DNA of 64,000 nucleotides from Janthinobacterium psychrotolerans (GTDB lineage Bacteria; Pseudomonadota; Gammaproteobacteria; Burkholderiales; Burkholderiaceae_D): NCBI RefSeq assembly GCF_001677885.1, contig NZ_LOCQ01000060.1, positions 124,001 through 188,000 on the forward strand, read 5' to 3'. The notes beneath the pieces were generated by a model. The model had not been told where the DNA came from. It searched no databases and saw only the letters and a program-made list of their open reading frames with translations. This document shows positions 1 to 64,000 of the stretch, in pieces. How positions within the stretch are numbered: the first letter of the stretch is position 1; every line of letters begins with the position of its first letter. Made by a program: the position numbers and the translations under genes.

Positions 1-244
1 CTTCGAGCACGCTATCGAGCAGCATGCCCTGTTCGGCCTGGCTCAGCATGGCCGCCTCGCCGGTGGTGCCGCACACCACCAAGCCATTGACGCCGCTGGC
101 GGCCAGTTCGCCGGCCAGCTGCTGGGCGGCGTCGACATCGATCGCGCCATCGCGAAACGGCGTGACCATCGGCACCCAGATGCCCTGGAAGTGGGCCGTG
201 ATGCGCTCGCAGGACATCGCGTGTTCGCACGCGTACTGGTTCAT
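1..244 (-). CDS. DapA-family aldolase (dihydrodipicolinate synthase-like), N-terminal part
   Basis: The gene enters from the left edge and only its first 81 codons are present. The translation has the opening beta strand and first helix of the DapA/N-acetylneuraminate lyase TIM barrel (GIWVPMVTPFRDGAID, about residues 20-35) and the GTTGE substrate-carboxylate motif near residue 63. These enzymes condense pyruvate with an aldehyde through a Schiff-base lysine, which lies outside the window. I chose the ATG whose first bases overlap the stop of the upstream small gene by 4 bp. An internal ATG 9 codons later is possible. Family is clear, but lysine synthesis versus another aldolase role cannot be settled from this piece. 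Confidence 0.8.
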   Translation of the reverse strand, partial: MNQYACEHAMSCERITAHFQGIWVPMVTPFRDGAIDVDAAQQLAGELAASGVNGLVVCGTTGEAAMLSQAEQGMLLDSVLE

Positions 245-516
245 TGCGCACCACCGTGGCGTGGATGGTCCTGGCAAATGCGGCCAAATTCCGCCGCCGG
301 CAGCGAGCGCATCACGGCGTCCATCGTCAGGCGCAGCGCCGGTTCGGTCACGCACAGGTCCACCCGCATGCGTTCGGCATGGTCGACCGCCACCACCCGC
401 ATGAACGACAGCATCGCGCCGCAGGTCTTGAACACCAGCTGGCGCAGCGCCGACAGGCACTCCTTGTCGACCGTGATATGGATGAGAAAAGTGGCTTGGC
501 GCAGGGATGTGTCCAT
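241..516 (-). CDS. Small protein of unknown function, possibly ACT-like
   Basis: A 91-residue protein without signal peptide or membrane segment. The alternating pattern (short strand FLIHITVD, helix CLSALRQLVFKTCG, strand MLSFMRVVAVDHAERMRVDLCVT, second helix) resembles a small ferredoxin-like or ACT fold, but I do not recognise a named family. Its stop overlaps the start of the DapA-family gene by 4 bp, so the two are probably cotranscribed and translationally coupled. A role in sensing or assisting the aldolase pathway is inference from position only. Confidence 0.55.
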   Translation of the reverse strand: MDTSLRQATFLIHITVDKECLSALRQLVFKTCGAMLSFMRVVAVDHAERMRVDLCVTEPALRLTMDAVMRSLPAAEFGRICQDHPRHGGAQ

Positions 517-772
517 GGCGATGGTGCTTTGCAGCGGTGGTTGAGATGCAATCGAGGTTAGCAGCGGGCCTGTAAAGATGGTCTAAAAAGCGTGGTGGCG
601 GGCGTAAACGCGGTGTATTTTTTGGCAGCCGCCGCCATGTGCGCGAGGGCTGGGCTGTTGCGTTTTTGCCCCGCACGCAGGGCATGCGTACGCTTTTGTT
701 ACAAAATTGAATCGTGCTTTCGGGAACGGAGGTTTATATTGAAACCGTCTCCGCCATCCAGCAAGTCACGCC

Positions 773-1789
773 ATGTCAGACGAAAAAATCCCCCCTGTCG
801 TTTCTCCCCCCACGCCCGCACCGCAAGCCGCCGTGCCGCCGGTGCGCCCTGACCGCGTGGGCCGCGCCTCCGATGCCGATGAGCGCGACCGCCGCTCGCG
901 CGAGGCGCCGCCGCGTTACCTGAAGGACAACGATACGCCGTTCGCGCTGGCCTGGCGTGTGCTGACGTCGCGCTACCGTTCGATGCGCGACAAGGCGGGG
1001 CGCGACTTCATGCGGCGCACTTTGCGCATCGGGATTTCGGCGCGCATTTTTCACCCGGAGCCGGGCGCCACTGGCCTGCGCAGCAAGAATTTGCAGTACC
1101 TGGAAGAGTCGATCGCGCAGTGGGTGATGTCGCGCGATGTGCTGGTGTTCATGATCCCGACCGTCAATACCAGCGGGCTGCTGCATCCCAGCAATATCAC
1201 GCTGCGCCACTATGCGCGCCACCTCGATGGCCTGGTGCTGCAGGGTGGCGCGGACGTGTCGCCGCAGACGTATTCGGAAGCGGCCACCCGGCCCGAATGG
1301 AGCGGCGACCGCGCGCGCGACCTGTATGAGCTGGAACTGCTGCACGAATTCGTCGACGCGGGCAAGCCGGTACTGGGAATCTGCCGCGGCTGCCAGCTGA
1401 TCAACGTGGGCTTTGGCGGCACCCTGTACCAGGATATCGCCTCGGACGTGGAGGGCGCGTCCTCGCACGTAAACGACCTGTACGACCGCCACCGCCACAC
1501 CATCGTCTTCCCGAAAGGCTCGACCCTGGCCGGGATGTTTCCCAAGGCGGGCGAGGCGCTGGTGAACTCGATCCACCACCAGTCTGTGAAGGATCTGGGG
1601 CGCGACATCACGGTGGAAGCGTATTCGCATGGCGACAATATCGTCGAGGCGATCCGCTACCAGCGCGCGCGCTTCGTGATGGGCTTGCAGTGGCACCCGG
1701 AATTCCATTCGGCCGGCGGCGTCGAGCTGCTCGATTGCACGCCGATACTCGATAACTTCCTGCGCGCGGCGCGGGAGACCCGCTTTTGA
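773..1789 (+). CDS. Class I glutamine amidotransferase, peptidase C26 (gamma-glutamyl-GABA hydrolase type)
   Basis: A 338-residue cytoplasmic protein. The amidotransferase domain starts near residue 80. It carries the oxyanion strand DGLVLQGGADVSP, the nucleophile elbow GICRGC with Cys204, and the closing HPE motif with His308 and Glu310, which is a complete catalytic triad. Family members such as PuuD hydrolyse gamma-glutamyl amides, for example in putrescine breakdown. The first 80 residues are a proline- and arginine-rich extension absent from the usual enzyme of about 250 residues, so a later start cannot be fully excluded. It overlaps the next gene by 4 bp, suggesting one operon with the alginate-lyase-like protein, an unusual pairing. 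Confidence 0.88.
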   Translation: MSDEKIPPVVSPPTPAPQAAVPPVRPDRVGRASDADERDRRSREAPPRYLKDNDTPFALAWRVLTSRYRSMRDKAGRDFMRRTLRIGISARIFHPEPGATGLRSKNLQYLEESIAQWVMSRDVLVFMIPTVNTSGLLHPSNITLRHYARHLDGLVLQGGADVSPQTYSEAATRPEWSGDRARDLYELELLHEFVDAGKPVLGICRGCQLINVGFGGTLYQDIASDVEGASSHVNDLYDRHRHTIVFPKGSTLAGMFPKAGEALVNSIHHQSVKDLGRDITVEAYSHGDNIVEAIRYQRARFVMGLQWHPEFHSAGGVELLDCTPILDNFLRAARETRF

Positions 1790-2844
1790 TTACCCGGCGC
1801 ACAGTGCTGGCCGGCCTGCTGGCCCTGCCGTTGGCCGGCGTGCGGGCGGCAAAACCGGGTGGTGAAGCTTTGCCGTTTGCACTAACGCCACAGTCGCGCG
1901 CGGCCGCCTTGAAAGCACAGGTACCTGAAAAACTGGCGGCGCAAGTGATCCGCGCGGCGCAAAAGGCGGTGGACCGGCCCGTGCACCTGATGGACGCAGT
2001 GCGCACCGGCGGCTTGCTCGATGGCGATGGCGGACGCAAGCAAAGCCAGCAAGCGCAGGAAGACTGGCGCCAGGCGCGGCTGCAGGCGCTGGCGTGGCGG
2101 CTGTCTGGCGATGCCGCTTATCTTGACAATGCGCGCAAGCTGGCGCTGGCCTGGAGCAGCGGCTACCAGCCCTCGTTCAGCCCCGTCGACGAGACGGAAC
2201 TGGCCAGCCTCCTGATGGGCGTGGACCTGATCCAGGAGCTGCTCGGTACCAGCGAACGCGAGCAGCTGCAGGCATTCTGCCGCACCCTGGCGAGCGGCTA
2301 CCTGAGTGACCCAATCAAGGTCGGCGGGCCGTCGACGGCGCGCAATAACTGGCATAGCCACCGCATCAAGATCGGCACGGCGGCAAGCTATCTGACAGGT
2401 GACGCGGCCTTGATCGCGCGCGCCAAACAGCGCTTTATGTCCCACGTGCCGCGCAATATCGGTGAGGGCGGCGTGCCGTTCGACTTCGAGCAGCGCGACG
2501 CCCTGCATTACACCACCTACAGCCTGGAGCCGCTGCTGACCGCCGCCCTGATGGCGAAAAACCATGGCGACGACTGGTTCGCCGCGCCCGGTGCACAGCG
2601 TTTGCAAGAAGCGCTGGCCTGGCTGGCGCCCTACGCGCAAGGCAAGAAAACCCACGCGGAGTTCGCCAACAGCGCCGTGCCCTTTGACCGCAAGCGCGTG
2701 GCCGCCGGCCAGAAGGGTTTTACGGGCAACTGGGACCGCTCGGGCGCGGCCAATGTGTATCTGCTGGCGTCGCGCTTCGACGCCGCCTATGCGCCGCTGG
2801 CGCGGGAATTGCAGCCGCCAGCGTGGGCGCTGGCGCTGTTTTGA
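1786..2844 (+). CDS. Exported alginate lyase family protein (PL5-like)
   Basis: A 352-residue protein starting at TTG that overlaps the preceding stop. The N-terminus (twin Arg at 4-5, hydrophobic LAGLLALPLAGV, cleavage near AKA-type residues 20-24) is a signal peptide, possibly Tat. The mature part is all-helical with the alginate-lyase-like RNNWHSHRIKIG segment around residues 186-197 and a later FDFEQRDALHYTTYSLEPL segment, as in the alpha/alpha-toroid polysaccharide lyases. It probably cleaves a uronate-containing polysaccharide in the periplasm. The substrate is not shown by sequence, and no polysaccharide synthesis genes are nearby. Confidence 0.8.
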   Translation: MITRRTVLAGLLALPLAGVRAAKPGGEALPFALTPQSRAAALKAQVPEKLAAQVIRAAQKAVDRPVHLMDAVRTGGLLDGDGGRKQSQQAQEDWRQARLQALAWRLSGDAAYLDNARKLALAWSSGYQPSFSPVDETELASLLMGVDLIQELLGTSEREQLQAFCRTLASGYLSDPIKVGGPSTARNNWHSHRIKIGTAASYLTGDAALIARAKQRFMSHVPRNIGEGGVPFDFEQRDALHYTTYSLEPLLTAALMAKNHGDDWFAAPGAQRLQEALAWLAPYAQGKKTHAEFANSAVPFDRKRVAAGQKGFTGNWDRSGAANVYLLASRFDAAYAPLARELQPPAWALALF

Positions 2845-2930
2845 TGAATGTGTATTTTTTGCGTTTTGAACGCCACGACGCTGGGCCAAACGGTAGCGAG
2901 CGGAAGACAGAGGTGGTTGAGGATGCGTAG

Positions 2931-2960
2931 GTCGGATTAGCCCGCAGGGCGTAATCCGAC
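2931..2960. repeat. REP-like intergenic palindrome
   Basis: An inverted repeat with 9-base arms GTCGGATTA and TAATCCGAC around a short GC-rich centre, followed by ACA. It lies in the 130-base space between the convergent alginate-lyase-like and YbdK-like genes. Sequences of this form recur widely between genes in proteobacteria. Only this copy was noticed in the window. It could serve as a bidirectional terminator hairpin. Confidence 0.6.
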
Positions 2961-2976
2961 ACCATTGTTGGCGCTG

Positions 2977-4107
2977 CTAGTAATTCATGGGTTCGCCCCG
3001 GAAGCAGCGAATCGCTGAATCCACCATCCCCTCCGCGCTGCCCTGCACATTGTGCTGCTTGCGCAGATACTGCGCGTCGCTCCACTGCTTGGCCACGTCC
3101 GACAAATGCTTCAGCGCCTGCGTGCTGCCCAGCGCTTCGCCGTGCGGTTCCATTTTGCGCAGGGTGGTCATGATGTCTTCGCGCAGCGACATGGTCTCGT
3201 AGGTTTTCGGGTGCGTGATGGCGCCGTCCAGGCCGAAGCGGCAGGCCTGGAAGCGGTTGTAGTTGTAGACCAGGTAATCGTCTTCCACCGGCGGGGTTTC
3301 GCGCCGTTCGAGCAGGTAACGGCATAGCGCCTGCAGGTAGGCGGCCAGCGCGGCGGCGCGCTCCACGGTCAAGGGGGTGTCGCACACGCGCAGTTCGATG
3401 GTGCCGAATTCCGGCTTGGGCCGGATATCCCAGTAAAAATCCTTCATGCTCTTGATGATGCCGGTGTTCTCCATCTTGGCGAAATACTCGTTCGAGAACT
3501 GGTCCCAGCTGAGCGTAAATGGCGCGCGCCCGCTCATCGGAAACGCGAACACGGAGTTCAGGCGGGCCGAATCGAACAGCGTGTCGCGCCCCTGCACATA
3601 GGGCGAGGAGGCCGACAGGGCGATAAAGTGCGGAATATAGCGGTTCAGCGAGTGCAGCAAAAACATGGCGTCGTCGCCGGAGGCGCAGCCGATATGCACG
3701 TGCTGGCCGAAGATGGTGAACTGCTTGGCCAGGTAACCGTACAGTTCCGAGATCTCCTGGAAGCGGGCCTTGGAAAAGATCTTTTGCGACGACCATTGCT
3801 GGAACGGGTGGGTGCCGCCGCCGGCGATGCCGATATTGAGCTTGTCGCCGGCCGCCACCAGAGTGTCGCGGATTTCCTGCAGTTGCTCCAGCAGCGGCCC
3901 GTGATGCGTGTGCACGCTCGAATTAATCTCGATCATGCTCTCGGTGATTTCGGGCGTGACATTGCCTGGAAACGGTTTTTTGCCCAGCAAATGCAGCAGG
4001 TCGGGGCTGGCCGCCGTCAGGTCGTAGTCCGACAGGTTCACCAGCTGCAGTTCGAGTTCGACGCCGAAGGTCAGCGCGGCCGATTGGCCAAAGGGTTCCA
4101 GCGGCAT
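2977..4107 (-). CDS. ybdK: Carboxylate-amine ligase, glutamate-cysteine ligase family 2 (YbdK-like)
   Basis: A 376-residue protein of the GCS2 family. It opens with the family strand [13 protein letters not shown] (residues 12-24) holding the metal-binding glutamates, followed by [12 protein letters not shown] and the GGGTHPF loop, then GQHVHIGC. In Escherichia coli YbdK has weak glutamate-cysteine ligase activity in vitro and its real substrate is unsettled. Length agrees with the family. It starts directly after the TAA of the upstream antiporter gene, with AAGGAG just inside that gene's end, so the two form an operon. Confidence 0.9.
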
Positions 4108-5295
4108 TTAGCGCTCCTTGATTTCATGGGTTTCTTTGGCCAGCATCAGCACGCGCTGTACCAGCACGGGACCGACCACTTCGAGCATCAGGGTGATGGC
4201 GGCCAGCGCATTGAGTTCGTCACCAAAATTGACGCCCAGCTGGCGCGCATGCTCGAGCAGCAGGATGATGAACACGGACACCGGCGTGAGCGCCACACCG
4301 GTCAAAATGCCCTTGCGCCAGGAGATGCCGCTGACATGCGAAAACGCGGCCACGCCCACCACCTTGGTCAGGAGGCGCCCGGCGATGACGGCGCCGGCCA
4401 GCGCCGCGCCAGCCGTCACGCTGGCCCATTCCAAAGTCGAGGCGGCGTAGACGAACAGCAGCACCGTCAGCAGTTCCCCAAGCGCGCCGAAATTGCGCTG
4501 CGCCTGGCTGAAGGCCACGCGGCGGTGGCGCGCCACCAGGCCGAAGGTCAGGGTGGCCAGCAGCGGCGACAGGCTGGTGGTGTAGGTCAGGGCCACCAGC
4601 AGCATCACCGACAGGGCAAACGCCACGGTGGCGTCCTGCGCCATATTGCCCAGGCGGCGCAGCATGGCCGGCACGACGATGCCGAACACGGTGCCGGCGG
4701 CCACCGAGGCGGCCAGCACGGCGGCGCTGCTGCTGGTCGCTTCGATCAGGTCGGTCGAGCTGTGGAACATCCAGAAGCCGACGATGATATTGAAGGTGAA
4801 CACGGCCAGCACGCAGTTGAGCGCCGTCAGGTGCACCAGGCGTTCGGTCACCTGGCCCGAGCTGCGCTCCTCGTTAATCACGCGCATGATGGTGGCGGGC
4901 GAGGTCGACATCGACAGGGAGGCCAGCAGCAGCGCCGTCATGCGCGAAGTATCGAATTCGAGGGCGATGAAATACACGAGGGCGAAGGTACCCAGCGCTT
5001 CGACCAGGCCGGCCACGGCGATCCACGGGTTGTTCTTCAGCCAGCGCAGGTTGATGCGGTAGCCGACCTCGAACAGGATCAGGCCAAAGGCCACGTCGGC
5101 CAGCACCAGCATGGGGCCGGCGTCCATCTGCGGCAGGATGCCGACCTGCGCCTGGGCCAGGATAAAGCCGATCACGCCATAAAAGCTGATGCGCGGCAGG
5201 CCGGTCCAGCGGTGGCCGAATTCGCCGATGACCCAGGCCATGGTAATGGCGAACGGCCAGGACAGGTCGGCGGCGATAGCGAGGAGACTTTGCAT
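4108..5295 (-). CDS. Cation:proton antiporter (CPA2/KefB-type membrane domain)
   Basis: About 395 residues with 11-12 hydrophobic segments and no cytoplasmic TrkA-N domain. Recognisable parts are the FGLILFEVGYRINLRWL stretch and the SMSTSPATIMRV stretch of the Na+/H+ exchanger fold. It should exchange monovalent cations for protons across the inner membrane. I placed the start at the ATG preceded by AAAGGA because the longer frame begins with an unlikely basic segment. It is followed without a gap by the YbdK-like ligase gene. A glutathione-gated KefB/C role is suggested by that neighbour but not shown. Confidence 0.85.
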   Translation of the reverse strand: MQSLLAIAADLSWPFAITMAWVIGEFGHRWTGLPRISFYGVIGFILAQAQVGILPQMDAGPMLVLADVAFGLILFEVGYRINLRWLKNNPWIAVAGLVEALGTFALVYFIALEFDTSRMTALLLASLSMSTSPATIMRVINEERSSGQVTERLVHLTALNCVLAVFTFNIIVGFWMFHSSTDLIEATSSSAAVLAASVAAGTVFGIVVPAMLRRLGNMAQDATVAFALSVMLLVALTYTTSLSPLLATLTFGLVARHRRVAFSQAQRNFGALGELLTVLLFVYAASTLEWASVTAGAALAGAVIAGRLLTKVVGVAAFSHVSGISWRKGILTGVALTPVSVFIILLLEHARQLGVNFGDELNALAAITLMLEVVGPVLVQRVLMLAKETHEIKER

Positions 5296-5594
5296 GCTGA
5301 TTCCTTTGTAGTAGCGCCGGCACCGGCCGGCAGCATGTGGCTGGCGCGGCAAAAACAGGGTGCGGCGGTAGTGCATTTTTGCGAGGGCGCAGTTGCTTGC
5401 TTCCTGATGCGCAGATTCTACCGGAGCAGGCGGCGCGCACGCCGTCCGCTATCGAACGGTGCGCCGGCCCTGGCGGCCGCGCACGCGATGCTGCATGGGC
5501 GAGGTCGGTTCGCCCACTGATGTCGTGCAGCAGTGTACGGCATGGCGGCCTGCCGCCGCCATGGACTTTTTGTTGTACGCTCTTGGTTACTTGG

Positions 5595-6764
5595 TTACTT
5601 GCTGAGCAGGCGCATGCCCCGTTCCAGGCCGTCGATCGACAGCGGGAACATGCGCTGGTTCATCAACTGGCGCATCACGCCGATCGACTGGCGGTACTGC
5701 CACAAGCCTTCCTGTTCCGGATTGAGCCAGATGAATTTCGGGAAGGCCTGCGTAAAGCGCGCCAGCCAGGTCGATCCCGCTTCCTCGTTGTTGTACTCGA
5801 CCGAGCCGCCCGGATGCAGGATTTCATACGGGCTCATGGTGGCGTCGCCGACGAAAATAAGCTTGGTGTCGGCCGGGTATTTGCGCAGCACGTCCCAGGT
5901 GGCAAAGCGTTCGGCGTTGCGGCGCCGGTTGTTCTTCCACAGGTAGTCGTAGACGCAGTTATGGAAGTAGAAGAATTCCATGTTTTTGAATTCCGTCTTC
6001 GCTGCCGAAAACAGTTCCTCGGTGCGCTCGATATGGTCGTCCATGCTGCCGCCGACGTCGAACAGCATCAGCACCTTGATGCGGTTCTTGCGCTCGGCGC
6101 GCATCTTGATGTCGAGGTAGCCGGCGTTGTTGGCGGTGGCGGCGATGGTGGCGTCGAGCGCCAGTTCGTCCTGGGCGCCTTCGCGCGCGAACTTGCGCAG
6201 GCGCCGCAAGGCCACCTTGAGGTTGCGCGTGCCCAGTTCGCGTTCGCCGTCGTAATCCTTGTAGCTGCGCGCTTCCCACACTTTCACCGCCGTGCGGTTG
6301 CCGCCCTTGCCGCCGATGCGGATGCCTTCCGGATTGGTGCCGCCATTGCCGAACGGCGAAGTGCCGCCCGTGCCTATCCATTTGCCGCCGCCTTCGTGGC
6401 GTTCCTTCTGCTCTTTCAGCAGCTCGTTCAGGCGGTCCATCAGCTTGTCGTAGCCGAATTTTTCCAGCTGCGCTTTCTGCTCGTCGCTCAGTTCGCGCTG
6501 CATGCGCTTGATCAGCCAGTCGAGCGGAATTGCCGCATTCGTTTCAAAAGCGGCGTTGATGCCCTTGAAGTACTGCGCAAAGGCGCGGTCGAACTTGTCG
6601 AAATGGGCTTCGTCCTTGACCAGGGTCAGGCGCGCCAGATAGTAAAAATCGTCCATCGAAGGGTCGATCACGTTCTTTTGCAGCGCTTCAAGCAGGGTCA
6701 GAAATTCCTTGATCGAGACGGGAATTTTCGCATCCTTGAGCGTGAAAAAGAAGTCGATCAGCAC
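5595..6764 (-). CDS. VWA domain protein, CoxE-like
   Basis: A 389-residue cytoplasmic protein starting at GTG with GGAG 8 bases upstream. It overlaps the acetyltransferase stop by 7 bases. The C-terminal half is a von Willebrand A domain whose metal-site motif DVGGS begins at Asp236 (DxGxS). The N-terminal half is helical and ends in a glycine-rich linker (about residues 135-165). CoxE-like proteins work with MoxR ATPases as chaperone pairs in metal insertion or complex assembly. The MoxR gene lies two genes upstream in the same operon. Confidence 0.85.
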   Translation of the reverse strand: MLIDFFFTLKDAKIPVSIKEFLTLLEALQKNVIDPSMDDFYYLARLTLVKDEAHFDKFDRAFAQYFKGINAAFETNAAIPLDWLIKRMQRELSDEQKAQLEKFGYDKLMDRLNELLKEQKERHEGGGKWIGTGGTSPFGNGGTNPEGIRIGGKGGNRTAVKVWEARSYKDYDGERELGTRNLKVALRRLRKFAREGAQDELALDATIAATANNAGYLDIKMRAERKNRIKVLMLFDVGGSMDDHIERTEELFSAAKTEFKNMEFFYFHNCVYDYLWKNNRRRNAERFATWDVLRKYPADTKLIFVGDATMSPYEILHPGGSVEYNNEEAGSTWLARFTQAFPKFIWLNPEQEGLWQYRQSIGVMRQLMNQRMFPLSIDGLERGMRLLSK

Positions 6765-7381
6765 GGCGGTTCTCCGGCACGGGGCAGCGCCATAATGGGC
6801 CGCTGCGCCAGCTTGTAGCGCAAATGGGCGGCGATTTCCGGCCATTCGCCGCGCGTGACGCTGTACATGACGGTGTCGCGCACGGTGCCGTCGCGCCGCA
6901 GCGCATGGTGGCGCAGCACGCCGTCCTTTTTCGCGCCCAGGCGCTCGATGGCCGCCTGCGAAGCATGGTTGAAGTTATCGGTGCGCAGGCCCACCAGCGC
7001 GCAGTCGAGCGTGTCGAAGGCGTGCGAAAACATCAGCAATTTGCACGTGGTGTTGACGTGGCTGCGCTGGCAGCGTTTGGCGTACCAGGTGTAGCCGATT
7101 TCCACCCGCCCCACCTCTGGCAGCACGTCATGGTAGCTGGTGGTGCCCAGCACTTCGCCGCTGGCCGCGTCGAGCACGGCAAAGGCGAAGCGCGAGGGGC
7201 GCATTTCGATGGCCTTGAAGATGTACTGCCCGACCTGGTCAGGTTCGGGCACGGAGGTCACGCGCAACTGCCACAGCTGGCCGTCGGCGGCTGCCGCGCG
7301 CAGGCCTTCGGCGTGGTGCGGCGCCAGCGGTTCGAGGCGCACGCCGTTCAGTTCCATGACCACGGGAGCGATGGTTTTCAC
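6758..7381 (-). CDS. GNAT family N-acetyltransferase (RimJ/RimL-like)
   Basis: A 207-residue protein beginning at GTG behind AAGGAGCGCTC. The order ENG-like LEPLAPHHAEGLRAA, FAVLDAASGEVLGTTSYHDV, VEIGYTWYAKRCQRSHVNTTCKLLMFSHAF and LRTDNFNHASQAAIERLGAKKDGVLRHH is that of acetyltransferase domain family 3, which uses acetyl-CoA to acetylate protein N-termini or small amines. It sits between moxR and the VWA gene and overlaps the latter, so all three are one transcription unit. Substrate is unknown. Confidence 0.85.
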   Translation of the reverse strand: MKTIAPVVMELNGVRLEPLAPHHAEGLRAAAADGQLWQLRVTSVPEPDQVGQYIFKAIEMRPSRFAFAVLDAASGEVLGTTSYHDVLPEVGRVEIGYTWYAKRCQRSHVNTTCKLLMFSHAFDTLDCALVGLRTDNFNHASQAAIERLGAKKDGVLRHHALRRDGTVRDTVMYSVTRGEWPEIAAHLRYKLAQRPIMALPRAGEPPC

Positions 7382-7390
7382 GAGCGCTCC

Positions 7391-8260
7391 TTAGCGGTTG
7401 GTGCGCGACATGAACATCAGGCGCTCGAACAGATTGACGTCCTGCTCGTTTTTCAAGAGCGCCCCGTGCAGCGGCGGCACCACGGTTTTCTGGTCGCCGC
7501 TGCGCAAGGCTTCGGCAGGAATATCCTCGGCCAGCAGCAGTTTGAGCCAGTCGAGGAATTCCGACGTCGACGGCTTTTTCTTCAGGCCCGGCACCTCGCG
7601 CACGGCGTAAAACGTCTCCAGCGCCTGGGCCAGCAACTCCTGTTTCAGGTTCGGGTAGTGGACGGCGACGATCTGCTCCATCGTGTCCTTGTCGGGGAAT
7701 TTGATGTAGTGGAAAAAGCAGCGGCGCAGGAACGCGTCCGGCAGTTCCTTTTCGTTGTTCGAGGTGATGATGACCAGCGGGCGATGCACGGCCGTGACCA
7801 TCTGCCGCGTTTCATAGACATAGAATTCCATGCGGTCGAGCTCGCGCAGCAAATCGTTGGGGAACTCGATATCGGCCTTGTCGATCTCGTCGATCAGCAG
7901 CACCACTGGCTCGGGCGCCGTGAAGGCCTGCCACAGCACGCCCTTGACGATGTAGTTCTGGATATCGCGCACGCGTTCGTCGCCCAGCTGCGAGTCGCGC
8001 AGGCGCGACACGGCGTCGTATTCGTACAGCCCTTGCTGGGCCTTGGTGGTCGACTTGATATGCCACTGCATCAGCGGCATGTTCAGCGCGGCCGCCACTT
8101 CCTCGGCCAGCATGGTCTTGCCGGTACCAGGCTCGCCCTTGATCAGCAGCGGGCGCTGCAAGGTCAAGGCCGCATTCACGGCCAGTTTCAGGTCGGCGGT
8201 GGCGACGTAGTTGTCGGAGCCTTCGAAGCGGTGGCCTTGCTGTGGGTGCTGTGCTTGCAT
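7391..8260 (-). CDS. MoxR-type AAA+ ATPase
   Basis: A 289-residue AAA+ protein with Walker A GEPGTGKT at residues 42-49, Walker B VVLLIDEIDKAD near 120, sensor 1 IITSNNEKELPDAFLRR and the MoxR lid domain. I chose the ATG giving MQAQHPQQ because the longer frame runs into the divergent promoter region. MoxR ATPases remodel or load metalloprotein complexes together with VWA proteins, and the VWA partner is in the same operon with an acetyltransferase between them. Confidence 0.9.
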   Translation of the reverse strand: MQAQHPQQGHRFEGSDNYVATADLKLAVNAALTLQRPLLIKGEPGTGKTMLAEEVAAALNMPLMQWHIKSTTKAQQGLYEYDAVSRLRDSQLGDERVRDIQNYIVKGVLWQAFTAPEPVVLLIDEIDKADIEFPNDLLRELDRMEFYVYETRQMVTAVHRPLVIITSNNEKELPDAFLRRCFFHYIKFPDKDTMEQIVAVHYPNLKQELLAQALETFYAVREVPGLKKKPSTSEFLDWLKLLLAEDIPAEALRSGDQKTVVPPLHGALLKNEQDVNLFERLMFMSRTNR

Positions 8261-8480
8261 GAGCGATCCTGCCAAAGTAGGGAAAGACCGAGTATAAACA
8301 GAACCGTGGCGCACCGCCACGCCACCGCTCCGTGCCGCCCTGGACACAAGCCATTTATGTAGGTGGACTTGCAAGAATATCTTGGTTAGAATCGGCAATC
8401 AACAGTTTAATTGTCAACATATAAGATCAACAAAAACCAGCCTTCGCGTTTCTCCGATTACCTTTGCTTACTTTGCCACT

Positions 8481-8810
8481 ATGAAAAAAATATTTGCACT
8501 TCTCGTGCTTGCCGGCATAGCAAATGCCGTCACAGCGGCTGATATCGTCGGAAACGCCAAGGCCGGGACAGCCAAGGTGGAAATGTGCATCGGATGCCAT
8601 GGCATCCCCGGTTACAAGGCCACTTTTCCGGAAGTGTTCCAGGTGCCGATGATCGGCGGCCAGAGCGCCAAATATATTGAAAACGCGCTCAAGGCCTACC
8701 AGAAGGGCGACCGCAAGCACCCCACCATGAAGGGCATCGCCGCCAGCCTGTCGGACCAGGATATCGCCGACGTGGCGGCCTATTATGCGCAACAAGCCAA
8801 GCCCAACTGA
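8481..8810 (+). CDS. Periplasmic c-type cytochrome (single haem)
   Basis: A 109-residue protein with a signal peptide (cleavage after about residue 19), haem motif CIGCH at 36-40 and a C-terminal Met in HPTMKG as probable sixth ligand. This is a class I cytochrome, near the c553/c4 half-domain type. It is followed 11 bases later by a second small cytochrome c. Both lie beside norR and the nirK-norA-norB operon, so delivering electrons to periplasmic nitrite reductase is a reasonable inference. Confidence 0.88.
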   Translation: MKKIFALLVLAGIANAVTAADIVGNAKAGTAKVEMCIGCHGIPGYKATFPEVFQVPMIGGQSAKYIENALKAYQKGDRKHPTMKGIAASLSDQDIADVAAYYAQQAKPN

Positions 8811-8821
8811 GGACCAGCCAG

Positions 8822-9163
8822 ATGAAAAGACTACTCGCCGCCCTGTTGTGCTCGCTAATATCGTGTGCGGCCCTGGCCGCCGGCAATATCAATACCGGCA
8901 AGGCCCTGGCTGAAAAATACAGCTGCGCCACCTGCCATGGCAAGGACTATGCCTCGCCGATCGACCCTTCTTATCCCAAGCTGGCCGGGCAGCACCGCGA
9001 CTACCTGGAGCACGCCCTGACCACCTACAAGCGCGGCGACGGCCCGAACGGGCGCAACAACGCCATCATGACGGGCCAGGTCAAACCCTTGAGCAGCCAG
9101 GACATCAAGGACCTGGCCGCCTATTTCAACAGCCTGCCGAAAAGCCTGGTGCTGCGCCGCTAA
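8822..9163 (+). CDS. Periplasmic c-type cytochrome (single haem)
   Basis: A 113-residue protein with a signal peptide ending near residue 20 and haem motif CATCH at 35-39. NAIMTGQVKPLSSQDI supplies the likely Met ligand, and a final helix (DLAAYFNSL) is typical of class I cytochromes. It is probably cotranscribed with the preceding cytochrome gene. Its stop overlaps the stop of convergent norR by three bases. It may carry electrons to NirK or an oxidase. Confidence 0.88.
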   Translation: MKRLLAALLCSLISCAALAAGNINTGKALAEKYSCATCHGKDYASPIDPSYPKLAGQHRDYLEHALTTYKRGDGPNGRNNAIMTGQVKPLSSQDIKDLAAYFNSLPKSLVLRR

Positions 9164-10710
9164 GCTTTGAGTCCGACGCGCTTCGCCAGTTTATGCAAGT
9201 TGCTCGCGTCCAGCCCCAGCTGGCGCGCGCTGGCGGCCCAGTTGCCCTGATGCTGGCTGAGCGCCTGGCGGATCGCCTGGCGCTGGCTGGCGTCCACGAT
9301 CTGCTGCATGGTGGCGGGCGGCGCATACGGCGCTTGTGGTGCTGGCGCCTCGCTGGCGGCAGGCAGCTCGACGCCATCGAGGTCCAGCATGTCGCGCTCC
9401 AGCGTCATGATGTCTTTCCGGTCCGCGCCCCGTATCACCGCTTTCAGCGCGGCGCGGCTGATCACATGTTCCAGTTCCCTCACATTGCCGGGCCAGCGGT
9501 AGTGGCGCAGCGCGTCTTCGGCTTGCGCTGACAAGCGCAGGCTGCGCAGGCCCAAACGAGCCCGGTTCAGTTCCAGGAAGCGCCCCGCCAGGAGCAGCAC
9601 GTCGTGGCCCCGTTCGCGCAGCGGCGGGATAGGCACCGGATACACCGACAGCCGGTGATACAGGTCGGCGCGAAACGTGCCGTCGCGCACATGGTCGCGC
9701 AGGCTGCGGTTGGTGGCGGCGATCACGCGCACATTGACCCGGCGCGGCTGGTCGGCGCCCAGGCGCTGGATTTCGCCGTTCTGCAAAGTGCGCAGCAGCT
9801 TGGCCTGTATCGACAGCGGCAACTCCCCCACTTCATCGAGAAATAGCGTGCCGCCTTCGGCCGCCTCGAAACGGCCCGGCCGGTCGCTGACGGCGCCCGA
9901 GAACGCGCCGCGCGCATGGCCGAACAACTCGCTTTCGGCCAGCGATTCGGGCAGGGCCGCGCAATTGACATGGACCAGCGGCTTGCCCGCCCTGCGCGAG
10001 AGCCGGTGCAGGCGGTGCGCGCACAGCTCCTTGCCCACGCCCGTCTCGCCCAGCAGCAGCACCGGCAGCTCCGAGTCGGCCACCACTTCGAGTTCATGCA
10101 GCAGCTGCGTGATGGCCTCGCTCTGGCCCAGGAAATCGCTGTCGTCGCGTGGCGTATTGACGCTGGCTTGTGTGGCGCCGCCCGAGATGCGCAGGGCGCG
10201 GATTTCCGCTTCCAGCCGCGTCACGCGCACGGCCGCCTCGATGGCGCAGGCCAGTTCGCCCAGCTCGCGCTGCGCCTGGCTGCCAAACGCGCCCACCTGC
10301 AGCGCATCGAGCGTCACCACGCCCCAGCGCTCACCTTCGACGTCCAGCGCCATGCCCATGCAGTCGTGCACCGGCACCGGTTCGCCGGGCCGGTCGGCGA
10401 TCAGGCCGTCGTAAGGGTCGGGCATGGCGCTGTCGTGATGAAAGCAGGTCACGCCGTGCCGGCGCACGATGGTGGCCAGGCGCGGATGATCCTTGATGAG
10501 GAAGCGGCGTCCCAGGGTGTCGCTGACCAGGCCGTCCATGGCCACCGGGCGCAGATGCTCGCCGTCGAGTTTCAACAGGGCCACCGCGCCGCAGCCGAAG
10601 TGGGCGCGCAGGCTGACGACCAGACGCTGCAGGCGCACGGCCACCGGCAGGTCGGCCACCAGGTCGGTCAGCAAAAGAAGATGGGTAGTGGTAATGGTCA
10701 TGATCACCAT
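9160..10710 (-). CDS. norR: NO-responsive sigma-54 activator NorR
   Basis: A 516-residue regulator with a GAF domain (about 20-170), an AAA+ domain (about 190-420) and a Fis-type helix-turn-helix at the C-terminus (residues 475-516, NWAASARQLGLDASNLHKLAKRVGL). NorR senses NO at a non-haem iron in the GAF domain and then activates sigma-54 polymerase. The sigma-54 contact loop reads GAFSGA (268-273) instead of the usual GAFTGA, a conservative change. Two starts are possible (codons 1 and 4), and both sit on the first NorR box. It is divergent from nirK-norA-norB, the expected arrangement for its own target. Confidence 0.93.
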   Translation of the reverse strand: MVIMTITTTHLLLLTDLVADLPVAVRLQRLVVSLRAHFGCGAVALLKLDGEHLRPVAMDGLVSDTLGRRFLIKDHPRLATIVRRHGVTCFHHDSAMPDPYDGLIADRPGEPVPVHDCMGMALDVEGERWGVVTLDALQVGAFGSQAQRELGELACAIEAAVRVTRLEAEIRALRISGGATQASVNTPRDDSDFLGQSEAITQLLHELEVVADSELPVLLLGETGVGKELCAHRLHRLSRRAGKPLVHVNCAALPESLAESELFGHARGAFSGAVSDRPGRFEAAEGGTLFLDEVGELPLSIQAKLLRTLQNGEIQRLGADQPRRVNVRVIAATNRSLRDHVRDGTFRADLYHRLSVYPVPIPPLRERGHDVLLLAGRFLELNRARLGLRSLRLSAQAEDALRHYRWPGNVRELEHVISRAALKAVIRGADRKDIMTLERDMLDLDGVELPAASEAPAPQAPYAPPATMQQIVDASQRQAIRQALSQHQGNWAASARQLGLDASNLHKLAKRVGLKA

Positions 10711-10752
10711 GCAGGGTACATCCGACCGTTTGCCGGCATGGTCATTGTGACC
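10696..10752. promoter_or_regulatory. Three NorR binding boxes
   Basis: Three exact matches to GGT-N7-ACC, the NorR consensus known from Ralstonia eutropha, lie at 10696-10708 (GGTCATGATCACC), 10715-10727 (GGTACATCCGACC) and 10740-10752 (GGTCATTGTGACC). NorR enhancers normally contain three such boxes. The first covers the start codon region of norR, which would allow autoregulation. The last ends 40 bases before the -24 element of the nirK promoter. Confidence 0.85.
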
Positions 10753-10759
10753 CTGTGTT

Positions 10760-10780
10760 TTTCAAATCCTTGATTTGAAA
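10760..10780. promoter_or_regulatory. Palindrome with an IHF consensus match
   Basis: A perfect inverted repeat, TTTCAAATC and GATTTGAAA around CTT, lies between the NorR boxes and the sigma-54 promoter. Read on the minus strand (10763-10775) it contains AATCAAGGATTTG, which fits the IHF consensus WATCAANNNNTTR exactly. IHF bending at this place is common for sigma-54 promoters. Another regulator using the palindrome is possible. Confidence 0.6.
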
Positions 10781-10791
10781 CGGGTTTTTCC

Positions 10792-10806
10792 TGGCATGCG
10801 AGTTGC
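10792..10806 (+). promoter_or_regulatory. Sigma-54 (-24/-12) promoter of nirK
   Basis: The sequence TGGCATGCGAGTTGC matches TGGCAC-N5-TTGC with one mismatch and has the required GG (10793-10794) to GC (10805-10806) spacing of ten bases. The start of transcription should lie near 10818, giving a leader of about 33 bases before the nirK ATG. Confidence 0.85.
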
Positions 10807-10851
10807 GTTATTACAACTGCCAACTCGGCATACAAGACCAAGGATCATTTC

Positions 10852-12321
10852 ATGAAACCGTCGCTCCCCCTCGCCACCATCGCCGCCGCCCTGTGCCTGC
10901 TGTTTATCGATACGCCAGCGCTGGCGGCGCCCGCCAACTCCCCCGCCGCCAAGGCCGCCGCCACCGCGCCCACCACGCGCCACCATGAGCTGCAAACCAA
11001 TATCGTCGACGGCAAGATGGTGTTTGTCGACGCCAAGGGCCAGGTCAATCCGGTATTGACGGCCAATACGGGCGACACCATCGAGCTGGTACTGAAAAGC
11101 GGCGAGGGCGCCGAGCATGACCTGGTGATCCCGGAACTGAACGTCGCCTCGGCCAAGTTCAGCGCCAGCAGCGGCAAGGTCACCGTGCGCTTCAAGGTGA
11201 CAAAAGCCGGCAGCTTTACCTATTACTGCTCGATTCCCGGCCATCGCCAGATCGGCATGGAAGGCAAGCTGCAGGTCAGCGGCCCGGCCCTGGCCGACGC
11301 TGGCGCCACTGCGGCGCCGGCCGCCGGCCATGGCGGCGACGCCGGCTCGGCCGCGCTGGCGCTGTACACGCCGGCGCCGTCGCCGATGCGCGGACCGGAC
11401 CCCGCGGCCGTCAGCGTGGCGGCCAATCCGGCGCAGGTGCCCGTCGCCATCGGCGCACGCGCGCCGCAGCTGCTCAAGTACCGCATGGAGACGGTGGAAC
11501 TGCCCGGCAAGTTAGACGATGGCACCACTTTTACCTACTGGACCTTCAACCGCCAGGTGCCCGGTCCCATGCTGCGCGCGCGCGTGGGCGACACGGTCGA
11601 GCTGACCCTGTTCAACGCGGCCGACAGCAAGATGATCCACTCGATCGACCTGCACGCGGTGACCGGCGGCCATGGCGGCGGCCAGCATACCCAGGTCGCT
11701 CCGGGCCAGGAAAAAACCGTCACCTTCAAGGCGCTCAACCCGGGCCTGTATGTGTACCACTGCGCTACGCCCCTGGTGCCGCAGCATATCGCGGCCGGCA
11801 TGTACGGCATGATCCTGGTCGAGCCGGAAGGCGGCCTGGCTAAGGTCGACCGCGAGTACTACGTGATGCAGGGCGAGATGTACACCGGCCGTCCGCACGG
11901 CGCGCCCGTGCACCAGGAAGCGAACCTGGAAAAAATGGCCAACGAGCTGCCCGATTACTACGTCTTCAATGGCGAGGTGGGTGCGCTCAGCAAGACCCAC
12001 AAGCTGCAGGCGAAAGTCGGCGAGACCGTGCGCATCTACTTTGGCGTCGGTGGCCCGAACAAGATTTCATCGTTCCACATCATCGGCGAGATCTTCGACA
12101 AGGTCTACAGCGAAGGCTCGATCAGCAGCCCCAAACACGACGTGCAGACGACCCTGGTGGCGCCGGGCGGGGCGACCATCGTCGAACTGAAAGTCCAGCA
12201 TCCGGGCAGCTACCTGCTGGTCGACCATGCCCTGTCGCGCGCCGGCAAGGGCGCCGTCGGCGTGCTGGAGGTCACCGGCGACCCCGTTCCCGGCGTGTTT
12301 CACGCCGGCGCCCACCAATAA
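10852..12321 (+). CDS. nirK: Copper nitrite reductase with extra N-terminal cupredoxin domain
   Basis: A 489-residue periplasmic enzyme that reduces nitrite to NO. After a signal peptide (to about residue 25) comes a separate cupredoxin domain with an intact type 1 site (His89, Cys126, His131, Met136), then a linker and the two-domain NirK core. In the core, type 1 ligands are His263, Cys304, His312 and Met317. Type 2 ligands are His268, His303 and His409, and the catalytic Asp is Asp266. The usual NirK has about 340-380 residues. The N-terminal fusion resembles the Hyphomicrobium three-domain enzyme, where the extra domain is a built-in electron carrier. It lies directly downstream of a NorR/sigma-54 promoter. 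Confidence 0.95.
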   Translation: MKPSLPLATIAAALCLLFIDTPALAAPANSPAAKAAATAPTTRHHELQTNIVDGKMVFVDAKGQVNPVLTANTGDTIELVLKSGEGAEHDLVIPELNVASAKFSASSGKVTVRFKVTKAGSFTYYCSIPGHRQIGMEGKLQVSGPALADAGATAAPAAGHGGDAGSAALALYTPAPSPMRGPDPAAVSVAANPAQVPVAIGARAPQLLKYRMETVELPGKLDDGTTFTYWTFNRQVPGPMLRARVGDTVELTLFNAADSKMIHSIDLHAVTGGHGGGQHTQVAPGQEKTVTFKALNPGLYVYHCATPLVPQHIAAGMYGMILVEPEGGLAKVDREYYVMQGEMYTGRPHGAPVHQEANLEKMANELPDYYVFNGEVGALSKTHKLQAKVGETVRIYFGVGGPNKISSFHIIGEIFDKVYSEGSISSPKHDVQTTLVAPGGATIVELKVQHPGSYLLVDHALSRAGKGAVGVLEVTGDPVPGVFHAGAHQ

Positions 12322-12444
12322 CAACGCCTGTCAAAACCTACTGCGCGTCGGTATTTGCGGCCTGCGATGCTCACTGTACCTTCGTACAGTTGCGCTTCTC
12401 AGCCACAACTACCTTCCGCTCGCTACGGTTTTGTCAGGCGTTGT
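12321..12444. repeat. Intergenic inverted-repeat element, copy A
   Basis: A 124-base element between nirK and norA. Its ends are 18-base inverted repeats, ACAACGCCTGTCAAAACC at 12321-12338 and its complement at 12427-12444, with one mismatch. It begins on the last base of the nirK stop codon. A 52-base internal core (12357-12408) contains the hairpin ACTGTAC-N4-GTACAGT and is about 85% identical, in reverse orientation, to the core of copy B at 22272-22323. No open reading frame is supported. It may act as an mRNA structure between the two genes. Confidence 0.75.
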
Positions 12445-12474
12445 AAACCATATAACCACTTTCAAGGAGCAATC

Positions 12475-13152
12475 ATGGATTTTATCGACCAGTCCCTGGG
12501 CCAGCTGGCCCGCCGCATTCCGGGCGCCACGCGCCTGTTCGACGCCCACCATCTTGATTTTTGCTGTGGCGGCAACAAGACCCTGCGCGCGGCGGCGGCC
12601 GCCGCCGGCGTCGACACCGCCCCCATCGTCGACGAACTGCAACTGCTGCTGGCGCGCGGCGACGCGTCCGGCGAGGGCGAGTGGCAGCACGCGACGGCCG
12701 GCGAGCTGGTGGCGCATGTGCTGGCGCGCTACCACGCCGTGCACCGCGAGCAGCTGCCCGAACTGATACGCCTGGCGCGCAAGGTCGAGCAGGTGCATGG
12801 CGAGCGGGCCGACTGCCCGCATGGCCTGGCCGACCAGTTGTCAAGCATGGCGCAGGAGCTGGAAAGCCATATGCGCAAGGAGGAAAGCGTGCTGTTTCCG
12901 ATGATCGCCAATGGCCACGGCGCCATGGCGGGCGGGCCGATCAGCGTGATGCGCATGGAGCATGACGACCATGGCGTGGCCCTGCGCGCGATCGAGCAGC
13001 TGACGAACGGCATCGTGCCGCCCGGCGGCGCCTGCACCACCTGGCGCGCGCTGTACACGGGTCTGCGCACCTTCCGCGCAGACCTGATGGCGCATATCCA
13101 CACTGAAAACAACATCCTGTTCGAGCGCTTTGCGCCGGCCATGGTGCATTGA
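12475..13152 (+). CDS. norA: Di-iron Fe-S cluster repair protein (NorA/ScdA/YtfE)
   Basis: A 225-residue cytoplasmic protein. The N-terminal ScdA_N region carries the Cys30-Cys31 pair in LDFCCGGNKTL. The rest is a hemerythrin-like four-helix bundle with the di-iron ligands seen in HVLARYHAVHREQLPEL, ESHMRKEESVLFP, MRMEHDDHG and LMAHIHTENNILFERF. Members of this family bind NO and repair iron-sulfur clusters damaged by NO. In Ralstonia eutropha the homologue norA is cotranscribed with norB under NorR. AAGGAGC precedes the ATG. It lies between nirK and norB on one strand. Confidence 0.93.
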   Translation: MDFIDQSLGQLARRIPGATRLFDAHHLDFCCGGNKTLRAAAAAAGVDTAPIVDELQLLLARGDASGEGEWQHATAGELVAHVLARYHAVHREQLPELIRLARKVEQVHGERADCPHGLADQLSSMAQELESHMRKEESVLFPMIANGHGAMAGGPISVMRMEHDDHGVALRAIEQLTNGIVPPGGACTTWRALYTGLRTFRADLMAHIHTENNILFERFAPAMVH

Positions 13153-13167
13153 CGAAGAAAGACCAAG

Positions 13168-15447
13168 ATGGGTCAATATAAAAAACTCTGGTTCACCTTG
13201 ATCGGCGTGCTGATCGTGACCTTTTCCCTGCTCGGCTACTATGGTACCGAAGTGTACCGGCAGGCGCCGCCGATTCCCGCGCAAGTCACCGCGCCGGGCG
13301 GCAAACTGCTGTTCGACCGCGAAGGCATTCTCGACGGCCAGACGGCCTGGCAATCGGTGGGCGGCATGCAGCTCGGTTCCATCTGGGGCCACGGCGCCTA
13401 CCAGGCGCCCGACTGGACGGCCGACTGGCTGCACCGCGAACTGATGGCCTGGCTGGAACTGGCCGCGCAGGACCAGCATGGCAAGGCCTATGCGGCGCTG
13501 GACGGCCCGGCGCAGGCGGCGCTGCGCGAAGCGCTCAAACTCGAATACCGCGGCAACGGCGTCGATGCGGCGCAGGAGCTGCATCTGTCGGCGCGCCGGG
13601 TCGAGGCGATCCGCGTCACCGCCAGTTACTACGACCAGCTGTTCTCGGACGCGCCCGCGCTGCGCAGCAGCCGCGAACACTACGCGATGAAGGAAAACAC
13701 CCTGCCGAGCGCCGAGCGGCGCCAGCAGATGACGCAGTTCTTCTTCTGGACCGCCTGGGCCGCCGCCACCGAGCGTCCCGGCCATGACGTCACCTACACC
13801 AACAACTGGCCGCACGAACCGCTGATCGGCAATCGCCCGAGCGGCGAAAACGTGGTCTGGTCGGTCGCCAGTGTGGTGGTGCTGCTGGCCGGTGTCGGCT
13901 TCCTGGTGTGGGGCTGGGCCTTCCTGCGCGACCACGACGAGCCGTTGCCGGCGCCCGGCGCGCGCGATCCGCTCACCACGTTTGCCCTGACGCCGTCGCA
14001 GCGTGGCCTGGGCAAATACCTGTTCCTGGTCGTCGCCCTGTTTGTTTTCCAGGTGTTTATCGGCGGCTTCACGGCCCACTATACGGTCGAAGGCCAGCAG
14101 TTCTACGGCATCGACGTGTCGCGCTGGTTCCCGTATGCGCTGACGCGCACCTGGCATATCCAGGCGGCGCTGTTCTGGATCGCCACCGGCTTCCTGGCCG
14201 CCGGCCTGTTCCTGGCACCCCTGATCAATGGCGGCAAAGACCCGAAATGGCAGCGGCTTGGCGTCGACGTGCTGTTCTGGGCGCTGGTGGTGGTCGTGGT
14301 CGGCTCGTTTGTCGGCAACTACCTGGCGATTGCCCAGGTGATGCCGCCCGAATGGAATTTCTGGCTCGGCCACCAGGGTTATGAGTATGTGGACCTGGGC
14401 CGCCTGTGGCAGATCGGCAAATACATCGGCATCCTGCTGTGGCTGGCACTGATGCTGCGCGGCGTGGTGCCGGCGCTGCTCAGCAAGGGCGGCGACAAGA
14501 ACCTGCTGGCGCTGCTGACGGCCTCGGTGGGCGCGATTGGCCTGTTCTATGGCGCCGGCCTGTTCTACGGCGAGCGCACGCATTTGTCGGTGATGGAATA
14601 CTGGCGCTGGTGGGTGGTGCATCTGTGGGTCGAAGGCTTCTTCGAAGTGTTCGCCACCACGGCGCTGGCGTTTATCTTTTCGACCCTGGGACTGGTGTCG
14701 GGCCGCATGGCCACCGCCGCCAGCCTGGCCTCGGCCTCGCTGTTCATGCTGGGCGGCATACCGGGCACCTTCCACCATCTGTATTTTGCCGGCACCACCA
14801 CGCCGGTGATGGCGATCGGCGCGAGCTTCAGCGCGCTCGAAGTGGTGCCGCTGATCGTGCTCGGCCACGAAGCGTGGGAAAACTGGCGCCTGAAAGACCG
14901 CGCGGCCTGGATGGAGCACCTGCGCTGGCCCCTGATGTGCTTTGTCGCGGTGGCGTTCTGGAACATGCTGGGCGCGGGCGTGTTCGGCTTCATGATCAAT
15001 CCGCCGATGGCGCTGTACTACATCCAGGGCCTGAACACCACGCCGGTGCATGCCCATGCGGCGCTGTTCGGCGTGTACGGTTTCCTGGCGCTGGGCTTTA
15101 CCCTGCTGGTGCTGCGCTATCTGCGGCCCGACTATCGCTTCAGCAAGCCGCTGATGATGACGGCCTTCTGGGGCCTGAACGCGGGCCTGGTGCTGATGAT
15201 CTTTACCAGCCTGCTGCCGATCGGCATCATCCAGTTCCACGCCAGCGTGACCGAAGGGCTGTGGCATGCGCGCAGCGAGGCATTCATGCAGCAGCCGCTG
15301 CTGCAGAACCTGCGCTGGGTGCGTACCTTCGGTGATGTGGTGTTTATCGTCGGCGCGCTGGCCATGGCGCTGCAGGTGGTGCTGGGGCTGCTGGGCAAGG
15401 CGCCCAAGACTCCGGTGCCGCAGCCGCAGGCGGTGCGGGCTGCCTGA
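13168..15447 (+). CDS. norB: Quinol-dependent nitric oxide reductase
   Basis: A 759-residue single-subunit NO reductase that turns two NO into N2O using quinol. It has an N-terminal transmembrane helix, a periplasmic domain of about 200 residues (the NorC-like part without a haem motif), then a 12-helix haem-copper oxidase core with conserved histidines in RTWHIQAALFW, VVHLWVEGFFE and GTFHHLYFAG. Length and layout fit qNor, not the two-subunit cNor. It starts 15 bases after norA, and its stop abuts the convergent DUF1841 gene without an obvious terminator between. Confidence 0.95.
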   Translation: MGQYKKLWFTLIGVLIVTFSLLGYYGTEVYRQAPPIPAQVTAPGGKLLFDREGILDGQTAWQSVGGMQLGSIWGHGAYQAPDWTADWLHRELMAWLELAAQDQHGKAYAALDGPAQAALREALKLEYRGNGVDAAQELHLSARRVEAIRVTASYYDQLFSDAPALRSSREHYAMKENTLPSAERRQQMTQFFFWTAWAAATERPGHDVTYTNNWPHEPLIGNRPSGENVVWSVASVVVLLAGVGFLVWGWAFLRDHDEPLPAPGARDPLTTFALTPSQRGLGKYLFLVVALFVFQVFIGGFTAHYTVEGQQFYGIDVSRWFPYALTRTWHIQAALFWIATGFLAAGLFLAPLINGGKDPKWQRLGVDVLFWALVVVVVGSFVGNYLAIAQVMPPEWNFWLGHQGYEYVDLGRLWQIGKYIGILLWLALMLRGVVPALLSKGGDKNLLALLTASVGAIGLFYGAGLFYGERTHLSVMEYWRWWVVHLWVEGFFEVFATTALAFIFSTLGLVSGRMATAASLASASLFMLGGIPGTFHHLYFAGTTTPVMAIGASFSALEVVPLIVLGHEAWENWRLKDRAAWMEHLRWPLMCFVAVAFWNMLGAGVFGFMINPPMALYYIQGLNTTPVHAHAALFGVYGFLALGFTLLVLRYLRPDYRFSKPLMMTAFWGLNAGLVLMIFTSLLPIGIIQFHASVTEGLWHARSEAFMQQPLLQNLRWVRTFGDVVFIVGALAMALQVVLGLLGKAPKTPVPQPQAVRAA

Positions 15448-15870
15448 TTATCGGCGGCGCACGCAGTCGATATACGCATCGGTATCGGGCGGCAAGCCCG
15501 AGCGTTGCGAGGCCCAGATCATCTGGCCCAGGCATTCCATCACTTCGTGCTGGGCCGCATGGGCCGAATCGAGACGCTGGGCCAGTTGCTGGACCGCCGT
15601 GCGGATGCCGCGCGGCTGGTCCACCTGCACCTGTTCCGTGATCGACAGATGCATGGACAGGTGCAGGAATGGGTTGGCCTGGCCGCCTTCGACCGAATAG
15701 TCGCGCGCCAGCGCCGCTTCCACATCCGACAGTTCATTCTCATACTCGGGATGCTCGAGGATCCAGTCGATCGCGATCGCTTCCATCGGCGACAGGATTT
15801 CGCGGGCGCGGTGCTTGCGCAGGGTGTCGCAAAAAAAGCGGCGCACATCGTCGGAAGAAGGATTGAACAT
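15448..15870 (-). CDS. DUF1841 family protein
   Basis: A 140-residue soluble protein matching the DUF1841 pattern: MFNPSSDDVRRFFCDTLRKHR at the start (first part FNPSSDDVRRFF), a central ANPFLHLSMHLSITEQVQVDQPRGIR and a C-terminal CLGQMIW. It is common in Beta- and Gammaproteobacteria. Function is unknown. It is convergent with norB, the two stops being adjacent. Confidence 0.85.
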   Translation of the reverse strand: MFNPSSDDVRRFFCDTLRKHRAREILSPMEAIAIDWILEHPEYENELSDVEAALARDYSVEGGQANPFLHLSMHLSITEQVQVDQPRGIRTAVQQLAQRLDSAHAAQHEVMECLGQMIWASQRSGLPPDTDAYIDCVRRR

Positions 15871-16331
15871 CGTTTTGGCCGAGGGCTGAAAAGGGCAGGC
15901 GATATTGTACCGCGTACGCGCGATGTCGACTTGTCACCCATCTCGTACCAGCCTTGTCCACGGATGTTCACCCCTGCTCAGCGCCAATTTAATACTCAAA
16001 AGTAAGTGTTATCCACGATTCGCGCGGCCCGGCAAGCGCAAATAACGGTGATAAAATCGCTGTTCTTGATATTTGCCATGGACATCGCCGTCATCTTGTT
16101 GTCATTTTTGCCCCGCGCGAGGGCTGAAACAGCAGCGGCGCCGTGTTTTCCCTGTCCGCACCACGCCACCTGATCGCTGCCGCAATCCGCGGCGCGGCGG
16201 CATGCATGCTCATCACCATCGATATCCCATGATCCGGCCTGCGCTGGAGGATCCCTGTTTTCCGATGGTTTTGCGCTTGCCGCCCGGTGGCCTGGAAGAG
16301 CCAACCCTCAGTATTTTTAACGGAGTTACCG
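15871..16331. other. Intergenic stretch without recognised gene
   Basis: About 460 bases between the divergent DUF1841 and mqo genes, presumably holding both promoters. I see no convincing open reading frame with codon bias, no RNA gene and no clear repeat. GGAG stands 8 bases before the mqo ATG. Confidence 0.6.
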
Positions 16332-17936
16332 ATGCGTAAATCGCTATTACTTTTGATGTCGTGCCTGATCCTGGCGGCATGTGACAAGACGCCGCCGGCG
16401 TCGGCGGACAAGCCGCTCGACGTGCTGCTGGTGGGCGCCGGCACCATGAGCGCCACCCTGGGCAGCATGCTCAAGGAACTCGATCCGTCGCTGACGATGG
16501 AAATGGTTGAACGCCTCGATTCCGTGTCGGCCGAAAGCTCGGACGCGATGAACAATGCGGGCACCGGCCACTCGGCGTTTGCCGAACTGAACTACACCCC
16601 GGAAGCGGCCGACGGCAGCATCGAAACCAAGAAGGCCGTTGCCATCAACGAGCAGTTCGAAGTGTCGAAGCAGTTCTGGGCCTACCAGGTGGCCAACAAG
16701 CACCTGGGCGCGCCGCAGACCTTCATCAACAATGTGCCGCACATGAGCTTTGTGTGGGGCGACGACAATATCGCCTTTCTGAAAAAGCGCTACGCCGCGC
16801 TGCAGCAGGAAAACCTGTTCAAGGGCATGCTGTTCTCGGAAGACTATAACCAGATCGCGCAGTGGGCGCCGCTGGTCATGCAGGGCCGTGACAAGAACCA
16901 GAAAGTGGCCGCCACGCGCATGGACATTGGTACCGACGTCAACTTCGGCAACCTCACGCGCGGCCTGGTCAAATACCTGACCGACAGCCATGGCATGACC
17001 TTGCACTTGCGTCACCAGGTCGAAGACATCAAGCGCGGCGCCGATGGCGTGTGGAACGTCACCGTCAAGAACCTGGCCGATGGCAGCGAAAAGAACGTGC
17101 GCGCCAAGTTCGTCTTTATCGGCGCCGGCGGCGGTTCGCTGCCGCTGCTGGAAAAATCGGGCATCCCTGAAGCCAAGGGCTTCGGCGGCGTGCCGGTCGG
17201 CGGCCAATGGCTGGTGACCACCAATCCGGAACTGGTGGCGGCGCATGCGGCCAAGGTCTATGGCAAGGCGTCGGTCGGCTCGCCGCCAATGTCGGTGCCG
17301 CACCTGGACACCCGCATTATCGATGGCAAGAAAGCGCTGCTGTTTGGCCCGTTCGCCACCTTCTCGACCAAGTTCCTGAAAAACGGTTCGTGGATCGACC
17401 TGCCTGCGTCGATTGGCACCGGCAATATCAAGCCGATGCTGCAAGCGGGCTACGACAATATCCCGCTGACCAAATACCTGGTGCAGCAAGTGATGAATTC
17501 GCCGGAAGACCGTTTGGCGACCCTGCGCGAATACCTGCCGACCGCGAAAATGGAAGACTGGACCTTGCAGAACGCCGGCCAGCGCGTGCAGATCGTCAAG
17601 GATGACCCCGTAAAAGGTGGCTTGCTGCAGTTCGGTACCGAAGTCGTCGGCGCCGCCGATGGCAGCATCGTGGCCCTGCTGGGCGCCTCGCCGGGCGCCT
17701 CGACCGCGCCGCCGATCATGATCAAGGTGCTGCAGACGGCCTTCAAGGATCGCCTGGCCACGCCGCAATGGCAGGCCAAGATGCTGGAAATGGTGCCCTC
17801 GTATGGCCAGAAGCTCAATGGCGACCCGGCGCTGGCGAACAAGATCCGCCACTACAGCAGCGATATCCTGGGCCTGAAAGCGTTTACGCTGGACGTGCCG
17901 GGTACGGCTGCGGCGCCGGCGGTAGCGGCAAACTGA
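16332..17936 (+). CDS. mqo: Malate:quinone oxidoreductase with lipoprotein signal
   Basis: A 534-residue FAD enzyme that oxidises malate to oxaloacetate and passes electrons to quinone in the TCA cycle. The FAD-binding [10 protein letters not shown] (about 31-40), [29 protein letters not shown] and C-terminal LLGASPGAS are the Mqo hallmarks. Unusually, the protein begins with a lipoprotein signal (basic start, hydrophobic [10 protein letters not shown], lipobox LAAC with Cys17, then Asp18). The start is set by GGAG 8 bases upstream. By established rules such a signal sends the protein to the periplasmic side, and Asp after the Cys favours the inner membrane. Confidence 0.92.
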
Positions 17937-17970
17937 TGGGCGTGCCGGCCATGAAGTGGCCGGCAAATGA

Positions 17971-18004
17971 AAAGGGGGCAGCCTTCGCAGGCTGCCCCCT
18001 TTTT
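17971..18004 (+). terminator. Rho-independent terminator between mqo and rppH
   Basis: A GC-rich hairpin, GGGGGCAGCC paired with GGCTGCCCCC around a short TTCGCA loop, followed by five T. The A-run on its left side would let it also serve the convergent rppH gene. Confidence 0.88.
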
Positions 18005-18029
18005 GCATGGGACGCGGCAGGGATGCCGT

Positions 18030-18662
18030 TTAAGGCTTGCCGGGCAGAATCAATTCCGGCGTGCAGTTGTCACGGTTGCCGTCCTCGCCTGCCTTGGCCG
18101 GTGCGCCTGCCTCCTGCACGCGCGGTGCATGGGGCTGGCGCAAATAGCGTGAGGTATGGCGGTGCGGCTGCTGCGCGTTGCCATGCGCGGGCCAGGTCAG
18201 GAAGCGGGACAGCTCCTGCAAGGCGCGCTGGTAGACATCACGCTTGAATTCAATCACGACATCGAGCGGGACCCAGTACTCATGCCAGCGCCAGGCGTCG
18301 AACTCGGGATGGTCGGTCAGGCGCAGGTTGACGTCGTTATCGCGCGCGCACATTCTCAGCAGAAACCAAATCTGCTTCTGGCCACGGTAATGGCCACGAA
18401 TCTCGCGCTTGATGAAGTGGTCCGGCACTTCATAGCGCAGCCAGTCGCGGGTGCGGCCGACAATTTTGACGTGTTCCTGTCTGAGTCCGATTTCCTCTTC
18501 AAGTTCGCGAAACATGGCTTGTTCCGGTGTTTCGCCATATTTGATACCGCCTTGCGGAAACTGCCATGAGTGCTCGCGCACCCGCTTGCCCCACCACACC
18601 TCGTTCTGGGCGTTTAGCAGGATGATGCCGACGTTGGGCCGAAACCCTTCACGGTCGAGCAT
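18030..18662 (-). CDS. rppH: RNA pyrophosphohydrolase
   Basis: A 210-residue Nudix hydrolase that removes pyrophosphate from mRNA 5' ends and so starts decay. The Nudix box runs from [11 protein letters not shown] to RELEEEIGL (about residues 37-60), preceded by [21 protein letters not shown] chose this ATG because it fits the family start, while the longer frame adds a non-homologous leader. A C-terminal tail of about 50 proline-, arginine- and histidine-rich residues extends beyond the enzyme, as often in Burkholderiales. It is divergent from proS. Confidence 0.93.
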
Positions 18663-18866
18663 AAAACACCTCAAACTTTCTGCGACAGCGCGTCTTTTTT
18701 TACATAAATGCCTACAACTCCGCGTGCCAGCGGTCTTTTCGGGGTGCGAAAAGGGCTGGAATCGCACCAATTGAGCGCATTTGTATAAAGTATGGACGCA
18801 TCAGCCAGCTAATCCTTTAAAATTAGGTTGATTATAACCCTCTCTTTTTAAAAAGAATTCACCGTT

Positions 18867-20603
18867 ATGCGCGCCTCCCGTTTTTTTATCTCGACACTCA
18901 AAGATGCTCCTTCTGACGCGGAAATCGTCAGCCACCAATTGATGATGCGTGCAGGCATGATCAAACGCCTCGGTTCCGGCATCTATACCTATATGCCGAT
19001 GGGGCTGCGCGTGATACGCAAAGTGGAAGCCATCGTGCGCGAGGAGATGAACCAGGCCGCCGCCATCGAGCTGCTGATGCCGCTGGTGCAGCCGGCCGAA
19101 CTGTGGCAGGAGACGGGCCGCTGGGACAAGATGGGCGCCGAACTGATGCGCGTGAAGGACCGCCATGGCCGCGAATACGCGATCCAGCCGACCTCGGAAG
19201 AAGTCATCACCGACGTGGTGCGCACGGAAATCAAGTCCTACCGCCAGCTGCCGCTCAATTTCTATCATATCCAGACCAAGTTCCGCGACGAGCGCCGTCC
19301 GCGCTTCGGCCTGATGCGCGGCCGCGAATTCACCATGAAGGACGCCTACTCGTTCGACCGCGACCTGGCCGGCATGCAGGCCTCGTACAAGGTCATGTTC
19401 GACGCCTACACCCGCATCTTCACGCGCTTCGGCCTGAAGTTCCGCGCGGTGGCGGCCGACAACGGCGCCATCGGCGGCTCCGGTTCGCACGAATTCCACG
19501 TCATCGCCCATACCGGCGAAGACGCGCTGGTGTACTGCCCGACTTCCGACTACGCGGCCAATATGGAAGCTGCCGAAGCGCTGGCGCTGACCGGCGAGCG
19601 CCCGGCCGCCACCGAGGAATTGAGCAAAGCCGCGACCCCGGACACCGTGAAATGCGAGACCGTGGCCGCCCTGCTGGGCATCGATCTGGCGCGCACCGTG
19701 AAAACCATCGCCCTGACGGCGGAAACCGAAAAAGACGGCAAGATCACGAAACAGCATTTCATGCTGCTGCTGCGCGGCGACCATGAACTGAACGAGATCA
19801 AGGTCGGCAAGGTTGCCGGCCTGGCCAACCACCGTTTCACCACCGAAGAAGAGCTGCTGGAAGTGTATGGCTCGATCCCCGGCTACCTGGGCCCGATCGG
19901 CACCCAATTGCCGGTCACCGTGGTGGCCGACCGCACCGTCGACAAGATGAGCGACTTCGTGTGCGGCGCCAATGACGCCGGTTTCCACTACACGGGCGCC
20001 AACTGGGGCCGCGACCTGCCCGAAGCGGCCATCGTGGCCGACCTGCGCAACGTGGTCGCCGGCGACGCTTCGCCGGACGGCAAGGGCGTGCTGGCCATCG
20101 AGCGCGGCATCGAAGTCGGTCACGTGTTCCAGCTGGGCACGGCCTACTCGGAAAGCATGAAAGCGACCTTCCTCGACGAAAACGGCAAGCCGGCGCCGCT
20201 GCAGATGGGGTGCTACGGCATCGGCATCACGCGCATCCTGGGCGCCGCCATCGAACAGAACTTCGACGACAAGGGCATTATCTGGCCAGCCTCGATCGCG
20301 CCATTTGAAGTGGTGCTGTGCCCGATGGGCATGGACCGCAGTGAACTGGTCAAGGAACAGACGGAGCAGCTCTACGCGGCCCTGCAAGGCGCTGGCGTCG
20401 ATGTCATCCTCGACGATCGCGGCCAGCGTCCTGGCGCCATGTTCGCCGACTGGGAGCTCATCGGCGTGCCGCACCGCGTCGTCATCGGCGAGCGTGGCCT
20501 GAAGGAAGGCAAGCTGGAATACCAGGGCCGCCGCGATACCGAGGCCACTGGCGTGGCGCCAAGCGACATCGTCGCCTTTATCCAGGCCAAAATGGCCCAG
20601 TGA
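18867..20603 (+). CDS. proS: Prolyl-tRNA synthetase
   Basis: A 578-residue class II synthetase of the bacterial type. Motif 2 ([27 protein letters not shown] region, about residues 137-165), the YbaK-like editing insertion (about 225-400) and the C-terminal anticodon-binding domain (from about 470) are all in order. It charges tRNA-Pro with proline and clears Ala-tRNA-Pro. It overlaps the next gene by 4 bp. Confidence 0.97.
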
Positions 20604-21214
20604 GCGTGTTTGCACTGAAAACGGCCTGCGCGCTCGCGCTGGCCGCCTGCCTGGCCTGCGCCCCGATGGCGCAGGCCGGCAACCAGAAGGAAGAGGCGCT
20701 GGCCGACTCGGTGCGCCTGGCGCTGTCGCATGCGATCCGCGACGAGCGTCCGCCACAACCCACATTCTCCAATCCCGCTGATCAGCAGCGCTACCGGCAA
20801 TGGCTGGCGCAGATGTCGCAACGCCTGCAGCGCAAACTGCCGGACGCCCAGCTGCGCACGGAATTCCTGGAAACCGTCTGGTACGAAGCGCGCCGCGCGG
20901 GCCTGGAGCCGGCGCTGGTGCTGGGACTGATACAGGTCGAGTCAAACTACCGCAAATACGCCGTCTCGCTGGCCGGCGCGCGCGGCTACATGCAGGTGAT
21001 GCCCTTCTGGACCGGCGTGATCGGCGACCATGACCGCAGCAAGCTGTTTCACATGCAGACCAATTTGCGCTATGGCTGCGCGATTTTGCGCATGTATCTG
21101 GACATGGAAAAGGGTGATTTGTTTCTGGCGCTGGGGCGGTATAACGGCAGCCGGGGACGGCCCGAGTATCCGAATGCGGTACGGGCGGCCTGGCGGAACT
21201 GGGAGTTCAAATAG
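20600..21214 (+). CDS. Exported lytic transglycosylase (SLT domain)
   Basis: A 204-residue protein starting at GTG inside the end of proS. A signal peptide (cleavage after AQA near residue 26) is followed by an SLT-type fold with catalytic Glu114 in [13 protein letters not shown], then [12 protein letters not shown] and ALGRYNGS. It should cleave peptidoglycan glycan strands in the periplasm, forming 1,6-anhydro ends. The proS-transglycosylase order is common in Burkholderiales. Confidence 0.9.
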
Positions 21215-21302
21215 GGCAGGGTCTGACCCTGATGTCCTTGAGTCAGGCTGTGCTATGAATTGCAAGCGCAAGGCGTAAAAATGGCGGGCCAGGAGACGCG
21301 GA

Positions 21303-21392
21303 CCTGAGAAAATGCCGATGGCGGCGTTGCAGCGCCTCGCCGTACATGCGTACTGTCTTCGTCGCTGCGCCTTGCCCTCGACATTTTTCAGG
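21303..21392. repeat. Intergenic inverted-repeat element, probable copy C
   Basis: Imperfect terminal inverted repeats CCTGAGAAAATGCCGA (21303-21318) and TCGACATTTTTCAGG (21378-21392) enclose GC-rich nested stems and a GTAC-ATGC-GTAC hairpin. The architecture is like copies A and B, but the sequence is not clearly the same. It lies in the 300-base space between the transglycosylase and the SWIB gene, where I see no gene. Confidence 0.5.
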
Positions 21393-21451
21393 CCCGCTTG
21401 GCCCGATGCACCTGTGCGGGCACTAACTTGACGGCATCAGGGGCTGCCCCC

Positions 21452-21486
21452 AAAAAAATACCCCGCTCGCAGTAAAGCGGCGGGGC
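21452..21486 (-). terminator. Terminator of the SWIB gene
   Basis: Read on the minus strand, a GC-rich hairpin (CCCCGC arm, CGGGG arm) is followed by a run of seven T. It lies 30 bases after the SWIB stop codon. Confidence 0.75.
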
Positions 21487-21517
21487 ACTCGCTCGGCCAA
21501 AGCCGGCGGGCAGCTGA

Positions 21518-21943
21518 TTATTTCAAATGATCGGAGATGAGTTTCGTCATTTCAAACATGGAGACTTGGGCTTTGCCGCCAAAAACGGCTTTCAGTTTGT
21601 CGTCGGCATTGATCATGCGGCGGTTGGCCGGATCTTGCAGGTCGAGTTTTTTGATGTAATCCCATACCTTCTTGGTCACTTCGGTGCGCGGCAACGGTGC
21701 TGCGCCAACGACGGCCGCCAGGTCTTTCGATGGCGTCATTTCTTTCATGAAGGCTGCGTTTGGCTTGCGTGGTGTTGCCGGTGCTGCCGCTTTCTTCGCC
21801 GCTGCCGGTTTCGCAGCCGGCTTGGCTGCGGTTTTTGCCGCTGGTGCGGCTTTGGCTGCGGGTGCTGCTTTCTTGGCGGCTGCAGGTTTGGCTGCTGCTG
21901 CCTTGGCTGGCGCTGCTACTGGGGTTTTTTTGGCTGTTGCCAT
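21518..21943 (-). CDS. SWIB/MDM2 domain protein with histone-like Ala/Lys/Pro tail
   Basis: A 141-residue protein. Residues 1-60 are a basic low-complexity segment of AAKPAAK-type units like the C-terminal tail of histone H1. Residues 63-141 form a SWIB domain (FMKEMTPSKDLAAVVG, RTEVTKKVWDYIKKLDLQD, INADDKLKAVFGG, FEMTKLISDHLK). SWIB proteins of this size occur in Burkholderiales and Chlamydia and are thought to bind DNA or chromatin-like complexes. The tail resembles that of the large histone-like protein at 42528, suggesting related nucleoid roles. Confidence 0.9.
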   Translation of the reverse strand: MATAKKTPVAAPAKAAAAKPAAAKKAAPAAKAAPAAKTAAKPAAKPAAAKKAAAPATPRKPNAAFMKEMTPSKDLAAVVGAAPLPRTEVTKKVWDYIKKLDLQDPANRRMINADDKLKAVFGGKAQVSMFEMTKLISDHLK

Positions 21944-22238
21944 CTTCGAGCCTCCTTAACAAACACATGGGAAATTGCGCAATTAATCGCACGGCTAATA
22001 TTGGTGGGGATTCCCACAGTATGCAAGCGATTTTCACGTTTTCAAGAGGAAAAAGCAGCGAAATCCTGCCTCTGTCGCCCGGGCGCAGCGTGGAAGGGCT
22101 TGGCAGGGTGTTTTTGCCTGAAAACGGCATGGTTACTGGCTATGCGGGGAGGGGAGAATGCCGGGCTGAGGAAAATGCTGCCCGGCATTATTTAACATAT
22201 CGTTTTAATGCTTTTTGACCCTGTCTTCAGGCGTCTCT

Positions 22239-22355
22239 AAGGCGTTCAAAATCGTCGCGAGCGGATGTGATTTGTGGCCGAGAAGCGCAACCGTACTTTA
22301 GTACGGTGAGCATCGCCGGCCGCAAAGCGCGCCGCGCAGCAGATTTTGAAGCCTT
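22239..22355. repeat. Intergenic inverted-repeat element, copy B
   Basis: Terminal inverted repeats AAGGCGTTCAAAATC (22239-22253) and GATTTTGAAGCCTT (22342-22355) enclose the 52-base core (22272-22323) that copy A carries in the other orientation. The core hairpin reads ACCGTAC-N4-GTACGGT here and ACTGTAC-N4-GTACAGT in copy A, a compensated base pair. The right end runs into the ffh stop codon. The remaining 22 kb-side spacer (21944-22238) holds no gene that I can see. Confidence 0.75.
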
Positions 22356-23721
22356 ATTTCAGACCAGGCATCATGCCCTTCATGGAGCGCATCATCTTCA
22401 TCATGCCGCCGCCCGACAGTTTTTTCATCATCGTCTGCATCTGCTCGAACTGGTTCAGCATGCGATTGACTTCCTGCACCTGCACGCCGGCGCCGGCGGC
22501 GATGCGGCGCTTGCGGGTGGCCTTGATCAGTTCCGGCTTGGCGCGCTCCTGCGGCGTCATCGAGTCGATGATGCCGCACATGCGGCGCACCTGCTTGTCC
22601 GCCTGGTCCATGTTCTTGCCGCCCGCCGCCTGCTGGAACTGCGCCGGCAGCTTGTCCATCAGGTTGGCCATGCCGCCCATTTTCTTCATTTGTCCCAGCT
22701 GCGCCTTGAAGTCATTCATGTCGAACTTGCCGCCGACCTTCATCTTCTGCGCCAGATCCGCCGCCGCCTTGCTGTCGACGCCCTTGCGCGCTTCTTCGAC
22801 CAGCGCCAGGATGTCGCCCATGCCCAGGATGCGGTTGGCCATGCGGGTCGGATCGAACGCTTCGAGGCCGTCGAGTTTTTCCGAGATACCGGCAAACTTG
22901 ATCGGCTTGCCCGTGATATGGCGTACCGACAGGGCCGCGCCGCCGCGCGCATCGCCATCGAGCTTGGTCAGCACGATGCCGGTCAGCGGCAGCGCGTCGT
23001 TGAAGGCCTTGGCCGTGTTGATGGCGTCCTGGCCCAGCATGGCGTCGACCACGAACAGGGTTTCGATCGGTTTGACGGCCGCATGGACGGCGGCGATTTC
23101 GCGCATCATCTCTTCGTCGATACCGAGACGGCCGGCCGTATCGATGATCAGCACGTCGTGATAGTGCTTCTTGGCCCAGTCCAGCGCGGCCAGCGCGATA
23201 TCGACCGGCTTGTCGGTGGCCGTGGACGGGAAGAAGTCGGCGCCGACCTGGCTGGTCACCGATTGCAGCTGGGCGATCGCGGCGGGACGGTACACGTCGG
23301 CCGAGACGGTCAGCACTTTCTTCTTCTTTTCTTCCTTCAGGTATTTCGCCAGCTTGCCGACGGTGGTGGTCTTGCCCACGCCCTGCAGGCCGGCCATCAG
23401 GATGATGGCGGGCGGCTGCTGCGCAAAGCTGATCTGCGAGGCCTCGGGACCGAGGTCGGCGCCCATGATGGCGGCCAGCTCGCGCTGCACCACGCCGACC
23501 AGGGCCTGGCCCGGCGACAGCGAGGAAAGAACCTCCTCGCCCATCGATTTTTCCTTGACGCGGGCGATGAATTCACGCACGGCGGGCAGGGCGACGTCGG
23601 CTTCGAGCAGCGCCAGGCGCACTTCGCGCAGCATCTCGGCGGTATTGGCTTCGGTCAGGCGCGCCTCGCCGCGCATGGTCTTGACGACTTTGGCAAGCCG
23701 TTGGGTAAGATTATCTAGCAT
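22354..23721 (-). CDS. ffh: Signal recognition particle protein Ffh
   Basis: A 455-residue GTPase that binds signal sequences of nascent membrane proteins together with 4.5S RNA. Order: N domain, G domain with GLQGVGKTTT (about 107-116), DTAGR and TKLDGDARGG, then the methionine-rich M domain ending in SGGGMMKMMRSMKGMMPGLK. Length is typical. In many proteobacteria ffh is adjacent to a ypjD/ccsA-like gene. Here that gene is 10 kb away, separated by the iron and efflux block. Confidence 0.97.
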   Translation of the reverse strand: MLDNLTQRLAKVVKTMRGEARLTEANTAEMLREVRLALLEADVALPAVREFIARVKEKSMGEEVLSSLSPGQALVGVVQRELAAIMGADLGPEASQISFAQQPPAIILMAGLQGVGKTTTVGKLAKYLKEEKKKKVLTVSADVYRPAAIAQLQSVTSQVGADFFPSTATDKPVDIALAALDWAKKHYHDVLIIDTAGRLGIDEEMMREIAAVHAAVKPIETLFVVDAMLGQDAINTAKAFNDALPLTGIVLTKLDGDARGGAALSVRHITGKPIKFAGISEKLDGLEAFDPTRMANRILGMGDILALVEEARKGVDSKAAADLAQKMKVGGKFDMNDFKAQLGQMKKMGGMANLMDKLPAQFQQAAGGKNMDQADKQVRRMCGIIDSMTPQERAKPELIKATRKRRIAAGAGVQVQEVNRMLNQFEQMQTMMKKLSGGGMMKMMRSMKGMMPGLK

Positions 23722-23878
23722 GATCAACCTGCAGTGGAAAGCTTGGGAGTGGGCGGCTCTAGGCCGGACGATGGCCGCCATTTTACTCTATCGCGCCGTT
23801 GGGACGGTCGCGCACCGGCAGTGATAGCTTGGCATTTATGGCAATGCCATGATTGCATGCAGGGTCATTTCAGGGTTA

Positions 23879-23899
23879 AAATGAGAATAATTCTTATTT
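23879..23899 (+). promoter_or_regulatory. Fur box upstream of the FecI-type sigma factor
   Basis: The stretch AATGAGAATAATTCTTATTT agrees with the 19-base Fur consensus at about 12 positions and has the typical dyad of GAGAATAATTCTT. It ends about 20 bases before the sigma factor ATG, so iron-bound Fur would repress the gene. Confidence 0.75.
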
Positions 23900-23917
23900 A
23901 CATCACTGCCCAATGCC

Positions 23918-24427
23918 ATGGCCGTCGCCGACTTTGTCCAGCAACAGCAACTGCACGCGCTCTACAGCAGCCATCATGGCTGGCTGCAGGGCTGGCTGCG
24001 GCACAAGCTGGGCAATGCGGGCGAGGCGGCCGACCTGGCGCAGGATACCTTTGTCAGCGTGTTGACCAGCGGCGCCGCGCCGCAGATCCGCGAAGCGCGC
24101 CCCTTCCTGGCGACGATCGCGCGCCGGCTGGTGGCGCACCGCTACCGGCGCCAGGTGCTGGAAGAGGCCTACCTGGCGGCGCTGGCCTGTTTGCCGCCGG
24201 CCGTGGCGCCGCCGCCCGAAGCGCGCTTGCTGGCGCTGGAAGCCTTGCAGGAAATCGATGCGGCCCTCGACGGCCTGCCGCTGCCCGTGCGCACCGCCTT
24301 TTTGCTGGCCCAGCTGGAGCGTCTGAGCTACGCCGAGATCGCCGTGCGGCTCGATGTCTCGGCCAGCTCGGTCAAACAGTACCTGACGCGCGCCAACCGG
24401 CACGTGTTTTTTGCGCTGCCGCCGTGA
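23918..24427 (+). CDS. FecI-type extracytoplasmic sigma factor
   Basis: A 169-residue ECF sigma factor with region 2 (HHGWLQGWLRHKLGNAGEAADLAQDTFVSVL) and region 4 (LPVRTAFLLAQLERLSYAEIAVRLDVSASSVKQYLTRA). This is the iron-starvation group that activates TonB-dependent receptor genes when the anti-sigma partner is signalled. A Fur box lies just upstream, and a FecR gene overlaps its end by 4 bp. Confidence 0.93.
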   Translation: MAVADFVQQQQLHALYSSHHGWLQGWLRHKLGNAGEAADLAQDTFVSVLTSGAAPQIREARPFLATIARRLVAHRYRRQVLEEAYLAALACLPPAVAPPPEARLLALEALQEIDAALDGLPLPVRTAFLLAQLERLSYAEIAVRLDVSASSVKQYLTRANRHVFFALPP

Positions 24428-25416
24428 GTACCTTGAACCAGCCTGCCATCAGCGAGGCGGTGGCGCAGCAGGCGGCCGACTGGCTGACGGTGCTGATGTC
24501 GGACGAGGCGGGCGACGCCGAGCGGCGCGACTGGCTGCGCTGGCGTGACGCGGAGCCTGAACATGCGCGGGCCTGGGCCCATATCGAGGCGTTTGCCGGG
24601 CGTTTTGGCAATCTGCACCAGGGCGCGGCCACGCAGGCGCTGGCCCATGTGGCGCTACCGGCCAGCGGCAAGCGCCGCCAGTTGCTGGCCTGGCTGGGCG
24701 TGGCCGGCGGCGCCGGGCTGCTGGCCGCGCACGGCGGCGCTGTCGATGGCGCGCGCACCGTGCTGGCCGACTATCGCACGGCCACCGGCGAGCGGCGCGA
24801 AGTCGCCTTGCGTGATGGCGGCGTATTGACGCTCAATACCGCCTCGGCCGTCAATGTGCGCTTCGATGGCCATCACCGCCTGATCGAACTGCTGGCCGGC
24901 GAAATCATGGTGGCCAGCGGCCATGGCGCCGGCAGCGCTGGGTTCGGCGATGATGCACCGCTGCTGGTGGCCACGCACGAAGGCCGGGTGCGCGCGCTCG
25001 GCACGCGCTTTGCCGTGCGCCAGCGCGACGGCGTGAGCGACGTCGCCGTGTTTGAAAGCGCGGTCGAGATCAGCCCTGCGGACGGCGTTGGCGCGCCCTT
25101 GCGGCTTGCCGCCGGCCACAGCGCCACCTTCACGCGCCTGCGTCCCGCCGCGCCGCAGGCCATCGATGCCCACCTTGACGCCTGGTCGCGCGGCCAGATG
25201 ATCGTCGACGACGTGACGCTGGGTGAATTCCTGGCCGACCTGTCGCGCTACCGCCCCGGCCTGATCCACTGCGCGCCTGAAGTGGCCCATCTGCGCCTGT
25301 CGGGGGTGTTTCCGCTGTTCGACACGGAACGCATTCTGAACATGCTGCCCAATTCGCTGCCGGTGCAGGTGCGCAGCCGCACGCGCTACTGGGTCTCGGT
25401 CGAACCGGCGCCATAG
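24424..25416 (+). CDS. FecR-type transmembrane anti-sigma regulator
   Basis: A 330-residue protein starting at GTG inside the end of the sigma gene. It has the cytoplasmic DUF4880 part (AADWLTVLMSDEAGDAERRDWLRWRDAEPEHARAW, about 15-55), a single membrane segment (about 85-103, LLAWLGVAGGAGLLAA) and the periplasmic FecR domain with FDGHHRLIELLAGE and LGTRFAVRQRDGVSDVAVFES. It should carry the receptor signal to the sigma factor. No TonB-dependent receptor gene follows, although this is its usual place. Confidence 0.92.
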   Translation: MSTLNQPAISEAVAQQAADWLTVLMSDEAGDAERRDWLRWRDAEPEHARAWAHIEAFAGRFGNLHQGAATQALAHVALPASGKRRQLLAWLGVAGGAGLLAAHGGAVDGARTVLADYRTATGERREVALRDGGVLTLNTASAVNVRFDGHHRLIELLAGEIMVASGHGAGSAGFGDDAPLLVATHEGRVRALGTRFAVRQRDGVSDVAVFESAVEISPADGVGAPLRLAAGHSATFTRLRPAAPQAIDAHLDAWSRGQMIVDDVTLGEFLADLSRYRPGLIHCAPEVAHLRLSGVFPLFDTERILNMLPNSLPVQVRSRTRYWVSVEPAP

Positions 25417-25565
25417 CCGCCACCCCTCGAAAAATAATGTGCAGCAGGGCTGCCCGATTTGCGTTCTCGCGGCACCTGCAGGTGAAGGATGCGGTTTTCA
25501 TCATCCATTTGACGCAGAGAGGCAGTGATGCAACAGAAACAAATTATCCACGGAGTGCCACGGCC

Positions 25566-25844
25566 ATGAAACCGGTACACATGATGCTGCTGTCGCGCGT
25601 GCTGGCGGCCATCTTTGGCGGCTATGCGCTGACGTCGGGCGTGGCGGTGCTGCTGTCGTCCACCCTGCCGCTGTCGCGCGTCGAAGCCGTGCAGACGGCC
25701 ACCCTCAGCGCTTTCGTGGTCTACACCTGCGCCGTGATCTGGGTGTTTGCGGTGCGGGACCTGCGCCGCGCCTGGCTCGGCATGCTGCTGCCGGCCATCC
25801 TGTGCGGCGGCCTGGGCCTGCTGCTGGCGCGGGGTGCCGCATGA
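25566..25844 (+). CDS. DUF3649-type small membrane protein of iron uptake
   Basis: A 92-residue protein with three hydrophobic segments. Small proteins of this type (DUF3649) are found directly before PepSY-containing membrane proteins in siderophore uptake loci. The ATG was chosen over an upstream in-frame start because that leader has no family look. The 149 bases before it contain a 12-base palindrome, CACCTGCAGGTG (25473-25484). It overlaps the next gene by 4 bp. Confidence 0.75.
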   Translation: MKPVHMMLLSRVLAAIFGGYALTSGVAVLLSSTLPLSRVEAVQTATLSAFVVYTCAVIWVFAVRDLRRAWLGMLLPAILCGGLGLLLARGAA

Positions 25845-27529
25845 GCATGAAGCTGGAAAAAGCCGTCAAGACGCCACAGTCGGGTGGCCTGCGCCAGGCC
25901 ATGGCCTGGCTGCATACCTGGAGCGGACTGTGGATTTCCTGGCTGCTGTTTGCGATTTTCCTGACCGGCACCCTGTCGGTATTCGAAGAACCGATCGGCC
26001 ACTGGATGCAGCCCGAGCACGCCCTGGAAGAGGCGGCGCACGCCAGCGAGCCGCCAGCGCCCAAGGTCGCCGACCGCGCGCAGCGCCTGGCGCTGGCGCT
26101 CGATTTCATGGCCAGCGCCCATCCGCAGGCGGACATGTGGGAAATCTGGCCGGTGCAGCGCCCCGGGCAAGGCTTGTCGGCCTACTGGTTCCAGCCGCAG
26201 GGCGGCTATGGCGCGGCCGATCTCGACCCGCTGACCGGCAAGGAAATCAAGTGTGCGCATGGCGGCGTACAGCGCGCGACGCAAGGCGGCCACCATTTCG
26301 TCGATTTTCATTATGAGCTGCACGCGGGGCGCATCGGCGTGTGGATCGTGGCGATCACCACCATGGTCATGCTGGTCGCGCTGGTCAGCGGCGTGATCAC
26401 CCACAGGCGCATCTTCAAGGACTTCTTTACCTTCCGCCCGGCCAAGGGCCAGCGCTCCTGGCTCGACGCGCACAACGCGGTGGCCGTGTTGACCCTGCCG
26501 TTCCAGCTCATGATCGCCTATACGGGCCTGGTGTTTTTCGCCGACGATTACGTACCGGCGCCGGTGCTGGCGCAGTATGGCGTGGACAACGCCAAGAAAT
26601 CGTTCCTGGCCGACTGGAACGATGTCGGCAAACCGGCGCGCAGCGGCCAGCCGCTGGCCATACCCGACCTGGAACCGTTCGCGCGGCGCGCCGAGCAGGC
26701 CATCGGCCAGGAAATCCGCGCCGTGGTGCTCGACAATCCGAACGACGCCTCGATGCGCGTGTGCATGTACGGCTGGAACGAGGACGGCGAACTATTCAAA
26801 CGCATCAGCGCCAGTACGGGGCGCGCCTGCTATGCGCTGGCCAGCGGCGTTGAAACGGCGGTGCGCCAGCCTGGCGGCTCGGACACGGGCGGCGCGGCGC
26901 TGACGCGCAATGTCATGGCTAGCCTGCACATGGCCAGCTTTGGCGGCCTGCCCATGCGCTGGCTGTATTTTCTGTGCGGCCTGGCCGGCACGGCCATGAT
27001 GGGCACCGGCGCCGTCCTGTTCCTGGTCAAGCGGCGCCAGAAGTCGCTCGGCGAATTCGGCGCCGCCACGGCGCGCGTCTATCGCCTGGTCGCTTGCATG
27101 AATATCGCCGCGATTGCCGGCCTGTCGATCGCCTGCATCAGCTACCTGTGGGCCAACCGCCTGATCCCCATCGGCCAGGAACTGCGCGCCGGCTGGGAAG
27201 TGCGGGCCTTTTTCGGCGCCTGGTTGCTGACCCTGGCGCACGCCTGCCTGCGCAGCGAAAAGCGCGCATGGATCGAGCAACTGGCGCTGCTGGCGGCCCT
27301 GTGCCTGCTGCTGCCGCTATTGAACCTGCTGAGCACCGGCGACAACCTGGCGGCGCAGTTTGCGCGCGGCGACCTGGAAAGCGCCGGCGTGGAGTTGTGC
27401 GCCATCGCCTTTGGCCTGCTGGCCGCCTGGGGCGCCCGGACGGTCGGCACGCGCAAGAGCGCCGTGGTCGCGAAGAAAACCGCGCCGGCCAATATCAACA
27501 GATCAACCACCATGGAGAACAACGCATGA
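25841..27529 (+). CDS. PepSY-associated transmembrane protein (iron-regulated, PiuB-like)
   Basis: A 562-residue inner-membrane protein. It starts with the PepSY_TM helix (HTWSGLWISWLLFAIFLTGTLSVFEEPI) and has a periplasmic PepSY region (DLDPLTGKEIK, QGGHHFVDFHYELHAG), further helices and several membrane-embedded histidines. Related proteins are thought to reduce ferric siderophores or help release iron in the periplasm. It lies between the DUF3649 and DUF3325 genes with 4-base overlaps on both sides, a conserved three-gene set. Confidence 0.88.
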   Translation: MSMKLEKAVKTPQSGGLRQAMAWLHTWSGLWISWLLFAIFLTGTLSVFEEPIGHWMQPEHALEEAAHASEPPAPKVADRAQRLALALDFMASAHPQADMWEIWPVQRPGQGLSAYWFQPQGGYGAADLDPLTGKEIKCAHGGVQRATQGGHHFVDFHYELHAGRIGVWIVAITTMVMLVALVSGVITHRRIFKDFFTFRPAKGQRSWLDAHNAVAVLTLPFQLMIAYTGLVFFADDYVPAPVLAQYGVDNAKKSFLADWNDVGKPARSGQPLAIPDLEPFARRAEQAIGQEIRAVVLDNPNDASMRVCMYGWNEDGELFKRISASTGRACYALASGVETAVRQPGGSDTGGAALTRNVMASLHMASFGGLPMRWLYFLCGLAGTAMMGTGAVLFLVKRRQKSLGEFGAATARVYRLVACMNIAAIAGLSIACISYLWANRLIPIGQELRAGWEVRAFFGAWLLTLAHACLRSEKRAWIEQLALLAALCLLLPLLNLLSTGDNLAAQFARGDLESAGVELCAIAFGLLAAWGARTVGTRKSAVVAKKTAPANINRSTTMENNA

Positions 27530-27867
27530 TCAATACCATCCTTTGCGCGCTGGGCCTGTCGTATGCGGGCATGGCCAGCCTGTCGCTGGCGATGGACCGC
27601 CATCACGGCCAGGTATTCGGCCGCGACGCCGCCGTCCACGTGCGGCGCGCGCTGCAACTGGCCGGCGGTGTGCTGCTGGCGCTGGCCCTCTGGCCCTGCG
27701 TGGCCGGCTGGAGCGCGTCGGTCGGGGTGGTCGCCTGGCTGGGTTTTCTATCGGCCGGCGCGCTGGGCGTGGCCCTGTTGCTGCCGTATGCCCCCAGATT
27801 GCTGTTTCGTAGTTCCCTGCTGGCAGCCGTCGCCGCGCTGGCAGGTCTGTTGACCCTGCTGCAGTAA
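27526..27867 (+). CDS. DUF3325-type small membrane protein
   Basis: A 113-residue protein with three to four hydrophobic segments and the conserved SLAMDRHHGQVFG near residue 20-32. It completes the DUF3649-PepSY-DUF3325 set of iron-siderophore loci. Function is not established. Confidence 0.8.
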   Translation: MINTILCALGLSYAGMASLSLAMDRHHGQVFGRDAAVHVRRALQLAGGVLLALALWPCVAGWSASVGVVAWLGFLSAGALGVALLLPYAPRLLFRSSLLAAVAALAGLLTLLQ

Positions 27868-27886
27868 CTTCTTCAAGGACAGACCG

Positions 27887-29092
27887 ATGCACGTTTCACC
27901 GAAGGCGACACCGTTGTATGCTTCCCGCCGCGCGGCCATTGCTGGCGGCGTGGCGCTGCTGGCGCTGGCGGGCGCCGGCGCCCTGTGGGCCACGCGTGGC
28001 CCGGCCACCATTGTCGAGACCACGCCCGTCAAGCGCGGCAGCATCGAGGCGAGCGTGACGGCGATCGGCACCTTGCAGCCGCAAACCTATGTCGACGTGG
28101 GTGCCCAGGTCTCGGGCCAGATCACGCGATTGCACGTGCAGCCGGGCACGGTGGTGGAAAAAGGCCAGCTGCTGGCCGAGATCGATCCCAGCGTGCAGCA
28201 GGCAACGGTGGACGCGGGCCGCGCCGCGCTGGCCGGCTTGAGGGCGCAACTGGCCGACCAGCAGGCGCAGCACCGCCTGGCCGGCCAGCAGCATGTGCGC
28301 CAGCAGCAGATGGCAAAATTCGATTCGACCCCGCTGGCCGAGCTGGAGCTGGCGGTCGCCACCCTGGCTTCGGCCGCCGCCAGGATCGATCACCTGAAAG
28401 CGCAGATAGACCAGACCCAGGCCAGCCTGAAGGCCGATGAAGCGCGCCTGGGCTATACGCGCATCTACGCGCCGATGGCCGGCAGTGTGGTGGGCCTCGA
28501 TGCAAAGGAAGGCCAGACACTCAATGCGACGTACCAGACGCCGAATATTTTGCGCATCGCCGATCTGTCGGCCATGACCGTGTGGACCGAAGTGTCGGAA
28601 GCGGACGTGCGCCGCGTGCGCGCCGGCATGCCGGTGTATTTCACCACGCTCGGTGGCGACCAGCGGCGCTGGAGCGGCAAGGTGCGGCAGGTGCTGCCGG
28701 CGCCGCCGGTGCCGGGCGGCGCCAGCGCCGGCACCGCTCTGGCGCCATCGGCCAGCAAGGTGATCTTGTATACAGTGCTGTTCGACGTCGATAATGCCGA
28801 CGGCGAACTGATGCCGCAGATGACGGCGCAAGTGGCGTTCGTCACGGCGGCGGCCAACAATGTGCTGGCGGTGCCGCTGCCGGCCCTCAAACCGTCGAGC
28901 GCCGAAGGCGCCAGCGCCGGCCAGTTTACGGCCCGCGTGATGGATGGCGACGGCAAGATCGATGTGCGTGAAGTGACGGTGGGCGTGCGCAACCGCCTCA
29001 GCGCCGAAGTAGTGCAAGGCTTGCAGGAGGGCGAACTGCTGGTGACGGGTGAACAGCCGGCCGCCAATGGACCGGGCAGGTTCCAGTTATGA
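27887..29092 (+). CDS. macA: MacA-type periplasmic adaptor
   Basis: A 401-residue membrane-fusion protein. It has one N-terminal membrane segment (about 15-35), a lipoyl half-motif ([24 protein letters not shown]), a coiled hairpin (about 100-180), a beta-barrel and a membrane-proximal domain. It joins a MacB-type ABC transporter to an outer-membrane channel. It follows the iron genes by 20 bases and overlaps macB by 4. Next to siderophore genes such pairs (PvdRT-like) can recycle or secrete siderophores, which is inference here. No outer-membrane channel gene is present. Confidence 0.9.
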
Positions 29093-31041
29093 CCGGACCT
29101 TTGATTGAGCTGAACGGCATCCGCAAACGCTATGGCGGCCATGACGGCGCACCGGCCGTCGAGGTGCTGCGCGGCGTGAGCCTGTCGATCGGCGCCGGCG
29201 AATTCGTCGCCATTGTCGGCGCCTCCGGTTCCGGCAAGTCGACCCTGATGCATTTGCTCGGTTGCCTGGACCGGCCCAGCGACGGCAGCTATCATTTCGC
29301 CGGCCAGGACGTGGCCGGCCTGAACGCCGACGAACTGGCCTGGCTGCGGCGCGAAGCGTTCGGCTTCGTATTCCAGGGTTACCACCTGATCGCCACCGAA
29401 TCGGCGCGCGAAAACGTCGAAGTGCCGGCGCTGTACGCGGGCATGCCGGCCACGCGGCGCCACGCGCGTTCGGCGGCGCTGCTGCGGCGCCTGGGTCTGG
29501 CCGAACGGTTTGATCATCGGCCCAGCCAGTTGTCGGGCGGGCAGCAGCAGCGCGTGTCGATCGCGCGCGCGCTGATGAATGGCGGGCGCATTATTTTGGC
29601 CGATGAACCGACCGGCGCCCTCGACAGCGGCAGCGGCGCCGAAGTCATGGCGTTGCTGGGCGAACTGGCCGACGCCGGCCACACCATCATCCTGATTACC
29701 CACGACCGCAAGGTGGCGGCCCAGGCGCGGCGCGTGATCGAGATCCGCGACGGCGAAATCATCGAAGACTCGGGCGCGGTGGACATCCCGGCCACGGCCG
29801 CCGCGCTGGCGCCGCTCGACATGTCGCGCGCGTCGCACGACACCGGGGCGTCGCTCGGCACCGAGTTGCTCGATGCCGTGCGTGCCGCCTGGCGCGTCAT
29901 GTGGATCAACCGCTTTCGCACCGGCCTGACCTTGCTGGGCATCGTGATCGGTGTCGCCTCCGTGATCGTGATGCTGGCCATCGGCCTGGGCACGCGCCAG
30001 CAGGTCATGGCGCAGCTGGGCGCGTTCGGCTCGAACCTGCTGTATATGTCGTCGCGCGGCGAAAGTTCGCGCATTCCGGGGCGCAGCATCACCCTGGGCG
30101 ACCTCGAAGCGTTGAAAGACGTGCCGGGCATCTCGCATGTGCTGCCCAATGTCACCGGCAACAAGGTGATCCGCCATGGCAATATCGACGTGCAGACCTA
30201 TGTGCGCGGCACCGGGCCGGCGCTGCCGCGGATCCAGACCTGGCCGGTGGCCAGGGGCGGCTTCTTTACCGAGCAGGACGAGCGCGAGATGGCGACGGTG
30301 GCCGTGCTGGGCTCGCGCCTGGCCGACAAGCTGATGCCGGATATTGCCAATCCGGTGGGGCAGAGCATCTTGATCGGCAACGTGCCGTTCCAGGTGATCG
30401 GCGTGATGAGCTCCAAGGGCGCGCTGACGGGCGAAAAAAACGAGGACGACGTGCTGCTGCTGCCGTTTTCCACGGCCGGCATCCGCGTCTTCGGCCAGCG
30501 CGAGCCGACCTACACGGTGCTGGCGGCGGCGGACGTCAAGCGCGTGGCGCAAGTGGAGGCGGCGGTCGACGCCGTCCTGTTCGAGCGCCACCGCATCCGC
30601 GACTACGGCATCAGCAACGCCGCCGCCTCGATCGCGGCCGAAGCGAAAACGCAGGACAACATGACCATGATGCTCAGCCTGATCGCCGCCGTTTCGCTGG
30701 TGGTGGGCGGCATCGGCGTGATGAATGTGATGCTGATGACGGTGCGCGAGCGCACGCGCGAAATCGGCATCCGCATGGCCACCGGCGCGCGCCGGCGCGA
30801 TATTTTGCGCCAGTTCCTGACCGAAGCGGTGCTGGTGTCGGTGGTCGGCGGCGTGGCCGGCATCGTGGTTGGCATCGCATTCGCCGGCCTGCTGCTGGTG
30901 TGGGAAGTGCCGGTGATCTTTTCGCTCAGCGCCATCGGCGGCGCTTTTGCCTGCGCCGTGGTGACGGGGCTGGTGTTCGGTTTCATGCCGGCGCGCAAGG
31001 CCTCCGGCCTCGATCCGGTGGTGGCGCTGGCGGGGCAGTAA
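29089..31041 (+). CDS. macB: MacB-type ABC exporter (ATPase fused to permease)
   Basis: A 650-residue protein. The N-terminal ATPase has Walker [10 protein letters not shown] (44-52), signature LSGGQQQR (about 147-154) and Walker [13 protein letters not shown]. After a linker come one membrane helix (about 285), the periplasmic MacB domain and three C-terminal helices with [21 protein letters not shown]. It powers export of peptides, macrolides or siderophores from the periplasm. It forms an operon with the adaptor gene. Confidence 0.93.
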
Positions 31042-31106
31042 AAAAACTGTTGCTCCAACTCCAACACACGGTACTATCTCTGCATAATAAAAAAGCAGTG
31101 TTTCCT

Positions 31107-31123
31107 TGCCTGCAAGGCAGGCA
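31107..31123. other. Hairpin upstream of the substrate-binding protein gene
   Basis: A perfect 7-base inverted repeat, TGCCTGC and GCAGGCA around AAG, in the 110-base gap between macB and the next gene. It has no T run after it. It may be a weak terminator or an operator. Confidence 0.35.
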
Positions 31124-31152
31124 TTCCCATCACCGTGAGACAGGAGCAGCAG

Positions 31153-32142
31153 ATGCGCCAGTACAGTATCTTGAAAACCACCATCGCCGCCGCCGTCATG
31201 CTGACGTTCAGCATGGGCGCGGCACAGGTACAGGCCCAGGAAGTGGTTCGCCTGGGCAATCTGAAATTTGCCCATTACGGCGCCGTGTCGTATATCAAGG
31301 AAATCGCGCCCAAGTGCGGCATCAAGGTCGAAGAGCATATCTTCGCCAAGGGCCTGGACGTGATGCAGGCGATTATTGCCGGTGAACTGGACGTGGGCGC
31401 GACCGCGTCCGAGGCGGCCATTTCGGGCCGCGCCGGCGGTGCGCCGATCTATGTGGTGGCCGGTTTTGCCAAGGGCGGCGCGCGGCTGGTCGGTGGCACC
31501 GGGCAGAAGATTGCCAGCGTCAAGGACCTGAAAGGCAAGCGCGTGGGCGTGACGCGCGGCGGCATCCAGGAAGTGCTGCTGCTGGCCGAACTGTCGCAGG
31601 CGGGGCTGACGTATTCCGAGAACAAGGGCAAGGATGTGCAGCTGGTGTTCCTTGCCTATGCCGACCTGAACCAGGCCCTGATGGGCAAGAATATCGACGC
31701 CATGATGCAGTCCGAGCCGCAATCGTCGCAGGCGATCAACAAGGGGTTTGGCACCGAAGTGATCAAGCCGTACGATACGCCGATCGGCGAGCCGGTGCGC
31801 ACCATGGTGATGACGGAAAAGTTCTACAAGGAACGCCGTCCGGTGGCCGAGAAATTCATGCGCTGCTTTGTCGAGGCGACCAAGACCTTTATCGACAACC
31901 AGCCGACGGCCGAAAAATACGTGCGCGAAGTGGTGTTCCGCAACCAGATCACCAAGGATGACTTCGACGACGCGATCAGCAATTCGCCGTATTCCTACGA
32001 CATTACGCCCGAACATATCCAGACCACTACCGACGTGATGGTGAAAACGGGCGTGGGCCGCATGAGCAAGCCGCCGGTGGCCAAGGACTGGGTCAAGACC
32101 GATCTGCTCGATCAGGCCAAGAAAAGCCTGAACGTGAAATAA
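31153..32142 (+). CDS. Periplasmic substrate-binding protein, NMT1/SsuA type
   Basis: A 329-residue protein with a signal peptide (cleavage after VQAQ near residue 28) and a type 2 periplasmic binding fold of the NMT1/aliphatic sulfonate/nitrate family (LGNLKFAHYGAVSYIKEIAPKCGIKVEE, LDVMQAIIAGELDVGATASEAA, KDLKGKRVGVTRGGIQEVLL). AGGAGCAGCAG precedes the ATG. No ABC permease or ATPase gene lies nearby, so its transporter must be encoded elsewhere. Ligand unknown. Confidence 0.88.
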   Translation: MRQYSILKTTIAAAVMLTFSMGAAQVQAQEVVRLGNLKFAHYGAVSYIKEIAPKCGIKVEEHIFAKGLDVMQAIIAGELDVGATASEAAISGRAGGAPIYVVAGFAKGGARLVGGTGQKIASVKDLKGKRVGVTRGGIQEVLLLAELSQAGLTYSENKGKDVQLVFLAYADLNQALMGKNIDAMMQSEPQSSQAINKGFGTEVIKPYDTPIGEPVRTMVMTEKFYKERRPVAEKFMRCFVEATKTFIDNQPTAEKYVREVVFRNQITKDDFDDAISNSPYSYDITPEHIQTTTDVMVKTGVGRMSKPPVAKDWVKTDLLDQAKKSLNVK

Positions 32143-32156
32143 CGGCAGGCGCCAAC

Positions 32157-32182
32157 CCGCCGCGCCTTGTCTGGCGCGGCGG
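32157..32182. terminator. Bidirectional hairpin between convergent genes
   Basis: A perfect 10-base stem, CCGCCGCGCC and GGCGCGGCGG around TTGTCT, lies between the substrate-binding protein and hydrolase stop codons. The T run is poor (ACCTTGTTT), so termination strength is uncertain. Confidence 0.65.
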
Positions 32183-32189
32183 ACCTTGT

Positions 32190-32969
32190 TTAACGCATGG
32201 CGGCCGCCGCCAGGATCACCTCGGCCACCTGTTTCGGCTGCGACAGCATCGGCACATGGCTCGTTTGCAGCACGGTGGTGGTGGCCTTGATTTTTTTCGC
32301 AAACGCCTGTTCCAGTTCCGGCGCGATCATGCGGTCCTTGCCGGCCACGATGTAATAGCTGGGCTTGTTCTTCCAGGCGGCCACGGTGGTCTTGTCGGCA
32401 AACGCCTTGCCCTGGATCGGGCCTTGCGTGGCAGCCATCAAACGCGTTTGCGCGGCCGGCAGGTCCTGGGCGAAATTGACGCGCACCGATTCTTCCGGCA
32501 GGTACAGGAAACCGGCGGCGTCCGCCTTCAGGCTGCCGATGCCCGGTGGCGTCGGGTAGTCCTTGCCCAGTTCTCCCGTGGCTTCGCCTTCCGATGGCGC
32601 GAATGCCGCCACATACACCAGCGCCTTGACCTTGTCGCTGGTGCCCGCTTCCGTAATCACCGTGCCGCCCCAGGAGTGGCCGACCAGGATCACGCGGCCG
32701 GTCTGCGCATCGATCACGCGCTGGGCGGCGGCCACATCGTCGGCCAGGGACGTCAGCGGATTTTGCACGGCCACCACTTTCAAGCCCTTGGCCTGCAGCA
32801 GCGGGATCACCTTGTCCCAGCTGGAACCGTCGGCAAAGGCGCCGTGTACCAGCACCACGGTGGTGTCGGCATTCTGCTGTGCTGGCGCGGCCGCATGGAC
32901 GGGAGCGAAGGCGGCGCCGGAGGCGATGGCGGCGGCGATCAGGGAAGCTTTGAAAGGGAGGGACGACAT
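32190..32969 (-). CDS. Exported alpha/beta hydrolase
   Basis: A 259-residue protein with a signal peptide (cleavage after VHA near residue 27) and an alpha/beta hydrolase fold: VVLVHGAFADGSSW oxyanion loop, nucleophile elbow GHSWGG near residue 100, acid in YYIVAGKDRMI and catalytic His in TSHVPMLS. It resembles secreted esterases of the AB hydrolase 6 group. Substrate unknown. It lies downstream of the OhrR-type gene on the same strand, with two palindromes in its promoter region. Confidence 0.88.
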   Translation of the reverse strand: MSSLPFKASLIAAAIASGAAFAPVHAAAPAQQNADTTVVLVHGAFADGSSWDKVIPLLQAKGLKVVAVQNPLTSLADDVAAAQRVIDAQTGRVILVGHSWGGTVITEAGTSDKVKALVYVAAFAPSEGEATGELGKDYPTPPGIGSLKADAAGFLYLPEESVRVNFAQDLPAAQTRLMAATQGPIQGKAFADKTTVAAWKNKPSYYIVAGKDRMIAPELEQAFAKKIKATTTVLQTSHVPMLSQPKQVAEVILAAAAMR

Positions 32970-33004
32970 GGCAGGACTCCTTGAGTTTTATAGCTGGCTA
33001 TTAT

Positions 33005-33016
33005 TTAGCGCGCTAA
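33005..33016. promoter_or_regulatory. Palindrome in the hydrolase promoter, probable regulator site
   Basis: A perfect 12-base palindrome TTAGCGCGCTAA lies about 36 bases before the hydrolase ATG, beside AT-rich promoter-like sequence. It shares the half-site TTAG(C/T)GCGC with the longer palindrome at 33096-33116. Confidence 0.55.
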
Positions 33017-33095
33017 GTATTAATTAAAAAAAGCGATCATTGTTGAGCTTGGCCTCTGGCAGGAGCGCCATCGGGCAGTCAGTGCAATAAGAATA

Positions 33096-33116
33096 GCGCA
33101 CTAATCATTAGTGCGC
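33096..33116. promoter_or_regulatory. Long palindrome between the OhrR-type and hydrolase genes
   Basis: A perfect inverted repeat with 10-base arms, GCGCACTAAT and ATTAGTGCGC, around a single C. It lies between the OhrR-type regulator and the hydrolase that it precedes. Size and symmetry fit a MarR-family operator. Confidence 0.65.
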
Positions 33117-33154
33117 AATATGTTTTTTGATGGATTTTGTTGAGTCTGGCGCCA

Positions 33155-33580
33155 TCAGCCGCCCAGCCTGGCGTTCAGCTTGCGCAAGCCTTCCATCATC
33201 ACCTCGAACTGTGGCGTGATCACGCTGCAGTTGTCGGCAATCGCCTGGTCGATGGCGGTGCTGGCCTGGCGCAGGTCGCGTCCGGCCTGTGTCAAGGTCA
33301 GCACGCGATTGCGTTCGTCGCGCGGATCGCGTGCGCGCAGCAGATAGCCTTCCGCTTCGAGCCGCTTGACCAGCGGCGTGATCGAGCCGGAATCCTGCTG
33401 CAAGCGCCCGGCCAGGTCCTTGATACCGAGGCCTTCCTGGTCCCACAGCACCAGCATGACCAGGTATTGCGGATAGGTCAGGTGCAGGGCCGCCAGCATC
33501 GGTTTGTACAGCTGGGTCATTTTCAGCGAGGTGGCATACAGCTGGAAGCACAATTTATCGTCGAGGCTGGAAGAGGGCAT
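33155..33580 (-). CDS. ohrR: OhrR-type peroxide-sensing MarR repressor
   Basis: A 141-residue MarR-family protein. Cys11 in KLCFQLY, Tyr25 in QLYKP and Tyr36 in LTYPQYL have exactly the spacing of the sensing Cys22, Tyr36 and Tyr47 of Xanthomonas OhrR. Cys118 could be the resolving cysteine of a two-Cys sensor. The winged helix covers residues 45-95 (IKDLAGRLQQDSGSITPLVKRLEAEGYL). OhrR is oxidised by organic hydroperoxides and then leaves DNA. Here no ohr gene is adjacent. The next gene is a secreted hydrolase. Confidence 0.87.
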   Translation of the reverse strand: MPSSSLDDKLCFQLYATSLKMTQLYKPMLAALHLTYPQYLVMLVLWDQEGLGIKDLAGRLQQDSGSITPLVKRLEAEGYLLRARDPRDERNRVLTLTQAGRDLRQASTAIDQAIADNCSVITPQFEVMMEGLRKLNARLGG

Positions 33581-33830
33581 GGCAAGGCAGTCGGAAAGCG
33601 GTGATGGCGCCAGCCTAGCGATAATCGGCACTTTAAGCAATGTCCAGCAATATGCTGCAAGCTTGCCGTGCGGCAGTAAAGTTTCGTGAAATCTTGAGGC
33701 TGGGGCCACCGGTTCAGCCCCAGCCGCGATATCATGGCAGGTTCTTTCGCATTGCGCGCGGCAGCGACCCTGGCAGCCTCGCGTGCCGCTGCGCGATTCG
33801 CGCTGGCCGGCTATGGTGTAAACTTAAAAC

Positions 33831-34634
33831 ATGCAGACCTATTTTTTCTTCCTTGCCGCCCTGGCGTATGCGGTGTGCGCGTTTCTTCCCTCATCGCAAG
33901 GCAGGCTGATCGCCGCGCTGACCGGCGTTGCCTGGCTGTCGCACGCGGCCACCCTGTGGTTCGACCTGATGGCGCCCGGCACCTTGCGCTTCGGTTTTTC
34001 GGCCATGCTGTCGGCCGCGCTGTGGGTGTCGGTGGGCGCCTACTGGATCGAAAACCGCAATTTCAGCCTGGACGGCCTGCGCCGCATGGTCATGCCCTGC
34101 GCCGTGCTGGCGATCGGCCTGGCCTGGGCCTTTCCCGGCAATCAGGTGGTGCTGGAAGGCAAGTCGGCCGTGTTCGGCTGGCATATCACGGTCGCCGTGC
34201 TCGCTTACAGCACCTTGACGATCGCCGCCTTTCACGCCGTGCTGATGGCACTGCAGGAGTCGCGATTGCACACGCGCAGCGAGCGGCGCGGCTTTTTGTC
34301 CGGTGCGCTGGACCAGCTGCCGGCCCTGCTGACGATGGAAAAGCTGCTGTTTCGCATGATCGGCCTGGGTTTTATTTTACTGAGCTTGACCGTGCTGTCG
34401 GGCATCGTGTTTTCTGAACAATTATTTGGCAAGGCCCTGACCTGGGATCACAAGTCGGTATTTACCCTGCTGTCGTGGCTGCTGTTTGCCGTGCTGCTGG
34501 CCGGACGCCGCTTTCGCGGCTGGCGCGGCAAGACGGCGCTGACCTTTACCCTGGCCGGTTTTGCCACCTTGCTGCTGGCCTATGTCGGCAGCCGTTTTGT
34601 ACTGGAAGTGGTTTTGCACCGAGGATATTTATGA
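33831..34634 (+). CDS. CcsA/YpjD-type cytochrome c assembly membrane protein
   Basis: A 267-residue protein with eight membrane segments and histidines typical of the CcsA haem-handling family (GWHITVAVLAYSTLTIAAFHA and LTWDHKSVFTLLSW). YpjD-like members accompany ffh in many proteobacteria. Exact function of this subgroup is not settled. It overlaps the next gene by 4 bp. Confidence 0.88.
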   Translation: MQTYFFFLAALAYAVCAFLPSSQGRLIAALTGVAWLSHAATLWFDLMAPGTLRFGFSAMLSAALWVSVGAYWIENRNFSLDGLRRMVMPCAVLAIGLAWAFPGNQVVLEGKSAVFGWHITVAVLAYSTLTIAAFHAVLMALQESRLHTRSERRGFLSGALDQLPALLTMEKLLFRMIGLGFILLSLTVLSGIVFSEQLFGKALTWDHKSVFTLLSWLLFAVLLAGRRFRGWRGKTALTFTLAGFATLLLAYVGSRFVLEVVLHRGYL

Positions 34635-34885
34635 CCCGTATTTTGTTTTGGCTGGCGCTGGTATTGCTGGTGGTGTTTGCAATCCGCAGCAAGATTCGCA
34701 GCCTGCAACAGCGTCAGCAGCAACGCCAGCAGTCCAATCCCTTCACGCCGCCCGGCCGCGTGGCCGAGCTGCCCGATGCCGAGCTGATGTTGTGCTGCGC
34801 CCACTGCGGCGTGTACTACCCGGCCTCCGAAAACGTGCAGGCCAAGGGCCATGATTACTGCAGCCACGCGCACGCCACACTGTAA
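34631..34885 (+). CDS. PP0621 family protein
   Basis: An 84-residue protein with one N-terminal membrane segment (residues 4-20), a basic glutamine-rich linker and a C-terminal metal-binding type sequence CCAHCGVYYPASENV ending in YCSHAH. This is the small PP0621-type protein that follows ccsA-like genes in Burkholderiales, where pilS-pilR usually come next. Function unknown. Confidence 0.8.
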   Translation: MTRILFWLALVLLVVFAIRSKIRSLQQRQQQRQQSNPFTPPGRVAELPDAELMLCCAHCGVYYPASENVQAKGHDYCSHAHATL

Positions 34886-35019
34886 GCTTTCCGTCCGCCG
34901 CCTTCCTCCTCAATTGCTCTTCCGTATCGTGACGCCGTCGGCCGCCAGGCAGGCGTAGCATCACCGTGACATTGATTACCCATCGTGTCCGATAGCAGTC
35001 CTTCCGGAAAGGATGGCTT

Positions 35020-36078
35020 ATGCCCAGCTCGCGTATCCAGGCCGCCGGCGGCCATGTTGCGCCCGCCGCCAAAGATTCTGTAGCGCAACTGAGCGGCAGT
35101 TCGGCCGCCATGCAGGCGCTGCGCGCGCAGATCGCGCGCATTGCCGCCTCCTGCGCGCCGGTGGCGATCCGCGGCGAGTCGGGCAGCGGCAAGGAACTGG
35201 TGGCGCGCGCCATCCACGCTCAGGGCGCGCGCGCCAGCGGCCCTTTTGTCGCCGTCAATTGCGGCGCCATCCCCGAGGCCCTGATGGAAGCCGAGCTGTT
35301 CGGTTGCCGGCTGGGCGCCTACACGGGCGCATTGCACGAGCGCCAGGGCCTGTTCCAGGCGGCGCATGGCGGCAGCCTGCTGCTCGACGAGGTCGATGAC
35401 TTGCCGCTGGCGATGCAGGTCAAGCTGCTGCGCGCGCTGCAGGAACGCCGCGTGCGCAAACTCGGTGGCAGCGCCGACGAGGCCGTCGACGTGCGCATCC
35501 TGTGCGCCAGCCAGCATGGGCTGGCGCGTGGCGTGGCGGCCGGCACGTTTCGCCAGGATCTGTATTACCGCCTGAATGTGATCGAACTGGCGGTGCCGCC
35601 CTTGCGCGAACGGCTGGGCGATTTGCCAGCCTTGTGCGACGCGATCCTGGCGCGCCTGGCGCCGCGGCAGTGCGTGCGCCTGGCGCCGGCGGTACTGGTG
35701 GCGCTGGCGCGCCATGCTTTTCCCGGCAATGTGCGCGAGCTGGAAAACCTGCTGGAGCGGGCGCTGGCCTTTGCCGATGGCGGCGTGATCACGGCCGAGG
35801 GGCTGGGTTTGCCTGACACCGGCACGGCGCCGGCGCCGGTGACCGTGCTGAACCCCGGCGCGCCGGGCCGCCAGTTGCCACTGCCCGGCATGGCGCAGGT
35901 CGGCGCACCCATCGTGCCCTTGCAGCTGTTCCTGCTGCAAACCGAGCGCGAGATGATCTTGCAGGCGTTGGTGCAAACGCGCTATCACCGCGCGCGGGCG
36001 GCGCGGCAATTGGGCATCAGCGTGCGCCAGTTGCGCTATCGCATGCAAAAACTGCAACTGCGCGAACCGCCGGGCTGA
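35020..36078 (+). CDS. PilR-like sigma-54 activator lacking a receiver domain
   Basis: A 352-residue protein. An AAA+ domain starts almost at the N-terminus (Walker A GESGSGKE 52-59, sigma-54 loop GAYTGA 99-104, LLLDEVDD Walker B region, FPGNVRELENLLERA) and a Fis-type helix-turn-helix ends it (RYHRARAARQLGISVRQLRYRMQKL). The C-terminus reads like PilR, the regulator of type IV pili, and the gene sits where pilS-pilR normally stand after ccsA. The receiver domain of about 120 residues is absent and no histidine kinase gene is present. AAGGATGGCTT precedes the ATG. It may be unregulated, or controlled by another partner. Confidence 0.85.
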   Translation: MPSSRIQAAGGHVAPAAKDSVAQLSGSSAAMQALRAQIARIAASCAPVAIRGESGSGKELVARAIHAQGARASGPFVAVNCGAIPEALMEAELFGCRLGAYTGALHERQGLFQAAHGGSLLLDEVDDLPLAMQVKLLRALQERRVRKLGGSADEAVDVRILCASQHGLARGVAAGTFRQDLYYRLNVIELAVPPLRERLGDLPALCDAILARLAPRQCVRLAPAVLVALARHAFPGNVRELENLLERALAFADGGVITAEGLGLPDTGTAPAPVTVLNPGAPGRQLPLPGMAQVGAPIVPLQLFLLQTEREMILQALVQTRYHRARAARQLGISVRQLRYRMQKLQLREPPG

Positions 36079-36382
36079 ACCGAAAAAGGCGGCCCGGGAC
36101 CGAAGCGGCGCGGTAGATTATAATGCCGACCTTGTTTCGCCAGCCTGGGCTGGAGCGCGGTTCCACTAGTTGCCTTGACGTAAATAATTGCCGGCATAGC
36201 AAGGCCAAACCAGGCTGATATTGATTTGGATTAATATCAGGAACGGGGCGCGCAGCGGCCCGCGCAAGCCTGCGTTAGTGCTTACTACGCGGGTGCCGGG
36301 CCTGTTATCCATGCCCTGAAAAGTCAATCGAATTCGTACGGAAAATCGCAAAAATTAAGCCCGGTGCGGGCGGCAAAAGGTA
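36079..36382. other. Leader region upstream of nrdA, part 1
   Basis: No gene is seen here. A sequence with a perfect TATAAT (36119-36124) and a weak GGGACC at the -35 position 17 bases upstream may be a promoter. Downstream are two hairpins: CCAGCC/GGCTGG (36140-36153) and CTGATATT/AATATCAG (36215-36240). A transcript starting near 36131 could be a small RNA or a very long nrdA leader. Confidence 0.45.
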
Positions 36383-36411
36383 TTGCGCCTGCCTGCGATG
36401 GGTACTACAAT
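36383..36411 (+). promoter_or_regulatory. Probable nrdA promoter overlapped by an NrdR box
   Basis: TTGCGC (36383-36388) and TACAAT (36406-36411) stand 17 bases apart. The first NrdR-type box covers the -10 element, which suits repression. The leader to the nrdA ATG would be about 310 bases. Confidence 0.55.
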
Positions 36412-36417
36412 TAGTGC
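36402..36417. promoter_or_regulatory. NrdR-type box 1
   Basis: GTACTACAATTAGTGC contains the dyad ACTA-N4-TAGT, the core of the NrdR consensus. NrdR represses ribonucleotide reductase genes when dATP is plentiful. Confidence 0.75.
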
Positions 36418-36432
36418 AGAAATTAGATGTAT

Positions 36433-36448
36433 CGACTAAATGTAGTGC
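36433..36448. promoter_or_regulatory. NrdR-type box 2
   Basis: CGACTAAATGTAGTGC repeats the ACTA-N4-TAGT dyad exactly 31 bases after box 1, three helical turns, which is the spacing usual for paired NrdR boxes. Confidence 0.75.
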
Positions 36449-36725
36449 CATCAAAGACGTTTTCAGCTTTTTTGCCCTAGCCGGCGTCAATCTTCATATT
36501 GGCTTGCCTGGCAAGCTGGCATAGGCGGTTTATCACCCTTCGAGATGTTTTTCGCGCCCCGCCGGGCGTGAGGGCGGGCTGTTTTCATTAGTATCATCTG
36601 ATGCATCAAAACTGTATCTTATTAACAATAAATACCGGAAGAAGCCCGGACCATCGGGCGTTCTATTCATCAACACACGCGGCAGCAAAACTGCAGGCTG
36701 ACTTTAGCTGACAACGGGAGCTTCA

Positions 36726-39686
36726 ATGCAATCACCTCAAGATATTTCCATCCATCCAACGCCAGTACCGCCAGCGCCAGGCGCGGCGCACAGCGTGGCA
36801 AGCACCGGCGCGGCCATGGGCGACTATCGCATCATCCGCCGCAACGGTGCGGTGGTGGCATTTGAGCCGTCGAAAATCGCCATCGCCATGACCAAGGCAT
36901 TTCTGGCCGTGGGCGGTGGCCAGGGCGCCGCTTCCGCCCGCGTGCGTGAACTGGTGGAACAACTGACCAGTGCTGTCGTGGCCGCGCTGGTGCGCCGCCA
37001 GCCGGGCGGCGGCACTTTCCATATCGAAGACGTGCAGGACCAGGTGGAACTGTCGCTGATGCGTTCGGGCGAACATGACGTGGCGCGTGCCTACGTGCTG
37101 TACCGCGCCAAGCACATGGAAGAACGCCGCCTGCAGAAGGAGGCCTTGGGCGCCTCGGCGCAAGTGGCAGCACCGCAACTGAACGTGCTCGACAACGGCG
37201 TGCGCCGCCCGCTCGACATGCAGCAAGTGCGCGACCTGATCAACGCCGCCTGCGCCGGCCTGGAAAAGCACGTCGACGCCGACGCCATCCTCGCTGAAAC
37301 CGTCAAAAACCTGTACGACGGCGTGCCGGTCGAAGAACTGCACAAGTCGGCCATCCTGGCGGCGCGCGCGCTGATGGAAAAAGATCCGGCCTACTCGCAA
37401 GTGACGGCCCGCATCCTGCTGCACACGGTGCGCAAGGAAGTGTTTGGCAAGGAAGTGCCGCAAGCGGCCGCTGCTAGCGAATACCTGACCTATTTCCCGG
37501 CCTATATCGCCAAGGGCATCACCGCGGAGCTGCTGAACCCGGTGCTGGCCACGTTCGACCTCGAACGCCTGGCCAAAGCCATCGTGGCCGACCGCGACCT
37601 GCAATTCGGCTATATCGGCCTGCAGACCCTGTACGACCGCTATTTCCTGCATATCCAGGACGTGCGCATCGAAATGCCGCAGGCGTTCTACATGCGCGTG
37701 GCGATGGGCCTGGCCCTGAACGAGTCGGACCGCGAAGCGCGCGCCATCGAGTTCTACAGCCTGCTGTCCTCGTTCGACTTCATGAGCTCGACGCCGACCC
37801 TGTTCAACTCGGGCACCCTGCGCTCGCAGCTGTCGTCGTGCTACCTGAGCACCGTCTCCGATGACCTCGAAGGCATCTACGACGCCATCAAGGACAACGC
37901 GCTGCTGGCCAAGTATGCAGGCGGCCTGGGTAACGACTGGACGCCAGTGCGCGCCCTGGGCGCCCACATCAAGGGCACCAACGGCAAGTCGCAAGGCGTG
38001 GTGCCGTTCCTGAAAGTGGTCAACGACACGGCCGTGGCCGTAAACCAGGGCGGCAAGCGCAAGGGCGCCGTCTGCGCCTACCTGGAAACCTGGCACATGG
38101 ACATCGAGGAATTCCTCGACCTGCGCAAGAATACCGGCGACGACCGCCGCCGTACCCACGACATGAACACGGCCAACTGGATTCCCGACATGTTCATGAA
38201 GCGCGTGATGGAAAAAGGCGAGTGGACCCTGTTCTCGCCATCGGAAGCACCGGACCTGCACGACAAGGTCGGCAAGGCCTTTGAAACGGCCTACCTGGGC
38301 TACGAAGCGAAAGCCGCCGCCGGCGAAATGCGTTCGTTCAAGAAGATTGCCGCGCTCGACCTGTGGCGCAAGATGCTGTCGATGCTGTTTGAAACCGGCC
38401 ATCCATGGATCACCTTCAAGGACCCATGCAACATCCGCAGCCCGCAGTCGCACGTCGGCGTGGTCCACAGCTCGAACCTGTGCACGGAAATCACCCTGAA
38501 CACCAGCGCCGACGAAATCGCCGTCTGCAACCTCGGTTCGGTCAATATGCCGGCGCACATGAAAGAAGGCAAGCTCGACCACGTCAAGCTGGCAAAAACC
38601 GTGCGCACCGCCATGCGCATGCTCGACAACGTGATCGACATCAACTACTACGCCGTCGACAAGGCGCGCAATTCGAACATGCGCCACCGTCCGGTCGGCA
38701 TGGGCATCATGGGCTTCCAGGATTGCCTGCACATGATGCGCGTGCCGTTCGCCTCCGACGCCGCCGTGTCGTTTGCCGATACCTCGATGGAAGCGGTGTG
38801 CTACTACGCCTACCTGGCCTCGACCGAACTGGCCGAAGAACGCGGCCGCTACGAGTCGTACGCCGGTTCGCTGTGGGACCGCGGCATCCTGCCACAGGAC
38901 TCCGTGAAACTGCTGCTTGAGGAGCGCGGCGGCTACCTGGAAGTGGACAGCTCGTCGGCGATGGACTGGACCCCGGTGCGCGAACGCATCGCCAGGTTCG
39001 GCATGCGCAATTCGAACTGCGTGGCGATCGCACCGACGGCCACCATTTCGAACATCATCGGCGTGTCGGCCTGTATCGAGCCGACGTTCCAGAACCTGTA
39101 CGTGAAGTCGAACCTGTCGGGCGAATTCACCGAGATCAACGGCTACCTGGTACGCGACCTGAAGGCGCGCGACCTGTGGGATGAAGTCATGATCTCGGAC
39201 CTGAAATACTTCGATGGCTCCCTGGTGAAGATCGACCGCATCCCGCAAGACCTGCGCGACATCTACGCCACCGCCTTCGAAGTGTCGCCGAGCTGGCTGG
39301 TGGAAGCGGCGTCGCGCCGCCAGAAGTGGATCGACCAGGCCCAGTCGCTGAACATCTACATGGCTGGCGCTTCGGGCAAGAAACTGGACGAAACGTATAA
39401 ACTGGCATGGCTGCGTGGCTTGAAAACCACCTACTACCTGCGCACCATCGCCGCCACCCACATGGAAAAATCGACATCGAAGACCGGCGCCCTGAACGCC
39501 GTGGCGGTCGATGGCGGCATGTCGGCCAGCGCCCAGAGTGCACACAACAGCGCCCAGGCAGCCGTGGTCGCGGCAGCTGCCGCCGCCGTGGCGCCGGTGG
39601 CCGCAGCGGCGGACGACGCCGATGGCGAGGCTTGCTACCTGCGTCCCGGCGATGATGGTTTCGAAGAGTGTGAAGCCTGCCAGTAA
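36726..39686 (+). CDS. nrdA: Class Ia ribonucleotide reductase, large subunit
   Basis: A 986-residue enzyme that reduces ribonucleoside diphosphates to deoxy forms. The N-terminus carries two ATP-cone regions (about 33-130 and 150-250), as in the longer Pseudomonas-type NrdA. The catalytic part has Cys372 (SSCYLST), Cys586 and Glu588 (NLCTEIT) and Cys601 (AVCNLGS). The C-terminal tail ends with the electron-shuttle pair Cys982/Cys985 (ECEACQ). An Ala-rich linker of about 40 residues precedes that tail. It is followed by nrdB, with paired NrdR-type boxes upstream. Confidence 0.96.
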   Translation: MQSPQDISIHPTPVPPAPGAAHSVASTGAAMGDYRIIRRNGAVVAFEPSKIAIAMTKAFLAVGGGQGAASARVRELVEQLTSAVVAALVRRQPGGGTFHIEDVQDQVELSLMRSGEHDVARAYVLYRAKHMEERRLQKEALGASAQVAAPQLNVLDNGVRRPLDMQQVRDLINAACAGLEKHVDADAILAETVKNLYDGVPVEELHKSAILAARALMEKDPAYSQVTARILLHTVRKEVFGKEVPQAAAASEYLTYFPAYIAKGITAELLNPVLATFDLERLAKAIVADRDLQFGYIGLQTLYDRYFLHIQDVRIEMPQAFYMRVAMGLALNESDREARAIEFYSLLSSFDFMSSTPTLFNSGTLRSQLSSCYLSTVSDDLEGIYDAIKDNALLAKYAGGLGNDWTPVRALGAHIKGTNGKSQGVVPFLKVVNDTAVAVNQGGKRKGAVCAYLETWHMDIEEFLDLRKNTGDDRRRTHDMNTANWIPDMFMKRVMEKGEWTLFSPSEAPDLHDKVGKAFETAYLGYEAKAAAGEMRSFKKIAALDLWRKMLSMLFETGHPWITFKDPCNIRSPQSHVGVVHSSNLCTEITLNTSADEIAVCNLGSVNMPAHMKEGKLDHVKLAKTVRTAMRMLDNVIDINYYAVDKARNSNMRHRPVGMGIMGFQDCLHMMRVPFASDAAVSFADTSMEAVCYYAYLASTELAEERGRYESYAGSLWDRGILPQDSVKLLLEERGGYLEVDSSSAMDWTPVRERIARFGMRNSNCVAIAPTATISNIIGVSACIEPTFQNLYVKSNLSGEFTEINGYLVRDLKARDLWDEVMISDLKYFDGSLVKIDRIPQDLRDIYATAFEVSPSWLVEAASRRQKWIDQAQSLNIYMAGASGKKLDETYKLAWLRGLKTTYYLRTIAATHMEKSTSKTGALNAVAVDGGMSASAQSAHNSAQAAVVAAAAAAVAPVAAAADDADGEACYLRPGDDGFEECEACQ

Positions 39687-39698
39687 GAGTTGAGTGGC

Positions 39699-39719
39699 CA
39701 GCCCGGCATGGCCGGGCTG
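39699..39719 (+). other. Hairpin between nrdA and nrdB
   Basis: A perfect 9-base stem CAGCCCGGC/GCCGGGCTG around ATG in the 68-base gap. No T run follows. It could stabilise the nrdA message or reduce read-through and so set the subunit ratio. Confidence 0.55.
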
Positions 39720-39754
39720 CATATTGTAAATAGTCGCATTAAGAGAGAAATATT

Positions 39755-40906
39755 ATGTCCTTATCCTGGGATGATGAAACCACGCCGGCAGCCGTGCCGC
39801 GTCCGGCGCAGCAGGCGCCACTGGGCAATACCGAATTGAACGTGTCGGCCGGCGCCGAGCCGTCCGAAGCGAACGCCGAGCAGGTGGCGCGCCGCGTCAA
39901 CGCCGACGACAAGCGCATCATCAACGGCAAGACGGACGTCAACCAGCTGGTGCCGTTCAAGTACAAATGGGCGTGGGACAAATACCTGGCCGGCTGCGCC
40001 AACCACTGGATGCCGCAGGAAGTCAACATGCAGCGCGATATCGAGCTGTGGAAAAACCCGAACGGCCTGACCGAAGACGAGCGCCGCCTGGTGAAACGCA
40101 ACCTGGGCTTTTTCGTGACCGCCGATTCGCTGGCCGCCAACAACATCGTGCTGGGCACCTATCGCCACATCACGGCGCCGGAATGCCGCCAGTATCTGCT
40201 GCGCCAGGCGTTCGAGGAAGCGATCCACACGCACGCCTACCAGTACATCGTCGAGTCGCTGGGCCTGGACGAAGCCGAGATCTTCAACGCCTACAACGAA
40301 GTCAAGTCGATCCGCGACAAGGATGAATTCCTGATCCCGTTCATCGAGATGCTGACCGACCCGACGTTTACCACTGGCACCACCGAAAACGACCAGAAAC
40401 TGCTCAAGTCCCTGATCGTGTTCGCCTGCCTGATGGAAGGGCTGTTCTTCTACGTGGGCTTTACGCAGATCCTGGCGCTGGGCCGCCAGAACAAGATGAT
40501 GGGCGCGGCCGAGCAGTATCAGTACATCCTGCGCGACGAATCGATGCACTGCAACTTCGGCATCGACCTGATCAACACCATCAAGATGGAAAACCCGCAG
40601 CTGTGGACGGCCGAATTCCGCGAGGAGATCAAGGCGCTGTTCCTGCGCGCCGTCGACCTGGAATACGCCTACGCCGAAGACACCATGCCACGCGGCGTGC
40701 TGGGCCTGAACGCGCCGATGTTCAAGGGCTACCTGCGCTTTATCGCCAACCGCCGCGCGCAGCAGATCGGCCTCGAGCCGCTGTTCGCTCAGGAAGAAAA
40801 CCCGTTCCCGTGGATGAGCGAAATGATCGACATGAAGAAGGAACGTAACTTCTTCGAAACGCGCGTGACGGAGTACCAGACCGGCGGCGCGCTGAACTGG
40901 GAGTAA
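39755..40906 (+). CDS. nrdB: Class Ia ribonucleotide reductase, small subunit
   Basis: A 383-residue protein of the ferritin-like fold that forms the di-iron tyrosyl radical. Metal ligands and the radical tyrosine are visible in [29 protein letters not shown] (Glu, His and the Tyr four residues on) and [13 protein letters not shown]. It partners NrdA. The start lies in ATTATG after AGAGAGAAA. Confidence 0.96.
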
Positions 40907-40932
40907 GCCGGTTCGCAGCTGTTTCACATGAA

Positions 40933-40960
40933 GGCGCCGTCATTGACGGCGCTTTTTTTT
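40933..40960 (+). terminator. Terminator of nrdAB
   Basis: Stem GCGCCGTC/GACGGCGC around ATT followed by eight T. The T run touches the stop codon of the convergent EamA gene. Confidence 0.92.
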
Positions 40961-41840
40961 ATCCGGGCAGGATTTCCGCCGCGGCCTGTTTGCCGCGCTG
41001 CGCCGTCACCGAACTGCCAACCGAGGCTGCGATGATCAGCGTGATCGCCAGCCACTGGGCCGCGCTCAGGTATTCATCGAGCAGCATCAGTGCCAGCAAG
41101 GCGGCCACCGCCGGCTCCATGCTGGCCATGATGCCGAAGGCCTGCGACGACAGGCGCTTCAGCGCCACCATCTCGAGCGAGATGGGAATCGCGCTCGAGA
41201 TCAGGGCCACGCCCAGTCCCGTCGCCAGTATCAGCGGCGACAGCAGGGCGCTGCCGGCATGGGCCACGCCGACCGGCACCACCACCAGCGCGGCGACAAA
41301 CAATCCCAGCGACACGGAATGGCCGGCATGCAGATGGCTGGCGCGCTTGCCGAAGATGATGTAGATGGCCCAGAACACGGCGGCGGCCAGCGCGAACATC
41401 ATGCCGGCCGGGTCCAGCGTGGACACGTCATGACCGAGCGGCAGCAGCAGCGCCAGGCCGGTGGCGGCCAGCAGCACCCACAGGAAGTCGAGCGCGCGGC
41501 GCGAAGAAAAAAGGGCGACGGCCAGCGGTCCTGAAAATTCGATCGCCACCGCGATGCCGAACGGGATGGTGCGCAGCGACATGTAGAAGCACAAGTTCAT
41601 CGCGCCCAGTGCGGCGCCGTACAGGGCCACCGTGCGCGCGTCGTGGCGGCTCAGGGGCCAGCGCCACGGACGCCAGAACAACAGCAGCAGCAAGGCGGAA
41701 AAACCGACGCGCACCGCCGTCGTGCCCTGCGCGCCGACCAGCGGAAACAGCGAGTGCTTGGCCCAGGAGGTACCGATGCCCAGCGCGGTGACGGCGCCGA
41801 GAATGGCGAGGATGGGAATGAAGGAAGCGCGGCGCGACAT
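40959..41840 (-). CDS. EamA/RhtA-type exporter
   Basis: A 293-residue membrane protein with ten hydrophobic segments forming two EamA repeats (first with FYMSLRTIPFGIAVAIEFSGPLAVAL, second with LKRLSSQAFGIMASMEPAVAALLALMLLDE). This pattern is that of RhtA, the threonine/homoserine exporter of the inner membrane. Actual substrate is not shown. Confidence 0.87.
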   Translation of the reverse strand: MSRRASFIPILAILGAVTALGIGTSWAKHSLFPLVGAQGTTAVRVGFSALLLLLFWRPWRWPLSRHDARTVALYGAALGAMNLCFYMSLRTIPFGIAVAIEFSGPLAVALFSSRRALDFLWVLLAATGLALLLPLGHDVSTLDPAGMMFALAAAVFWAIYIIFGKRASHLHAGHSVSLGLFVAALVVVPVGVAHAGSALLSPLILATGLGVALISSAIPISLEMVALKRLSSQAFGIMASMEPAVAALLALMLLDEYLSAAQWLAITLIIAASVGSSVTAQRGKQAAAEILPG

Positions 41841-42527
41841 GGTCAGTGATGGTGGGCGAAAGAAGCTGGCATTCTATTGTGTTTGCGCCGCTGTGTGGGG
41901 ACCGCTGTCCTGATCGATGACGGCGTGCGCTGCGCTTCCATGGCGCCATGCGCGCATGTGAATTGGCCATTTGCCGCGCGTTTGTACGTTAGCGCGCCTA
42001 TCCCTGTAAAAAAGCCCCTCAAAACGTATCGTGCCGGTTGCGCATCGACAAGGTTTTCGTGTACTTTAGGAGATTGCAAATACGAGTGGTAGTATGCGGG
42101 GTTTTTTGACCAGCGCGACGCCGAAAAAAGCTCGCAAAACAGGGATACAGATTTACACGGATATGCACAAAACCACACCGTTTTCGTCTGCCGCCGTGCC
42201 CGATTTTTTTCAGGCATGGCGGTTTTTTATTTGACGATTCCTTGTGCTGGCGAGCGCGATGCGAGGAGCGGAAAAAAACGCACGGCATCGAAAACGAAAC
42301 AACCGAATTCAGACTTTGCCACCAGCTGCGAGATAAAGCAGGGTGGCACCGACGATGGCTGAAGTGCTGCAAACGTGAGGAGTTGCAGCAGTTCAGCTGG
42401 TGCCGAATTCATTAGCGCAAACAAGCGTTTGTGCCGATGAATAATTCGCCTGGCCTGTCACTGTGGTGGGTTGGACGGGTTTAAATCTTGTAGCTTAAAT
42501 TTCTCATCTCAGATGAAGGAGAGACAA
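41841..42527. other. Long intergenic region, possible small RNA
   Basis: About 690 bases between the divergent EamA gene and the histone-like gene. No protein gene is convincing. A strong terminator at 42191-42228 points to the plus strand but no gene precedes it, so a short transcript may start somewhere between 41880 and 42150. The part after 42230 contains an imperfect stem GCGCAAAC/GTTTGTGC and should hold the promoter and leader of the histone-like gene. Confidence 0.45.
42191..42228 (+). terminator. Orphan rho-independent terminator
   Basis: Stem CCGCCGTGCC/GGCATGGCGG (one G-T pair) followed by six T. No coding gene on this strand ends here, which suggests a non-coding transcript upstream. 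Confidence 0.8.
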
Positions 42528-43796
42528 ATGGCAACAGCCGCTAAGAAATCAGAAGTAAAGAAACCAGCCGCCAAAGCTGCTCCTGCCGCGAAGAAGCCGG
42601 TAGCCGCAGCCAAGCCGGTTGCCGCCAAACCAGCTGCCAAAGCCGCAGCAAAACCCGTCGCCGCCAAGGCGGTAGCCAAGGCCGCAGCCAAACCTGCAGC
42701 CAAGCCAGCAGCGAAAGCCGCAGCCAAACCAGCAGCCAAGCCTGCAGCAAAAGCAGCAGCCAAACCTGCAGCAAAAGCAGCAGCCAAACCTGCAGCGAAA
42801 GCGGTAGCCAAACCTGCAGCGAAAGCGGTAGCCAAGCCTGCAGCGAAAGCGGCAGCCAAACCTGCAGCGAAAGCGGCAGCCAAGCCTGCTGCAAAAGCAG
42901 CGGCCAAGCCAGCGGCAAAAACTGCAGCCAAGCCAGCAGCCAAAGCGGCAGCCAAACCTGCGGCAAAAGCAGCGGCGAAACCAGCAGCCAAGGCCGCAGC
43001 GAAACCGACAGCCAAGCCAGCGGCAAAAGCAGCAGCCAAGCCGGCAGCAAAACCTGCCGCCAAGGCAGCAGCCAAGCCGGCAGCAAAATCTGCAGCAAAA
43101 CCTGCAGCAAAACCTGCCGCCAAAGCAGCAGCCAAGCCTGCAGCCAAAGCAGCAGCCAAGCCTGCAGCGAAAACCGCAGCCAAGCCAGTAGCAAAAGCGG
43201 TAGCCAAGCCTGCGGCAAAAGCAGCGGCCAAGCCGGCAGCGAAAACCGCAGCCAAGCCAGCAGCAAAAGCAGCGGCCAAGCCTGCGGCAAAAGCAGCAGC
43301 CAAACCTGCTCCGAAAGCAGCGGCCAAGCCAGCGGCAAAAGCGGCCGCCAAGCCAATGGCAAAACCTGCGGTGAAAGCGGCAGCGAAGCCAGCAGCAAAA
43401 GCGGCAGCGGTGAAACCTGCAGCCAAACCTGCGGTCAAAGCAGCAGCGGCCAAGCCAGCGGCAAAAGCGCCAGCAGCGAAACCTGCAGCCAAAGTGGCAG
43501 CAGCGAAACCTGCAGCCAAAGTGGCGGCAGCGAAACCTGCAGCCAAGCCGGCAGCAAAAGCAGCAGCCAAGCCAGCAGTTGCGGCAACACCGGCAGCGGC
43601 AGCGCCACCCGTGGCAGCGGCTCCAGCAGCAGCGCCAGTCGCGGCCAAGCCAGCAGCAAAGAAGGCCGCGCCTAAAAAGGCCGCGCCGAAAGCAGTTGAG
43701 GCGGCCAAGCCAGCGGCGCCTGTCGCTCCGGTAGCAAAAACCGTGTTGGCGCCGGCAGCGGCCTGGCCATTCCCGACCAGCACCCGTCCATCGTAA
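42528..43796 (+). CDS. Histone H1-like Ala/Lys/Pro repeat protein
   Basis: A 422-residue, very basic, low-complexity protein. Residues from about 35 to 345 are near-perfect units of the type KPAAKAAA. The C-terminal 60 residues change to AAPP/AAPV-rich sequence and end in LAPAAAWPFPTSTRPS, close to the conserved tail of Burkholderiales histone H1-like (HctA/AlgP-like) proteins. GAAGGAGAG precedes the ATG. Such proteins bind and compact DNA. The gene is far longer than the usual version of about 200 residues, and the DNA is a long tandem repeat prone to length change. Confidence 0.9.
   Translation: MATAAKKSEVKKPAAKAAPAAKKPVAAAKPVAAKPAAKAAAKPVAAKAVAKAAAKPAAKPAAKAAAKPAAKPAAKAAAKPAAKAAAKPAAKAVAKPAAKAVAKPAAKAAAKPAAKAAAKPAAKAAAKPAAKTAAKPAAKAAAKPAAKAAAKPAAKAAAKPTAKPAAKAAAKPAAKPAAKAAAKPAAKSAAKPAAKPAAKAAAKPAAKAAAKPAAKTAAKPVAKAVAKPAAKAAAKPAAKTAAKPAAKAAAKPAAKAAAKPAPKAAAKPAAKAAAKPMAKPAVKAAAKPAAKAAAVKPAAKPAVKAAAAKPAAKAPAAKPAAKVAAAKPAAKVAAAKPAAKPAAKAAAKPAVAATPAAAAPPVAAAPAAAPVAAKPAAKKAAPKKAAPKAVEAAKPAAPVAPVAKTVLAPAAAWPFPTSTRPS
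42640..43560 (+). repeat. Coding tandem repeat of 24-base units
   Basis: Within the histone-like gene, units such as GCAGCCAAGCCTGCAGCGAA recur in frame for about 900 bases with variation mainly at third codon positions. The unit lengths are multiples of three, so slippage would change protein length without frameshift. Confidence 0.85.
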
Positions 43797-43831
43797 GTCT
43801 GGCGAAACGGGTGCCTGCATGAGGCAACACG

Positions 43832-43867
43832 CCGCTGTGTGACTCAATCACACAGCGGTTTTTTTTT
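43832..43867 (+). terminator. Terminator of the histone-like gene
   Basis: A perfect 11-base stem CCGCTGTGTGA/TCACACAGCGG around CTCAA followed by nine T. Confidence 0.93.
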
Positions 43868-43879
43868 GGAGAATTTGTT

Positions 43880-44416
43880 GTGCTGATCACTATCCTTACA
43901 TTGATCGTTGATACCATCGCCACCTTGCTGGGCGGCGTACTGCTGCTACGTTTCTGGATGCAAGCCGTGCGCGTCCGTCCGCCGTCGTCGGTGGCGCAAT
44001 TCACCTTTCAATTGACCGACTGGCTGGTGCGTCCGCTGCGCCGCGTCGTGCCGGGCGTGGGCGGCTATGACTGGGCCAGCCTGATCGGCGCCTTTCTGGT
44101 CGTGCTGCTGGCGACCTGCATCTGGTTCATCGCCGGCCTGCCGGTCGAGGCGGTGCTGCTGAAAGCCTTGCAGCGCTTTTTGCAGTGGATATTGTATGGT
44201 TTCATGGCGCTGCTGATCATCGAAGCGATCTTCAGCTGGGTCAACCCGCATGCACCGCTGGCGCCGTTCGTGCGCGCGCTGAACGAACCGCTGCTGCGTC
44301 CGATTCGCAAGGTGGTGCCGCTGGTGGGCAGCCTGGATTTGTCGCTGCTGGTGGCGCTGATACTGCTGCAGATTGCGCAGATGCTGGTGGGGATGATGTT
44401 TGTGATGGGACGATGA
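43880..44416 (+). CDS. YggT family membrane protein
   Basis: A 178-residue protein starting at GTG, with two YggT repeats, each a pair of hydrophobic segments ending in LTDWLVRPLRRVVPGVGGYDW and LNEPLLRPIRKVVPLVGSLDLS. YggT proteins are inner-membrane proteins linked to osmotic tolerance or cell division. Function is not firmly known. Confidence 0.9.
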   Translation: MLITILTLIVDTIATLLGGVLLLRFWMQAVRVRPPSSVAQFTFQLTDWLVRPLRRVVPGVGGYDWASLIGAFLVVLLATCIWFIAGLPVEAVLLKALQRFLQWILYGFMALLIIEAIFSWVNPHAPLAPFVRALNEPLLRPIRKVVPLVGSLDLSLLVALILLQIAQMLVGMMFVMGR

Positions 44417-44420
44417 TATT

Positions 44421-44451
44421 GGTCGGGTTGCGCGCGTCGCGCAACCCGACC
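44421..44451. terminator. Bidirectional hairpin between yggT and the PfkB gene
   Basis: A perfect 14-base stem GGTCGGGTTGCGCG/CGCGCAACCCGACC with a 3-base loop, right between convergent stop codons. No T run, so it may work as an mRNA end protector. Confidence 0.7.
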
Positions 44452-44458
44452 GACGATC

Positions 44459-45397
44459 TTAATAACGGTAACCGAACGCCGCTTCAAACTGGTCGGCAAT
44501 GCTCTGCGCCGTAAACACATGGTTCTGCGCGCCCTGGGTGGCGATCTTGATCGCGCCCAGCAGGCTGGCCAGGCGGCCGCTGGTTTCCCAGTCCAGATCG
44601 TTGGTGATGCCGAACAGCAGGCCGGCGCGGTAGGCGTCGCCGCAGCCGGTCGGGTCCAGCACTTCCTTGGCGGCCACGGCAGGAATGTCGATGCGCTTGC
44701 CGTCCGTATAAATTTCCGAACCATTCTCGCCGCGCGTGACGATCAGCGCTTCCAGGCGGCTGGCGATCTCCGCCAGGGTCAAGCCCGTGCGTTCCATCAG
44801 CATTTCCATTTCATAATCGTTGGCCGACACATAGGTAGCCTTGTTGATGAAGTCGATCAGCTGTTCGCCATTGAAGCGCGGCAATTGCTGGCCCGGATCG
44901 AACATGAAGGGAATGCCCAGTTCGGCCAGGTCGGCGGCGTGCTTGAGCATGCCCAGGTCGCCGTCCGGCGAAATGATGGCCACGCGGGCAGGGCCGGCGT
45001 TGGTGATCGGGTTTTCATGCGCGAACGACATGGCGCCCGGGTGGAAGGCGTTGATCTGGTTGTTGTCGCAGTCAGCGGTGACGAAGCACTGGGCGTTGTA
45101 GCTGTCGGCCTTGATCATGATATTGGCGGTGGAAATGCCCAGCTTTTGCAGGCGCTCCAGGTAGGCGGCGCTGTCCTGGCCCATGACGCCAACGATGCGC
45201 GGGTCGCCGCCCAGCATTTTCAGGCTGTAGGCAATATTGCCCGAGCAGCCGCCGAACTCGGTGCGCATGGTCGGCACCAGGAAGGAGACGTTAACCTTGT
45301 GCAACTGGTCGGCCAGCAGCGATTCGCCGAAACGGCCCGGGAACTGCATGATGGTATCGGTGGCGAGCGAGCCGCAGATCAATGAGGTTTTGGTCAT
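44459..45397 (-). CDS. PfkB family carbohydrate kinase (adenosine kinase-like)
   Basis: A 312-residue ribokinase-fold enzyme. It has the N-terminal GGCSGNIAYSLKMLGG substrate motif (about residues 49-64) and the C-terminal PfkB signature DPTGCGDAYRAGLLFG with the catalytic Asp and anion hole. Closest in style to the adenosine kinase group that phosphorylates nucleosides with ATP. Conserved position after the DUF3426 gene in Burkholderiales. Confidence 0.88.
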   Translation of the reverse strand: MTKTSLICGSLATDTIMQFPGRFGESLLADQLHKVNVSFLVPTMRTEFGGCSGNIAYSLKMLGGDPRIVGVMGQDSAAYLERLQKLGISTANIMIKADSYNAQCFVTADCDNNQINAFHPGAMSFAHENPITNAGPARVAIISPDGDLGMLKHAADLAELGIPFMFDPGQQLPRFNGEQLIDFINKATYVSANDYEMEMLMERTGLTLAEIASRLEALIVTRGENGSEIYTDGKRIDIPAVAAKEVLDPTGCGDAYRAGLLFGITNDLDWETSGRLASLLGAIKIATQGAQNHVFTAQSIADQFEAAFGYRY

Positions 45398-45408
45398 GAT
45401 AGTGTTTG

Positions 45409-46701
45409 TCAGGGGTAGAAGATGGCGATATGGTAGCCCGATGCCGCAAGCTGGTCCAAGGTGAAATACAGTTTGATATTCTGTTCCGAGCGCGGCGCGA
45501 AGCCTTTGCTGGCATCGGTGCCCGCCGGCAGATAGTCGCGCGGCGCGACCACGCGGCGCAGCACGGGCTTGCCGTCGTCGTCATTCAGGATCAGCTCGAT
45601 GTTCGGCCAGGCCTGCGCGCTGCGGCCCAGGTTGCGCAACTGCGATACATAGGAAAAACGGTTCGGCGCCAGCGTCTGCAATTCACCCTGCTCGATGGCC
45701 AGCGCCTCGATCTGCGCCGGCAAATCGACCTGGCAGCCACTCACCGAACATAGCGCTGACAGGACTGGCTTAAACTGCGGAAACTGCGCCGCCAGCGGAT
45801 TGCGGAAGGTGGTCATTACTTGCAGCAGCAACAGCATCAGCAGGGCGATGGCGCCGGCCAGCATGGCCACGCGCAGCGCCTTGCCGCTCTGTTCGCGGCG
45901 CCGGCCCTGGGTGACAAAAGCCGGTTCTTCCACTGGCGGCAAGTCGTCCAGCACATGCAGTTCGGCCGCCGGCGGCTCGCTGCCTGCCGGCAGGTCGAAG
46001 GAATGATCGCTCAGCGTGGGTTCCTGGCGCGCGCTTGCGGCAGCCGGCCGCGCCGGTTTGTCCAGGTTGACCTGATAGGGTGCGTTGTCGGTTTCTTGCG
46101 CCGACGCCTCTGCCTGGAACTTCGGCTCGCGCCGGCTGTCGCGCAAATAGGTGACAAAGGCCGGCGGCTCGTCGGTTTCGCGGCGGCGGAACGGCGCCAT
46201 CGGTGCCGGCGGCACCGCCATCACCGGGGCCGGGAGCGGCCCGGGCTCGGCTTCAGACGCGGGTTCGGCTGCAGGTTCGGGCGCCTGGCCGATATCGAGG
46301 TCGAGCTCGATCGCTTCCTCGCTATCGCGCGCCTTGTCCTCGCCGGCTTTCAGTTGCGCCGTTTCAGGCAGGATGCCGAACGGGTCGAACGAGGTGTCGA
46401 AGTCGAGCGTATAGACCGGCTCTGTGTCGTCGCTGACGTCGGGTGGGCTGTCTTCGGGGATATCGAGCGCCAGCACGGGCGGCAACGATGGGCTTGCGGG
46501 CAGCGGTGCGGTGACCGCAGCCGGGGCAGGGACAGGATGGGGCGATGGCAACAATGCCGCGCTTGGGTCGACCAGCGCGGCATTGCCATCAAACACTTCC
46601 TTGCAGGTGCCACAGCGTACGATGCCCCCACGTAATTTCAACTGGTCAGCGGCGACCCGAAATATCGTGTTGCAGTGGGGGCATTTGGTGGCGAGAGCCA
46701 T
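45409..46701 (-). CDS. Zinc-ribbon and DUF3426 domain membrane protein
   Basis: A 430-residue protein. The N-terminus has an MJ0042-type zinc finger (CPHC at 8-11, CGTC at 31-34), followed by about 220 acidic and proline-rich disordered residues, one membrane helix (about 265-290, VAMLAGAIALLMLLLLQVMTTF) and a C-terminal periplasmic DUF3426 domain. Role unknown. It lies 8 bases after prmA, an arrangement kept in many Betaproteobacteria. Confidence 0.88.
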   Translation of the reverse strand: MALATKCPHCNTIFRVAADQLKLRGGIVRCGTCKEVFDGNAALVDPSAALLPSPHPVPAPAAVTAPLPASPSLPPVLALDIPEDSPPDVSDDTEPVYTLDFDTSFDPFGILPETAQLKAGEDKARDSEEAIELDLDIGQAPEPAAEPASEAEPGPLPAPVMAVPPAPMAPFRRRETDEPPAFVTYLRDSRREPKFQAEASAQETDNAPYQVNLDKPARPAAASARQEPTLSDHSFDLPAGSEPPAAELHVLDDLPPVEEPAFVTQGRRREQSGKALRVAMLAGAIALLMLLLLQVMTTFRNPLAAQFPQFKPVLSALCSVSGCQVDLPAQIEALAIEQGELQTLAPNRFSYVSQLRNLGRSAQAWPNIELILNDDDGKPVLRRVVAPRDYLPAGTDASKGFAPRSEQNIKLYFTLDQLAASGYHIAIFYP

Positions 46702-46709
46702 TGCGGTGC

Positions 46710-47654
46710 TTACGCACCTTCCGCGCGTGGCGCAGGGGCGGCATCGGTGCCCAGGCGGCCGTGCAGGGCCACCCAGCCGTCTTGCTCAGCCCATACGCCG
46801 AGCTGGATGAACGGTGCGTAGGCGGCCGCCACTTCTTCCGCCTGGCGCGCCAGCACGCCCGACAAAATCAAGGCGCCACCGTCGGCGACACGGCTTGAGA
46901 GCATCGGCGCCATCAGTTTCAATGGGCTCGACAGGATATTGGCCACCACGATATCGAACCTGGCCGTGGCATGCGCCGAGGTGGCGAAGGTGTCTGGCAA
47001 AAAGTAGTCGATTTCGCACTGGTTGCGCTCGGCATTGTCGCGCGCCGATTCGATCGCCTGCGGATCGATATCGACACCGGCCACGCTCTGGGCGCCCAGT
47101 TTCCTGGCCACCATGGCCAGGATGCCGGAACCGCAACCATAGTCGAGCACGCTCTTGCCGGGCGCGGGATGGGCTTCCAGCCATTCCATGCACAGGCGCG
47201 TGGTCGGATGGCTGCCGGTGCCGAAGGCCAGGCCCGGGTCCAGCTCCAGGATCAGGCCGTCAGGGTCCGGTGCCTCGTGCCAGCTCGGCACGACCCAGAT
47301 ATTCTTGCCGATGTGAATCGGCGCGAACTGCGATTGCGTCAGGCGCACCCAGTCCTGCTCTTCGACCGGACGGGTGGTGAAGGCCGGCGCCGCAGCCATG
47401 CCGACCGCTTGCGCGGCGGCGGCCACGATGGCGGCCTGGTCGGCGTCGACATCGGTCAGCGCGACCACGCGGCTGCGCTCCCACGCCGCTTCCTTCGGTT
47501 CCATGCCGGGCTCGCCAAACAGCGGCTGCTCGGCGTCGGTACCTTCGTCGGCGTCTTCCACCGACACCGACAGGGCGCCCGCTTCCATCAAGGCGTCGGA
47601 CATGGCCTCGGCGTTGTCGCGCGCGATCTCGATGACGATTTCAGTCCAGCTCAT
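46710..47654 (-). CDS. prmA: Ribosomal protein L11 methyltransferase
   Basis: A 314-residue SAM-dependent enzyme that trimethylates ribosomal protein L11. The N-terminal substrate domain starts [11 protein letters not shown], and the catalytic domain has [21 protein letters not shown] loop [11 protein letters not shown] and [10 protein letters not shown]. It overlaps accC by 4 bp. Confidence 0.95.
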
Positions 47655-49066
47655 GCGCCCGCCTTGATTTCCGATTTCTTGGCAATGCTCGGGGTGTCGC
47701 CATGAATGTTCTTGCCCAGGTCCGGCATGTCGGCCAGCTTCTGTTCCAGGTAATGGATGTTGGTGCCGCCTTCGATGAAGCGCGCATCGATCATCAGTTC
47801 ACGGTGCAGGGCGATATTGGTGTTGATGCCTTCGACCACCATTTCGGACAGGGCGATCTGCATGCGGCGTATCGCCTGCTCGCGCGTGGCGCCGTAAGCG
47901 ATCACTTTGCCGATCATCGAGTCGTAGTGCGGCGGAACATAGTAGCCGGCGTAGGCGTGCGAATCGACGCGAATGCCGGGGCCGCCCGGTGCATGCCAGG
48001 AAACAATCTTGCCTGGCGATGGAGTGAATTTGAACGGATCTTCGGCATTGATGCGGCATTCGATGGCATGGCCCGACAGCAGCACGTCGCGCTGGCGGTA
48101 GCGCAGCTTTTCGCCGGCGGCGATGCGGATCTGTTCCTGCACGATATCGATGCCGGTGATCATCTCGGTGACCGGGTGTTCGACCTGCACGCGGGTGTTC
48201 ATTTCAATGAAATAGAACTCGCCGTTTTCGTACAGGAATTCAAACGTGCCGGCGCCGCGGTAGCCGATCTTGCGGCAGGCTTCGGCGCAACGGTCGCCGA
48301 TCTTTTCGATCAGTTTGCGCGGGATGCCCGGCGCCGGTGCTTCTTCGATCACCTTCTGGTGGCGGCGCTGCATCGAGCAGTCGCGCTCGCCGAGCCAGAC
48401 GGCGTTCTTGTGTTCGTCGGCGAGGATCTGGATTTCCACGTGGCGCGGATTTTCCAGGTACTTCTCCATATAGACTTCAGGGTTGCCGAAAGCGGTGCCC
48501 GCTTCGGTCTTGGTCATCGCCACGGCGTTGATCAGGGCCGCTTCGGTGTGCACCACGCGCATGCCGCGTCCGCCACCGCCGCCGGCCGCCTTGATGATGA
48601 CCGGGTAGCCGACCTTGCGCGCAATTTGCACGATCGCCTTCGGATCGTCCGGCAACGCGCCTTCCGAGCCCGGCACGCACGGCACGCCGGCCTTGATCAT
48701 GGTCTGCTTGGCGGAGACTTTGTCGCCCATCAGGCGGATCGATTCGGAACGGGGGCCGATAAAGACGAAGCCCGATTTTTCGACACGTTCGGCGAAGTCG
48801 GCGTTTTCCGACAGGAAGCCGTAGCCAGGGTGGATCGCTTGCGCGTCCGTCACTTCAGCGGCGCTGATAATGGCTGGCATGTTCAGGTAGCTCAGGGCCG
48901 ACTGTGCCGGCCCGATGCAAACGGATTCGTCGGCCAGCTTGACGTATTTCGCGTCCTTGTCGGCTTCAGAGTGGACTACAACCGTTTTGATGCCCATTTC
49001 GCGGCAGGCGCGCTGAATACGGAGGGCGATTTCACCACGGTTGGCAATCAGGATTTTTTCAAACAT
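47651..49066 (-). CDS. accC: Biotin carboxylase subunit of acetyl-CoA carboxylase
   Basis: A 471-residue ATP-grasp enzyme that carboxylates biotin on AccB using bicarbonate. Start [20 protein letters not shown], glycine-rich ATP loop [11 protein letters not shown] (about 159-169) and [20 protein letters not shown] with metal ligands. I used the ATG that matches the family start. The longer frame adds 24 unrelated residues. Confidence 0.97.
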
Positions 49067-49168
49067 GGTAGGTTCGCGTATGTCTGTGAGAGCCGGCGAG
49101 CCGGCGGAACAACAAGTGTGAGGGGCGTTAAACTGCAAACGGCCGTTGCCGGCCGTGTGGACAGGGTA

Positions 49169-49633
49169 TCAGCCGATCACGAACAGGGGTTGGCCGAATT
49201 CGACCGGCTGGCCGTTTTCCACCAGGATCTGGGTGACGACGCCGGCTTTGTCGGTGTCGATTTCATTGAGCAGTTTCATCGCTTCGATGATGCACAGGGT
49301 GTCGCCTTCCTTGACGGTGGAACCGACTTCGACGTACGCGGCGCTGCCGGGAGCGGAGGAACGGTAGAAGGTGCCGACCATCGGCGACTTGACCACGTAG
49401 CCGGTCGGCTCGGCGGCCACGGCGACGGGCGCTGCGGCCGGCGCAGGGGCTGCCTGCGGCGCGGCCTGGTAAGGGGCTTGCATGCCTTGCGGCTGCATCA
49501 TGACCATCTGGTTTTGCGGCATGGCCGACGATTTGACGATGCGAACCTTGCTTTCGCCTTCGGTCACTTCCAGCTCTGCGATATCCGATTCGGCGACCAG
49601 GTCGATCAAGGTCTTGAGTTTTCGTAGATCCAT
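49169..49633 (-). CDS. accB: Biotin carboxyl carrier protein of acetyl-CoA carboxylase
   Basis: A 154-residue protein with N-terminal [23 protein letters not shown], an Ala/Pro linker (about 50-75) and the biotinyl domain with the modified Lys in [11 protein letters not shown]. First committed step of fatty acid synthesis, together with accC 100 bases downstream. Confidence 0.97.
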
Positions 49634-49724
49634 GTGAAACCCCTAGGAATGTAATTTGTTTTGTAAGTGATGCGGTGCGGTCGAAAAACCCGTCGCCGCG
49701 CTAATTGCGTGCAGATCGCGTAGA

Positions 49725-50162
49725 TTAACGTTTTTTAAGTGCAAAGTCGATGGCAAACCGATATCCATCGATACCCAGTCCGCAGATCGTTCCCAGCGCG
49801 ATCGCGCTCAGGAATGAGTGATGACGAAACGTTTCACGTTGGTAAATATTCGAGATATGAACTTCCACGAACGGAATGGCCACTCCCGCCAGCGCGTCGC
49901 GCAAGGCCACGCTGGTATGGGTCAGGCCACCCGGATTGATGATGATCGCATCGACGCCTTCCGTTCGCGCGGCGTGGATGCGGTCGATCAGCGCACCTTC
50001 ATGGTTACTCTGGAAGCATACCAGATCGGCGCCGGCCGCCAGGGCTTGCGCCATCGCCGCCTGCTCGATATCGGCCAAGGTGCTGGCGCCGTAGACCTCA
50101 GGCTCGCGCATCCCCAGCAAATTCAGGTTGGGGCCGTTGAGCAGAAGGAGGTTTTTTGCCAT
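49725..50162 (-). CDS. aroQ: Type II 3-dehydroquinate dehydratase
   Basis: A 145-residue shikimate-pathway enzyme with [15 protein letters not shown] (catalytic Tyr region, residues 10-24), [17 protein letters not shown] and [17 protein letters not shown]. Length typical. Conserved aroQ-accB-accC order. Confidence 0.97.
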
Positions 50163-50245
50163 GTATGGAAGACCGTTTTAGCGAAAGTTCCGCATTTTGC
50201 CGCCAAAGATACGCATTGGCAAGAGAAAAAAGCACGCTGTCGAAT

Positions 50246-50797
50246 TTACAATTTGGCCAGGTCGGCGCGCAATTGATCGAATTTCAGGCGGCCCAGATAG
50301 GTCTTCTTGACTTCGCCATCGGCGCCGATCAGCACGGTAAACGGCAAGCCGCCCGTGGCATTGCCGAAATGACGCGACAGGTCGGTGCCGCTCATGCCCG
50401 ACACATACACCGGGTAGGCGATCTTGACCTTCTCGGCGAAGGTGGCGATATTGCTGGCCGAATCGATGCCGATGCCAATGATCTGCAGGTTTTTGCCGGC
50501 AAATTCACCCTGCACCTCGGACAGTTCCGGCATTTCCTGCACGCACGGCGGACACCAGGGCGCCCAGAAGTTCACCAGCAGGTTCTTGCCTTTCCATTGC
50601 GACAAAGCTTGCGTGGCGCCGGCCGCATCCGGCAGCGACAGCGCATACAGTTCGGTGACAGGACCGCTGGCGCCGGGCGCGACGGTGGTGGTCACGGGCG
50701 CGGCCGCTTCCTTGTTCTTGCTGAGGCCCACGTAAGCGCCCATGGCGCCGAACAGCAGGGCGACGATGGCGCAGGCAATAATATTCTTCTTGGTCAT
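50246..50797 (-). CDS. TlpA-like membrane-anchored thioredoxin
   Basis: A 183-residue protein with an N-terminal membrane anchor (residues 5-24) and a periplasmic thioredoxin fold with active site WCPPC in VNFWAPWCPPCVQEMPELS, plus cis-Pro in GGLPFTVLI. It probably reduces disulfides in the periplasm, for example in cytochrome c maturation. Confidence 0.92.
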   Translation of the reverse strand: MTKKNIIACAIVALLFGAMGAYVGLSKNKEAAAPVTTTVAPGASGPVTELYALSLPDAAGATQALSQWKGKNLLVNFWAPWCPPCVQEMPELSEVQGEFAGKNLQIIGIGIDSASNIATFAEKVKIAYPVYVSGMSGTDLSRHFGNATGGLPFTVLIGADGEVKKTYLGRLKFDQLRADLAKL

Positions 50798-50818
50798 ATT
50801 GATTTGTATAAAGGGTTT

Positions 50819-51442
50819 TTATGTTTCTGGCTGGGACAGACTCAGCAAGGTGCGCAGGCCGGCGATATCGGTGCGCAGCACCTTGCCATCGGACTTGGAC
50901 TTGAGCGCGCCGCGCATGTCGTCGAGTTCATACAGGGCCGCATGCACGCCTTCATTTTTCCACAGGAAACTGGCGGTCTCGACAGCATCATAACGCGGCC
51001 CCTTGAAATGCGGTGTTTCCGACATGTCCAGCACCACGTTTTTATTGAGCAGGAAGATGTGGATATCCTTGGCGCTCTCGGCAAACAGCTGCAGATAGAT
51101 TTCATCGTGCGGGCCGGCCGTGCCGTTGAACACCGGGCCGCTCAGCAGCGGATGAAATTGTTGCAACGCTTCCATGACCTGCAGCGCGATGGTGCGTAAC
51201 TGGAACAATCGTGCCGGCTGGCTGTCGGCCAGGAACAGCGCATTGTACAGGCGCAATTGTTCCTCGATCAGCTCGTTATCGGGCAGCACCTGGGCGCTGC
51301 CCGGCGCGTCGCCAAGGATTTGCCGCGCCGCCTTGCGCTTGGCGCTGCCGTAGTCGGCGCCGTCCTGCGCCACCAGGCGGGCGGCGGCGGCGGCAATTTC
51401 CAGCCGTAGTTGCCGGTTGTCATCAAAAGCATCGGTCGTCAT
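50819..51442 (-). CDS. Conserved protein of unknown function divergent from mpl
   Basis: A 207-residue soluble protein. It contains ARQILGDAPGSAQVLPDNELIEEQLRLY (partly, near residues 38-65) and ends with an Asp/Leu-rich part. I recognise it only as the conserved gene commonly found opposite mpl in Burkholderiales. A nucleotidyltransferase-like fold has been suggested by its general look, not by a motif. The start was chosen at MTTDAF. Confidence 0.75.
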   Translation of the reverse strand: MTTDAFDDNRQLRLEIAAAAARLVAQDGADYGSAKRKAARQILGDAPGSAQVLPDNELIEEQLRLYNALFLADSQPARLFQLRTIALQVMEALQQFHPLLSGPVFNGTAGPHDEIYLQLFAESAKDIHIFLLNKNVVLDMSETPHFKGPRYDAVETASFLWKNEGVHAALYELDDMRGALKSKSDGKVLRTDIAGLRTLLSLSQPET

Positions 51443-51554
51443 TCCCCGATCATACTCTGAAGCGGAAAAAACCATGGCGTCGGTTAAAATCCCATACTTG
51501 ACCTTCGTTCCTTACATTAACAAGCACGCCTTGCGCGTCTTACGCACTGATCAC

Positions 51555-52931
51555 ATGCATATTCATATCCTCGGCATTTGCGGTACCTTCATGGGCGGCC
51601 TGGCTGTCCTGGCCAAGGAAGCCGGCCATAAAGTTACCGGCTGCGACGCCAACGTCTACCCACCGATGAGCACCCAGCTGGAAGCGCAGGGTATCGAACT
51701 GATCCAGGGTTTCGATCCGAAGCAGACCGAGCTGAACCCGGATTTATATGTGATCGGCAACGTGGTGTCGCGCGGCAATCCGCTGGTCGAGGAAATCCTC
51801 AACCGCAGCCTGCCCTATGTCTCCGGTCCGCAATGGATAGGCGAACATATCCTGCGCAATAAATGGGTGCTGGCCGTGGCCGGCACGCACGGCAAGACGA
51901 CCACCTCGGCCATGCTGGCATGGATACTGGAAGACGCCGGCTACGCGCCGGGCTTTCTGATCGGCGGCGTGCCGATGAACTTTGGTATCTCCGCGCGCCT
52001 GTCGGGCACGATCGACGGCAAGAGCGCCGAGTCGGACTTTTTTGTGATCGAAGCCGATGAGTACGATACGGCGTTTTTCGACAAGCGCAGCAAGTTCGTC
52101 CATTACCACGCGAAAACCGCCGTGATGAACAACCTCGAATACGATCATGCCGACATCTTCCCCGATCTGCATGCGATCGAAACCCAATTTCACCATCTGG
52201 TGCGCACCGTGCCCGGCATCGGCCGCCTGATCGTCAATGGCGATGAAGCGTCCCTGCAGCGCGTGCTGGCGCGCGGCTGCTGGAGCGAACAGGAAAGTTT
52301 TGGCCAGGATGCCGATTGGCAGTTGACCGAACAGGACAACGGCAGCTTCGACGTGTTGTTCAAGGGCAAGCATGAAGGCCATGTGGCGTGGTCGCTCACA
52401 GGCAAGCACAACCGCAGCAATGCGCTGGCGGCGATTGCTTGCGCGCGCCATGTGGGCGTGCCGATCGCCCAGGCCTGCGTCTCGCTGGCCACCTTTGACA
52501 GCGTCAAGCGGCGCATGGAAGTGCGCGGCGTGGTCGACAATATTACCGTGTATGACGATTTCGCCCACCATCCGACGGCGATCGCCACCACGGTCGGCGG
52601 GCTGCGCCAGAAGATAGGAAAAAGCGGCCGCATCCTGGCCGTGCTGGAGCCGCGTTCGAACACCATGAAGCTGGGCGCCATGAAAGATGCCTTGCCTGGC
52701 AGCCTCAAGGATGCCGACCTGGTGTTCGGCTTTGGCAGCCGGCAGGCGCTGGGCTGGAGCCTGGGCGACGCGCTGGCGCCGCTGGGCAAGATCGCCAGCG
52801 CCTATGAAGAGATCGATGCGCTGGTGGCGGCCGTGGCGGCAGCGGCGCGCCCCGGCGACCAGATCATTGTGATGAGCAACGGCGGCTTTGGCGGCGTGCA
52901 CCAGAAGTTGCTGGAGGCCCTGGGCCGATGA
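51555..52931 (+). CDS. mpl: UDP-N-acetylmuramate:L-alanyl-gamma-D-glutamyl-meso-diaminopimelate ligase
   Basis: A 458-residue Mur-ligase that reuses murein tripeptide in cell-wall recycling. It starts MHIHILGICGTFMGGLAVLA, the Mpl form of the N-terminal loop. ATP loop GTHGKTTT is at 110-117, then EADEYDTAFFDKRSKFVHY and the C-terminal DDFAHHPTAI. The ATG is chosen by homology. The frame is open upstream but reads as the divergent promoter. It overlaps the next gene by 4 bp. Confidence 0.95.
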   Translation: MHIHILGICGTFMGGLAVLAKEAGHKVTGCDANVYPPMSTQLEAQGIELIQGFDPKQTELNPDLYVIGNVVSRGNPLVEEILNRSLPYVSGPQWIGEHILRNKWVLAVAGTHGKTTTSAMLAWILEDAGYAPGFLIGGVPMNFGISARLSGTIDGKSAESDFFVIEADEYDTAFFDKRSKFVHYHAKTAVMNNLEYDHADIFPDLHAIETQFHHLVRTVPGIGRLIVNGDEASLQRVLARGCWSEQESFGQDADWQLTEQDNGSFDVLFKGKHEGHVAWSLTGKHNRSNALAAIACARHVGVPIAQACVSLATFDSVKRRMEVRGVVDNITVYDDFAHHPTAIATTVGGLRQKIGKSGRILAVLEPRSNTMKLGAMKDALPGSLKDADLVFGFGSRQALGWSLGDALAPLGKIASAYEEIDALVAAVAAAARPGDQIIVMSNGGFGGVHQKLLEALGR

Positions 52932-53512
52932 TTTTGTACCTGCATGGATTTCGCTCGTCGCCGCTGTCGATGAAGTCGCGCCTGCTGGCCGCGCAGATGC
53001 AGGCGCTGGGCCGCAGCGACGAATGGCTGTGCCCGCAGCTGCCGGCCTCGCCGAAGCAGGCGATCGAGCTGGCGCTGTCGCTGGTCAAGGATGTGCCAGT
53101 CGAGGAGTTGACGATCATCGGTTCGTCGCTGGGCGGTTATTACGCCACCTGGCTGGCGGAACAGCTGGGCTGCCGCGCCGTGCTGCTCAATCCGGCCATC
53201 GTGCCGCTGCTGGACCTGGAGCAGCATGTGGGCGTGACGACGGCGTTTCATTCGGACGCACCGTTCGAATTCAGGCGCGCGCATATCGACGAGCTGCGCG
53301 CTTTTGCCGTGCCGGCGATTTCCCGGCCAGCGCGTTATTTTCTCATCGCCGCGACCGGCGACGAAGTGCTCGACTACCGCGACATGGTGGCGCATTATGC
53401 GGGGGCGCGGCAGACGGTTATCGACGGCAGCGACCACGGCATCAGTGAATTTGCCAACTACCTGGCGCCGGTCCTGCAATTTTGCGGCATCGACCCGAAA
53501 GCGGGCCGGTGA
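52928..53512 (+). CDS. YqiA/YcfP family esterase
   Basis: A 194-residue small alpha/beta hydrolase: MILYLHGFRSSPLS start, nucleophile GSSLGGYYATWLAEQ, acid in TGDEVLDYRD and His in DGSDHGISEF. E. coli YqiA hydrolyses short acyl esters, and the physiological substrate is unknown. It overlaps both neighbours by 4 bp. Confidence 0.9.
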   Translation: MILYLHGFRSSPLSMKSRLLAAQMQALGRSDEWLCPQLPASPKQAIELALSLVKDVPVEELTIIGSSLGGYYATWLAEQLGCRAVLLNPAIVPLLDLEQHVGVTTAFHSDAPFEFRRAHIDELRAFAVPAISRPARYFLIAATGDEVLDYRDMVAHYAGARQTVIDGSDHGISEFANYLAPVLQFCGIDPKAGR

Positions 53513-54114
53513 GGCCCGGCTCGCTGCGCCAGGCGCAATGGCATGCGCATGTCAACGCCGTCGATGCGCCACCGGCCTTGCGCCACTGGTTGACGGGCGG
53601 CGGTTCGCTGACAGCCAGGCTGAAGGCCCACAGCCGCGCGTTTCGCGTGCAATGTTTGCACCAAGAAACAGCGCGCTGCCTGACGGACGAGGCGGCCATT
53701 ATCGGTCTGCACCGCGCGGGCAGGGTGTGGGAACGCGACGTGCTGCTGCGCTGCGATCAACAGCCCGCCGTCTATGGCCACACGGTGGTGCCGATGCAGG
53801 CCACGGCCACCGACTGGCCACTGTTTTCCGGACTGGGCGAGCGCTCGCTGGGCACGACCCTGTTTGGCGACCGCATGGTGCGCCGCGGTGAACTTGAATT
53901 TGCGCGCCTGCGCGCTGGCCATCCGCTGGTACAGCGGGCGCAAGCGGCACTGGCGCTGGAAGGACGCGCCGCGCCCGGGCAAGCATTGTTCTTTGCGCGC
54001 CGCTGCCTGTACCAGCGCCATCGGGGCTTGCTGCTGGTGACGGAACTATTTCTGCCGGCGGTGCTGGAATTGGCGCCTGTCGTTGCAACTGAAACATTAA
54101 TCGATAAAGCATAA
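53509..54114 (+). CDS. ubiC: Chorismate pyruvate-lyase
   Basis: A 201-residue protein starting at GTG in the yqiA-like stop. UbiC makes 4-hydroxybenzoate from chorismate, the first step of ubiquinone synthesis. Visible are LRHWLTGGGSLTARLKAH, WERDVLLRCDQQPAVYGHTVVP, LGERSLGTTLFGD and the late RGLLLVTELFLPAVLE containing the catalytic Glu. Confidence 0.9.
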   Translation: MRPGSLRQAQWHAHVNAVDAPPALRHWLTGGGSLTARLKAHSRAFRVQCLHQETARCLTDEAAIIGLHRAGRVWERDVLLRCDQQPAVYGHTVVPMQATATDWPLFSGLGERSLGTTLFGDRMVRRGELEFARLRAGHPLVQRAQAALALEGRAAPGQALFFARRCLYQRHRGLLLVTELFLPAVLELAPVVATETLIDKA

Positions 54115-54116
54115 TA

Positions 54117-56168
54117 ATGAATCTATTTTTTGAAGAATCCGGCGATTTCAAGGTCGGCACGGTCCTGTCGCAGGCGGGCGAGGCGTACCAGGTTGAAATG
54201 GCCAGCGGCAAGCGCACCAAGGTCAAGGTAAAAGATGTGCTGCTGCAATATGAAAAGCCGGCGCCAGCCGAATTGCTGGAGCAGGCGAAAGGTGTTTCCG
54301 CCGAGATCGATCTCGATTTCCTGTGGGAAGTGGCGGGCGAAGAGGAGTTCGGCTTTGCCGAGCTGGGCGCCGAGTATTTCGGCCATGCCCCATTGCCGTT
54401 CGAGGCGGCCGGCCTGATATTGTCGCTGCATACCGCGCCCGTGTATTTCTACAAGAAGGGCCGTGGCCGCTACAAGGCCGCGCCAGAGGCGTCGCTGAAG
54501 GCTGCCTTGGCCGGCATCGAAAAGAAAAAGCAGCAGGCGCTGGTGCAGGCCGGCTATGTCGACGAGCTCAGGCAAAACCGCTTGCCGGCCGCCATGCAGC
54601 CGATGGTGCTGCAACTGCTGTTCAAGCCCGACAAGAACACCATCGAATACAAGGCGCTGGAAGCGGCCTGCACTGAACTGCACACGAGTGCGCCGCGGCT
54701 GATGCTGGCCACCGGCGGCGTCGCCACGCCGAAAGACCTGCATCTGTCGAAGTTCTTGTTTGAAAACTTCCCGAAAGGCGCCGGTTTCCCCAATGTGCCG
54801 GTGCCGTCCGTCACGGCCAGGCTGCCGGTGGCCGAGGTGGCGGCGTTTTCCATCGATGACGTGACCACCACCGAGATCGACGATGCGTTCTCGGTGCAGC
54901 CTTTGCCTGATGGCACCGTCAAGGTCGGCATCCATATCGCCGCGCCGGGCCTGGGTATCCGTCCCGACGACGCGATCGACAAGATGGCGCGCCAGCGCAT
55001 GTCGACCGTGTATATGCCGGGCGACAAGATCACCATGCTGCCCGACGAAATCGTCAACGCCTTTACGCTGGCCGAGGGCACGACCTGCCCGGCGCTGTCG
55101 CTGTACGCCACCCTGGACCCGAAAGCCGACTGGGCCGTGATCAGCACGGACACCCGCGCCGAAATGGTGCCTATCGCCAGCAACCTGCGCCACAACCAGC
55201 TCGACGACGTGGTCAACGAGGAAACCCTGGCCAGCGGCGAGGGCGAGTATCCGCACAAGGCCGACTTTGCCGTGCTGTGGCAGTGGGCCCAGCAGCTGGA
55301 ACAGGGCCGCATGAAAAAGCGCGAAGGGTTTGGCCTGAAACCCGAACAGAACAACCGCGTCGATTTCAATTTCTATGTGGAAAACGATATCGTCAGCGTG
55401 GTGCGCCGCAAGCGTGGCGCGCCGCTCGACAAGATCGTTGCCGAACTGATGATCTTTGCCAACAGTACCTGGGGCAAGATGCTGCATGACCATGGCGTGC
55501 CAGGCATCTACCGCAGCCAGGGCGGCGGTACCGGCAATGGCTGGGCGGCAAAGATGCAGGTGCGCATGGTCACCCATGCCGCGCCACACCAGGGCCTGGG
55601 CGTCGATCAATACGCGTGGAGCACGTCGCCGCTGCGCCGCTACACCGACCTGGTCAATCAATGGCAGATCATTGCCTGCGCCGAGCATGGCGTCACCGCC
55701 CCGCTGGTCGCGCCGTTCAAGCCGCGCGACGCCAATCTGTTCGCCATCGTTTCTGCCTTTGACGCGGCCTACGCGGCCTATGGCGACTTCCAGTCGAACA
55801 TGGAACGCTACTGGTGCTTGCGCTGGCTGGCGCAGGAAGACGCGCGCCAGGTCGACGCGGTGGTGCTGAAAGACGAGATCCTGCGCCTGGTCGACATTCC
55901 GCTGGTGATCAAGCTGCCGGGCATGCCGGCCGTGGCGCGCGGCGCGCAGGTCAAGCTGGACCTGCTGCGCTGGGATGAAGTCGATCTGAGCATCGAAGCG
56001 CGCCTGCTGGAAATTGCCGCCGCGCCTGACGACGCGGCCGGCCAGGACTATGAGGAAGAGGAGGGCGCCGATGCCGTTGCCGAGGGGGATGCTGTCGAGC
56101 CTGCCAACCCTGCGGCCGAGGTGGAAATGGCCGAAGTGACGGCGGAAACGTCGGACGTGGCAAAATAA
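54117..56168 (+). CDS. RNB domain exoribonuclease (RNase II-like)
   Basis: A 683-residue protein. The RNB catalytic domain (about 240-550) contains FSIDDVTTTEIDDAFSV with the metal-binding aspartates, and STSPLRRYTDLVNQWQI with the RNA-contact arginines. Residues 1-60 look like a small beta-barrel RNA-binding part. An S1-like domain follows the catalytic part and the tail after 640 is acidic. It should degrade RNA 3' to 5'. The gene shares this place with ubiC, tonB and aroE in related genomes. Confidence 0.92.
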   Translation: MNLFFEESGDFKVGTVLSQAGEAYQVEMASGKRTKVKVKDVLLQYEKPAPAELLEQAKGVSAEIDLDFLWEVAGEEEFGFAELGAEYFGHAPLPFEAAGLILSLHTAPVYFYKKGRGRYKAAPEASLKAALAGIEKKKQQALVQAGYVDELRQNRLPAAMQPMVLQLLFKPDKNTIEYKALEAACTELHTSAPRLMLATGGVATPKDLHLSKFLFENFPKGAGFPNVPVPSVTARLPVAEVAAFSIDDVTTTEIDDAFSVQPLPDGTVKVGIHIAAPGLGIRPDDAIDKMARQRMSTVYMPGDKITMLPDEIVNAFTLAEGTTCPALSLYATLDPKADWAVISTDTRAEMVPIASNLRHNQLDDVVNEETLASGEGEYPHKADFAVLWQWAQQLEQGRMKKREGFGLKPEQNNRVDFNFYVENDIVSVVRRKRGAPLDKIVAELMIFANSTWGKMLHDHGVPGIYRSQGGGTGNGWAAKMQVRMVTHAAPHQGLGVDQYAWSTSPLRRYTDLVNQWQIIACAEHGVTAPLVAPFKPRDANLFAIVSAFDAAYAAYGDFQSNMERYWCLRWLAQEDARQVDAVVLKDEILRLVDIPLVIKLPGMPAVARGAQVKLDLLRWDEVDLSIEARLLEIAAAPDDAAGQDYEEEEGADAVAEGDAVEPANPAAEVEMAEVTAETSDVAK

Positions 56169-56577
56169 GGGCTGCGTGGCACGGTCGGTGAGACGCCCCC
56201 GGATGCTTGATCCTCAACTGCCGTGTGCCTGGCTGAGCGCCCGCTCGATCGGGCGCGGCTTGCCCCTGCCGGTGTTTGACCATGGTGGCTGGCGCGTGGA
56301 AACGGGTTTGCCCGATGAGCTGCGCCGCCATGTCTTTGCCGGCCCTGACCGGGCAATAACCAGTCGGCCAGCACCATCAGGCAGCCGTATATATTCATCA
56401 ATTCATCAAGATATGCGGCACGGCTGAACAATTTGGCTGGCTGACCTTTTGTCGGACGTACAATGAATTGCTGGCGTGGCCGGCCGCTTTCCGCCCACCC
56501 CGCACAAAAATCGACGGTCGCCGCACCGCTTTGACGTAAAATTCACCATTTCCCGACGTCACGGACCTGCTGCCCGC
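56169..56577. other. Intergenic region with a gene remnant
   Basis: About 400 bases between the RNB nuclease and the TonB-like gene. Apart from the acetyltransferase-like remnant at 56203-56358, I see no gene. The part 56400-56577 should hold the tonB promoter. Confidence 0.5.
56203..56358 (+). pseudogene. Remnant of a GNAT acetyltransferase-like gene
   Basis: About 50 codons read LDPQLPCAWLSARSIGRG, LPLPVFDHGGWRVETGLP and DELRRHVFAGP in one frame, resembling the start of a Burkholderiales GNAT family that opens with W-L-ARSI-RGLP-PV-DHGG. The frame then runs into unrelated sequence and stops, while the intact proteins would continue for about 180 more residues. No ribosome binding site is clear. 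Family assignment is from memory of the pattern. Confidence 0.4.
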
Positions 56578-57465
56578 GTGAAGCTACTTCAACAACATCG
56601 TTTCCTGGCCATCGCCATCGGCGCCTCGCTGCTGGTGCATGCCACCTTGCTGGCGGTGCGCTTTGTCGCGCCGGCGCCGCAGCGCGCCGTGGCCACCGAT
56701 CCTGGCCTGGAAGTGATCCTGGTCAACGCCAAGCATGCGGCCCAGCCGTTGAAGGCCGAGGCGCTGGCGCAAGCTAATCTCGACGGGGGCGGGCAGGCCG
56801 ACAAGGGGCGCGCCAAGTCGCCGCTGCCGGACATGCGCAAGGTGGAGGAGGGCGACAGCGCCAAGGCCAGCGCGCGCCGCATCGCCGAACTGGAACAGAA
56901 GCAGCAGGAACTGCTGACCCAGGCGCAGAAGGCCACGCCCTACAGCGCCGCGCCCGTCACGGAAAAAGACAAGCCCAAGCCGACGGCGACCGGTTCGGAT
57001 TTGCTGGAGAGCAGCAAGGCGATCGCGCGCATGGCGGCCGAGATCAGCCAGACCGTGGAAGACCAGAACAAGCGGCCGCGCAAGACCTTCATTACGCCCA
57101 GTACGCAGGAGGTCGGCTATGCCATGTATTACAAGACCTTGCAAAAGCGCATCGAGGATATCGGTACGCTGAATTTCCCGCAAAAAAATGGCCGCAAGAT
57201 GTATGGCGAACTGGTCGTGTATATCCCGATCTTCCAGGACGGTACGATTTACCAGAAGGAAGGCGGCATCCGCGTCGAGAAAAGCTCGGGCAATCCAGCG
57301 CTCGATGCGGCGGCGCTCGCCATCGTGCGCCGCGCGGCGCCGTTCGGGCGTTTTCCGCCGAACATGCTGTCGAGCGACAAGGACGACCTGTGGGTCGTCA
57401 TTACCCGATTCAAATTTACCCGCGAAGAAAAAATGGAAGCTAACCTGACAGGCGGCGGCAATTGA
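56578..57465 (+). CDS. TonB-like energy transducer
   Basis: A 295-residue protein starting at GTG. It has one N-terminal membrane segment (about 9-28, RFLAIAIGASLLVHATLLAVRF), a charged linker with coiled coil (ARRIAELEQKQQELLTQAQKA, partly, about 100-120) and a C-terminal TonB domain (about 210-290, YGELVVYIPIFQDGTIYQKEGG). It transmits proton-motive force to outer-membrane receptors. No exbB/exbD lie beside it. It overlaps aroE by 4 bp. Confidence 0.88.
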   Translation: MKLLQQHRFLAIAIGASLLVHATLLAVRFVAPAPQRAVATDPGLEVILVNAKHAAQPLKAEALAQANLDGGGQADKGRAKSPLPDMRKVEEGDSAKASARRIAELEQKQQELLTQAQKATPYSAAPVTEKDKPKPTATGSDLLESSKAIARMAAEISQTVEDQNKRPRKTFITPSTQEVGYAMYYKTLQKRIEDIGTLNFPQKNGRKMYGELVVYIPIFQDGTIYQKEGGIRVEKSSGNPALDAAALAIVRRAAPFGRFPPNMLSSDKDDLWVVITRFKFTREEKMEANLTGGGN

Positions 57466-58304
57466 GCACTGCCACCATCCAGCCTGACGCCTATTGCGTG
57501 TTCGGCAATCCGATTGCGCATAGCAAATCCCCCGCCATCCACGCCGCCTTTGCCGGGCAGACGGGCGAGGCCATCGTCTATGAACGCCGGCTGGCGCCGC
57601 TCGACGGCTTTGCGCTGGCGGCGCGCGGCTTTGCGGCCGAAGGCGGCAAGGGGGCCAATGTGACGGTGCCGTTCAAGCTCGACGCCTGCGCGCTGGCGAC
57701 CGAACTGACGCCGCGCGCAAAAGCGGCCGGGGCGGTCAATACCCTGCGTTTCGATGGCGAGGAGATTCTTGGCGACAACACCGATGGCGCCGGCCTGGTG
57801 GCCGACATCCTGCGCAATGCCGGCGTCGCCATCCGGGGCAAGCGCGTGCTGCTGCTGGGCGCCGGCGGCGCCGCGCGCGGCGTGGTGCTGCCGCTGCTGC
57901 AGGAGCAGCCACAAGAACTGTTTGTTGCCAACCGCACTGTGGCCACGGCAGCCAAGCTGCTTGAACAATTCCAGCAGGCCGGCGCCGGCGATATCGCCTT
58001 GCGCGCGGGCGGCTTCGAGCAGCCCGAGGGCGTCTTCGATATCGTCATCAACGCCACCTCGGCCAGCCTGGCCGGCGACTTGCCGCCGGTGCCGGCCACC
58101 GTGTTTGGCAGCCACACGCTGGCGCTGGACATGATGTATGGCGCCGCGCCGACCGTGTTCATGGAGTTTGCCGCGCAGCAGGGCGCGCAGGTGCGCGATG
58201 GCCTGGGCATGCTGGTCGAACAGGCCGCTGAAGCCTTCTTTGTATGGCGTGGCGTGCGGCCCGCCACGCAGGACTTGCTGGCGCTGCTGCGCGGCGCCCT
58301 GTGA
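57462..58304 (+). CDS. aroE: Shikimate dehydrogenase
   Basis: A 280-residue NADP enzyme starting at TTG in the preceding stop. Shikimate-binding [14 protein letters not shown] (11-24), catalytic Lys in [22 protein letters not shown] and the NADP loop [12 protein letters not shown] are present. Confidence 0.95.
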
Positions 58305-59035
58305 AGGCGGGCAAGAAGGGCGCGCGCAAGGGCGCGTCTGCCAGCCGCTATGGCTGGATCAAATGGCTGTTTATCGTGCCGGTGCTGGCTTTTATCGTGG
58401 TGCAGCTGTATTTCTTCTTGCAGATATGGTGGTGGGTCGACCATAACCCGAGCAGCACGGCCTTTATGCGCGAGCAATTGTCGAGCTTGCAGGAAAAAAA
58501 TCCGAACGCCGTCATCCAGCAGACCTGGGTGCCGTACGAGCGTATCTCGAACAACCTGAAACGCGCCATCATCGCTTCGGAAGACGCGAACTTTTCCGAG
58601 CACGAAGGCATCGACTGGGATGCCCTGCAAAAGGCGTACGAGAAAAACAGCAAGAAGCAGAAGGTGGTGGCCGGCGGTTCGACCATTACCCAGCAGCTGG
58701 CGAAGAATCTGTTCCTGTCCGGCTCGCGCAGCTATGTGCGCAAGGGCCAGGAACTGATCATCACTTATATGCTGGAAAGCCTGATGGACAAGCAGCGCAT
58801 CTTTGAAATCTACCTCAATGTGGTGGAGTTCGGCCGCGGCACCTTTGGCGCCGAGGCGGCGGCGCGCCATTACTACCGCACCAGCGCGGCCAGGCTGAGC
58901 GCGGGCCAGGCGGCCAGGCTGGCCGTGATGCTGCCCAATCCGCGCTATTACGACAGCCACCGCGATACCGGCTACCTGAACCGGCGCACCGGCGTGATCT
59001 TGCGGCGCATGGGGGCGGCCGAGTTGCCACAGTGA
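58301..59035 (+). CDS. mtgA: Monofunctional peptidoglycan glycosyltransferase
   Basis: A 244-residue GT51 enzyme starting at GTG overlapping aroE. One N-terminal membrane helix (about 19-40), catalytic Glu in [30 protein letters not shown] and [23 protein letters not shown]. It polymerises lipid II in the periplasm. Confidence 0.95.
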
Positions 59036-59227
59036 TGCAGTGTGTTCAAATGCATAAACATGTCAGGAAGACAGCGTGGTATGGATGCTGCGCCGCACTA
59101 TTTCGGTGAAAAAGGCAGGCGCGGGGGTGGTCGTGAAAAGGGCTTTGCGAGTACACTTGCGCTGTTTTGATTTCTGGCGCCAGCGCCACACCTGACACGA
59201 TAACCCCACATCCGGCTGAGAGCGCGC

Positions 59228-60193
59228 ATGATCAATGTCTTTGTATTACAGAATGGCCGGCTCAACCAGGTGCCGATCGACAGCCGCGCAGACCTCGAAA
59301 ATGCCGAACCGGTGTGGGTCGACCTGACCGACCCGACCGACGATGAACGGGCCTGGGTCAAGGCCACCTACAACGTCACCCTGCCGGGTGAAGACGAAGT
59401 CAAGGATATCGAGGCGTCGGCCCGCTACTACGAAGCGGAAAACGGCGACTTGCACCTGCGCACCGATTTTCTGCTGGAAGAGGACGACGGCCCGTCGCGC
59501 GTGATCACGGTCGCCTTCATTCTGGCCCGCAAGATCCTGTTTTCGATGCATACGGACGACCTGCCCGTGTTCCGCCTGGTGCGCATGCGCGCCCGTTCGC
59601 GGCCAGGCTCGATCGCCGACTACATGGACGTGCTGCTGGACCTGTACGCCACCGACGCCGAATATTCGGCCGATGTGCTCGAAGGCATCTACCAGAACCT
59701 GGAAGAAGTCAGCACGCGCGTGCTGCAAAAGGAATTTACCGACGCCCACGCGGCCGAAGCGCTGAACGCGATTGCCCACGAGGAAGACTTGAATGGCCGC
59801 ATACGCCGCAACATGATGGATACGCGCCGCGCCGTCAGCTTTCTGATGCGCGGCCGCTTGCTCAATTCCGAGCAGTTCGAGGAGGCGCGGCAGATCTTGC
59901 GCGATATCGAATCGCTCGATGGCCACACTTCCTTCCTGTTCGACAAGATCAACTTCCTGATGGACGCCACCGTCGGTTTCATCAACATCAACCAGAACAA
60001 GATCATCAAGATCTTCTCGGTGGCCAGCGTGGCCTTCCTGCCACCGACCCTGATCGCCAGCGTGTACGGCATGAACTTCAAGTTCTTGCCGGAACTGGAA
60101 TGGACCTTTGGCTATCCGTGGGCCTGGGGCCTGATGATTACCAGCGCGATTGCGCCGTTCCTGTACTTCCGCCACCGGGGCTGGTTGAAATGA
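59228..60193 (+). CDS. corA: CorA-type magnesium transporter
   Basis: A 321-residue channel with a cytoplasmic domain and two C-terminal membrane helices. The signature GMN follows the first (VAFLPPTLIASVYGMNFKFLPEL). Length typical. The gap of 190 bases before it holds only promoter-like sequence. Confidence 0.95.
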   Translation: MINVFVLQNGRLNQVPIDSRADLENAEPVWVDLTDPTDDERAWVKATYNVTLPGEDEVKDIEASARYYEAENGDLHLRTDFLLEEDDGPSRVITVAFILARKILFSMHTDDLPVFRLVRMRARSRPGSIADYMDVLLDLYATDAEYSADVLEGIYQNLEEVSTRVLQKEFTDAHAAEALNAIAHEEDLNGRIRRNMMDTRRAVSFLMRGRLLNSEQFEEARQILRDIESLDGHTSFLFDKINFLMDATVGFININQNKIIKIFSVASVAFLPPTLIASVYGMNFKFLPELEWTFGYPWAWGLMITSAIAPFLYFRHRGWLK

Positions 60194-60195
60194 AC

Positions 60196-60216
60196 AAAGG
60201 GCCTTGCGGCCCTTTT
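60196..60216. terminator. Terminator between corA and the NTF2-like gene
   Basis: Stem AAAGGGCC/GGCCCTTT around TTGC with four T. The flanking A and T runs allow use from both sides. Confidence 0.85.
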
Positions 60217-60217
60217 C

Positions 60218-60703
60218 CTATTCTGGCTGGGCCGGGCGTTTCGGCGCTATCGCCGTATATTGCGCCGACATCAGTTTCCACACCGTTCCCTCCCTGACCG
60301 CCACATAGCTGGCGCGCATGGCCATCTGGCGCGATAGGCCGCCGGCGTTGACCGAGATCGCCAGCTTGCCGATCAGGACGGCCGTGCCGCCGCTTACGCG
60401 CACCAGCGGTTCCTCGACCGTGATCACCGGCGTGGCGGTCTTTTTTTCCGGCGCATAGAAGGCCAGCATCTTGTCGCGCGTATCGACTTCGCCCAGCGGC
60501 GACACTTCCACATAATTGTCGGCCGTCAGCGCCGCCAGCTTCGGCACGTCGAACCCGGTCTGCGCCGCCACATGCTGGCGCACCAGGTTCAGCACGTCGG
60601 CCGGGTCGTCGGCCAGGGCAGGCAGCGCAACGGTGGCACCGGCAAACGCGGCAACAAAGGAAATCAGGGATAATCGCGGGTTCTGCAAGCTGTTGTGTTT
60701 CAT
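60218..60703 (-). CDS. Exported NTF2/SnoaL-like protein
   Basis: A 161-residue protein with a signal peptide (cleavage after ALA near residue 31) and an NTF2-like cone fold (DVLNLVRQHVAAQTGFDVPKLAALTADNYVEVSP, REGTVWKLMSAQYTAI). The fold includes many unrelated activities, so no function can be given. Confidence 0.8.
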   Translation of the reverse strand: MKHNSLQNPRLSLISFVAAFAGATVALPALADDPADVLNLVRQHVAAQTGFDVPKLAALTADNYVEVSPLGEVDTRDKMLAFYAPEKKTATPVITVEEPLVRVSGGTAVLIGKLAISVNAGGLSRQMAMRASYVAVREGTVWKLMSAQYTAIAPKRPAQPE

Positions 60704-60838
60704 GGCATGGCTTCCGGTTGGGTCTGATGCAAACGATCAGGACAAGCTGGAGTATGCCTTCATTTGGATAAAAGCAACAGTTTGCTTGCCCACCCTTCCA
60801 CGCCCTTGCCAGCCGATGGCGCCCTCACTGGAGCACGC

Positions 60839-61543
60839 ATGCCGGACACCATTACCACCGAATCCCCGTACACCCATCTGATCAGCGACTGCGATGGCGT
60901 GCTGATCGACAGCGAAGCCGTGGCCCTGCAGGCGCTGCTCGACCTGCTGGCGCCGCGCCTGGCGGACTTGCCTGAAGGCGTGACCTTGCAAGGACTGATC
61001 GAACCGCGCCTGGGCCTGCGCCTGGTGCCGCTGATGCGCGATATCTACGCCGAACTGGGCTTGCCGCCGTTGCCGGAAGAAGAACTGCTGGCGATTGCCC
61101 ATGGCGTCAACCTGCGCTGCGATGAACAATTGAGCGCCGTGCCCGGTGTGGCCCAGGCGCTGGCCGCCATCGGCCTGCCGAAAGCCGTCGCCTCGAACAG
61201 CGTCAGCGCGCGCGTGCACGCCGCCTTGACCCGTACCGGCATGGTCGACCTGTTCGGCGGCCGCTACTTCACGCCCGACCTGGTCGGCCACGCCAAACCG
61301 CATCCGGGCCTGTACCTGGCGGCGGCTGCCGGCTTCGGCGTGCCGCCAGGCCAATGCCTGGTGCTGGAAGACAGCGTCACCGGCGTGACCGCCGCCGTGG
61401 CCGCCGGCATGACGGTACTGGGCTTTATCGGCGGCGGCCATATCGCCGAGGGGCAGGAAGCCCGCCTCAAGGCGGCTGGGGCTGCCCATGTGTTCAGCGA
61501 TATGAGCAAGCTGCCGGCGTTGGTAGCGCAGATCCGGGGTTGA
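60839..61543 (+). CDS. HAD family phosphatase (beta-phosphoglucomutase/Gph-like)
   Basis: A 234-residue HAD hydrolase. Motif I SDCDGVLIDSE with Asp17/Asp19, motif II in KAVASNSVSARV, motif III Lys in GHAKPHPGLYL and motif IV LVLEDSVTGV are complete. Alpha-helical cap type 1. Substrate is likely a small phosphorylated metabolite. TGGAGCACGC precedes the chosen ATG, and the upstream in-frame start is less likely. Confidence 0.88.
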   Translation: MPDTITTESPYTHLISDCDGVLIDSEAVALQALLDLLAPRLADLPEGVTLQGLIEPRLGLRLVPLMRDIYAELGLPPLPEEELLAIAHGVNLRCDEQLSAVPGVAQALAAIGLPKAVASNSVSARVHAALTRTGMVDLFGGRYFTPDLVGHAKPHPGLYLAAAAGFGVPPGQCLVLEDSVTGVTAAVAAGMTVLGFIGGGHIAEGQEARLKAAGAAHVFSDMSKLPALVAQIRG

Positions 61544-61909
61544 CCCCGGCTTTGCGCCGGTAGCCCAAAAAGTCTCCCTGGCCTGCATGGGTTGCGCTGT
61601 TGAAAACAGGCGCACTGATTGTTCCATATAGCAAGATCTCCGCCTTTCCATCCCACAAATGGGTGATGTGCCAAGCAGCTGGTTTGAGTTGTAATGATGG
61701 TAACTGTTCAGCCCCATGAACAGGCGCTGTCGATAGCGAAATTCCGCTTGGAAAAAGAGCTGATCCGACGAGATTGAGCTCAATTTTCAAGCAGGAATCC
61801 ATGCTTTTTGTGTCGCTCTCATGGGGACTGAACCGTCACGATATTTTGATACGACAATTTCGTTGTCATCCGACTAAAAAATTGTCAGGTTCATATTAGG
61901 AGTTATGCC
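61544..61909. other. AT-richer intergenic region
   Basis: About 365 bases whose base composition is visibly less GC-rich than the neighbours. No gene is recognised on either strand. A small hairpin GACAA/TTGTC (about 61853-61867) and AT-rich promoter-like sequence precede the next gene. Confidence 0.5.
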
Positions 61910-62242
61910 ATGAAAAGAGCTTTATTACTGACTGCGTTGCTGGCCACGATGCCATTGCATGCGATGGCGCAGACGTCGCCGCCCGCATCCGTGCCTGCGG
62001 TGGCACCTGCGCCGGCGCCCGACAAGAGCGCCGACGAAGAGGAAAAGGATGATGACCAGACTGTGGTCGGCATGCGAGATTCGGCCAGCAAGGCGCCGGT
62101 GACGACGGCTGGCGCTGTCGCCACGACGGGGATCAGTACGACGATGATGGTGGGCATCGGCACCGCCATCGCCATCGCCATTGGCGTGGCCAGTTCGGGG
62201 GGGGCTGGCTCCTCGACCAGCCATTCGGCTGTTCATCACTAG
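61910..62242 (+). CDS. Small exported protein of unknown function
   Basis: A 110-residue protein with a signal peptide (MKRALLLTALLATMPLHAMAQ), a proline/alanine stretch, a short acidic patch (DEEEKDDD, about 43-50) and a C-terminal hydrophobic glycine/alanine segment (about 77-95) followed by GGAGSSTSH. The layout recalls the small GfcA/YjbE-type proteins of surface polysaccharide loci, but no such genes are here. TTAGGAG precedes the ATG. Confidence 0.7.
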   Translation: MKRALLLTALLATMPLHAMAQTSPPASVPAVAPAPAPDKSADEEEKDDDQTVVGMRDSASKAPVTTAGAVATTGISTTMMVGIGTAIAIAIGVASSGGAGSSTSHSAVHH

Positions 62243-62255
62243 GCGCGGGCCAGCC

Positions 62256-62945
62256 ATGGTAGCGCGCGCCACACTGGTGGTCTTGTGCTGTGCCGCGCTG
62301 CTTGGCGCCTGCGCGGCGCCAAAACAGGCGGCCGTGCCGCTGTCGGCCAGCACCTTGTCGTCCCGGCCGGTGCGCATCGGCGTGGCCATGAGCACCGTGC
62401 CGACAGCGGACACGCATTTTCCTGGCGCCGGCTGTTTGCTGTGCATCGCCGCCGTGACCGTCTCCAATACCGCGCTGACGGCGCATGTGCGCACCTTGCC
62501 GACCGAGGACCTGCTGAGCATCAAGGAGGACCTCGCGGTATTGCTGCGCAAAAAAGGGCACCAGGTGATCGTCATCGCCGAAGCACTTGATATCGATGCC
62601 TTGCCCGAACGCCAGGGCAGCCAGCCGGGCGGCGCCAGAAAGGATTTTTCGGCGCTGGGCCGGCAATACCGGCTCGACAAGCTGCTGGTGATTCATCTGA
62701 CCAAGATCGGCGTCAACCGTAACTACAACAGCTATATTCCGGCTGGCGACCCGCAGGGCCTGGTGGCCGGCGCCGGCTATATCGTCAACCTGGAAGATCA
62801 CGCGTATGACTGGTACCGGGCGCTGCGCCAGCTCAGGAGCGCTACCGGCAATTGGGACGAAGCGCCCGCTTATCCCGGTTTGAGCAATGCCTATTTCCAG
62901 GCCATTGAAGGTGCGCGCGATGTCTTGCGCAAACCCTTGTATTGA
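62256..62945 (+). CDS. Lipoprotein of unknown function
   Basis: A 229-residue protein with lipobox LGAC at Cys19 followed by Ala, predicting the outer membrane. The mature part shows a mixed alpha/beta pattern (EDLLSIKEDLAVLLRKKGHQVIVIAEAL, LGRQYRLDKLLVIHLTKIGVNRNYNSYIP) ending in LSNAYFQAIEGARDVLRKPLY. I cannot name the family. The pattern of computing a value per string-like name suggests a CsgG-like or assembly-type fold only loosely. It lies 13 bases after the preceding small gene. Confidence 0.72.
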   Translation: MVARATLVVLCCAALLGACAAPKQAAVPLSASTLSSRPVRIGVAMSTVPTADTHFPGAGCLLCIAAVTVSNTALTAHVRTLPTEDLLSIKEDLAVLLRKKGHQVIVIAEALDIDALPERQGSQPGGARKDFSALGRQYRLDKLLVIHLTKIGVNRNYNSYIPAGDPQGLVAGAGYIVNLEDHAYDWYRALRQLRSATGNWDEAPAYPGLSNAYFQAIEGARDVLRKPLY

Positions 62946-62946
62946 G

Positions 62947-63819
62947 ATGGCGATGCTGAAAACAGTCGTATTTGCCGTGCTCGCCTGCTCGCTGTGCGGC
63001 GGCGCGCTGGCGCAGCGGCAGGCGCTGCCAGCGGCCTGGTCCTTGCGCCTGCCGCAGCAGCAGGCGGTGGCCTTTCGCGGCCTGGCCAATTTCGACAAGG
63101 CCGGCAAGGGCGCATCGGGTACCACCTACATGATGCCCGGCATCGCCGGGTTCGCGGCGGCGCTGGCGGCCCACAGCCTGGTGATCAACAGCGGCCTGGA
63201 AAAGCAGAAAAGCGAGATCGAACTGGCGGCCGACAAGGTGCTGCTGCCTTATCTGCCCGTGCTGGGCGCCATGCGCCACGACACCTTGATGGCGCAGGCG
63301 CTGGCGCGCCTGGCGCCTGGCAGCACGCCGCGCCTGATCGCCTTTCCTGACCAGGACGAGTCGGGCTGGATCGTCGAAAGCACGCCGCTGTTCGCCATGA
63401 CGCAGGACCAGAGCGCGCTGGTGCTCGATAACGCCATTGCCGTGCATGCGCCGGGCGCACCGAAGCAGGCGGCCTACCGCAACACCGTGCGCGTGGTGTC
63501 GCGCGCCAGCACGCATGCCGACCTGGAAAGCAACTGGAATGCGCAGCAGGGCCGCCAGTTGCAGGAACAGAGCGCCGCCTTGCTGGCGCTGTCGCTCGAG
63601 ATCGCATTGCAGCAGGCCTACAGCGGCGGCGATGCGCCCGCCGACCTGGGCGCTTTCAGGACGGTGCGCTATCACGAAGGCCGCAAGGAAGCCGCCGAGC
63701 GTGCCCAGGTGCTGTCCGAACAGTGCGGACGGGCGCTGATCAGCAATTTGCGCGGCTCGCTGATGTCGGTTCCCGTCTCCGCGCCGGGCGCGGACCCGGC
63801 CTGTACCGGCGCGCCATGA
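62947..63819 (+). CDS. Exported protein of unknown function
   Basis: A 290-residue protein with a signal peptide (AMLKTVVFAVLACSLCGGALAQ) and one further hydrophobic segment (about 60-80, MMPGIAGFAAALAAHSLVI). The rest is helical with a late EQSAALLALSLEIALQQAYSGG helix. Family unknown. It starts one base after the lipoprotein stop, so the three genes from 61910 form one exported-protein operon. Confidence 0.72.
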   Translation: MAMLKTVVFAVLACSLCGGALAQRQALPAAWSLRLPQQQAVAFRGLANFDKAGKGASGTTYMMPGIAGFAAALAAHSLVINSGLEKQKSEIELAADKVLLPYLPVLGAMRHDTLMAQALARLAPGSTPRLIAFPDQDESGWIVESTPLFAMTQDQSALVLDNAIAVHAPGAPKQAAYRNTVRVVSRASTHADLESNWNAQQGRQLQEQSAALLALSLEIALQQAYSGGDAPADLGAFRTVRYHEGRKEAAERAQVLSEQCGRALISNLRGSLMSVPVSAPGADPACTGAP

Positions 63820-63820
63820 G

Positions 63821-64000
63821 CTACTGTTGCCGGTCCGGCCGCAAACGGTGCATCAGCGATTGCAAGGCCGGATAGGCATCGCGATACACGCCGAACACGC
63901 GCCGGTAGGTGGCGCTGGCGTCCGGCTGCGGCCTGCTGCGCGGCACCAGCGTGACCCAGCCCTGCTGCGCCGTCTCGCGCGAGATCAATCCCGTGCCCAG
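63821..64000 (-). CDS. C-terminal end of a probable FGGY-type carbohydrate kinase
   Basis: Only the last 59 codons are present, and the gene continues beyond the right edge. The ending (SATYRRVFGVYRDAYPALQ and then a short basic tail) resembles the C-terminus of xylulokinase-like FGGY kinases, where an R-Y-LYP-L pattern closes the protein. The assignment needs the rest of the gene. Confidence 0.5.
   Translation of the reverse strand: MGTGLISRETAQQGWVTLVPRSRPQPDASATYRRVFGVYRDAYPALQSLMHRLRPDRQQ

Follow-up and report, generated by a model that had tools for sequence, protein, structure and literature searches.

Genes of the nirK locus

We asked which regulator commands the copper nitrite reductase gene, nirK, in a 64,000-nt stretch of the Janthinobacterium psychrotolerans genome (the window), for which an earlier note had proposed that a NorR enhancer drives nirK ahead of norA and norB. 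The gene order was found as claimed, with nirK first and norA and norB downstream; the extent given for the operon, 10696..13152, reaches the end of norA, but norB (13168..15447, plus strand) falls outside it. On the opposite strand lies norR (9160..10710, minus strand, with 10710 or 10701 as possible starts), a predicted NO-responsive sigma-54 activator that scores 707.8 bits with NCBIfam NF003451 against a cut-off of 476 and contains the Pfam domains GAF and Sigma54_activat (AAA+). In an alignment with E. coli NorR, its C-terminal region pairs with the part that binds DNA, and its GAF domain shares the stretches GRRF, PDPYDGL, VHxC and TLD; the E. coli residues that we take to be implicated in iron binding are Arg75, Asp96, Asp99, Cys113 and Asp131. 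The sigma-54 contact loop reads GAFSGA here and GAFTGA in E. coli NorR, and GAFSGA is found in all 51 readable NorR matches of the 64-locus census described below.

The nirK gene (10852..12321, plus strand) encodes 489 aa and matches TIGR02376 with 343.3 bits (cut-off 296.3). The protein has an extra N-terminal cupredoxin domain (PF00127 at 48-142), and the solved structures closest to it in sequence, 6tfd and 2dv6, are three-domain nitrite reductases in which this domain is likewise aligned at the N-terminus. The copper-ligand stretches of NirK align with these solved enzymes as well; relative to them, the unusual feature here is the regulation. Next comes norA (12475..13152, plus strand; 225 aa), coding for a RIC/YtfE di-iron repair protein with matches to NF008221 (318.9 bits versus 254) and TIGR03652 (249.3 versus 204.7). 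The 759-aa product of norB is a single-chain NO reductase of the putative quinol type, in which a cytochrome-c-like domain is fused to the NorB core (PF22085 and PF00115 in one chain); it yielded no NCBIfam match, and is 91-93% identical to norB matches in named Janthinobacterium loci.

The predicted NorR enhancer and sigma-54 promoter

All control elements named in the earlier note, i.e., three exact boxes, an IHF site and a -24/-12 element, were located between the divergent norR and nirK-norA-norB. Boxes 1 (GGTCATGATCACC, 10696..10708), 2 (GGTACATCCGACC, 10715..10727) and 3 (GGTCATTGTGACC, 10740..10752) are exact GGT-N7-ACC matches on the plus strand with start-to-start spacing of 19 and 25 bp, the first of them overlapping the norR start. 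By our definition, a NorR enhancer has three GT-N7-AC sites in tandem ahead of a -24/-12 element; scanned in the same manner, the norR-norV region of E. coli also displays three such sites. A single GGT-N7-ACC is frequent (24 matches in the window versus 9.2 expected), while across the 5.84 Mb of the genome the pair at 19-bp spacing matches exactly just once; when up to 2 mismatches are tolerated, the pair is not commoner than its reversed control (213 versus 275 per strand). Among 399 genomes of the order, 6, this one included, contain the triple with up to 1 mismatch, and 2 contain its reversed control.

The half-sites are also kept in congeners. In 15 congeneric promoters, picked by their nirK rather than by boxes and with none dropped, all 18 half-site positions are invariant, as compared with 9 of 21 inner box positions and 66 of 127 other promoter positions (Fisher p 8e-5 and 4e-5, respectively, treating positions as independent); as box 1 overlaps norR, its invariance may owe something to coding constraint. 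Judged by these patterns, the enhancer appears to be genuine and under constraint.

The predicted sigma-54 promoter (TGGCATGCGAGTTGCG, 10792..10807, plus strand) agrees with the consensus in 10 of 12 letters, the last letter of its -12 half being G or C, off consensus by one, and is placed 60 bp upstream of the nirK start in 15/15 congeneric loci; rpoN was found in the same genome. Between enhancer and promoter lies an exact match, on the minus strand, to what we take to be the IHF consensus (AATCAAGGATTTG, 10763..10775), inside a 21-bp palindrome read by eye (10760-10780). This consensus, with a shuffled-spacer rate of 0.4%, is matched in 25/25 congeneric enhancer loci and in all 12 nirK-first loci of the census, and in just 10 of its 45 norA-first promoters, so that the IHF site is not universal for NorR-type promoters. 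The palindrome was also considered as a degenerate FNR/DNR box, and rejected: it has no TTGATNNNNATCAA match within 2 mismatches, and it is the exact IHF consensus that is kept at every one of the 25 loci.

Conservation within Janthinobacterium

The exact box triple is present in 25 of 40 Janthinobacterium genomes and missing in the other 15 (12 of 37 among good-quality ones), while narG is above cut-off in 24 of 26 Janthinobacterium genomes, a mismatch that tells against the reading proposed below. Wherever it is present, nirK starts 156 bp after box 1 and norR is on the opposite strand (25/25 for both). In a sample of 19 congeners, this one included, norR and a nirK of this long type co-occur in 15; at the cut-offs applied, the remaining 4 yielded neither. 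A seeming division of the genus, with only some nirK promoters driven by NorR, was discarded: once brought into the same orientation, all 15 loci carry the enhancer. Among the papers listed by a literature search, none concerned NorR in Janthinobacterium as judged by title and beginning of abstract.

Comparison with other genera

A census of a genome collection, requiring the exact GGT-N7-ACC triple at 19 + 25 bp spacing plus TGGC-N7-TTGC 34-58 bp further on, returned 64 strict NorR-type promoters, 55 of which have a divergent NorR match; records close to our genome may be omitted, and because the criterion is exact, looser NorR promoters before nirK are missed. The first gene is norA in 45 cases and nirK in 12, namely 11 from Janthinobacterium and one from a metagenome genome, which bears out the view of the earlier note that a nirK-first NorR operon is unusual. 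No tandem boxes precede nirK at 54 loci of the family outside Janthinobacterium (70 of 76 nirK places covered in all, the others being two in G238 and one each in G108, G172, G087 and G021; locus L201 with 437 bp of upstream sequence), nor at 29 loci from the class (of 37 non-own places). In one genome from a different genus of the family, boxes with identical spacing stand before norA, and in three genomes of a further genus norR is divergent from norA. On these sequence comparisons, the NorR-driven order nirK-norA-norB looks conserved in Janthinobacterium and rare outside it.

FNR/DNR boxes precede nirK at 16 of the 54 family loci and 13 of the 29 class loci, and are thus not universal; they are found at 12 of 14 family loci from other genera with related NirK (L025-L038). 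In a NirK tree of 48 loci (30 from the family, 3 of the 64 in the census and 15 of the 29 non-own class loci), the 18 NorR-driven rows, 16 of them different, are split by a branch from the FNR-box rows with 100/100 support, and stand alone with 99/99; the tree program cautioned that long branches meet, and it starred no more than 16 of the 43 inner branches. The arrangement probably arose once, when nirK came to lie between norA and a NorR enhancer, and NorR/sigma-54 control probably replaced the Crp/Fnr-type control (FNR/DNR box) seen before many related nirK genes. FNR/DNR boxes are patchy, and neither type of site is seen at L024, the closest NirK outgroup, so the case for a replacement is less strong than that for the NorR sites themselves.

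Relation to known systems

The closest parallel is Ralstonia eutropha/Cupriavidus necator, where, according to PMC1274295 and PMC9045102, NorR has three tandem sites and norA and norB as targets; regulator, sites and targets are alike, and nirK as first gene is the difference. R. solanacearum shares the NorR site before norA, which is down 15-fold in a norR deletion, but according to PMC9045102 norA is the sole protein gene of the regulon, with norB unchanged. The Pseudomonas stutzeri hmp promoter similarly has three candidate NorR sites (at -192, -173 and -148), but its target is a flavohaemoglobin and it has a DNR site as well. In Nitrosomonas europaea, and by prediction in Neisseria, nirK is under another regulator responsive to nitrogen oxides, NsrR, which is, however, an Rrf2-family repressor (PMC1274295). 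In R. sphaeroides, the NO sensor NnrR is needed for nirK and norCBQD, and NnrR/DNR denitrifiers likewise use an NO-sensing activator for NO source and sink together (PMC8139620), but these are Crp/Fnr proteins with the DNR motif CTTGATnnnnATCAAG (PMC1274295), as opposed to an AAA+ activator acting with sigma-54.

Proposed mechanism

Taken together, the sequence elements, gene order, conservation and distribution shown above very probably reflect an NO-response module run by NorR and sigma-54, the target operon of which has acquired nirK in first position; binding, response to NO, sigma-54 dependence, co-transcription and the direction of evolutionary change we infer from sequence. NorR would be expressed at a basal level, probably damping itself because box 1 overlaps the norR start. 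NO from a side activity of nitrate reductase on nitrite, or from outside, would bind its GAF domain, and NorR on the three boxes would be looped, assisted by IHF, onto sigma-54 polymerase at -24/-12, yielding one joint transcript of nirK, norA and norB. NirK would then turn nitrite into more NO in a positive feedback, NorB would reduce NO to N2O, and NorA would repair or protect iron centres, so that NO source and sink would rise together. For the feedback with built-in removal put forward in the earlier note, the enhancer and gene order stood up, but the element of surprise did not, since joint activation of nirK and nor by NO is already the logic of NnrR; what differs from the NnrR systems is which regulator and sigma factor act.

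Alternative explanations

It could be argued that NorR is for NO protection only, its enhancer mainly serving norA-norB via read-through, and that nirK is driven from an unrecognised sigma-70 promoter by another activator, of the Crp/Fnr or NsrR type. The boxes before related nirK genes at L025-L038 speak for it, as do the Crp/Fnr regulators encoded in the same genome: one (L162:6517-7212) to which no DNR type could be assigned and which has no recognised denitrification genes adjoining, and an FNR-like protein (L145), named by eye from its cysteines. Near nirK, however, there is neither an FNR/DNR box (TTGAT-N4-ATCAA) nor an NsrR site (ATGYAT-N5-ATRCAT) within 2 mismatches, the latter occurring at that stringency in the whole window only at 36601 and 49482, and TTGAY-N4-RTCAA is found at 0/15 congeneric nirK loci. 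A separate sigma-70 start upstream of nirK was the finding that the earlier note had named as speaking against its reading, and a consensus scan of 10600-15600, covering one promoter type, saw no site (0.8 expected). As the -24/-12 element is moreover fixed in its distance from nirK, we consider this explanation highly unlikely; the two regulators could still act on nirK indirectly. Around the nar genes, FNR/DNR boxes with up to 2 mismatches are not above chance (5 versus 3.7 expected).

NirK might instead serve detoxification of NO or nitrite over respiration, by nitrite removal or by partly reverse NO oxidation, within a detoxification operon; copper nitrite reductases can run in reverse. 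Consistent with this, nosZ is unmatched in this genome with TIGR04244 and above cut-off in just 5 of 26 Janthinobacterium genomes, and NorR regulons elsewhere comprise mainly detoxification genes (PMC1274295). But narG is present in this genome, giving a nitrate-to-N2O chain, and the copper-ligand stretches align with those of the solved nitrite reductases, leaving a mainly detoxifying role distinctly improbable.

A third possibility is confined to the window strain. Its nirK-norA gap measures 153 bp because it is occupied by a 127-bp palindromic intergenic repeat (12321..12447, without assigned strand), which has 25 matches in the genome, some of them partial; the gap is 19-32 bp in 14/14 congeners measured, and the repeat is missing from it in 15/15, being present in the window strain alone of 16 genomes. 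The segment 12318-12470 folds with -61.1 kcal/mol (z -7.7), a strong hairpin that may uncouple nirK from norA, and transcription across it is uncertain. The operon may therefore be split in this strain, nirK being strongly driven by NorR but norA-norB only weakly so, or else from some other place. The scan flagged nothing terminator-like within the gap and nothing promoter-like beyond it, however, and we regard a split as unlikely. The terminator scan flagged 3 sites in all versus 3.7 expected, box 3 among them as a terminator-like hairpin.

Implications

If nirK is under NorR and free of Crp/Fnr-type sites, NO production might be tied to NO itself and not to oxygen shortage, a suggestion that we regard as rather unlikely. 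Were it true, a self-amplifying switch to N2O formation would be thrown by nitrite and very little NO, even under air or where the NO stems from a neighbour or host. A key denitrification gene looks to have exchanged Crp/Fnr-type sites for control by an AAA+ activator that senses NO and works with sigma-54, and such wiring predicts when a common soil and water genus begins to release N2O and whether this can happen under oxygen. Natural controls exist in relatives with norA-first NorR operons and in those with FNR/DNR-box nirK.

NO-dependent nirK, if true, could also underlie the aerobic denitrification reported for J. svalbardensis F19 (PMC9339992); the passage in question names a nirS PCR product and not nirK, which weakens the link. 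For J. svalbardensis, NirS and three NirK genes are listed (PMC5690324). A second NO-producing nitrite reductase was sought in our genome and dismissed, as there is a single NirK match at E <= 1e-40 and the match to the nirS-type Pfam model is partial (29.9 bits). Most congeners give similarly weak matches to this model; against the nirS product named for F19, a full-strength nirS match was found in only one of 40 Janthinobacterium genomes, which is 6%-contaminated.

Promoter elements and gene order

Between the divergently oriented norR (9160-10710, minus strand; NF003451, 707.8 bits, cut-off 476) and nirK (10852-12321; TIGR02376, 343.3 bits, cut-off 296.3) we located three exact GGT-N7-ACC boxes, which are predicted NorR sites, at 10696, 10715 and 10740, an exact match to the IHF consensus on the minus strand (10763-10775), and a sigma-54-type element, TGGCATGCGAGTTGCG (10792-10807), scored against the -24/-12 consensus. 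Downstream of nirK lies norA, of the RIC/YtfE type (12475-13152; NF008221, 318.9 bits, cut-off 254), and after it norB, coding for a single-chain NO reductase (13168-15447; PF22085 and PF00115, with no match among NCBIfam models). Both the promoter layout and the order nirK, norA, norB described in the earlier note are thus confirmed, the latter by gene positions and family models. The window NirK has an extra cupredoxin domain at its N-terminus, and both parts could be aligned with the solved structures closest in sequence, 6tfd and 2dv6. Two small c-type cytochrome genes (8382-9163), convergent with norR, adjoin it in all 15 norR loci of the genus, and are possible electron donors for NirK; none were seen in L082, a metagenome locus.

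Conservation of the enhancer

Single boxes are frequent in the window (24 versus 9.2 expected), and box pairs with 19-bp spacing and up to two mismatches occur in the 5.84-Mb genome 213 times per strand, as opposed to 275 for the reversed control; the exact pair is found at one place. With one mismatch allowed, the triple box is present in 6/399 genomes of the order, including this one, versus two for the reversed control. The strongest evidence that the predicted enhancer exceeds chance is its conservation. In 15 genus loci, picked by nirK and all differing in promoter sequence, the boxes invariably begin at -156, -137 and -112 from the nirK start, and the -24/-12 element at -60, with 7 of its 8 core letters invariant. 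All 18 box half-site positions are invariant, as opposed to 9/21 inner box positions and 66/127 other positions (Fisher p 8e-5 and 4e-5, respectively, with positions treated as independent and relatedness uncorrected). The exact triple occurs once per genome in 25/40 genomes of the genus, each having 156 bp between the starts of box 1 and nirK, the IHF consensus, and norR on the opposite strand.

Distribution of nirK behind NorR-type promoters

A genome collection of 84,980 species, scanned for the exact triple followed by TGGC-N7-TTGC, yielded 64 stretches, in which the first downstream gene is norA (45), nirK (12), norB (3) or another gene (4). A divergent NorR hit accompanies 55 of the promoters; of the remaining nine, three are no more than 0.8 kb from where their stretch ends, and six are flanked by over 1.4 kb lacking norR. 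At the position of the sigma-54 contact loop, GAFTGA in E. coli NorR, the window NorR and all 51 readable census NorR hits read GAFSGA. The nirK-first cases comprise 11 Janthinobacterium records and L082, in which NirK and NorR are each 81% identical to those of the window. Named records with this enhancer ahead of nirK include Janthinobacterium lividum, J. violaceinigrum and others, and in two congeners NirK is identical to that of named Janthinobacterium, which places the window genome in Janthinobacterium under the taxonomy applied.

A NirK match was found in 68/245 genomes of the family, and we read 70 of the 76 listed nirK places: 15 enhancer loci of the genus, 54 loci of other genera, and L197, the exception from a congener, with a different NirK and no tandem boxes. 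While all 15 genus loci carry the enhancer, tandem boxes or a NorR hit were found in none of the 54 fetched stretches from other family genera, nor in any of 29 further nirK loci read across the class. In this comparison across relatives, the claim that nirK is unusual as the first gene of a NorR operon is borne out. The second of the strict NorR-type promoters in a Methyloversatilis genome (L101) has no norA, nirK, norB, hmp or norR hit in its 8-kb stretch.

Boxes of the FNR/DNR type precede nirK in 12/14 family loci with related NirK from other genera (L025-L038), 4/40 further family loci and 13/29 class loci, with a letter-shuffled rate of 0.2% per kb, and are absent by the same pattern from L024. 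Such sites are common, yet under this strict pattern they fall well short of being universal. An NsrR-type site was seen in one class locus. Before the window nirK we found neither FNR/DNR nor NsrR sites, and a scan revealed no sigma-70-like site, in line with NorR control, against which the earlier note had set a separate sigma-70 start. The genome also encodes a Crp/Fnr-family regulator (L162, 6517-7212), which lacks the clustered cysteines noted on inspection in an FNR-like protein (L145); no recognised denitrification genes adjoin this regulator.

Origin of the arrangement

Of 19 sampled congeners, the window strain among them, 15 carry norR together with this long nirK; the remaining four gave a match to neither at the cut-offs applied. 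In another family genus, L058 has three boxes before norA with identical 19- and 25-bp spacing; its norR match contains one in-frame TGA, which may reflect decay of the gene or an error in the sequence. Three genomes of a further genus have norA divergent from norR with two exact boxes, and in a third genus norR is divergent from a flavohaemoglobin-like gene (identity tested by model in one locus) in 11 loci fetched of 16, mostly without exact boxes. In a midpoint-rooted NirK tree, which carried a warning of long branches meeting, a branch parts the putatively NorR-driven NirKs (18 rows, 16 different) from the FNR-box rows with support 100/100; the 18 alone receive 99/99. The outgroup closest to them, L024, shows no NorR boxes and no FNR boxes under the patterns applied. 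Most simply, nirK would have been inserted once, ahead of norA and behind a NorR enhancer, although the block as a whole may have been transferred into the genus.

Predicted regulation and metabolic setting

As read from sequence, NO would probably be sensed by NorR, DNA bent by IHF, and transcription begun at nirK by sigma-54 polymerase (rpoN is present in the genome), with nirK, norA and norB co-transcribed. Since box 1 overlaps the norR start, negative autoregulation of norR is suggested, as proposed for NorR2 of Vibrionales (PMC1274295).

Rodionov and co-workers give the targets of NorR as norVW, norB, hmp, dnrN, nnrS and hcp, assign nirK to DNR, NnrR or NsrR, and place nir, nor and nos of three Ralstonia species under NorR and DNR jointly, without apportioning nir (PMC1274295). 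In R. solanacearum, norA is the sole protein gene reported for the NorR regulon (PMC9045102), whereas the window operon begins with nirK, followed by norA and norB. Among the matches listed from open-licence literature, none dealt with nirK as a NorR target. The logic of the proposed NO feedback on both producer and sink is already known: NO-responsive NnrR activates nirK as well as nor (PMC8139620), while in the window this would proceed via predicted NorR/sigma-54.

The genome contains narG, above cut-off in 24/26 genus genomes. No nosZ was found in it with TIGR04244, which exceeds cut-off in 5/26, and N2O is the expected end product. A nirS-type model gave only a partial match (29.9 bits), with full-strength matches in 1/40 genus genomes. 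For J. svalbardensis, a genome report describes nitrate reductase, three NirK genes, NirS and NO reductase, and no N2O reductase (PMC5690324).

A palindromic repeat between nirK and norA

The nirK-norA gap holds a 127-bp palindromic repeat (12321-12447), which is not terminator-like by scan and folds very stably (z -7.7). It is absent from this gap in all 15 congeners examined: 14 in which the gap measures 19-32 bp, and the closest relative found (NirK 93% identical, gap about 22 bp). Here the repeat could shift how strongly nirK is expressed relative to norA-norB. Intergenic and roughly 125 bp long, it is one of 25 matches across the genome, not all of them full-length; a second copy in the window lies at 22247-22349, and related copies occur elsewhere in other Janthinobacterium loci.
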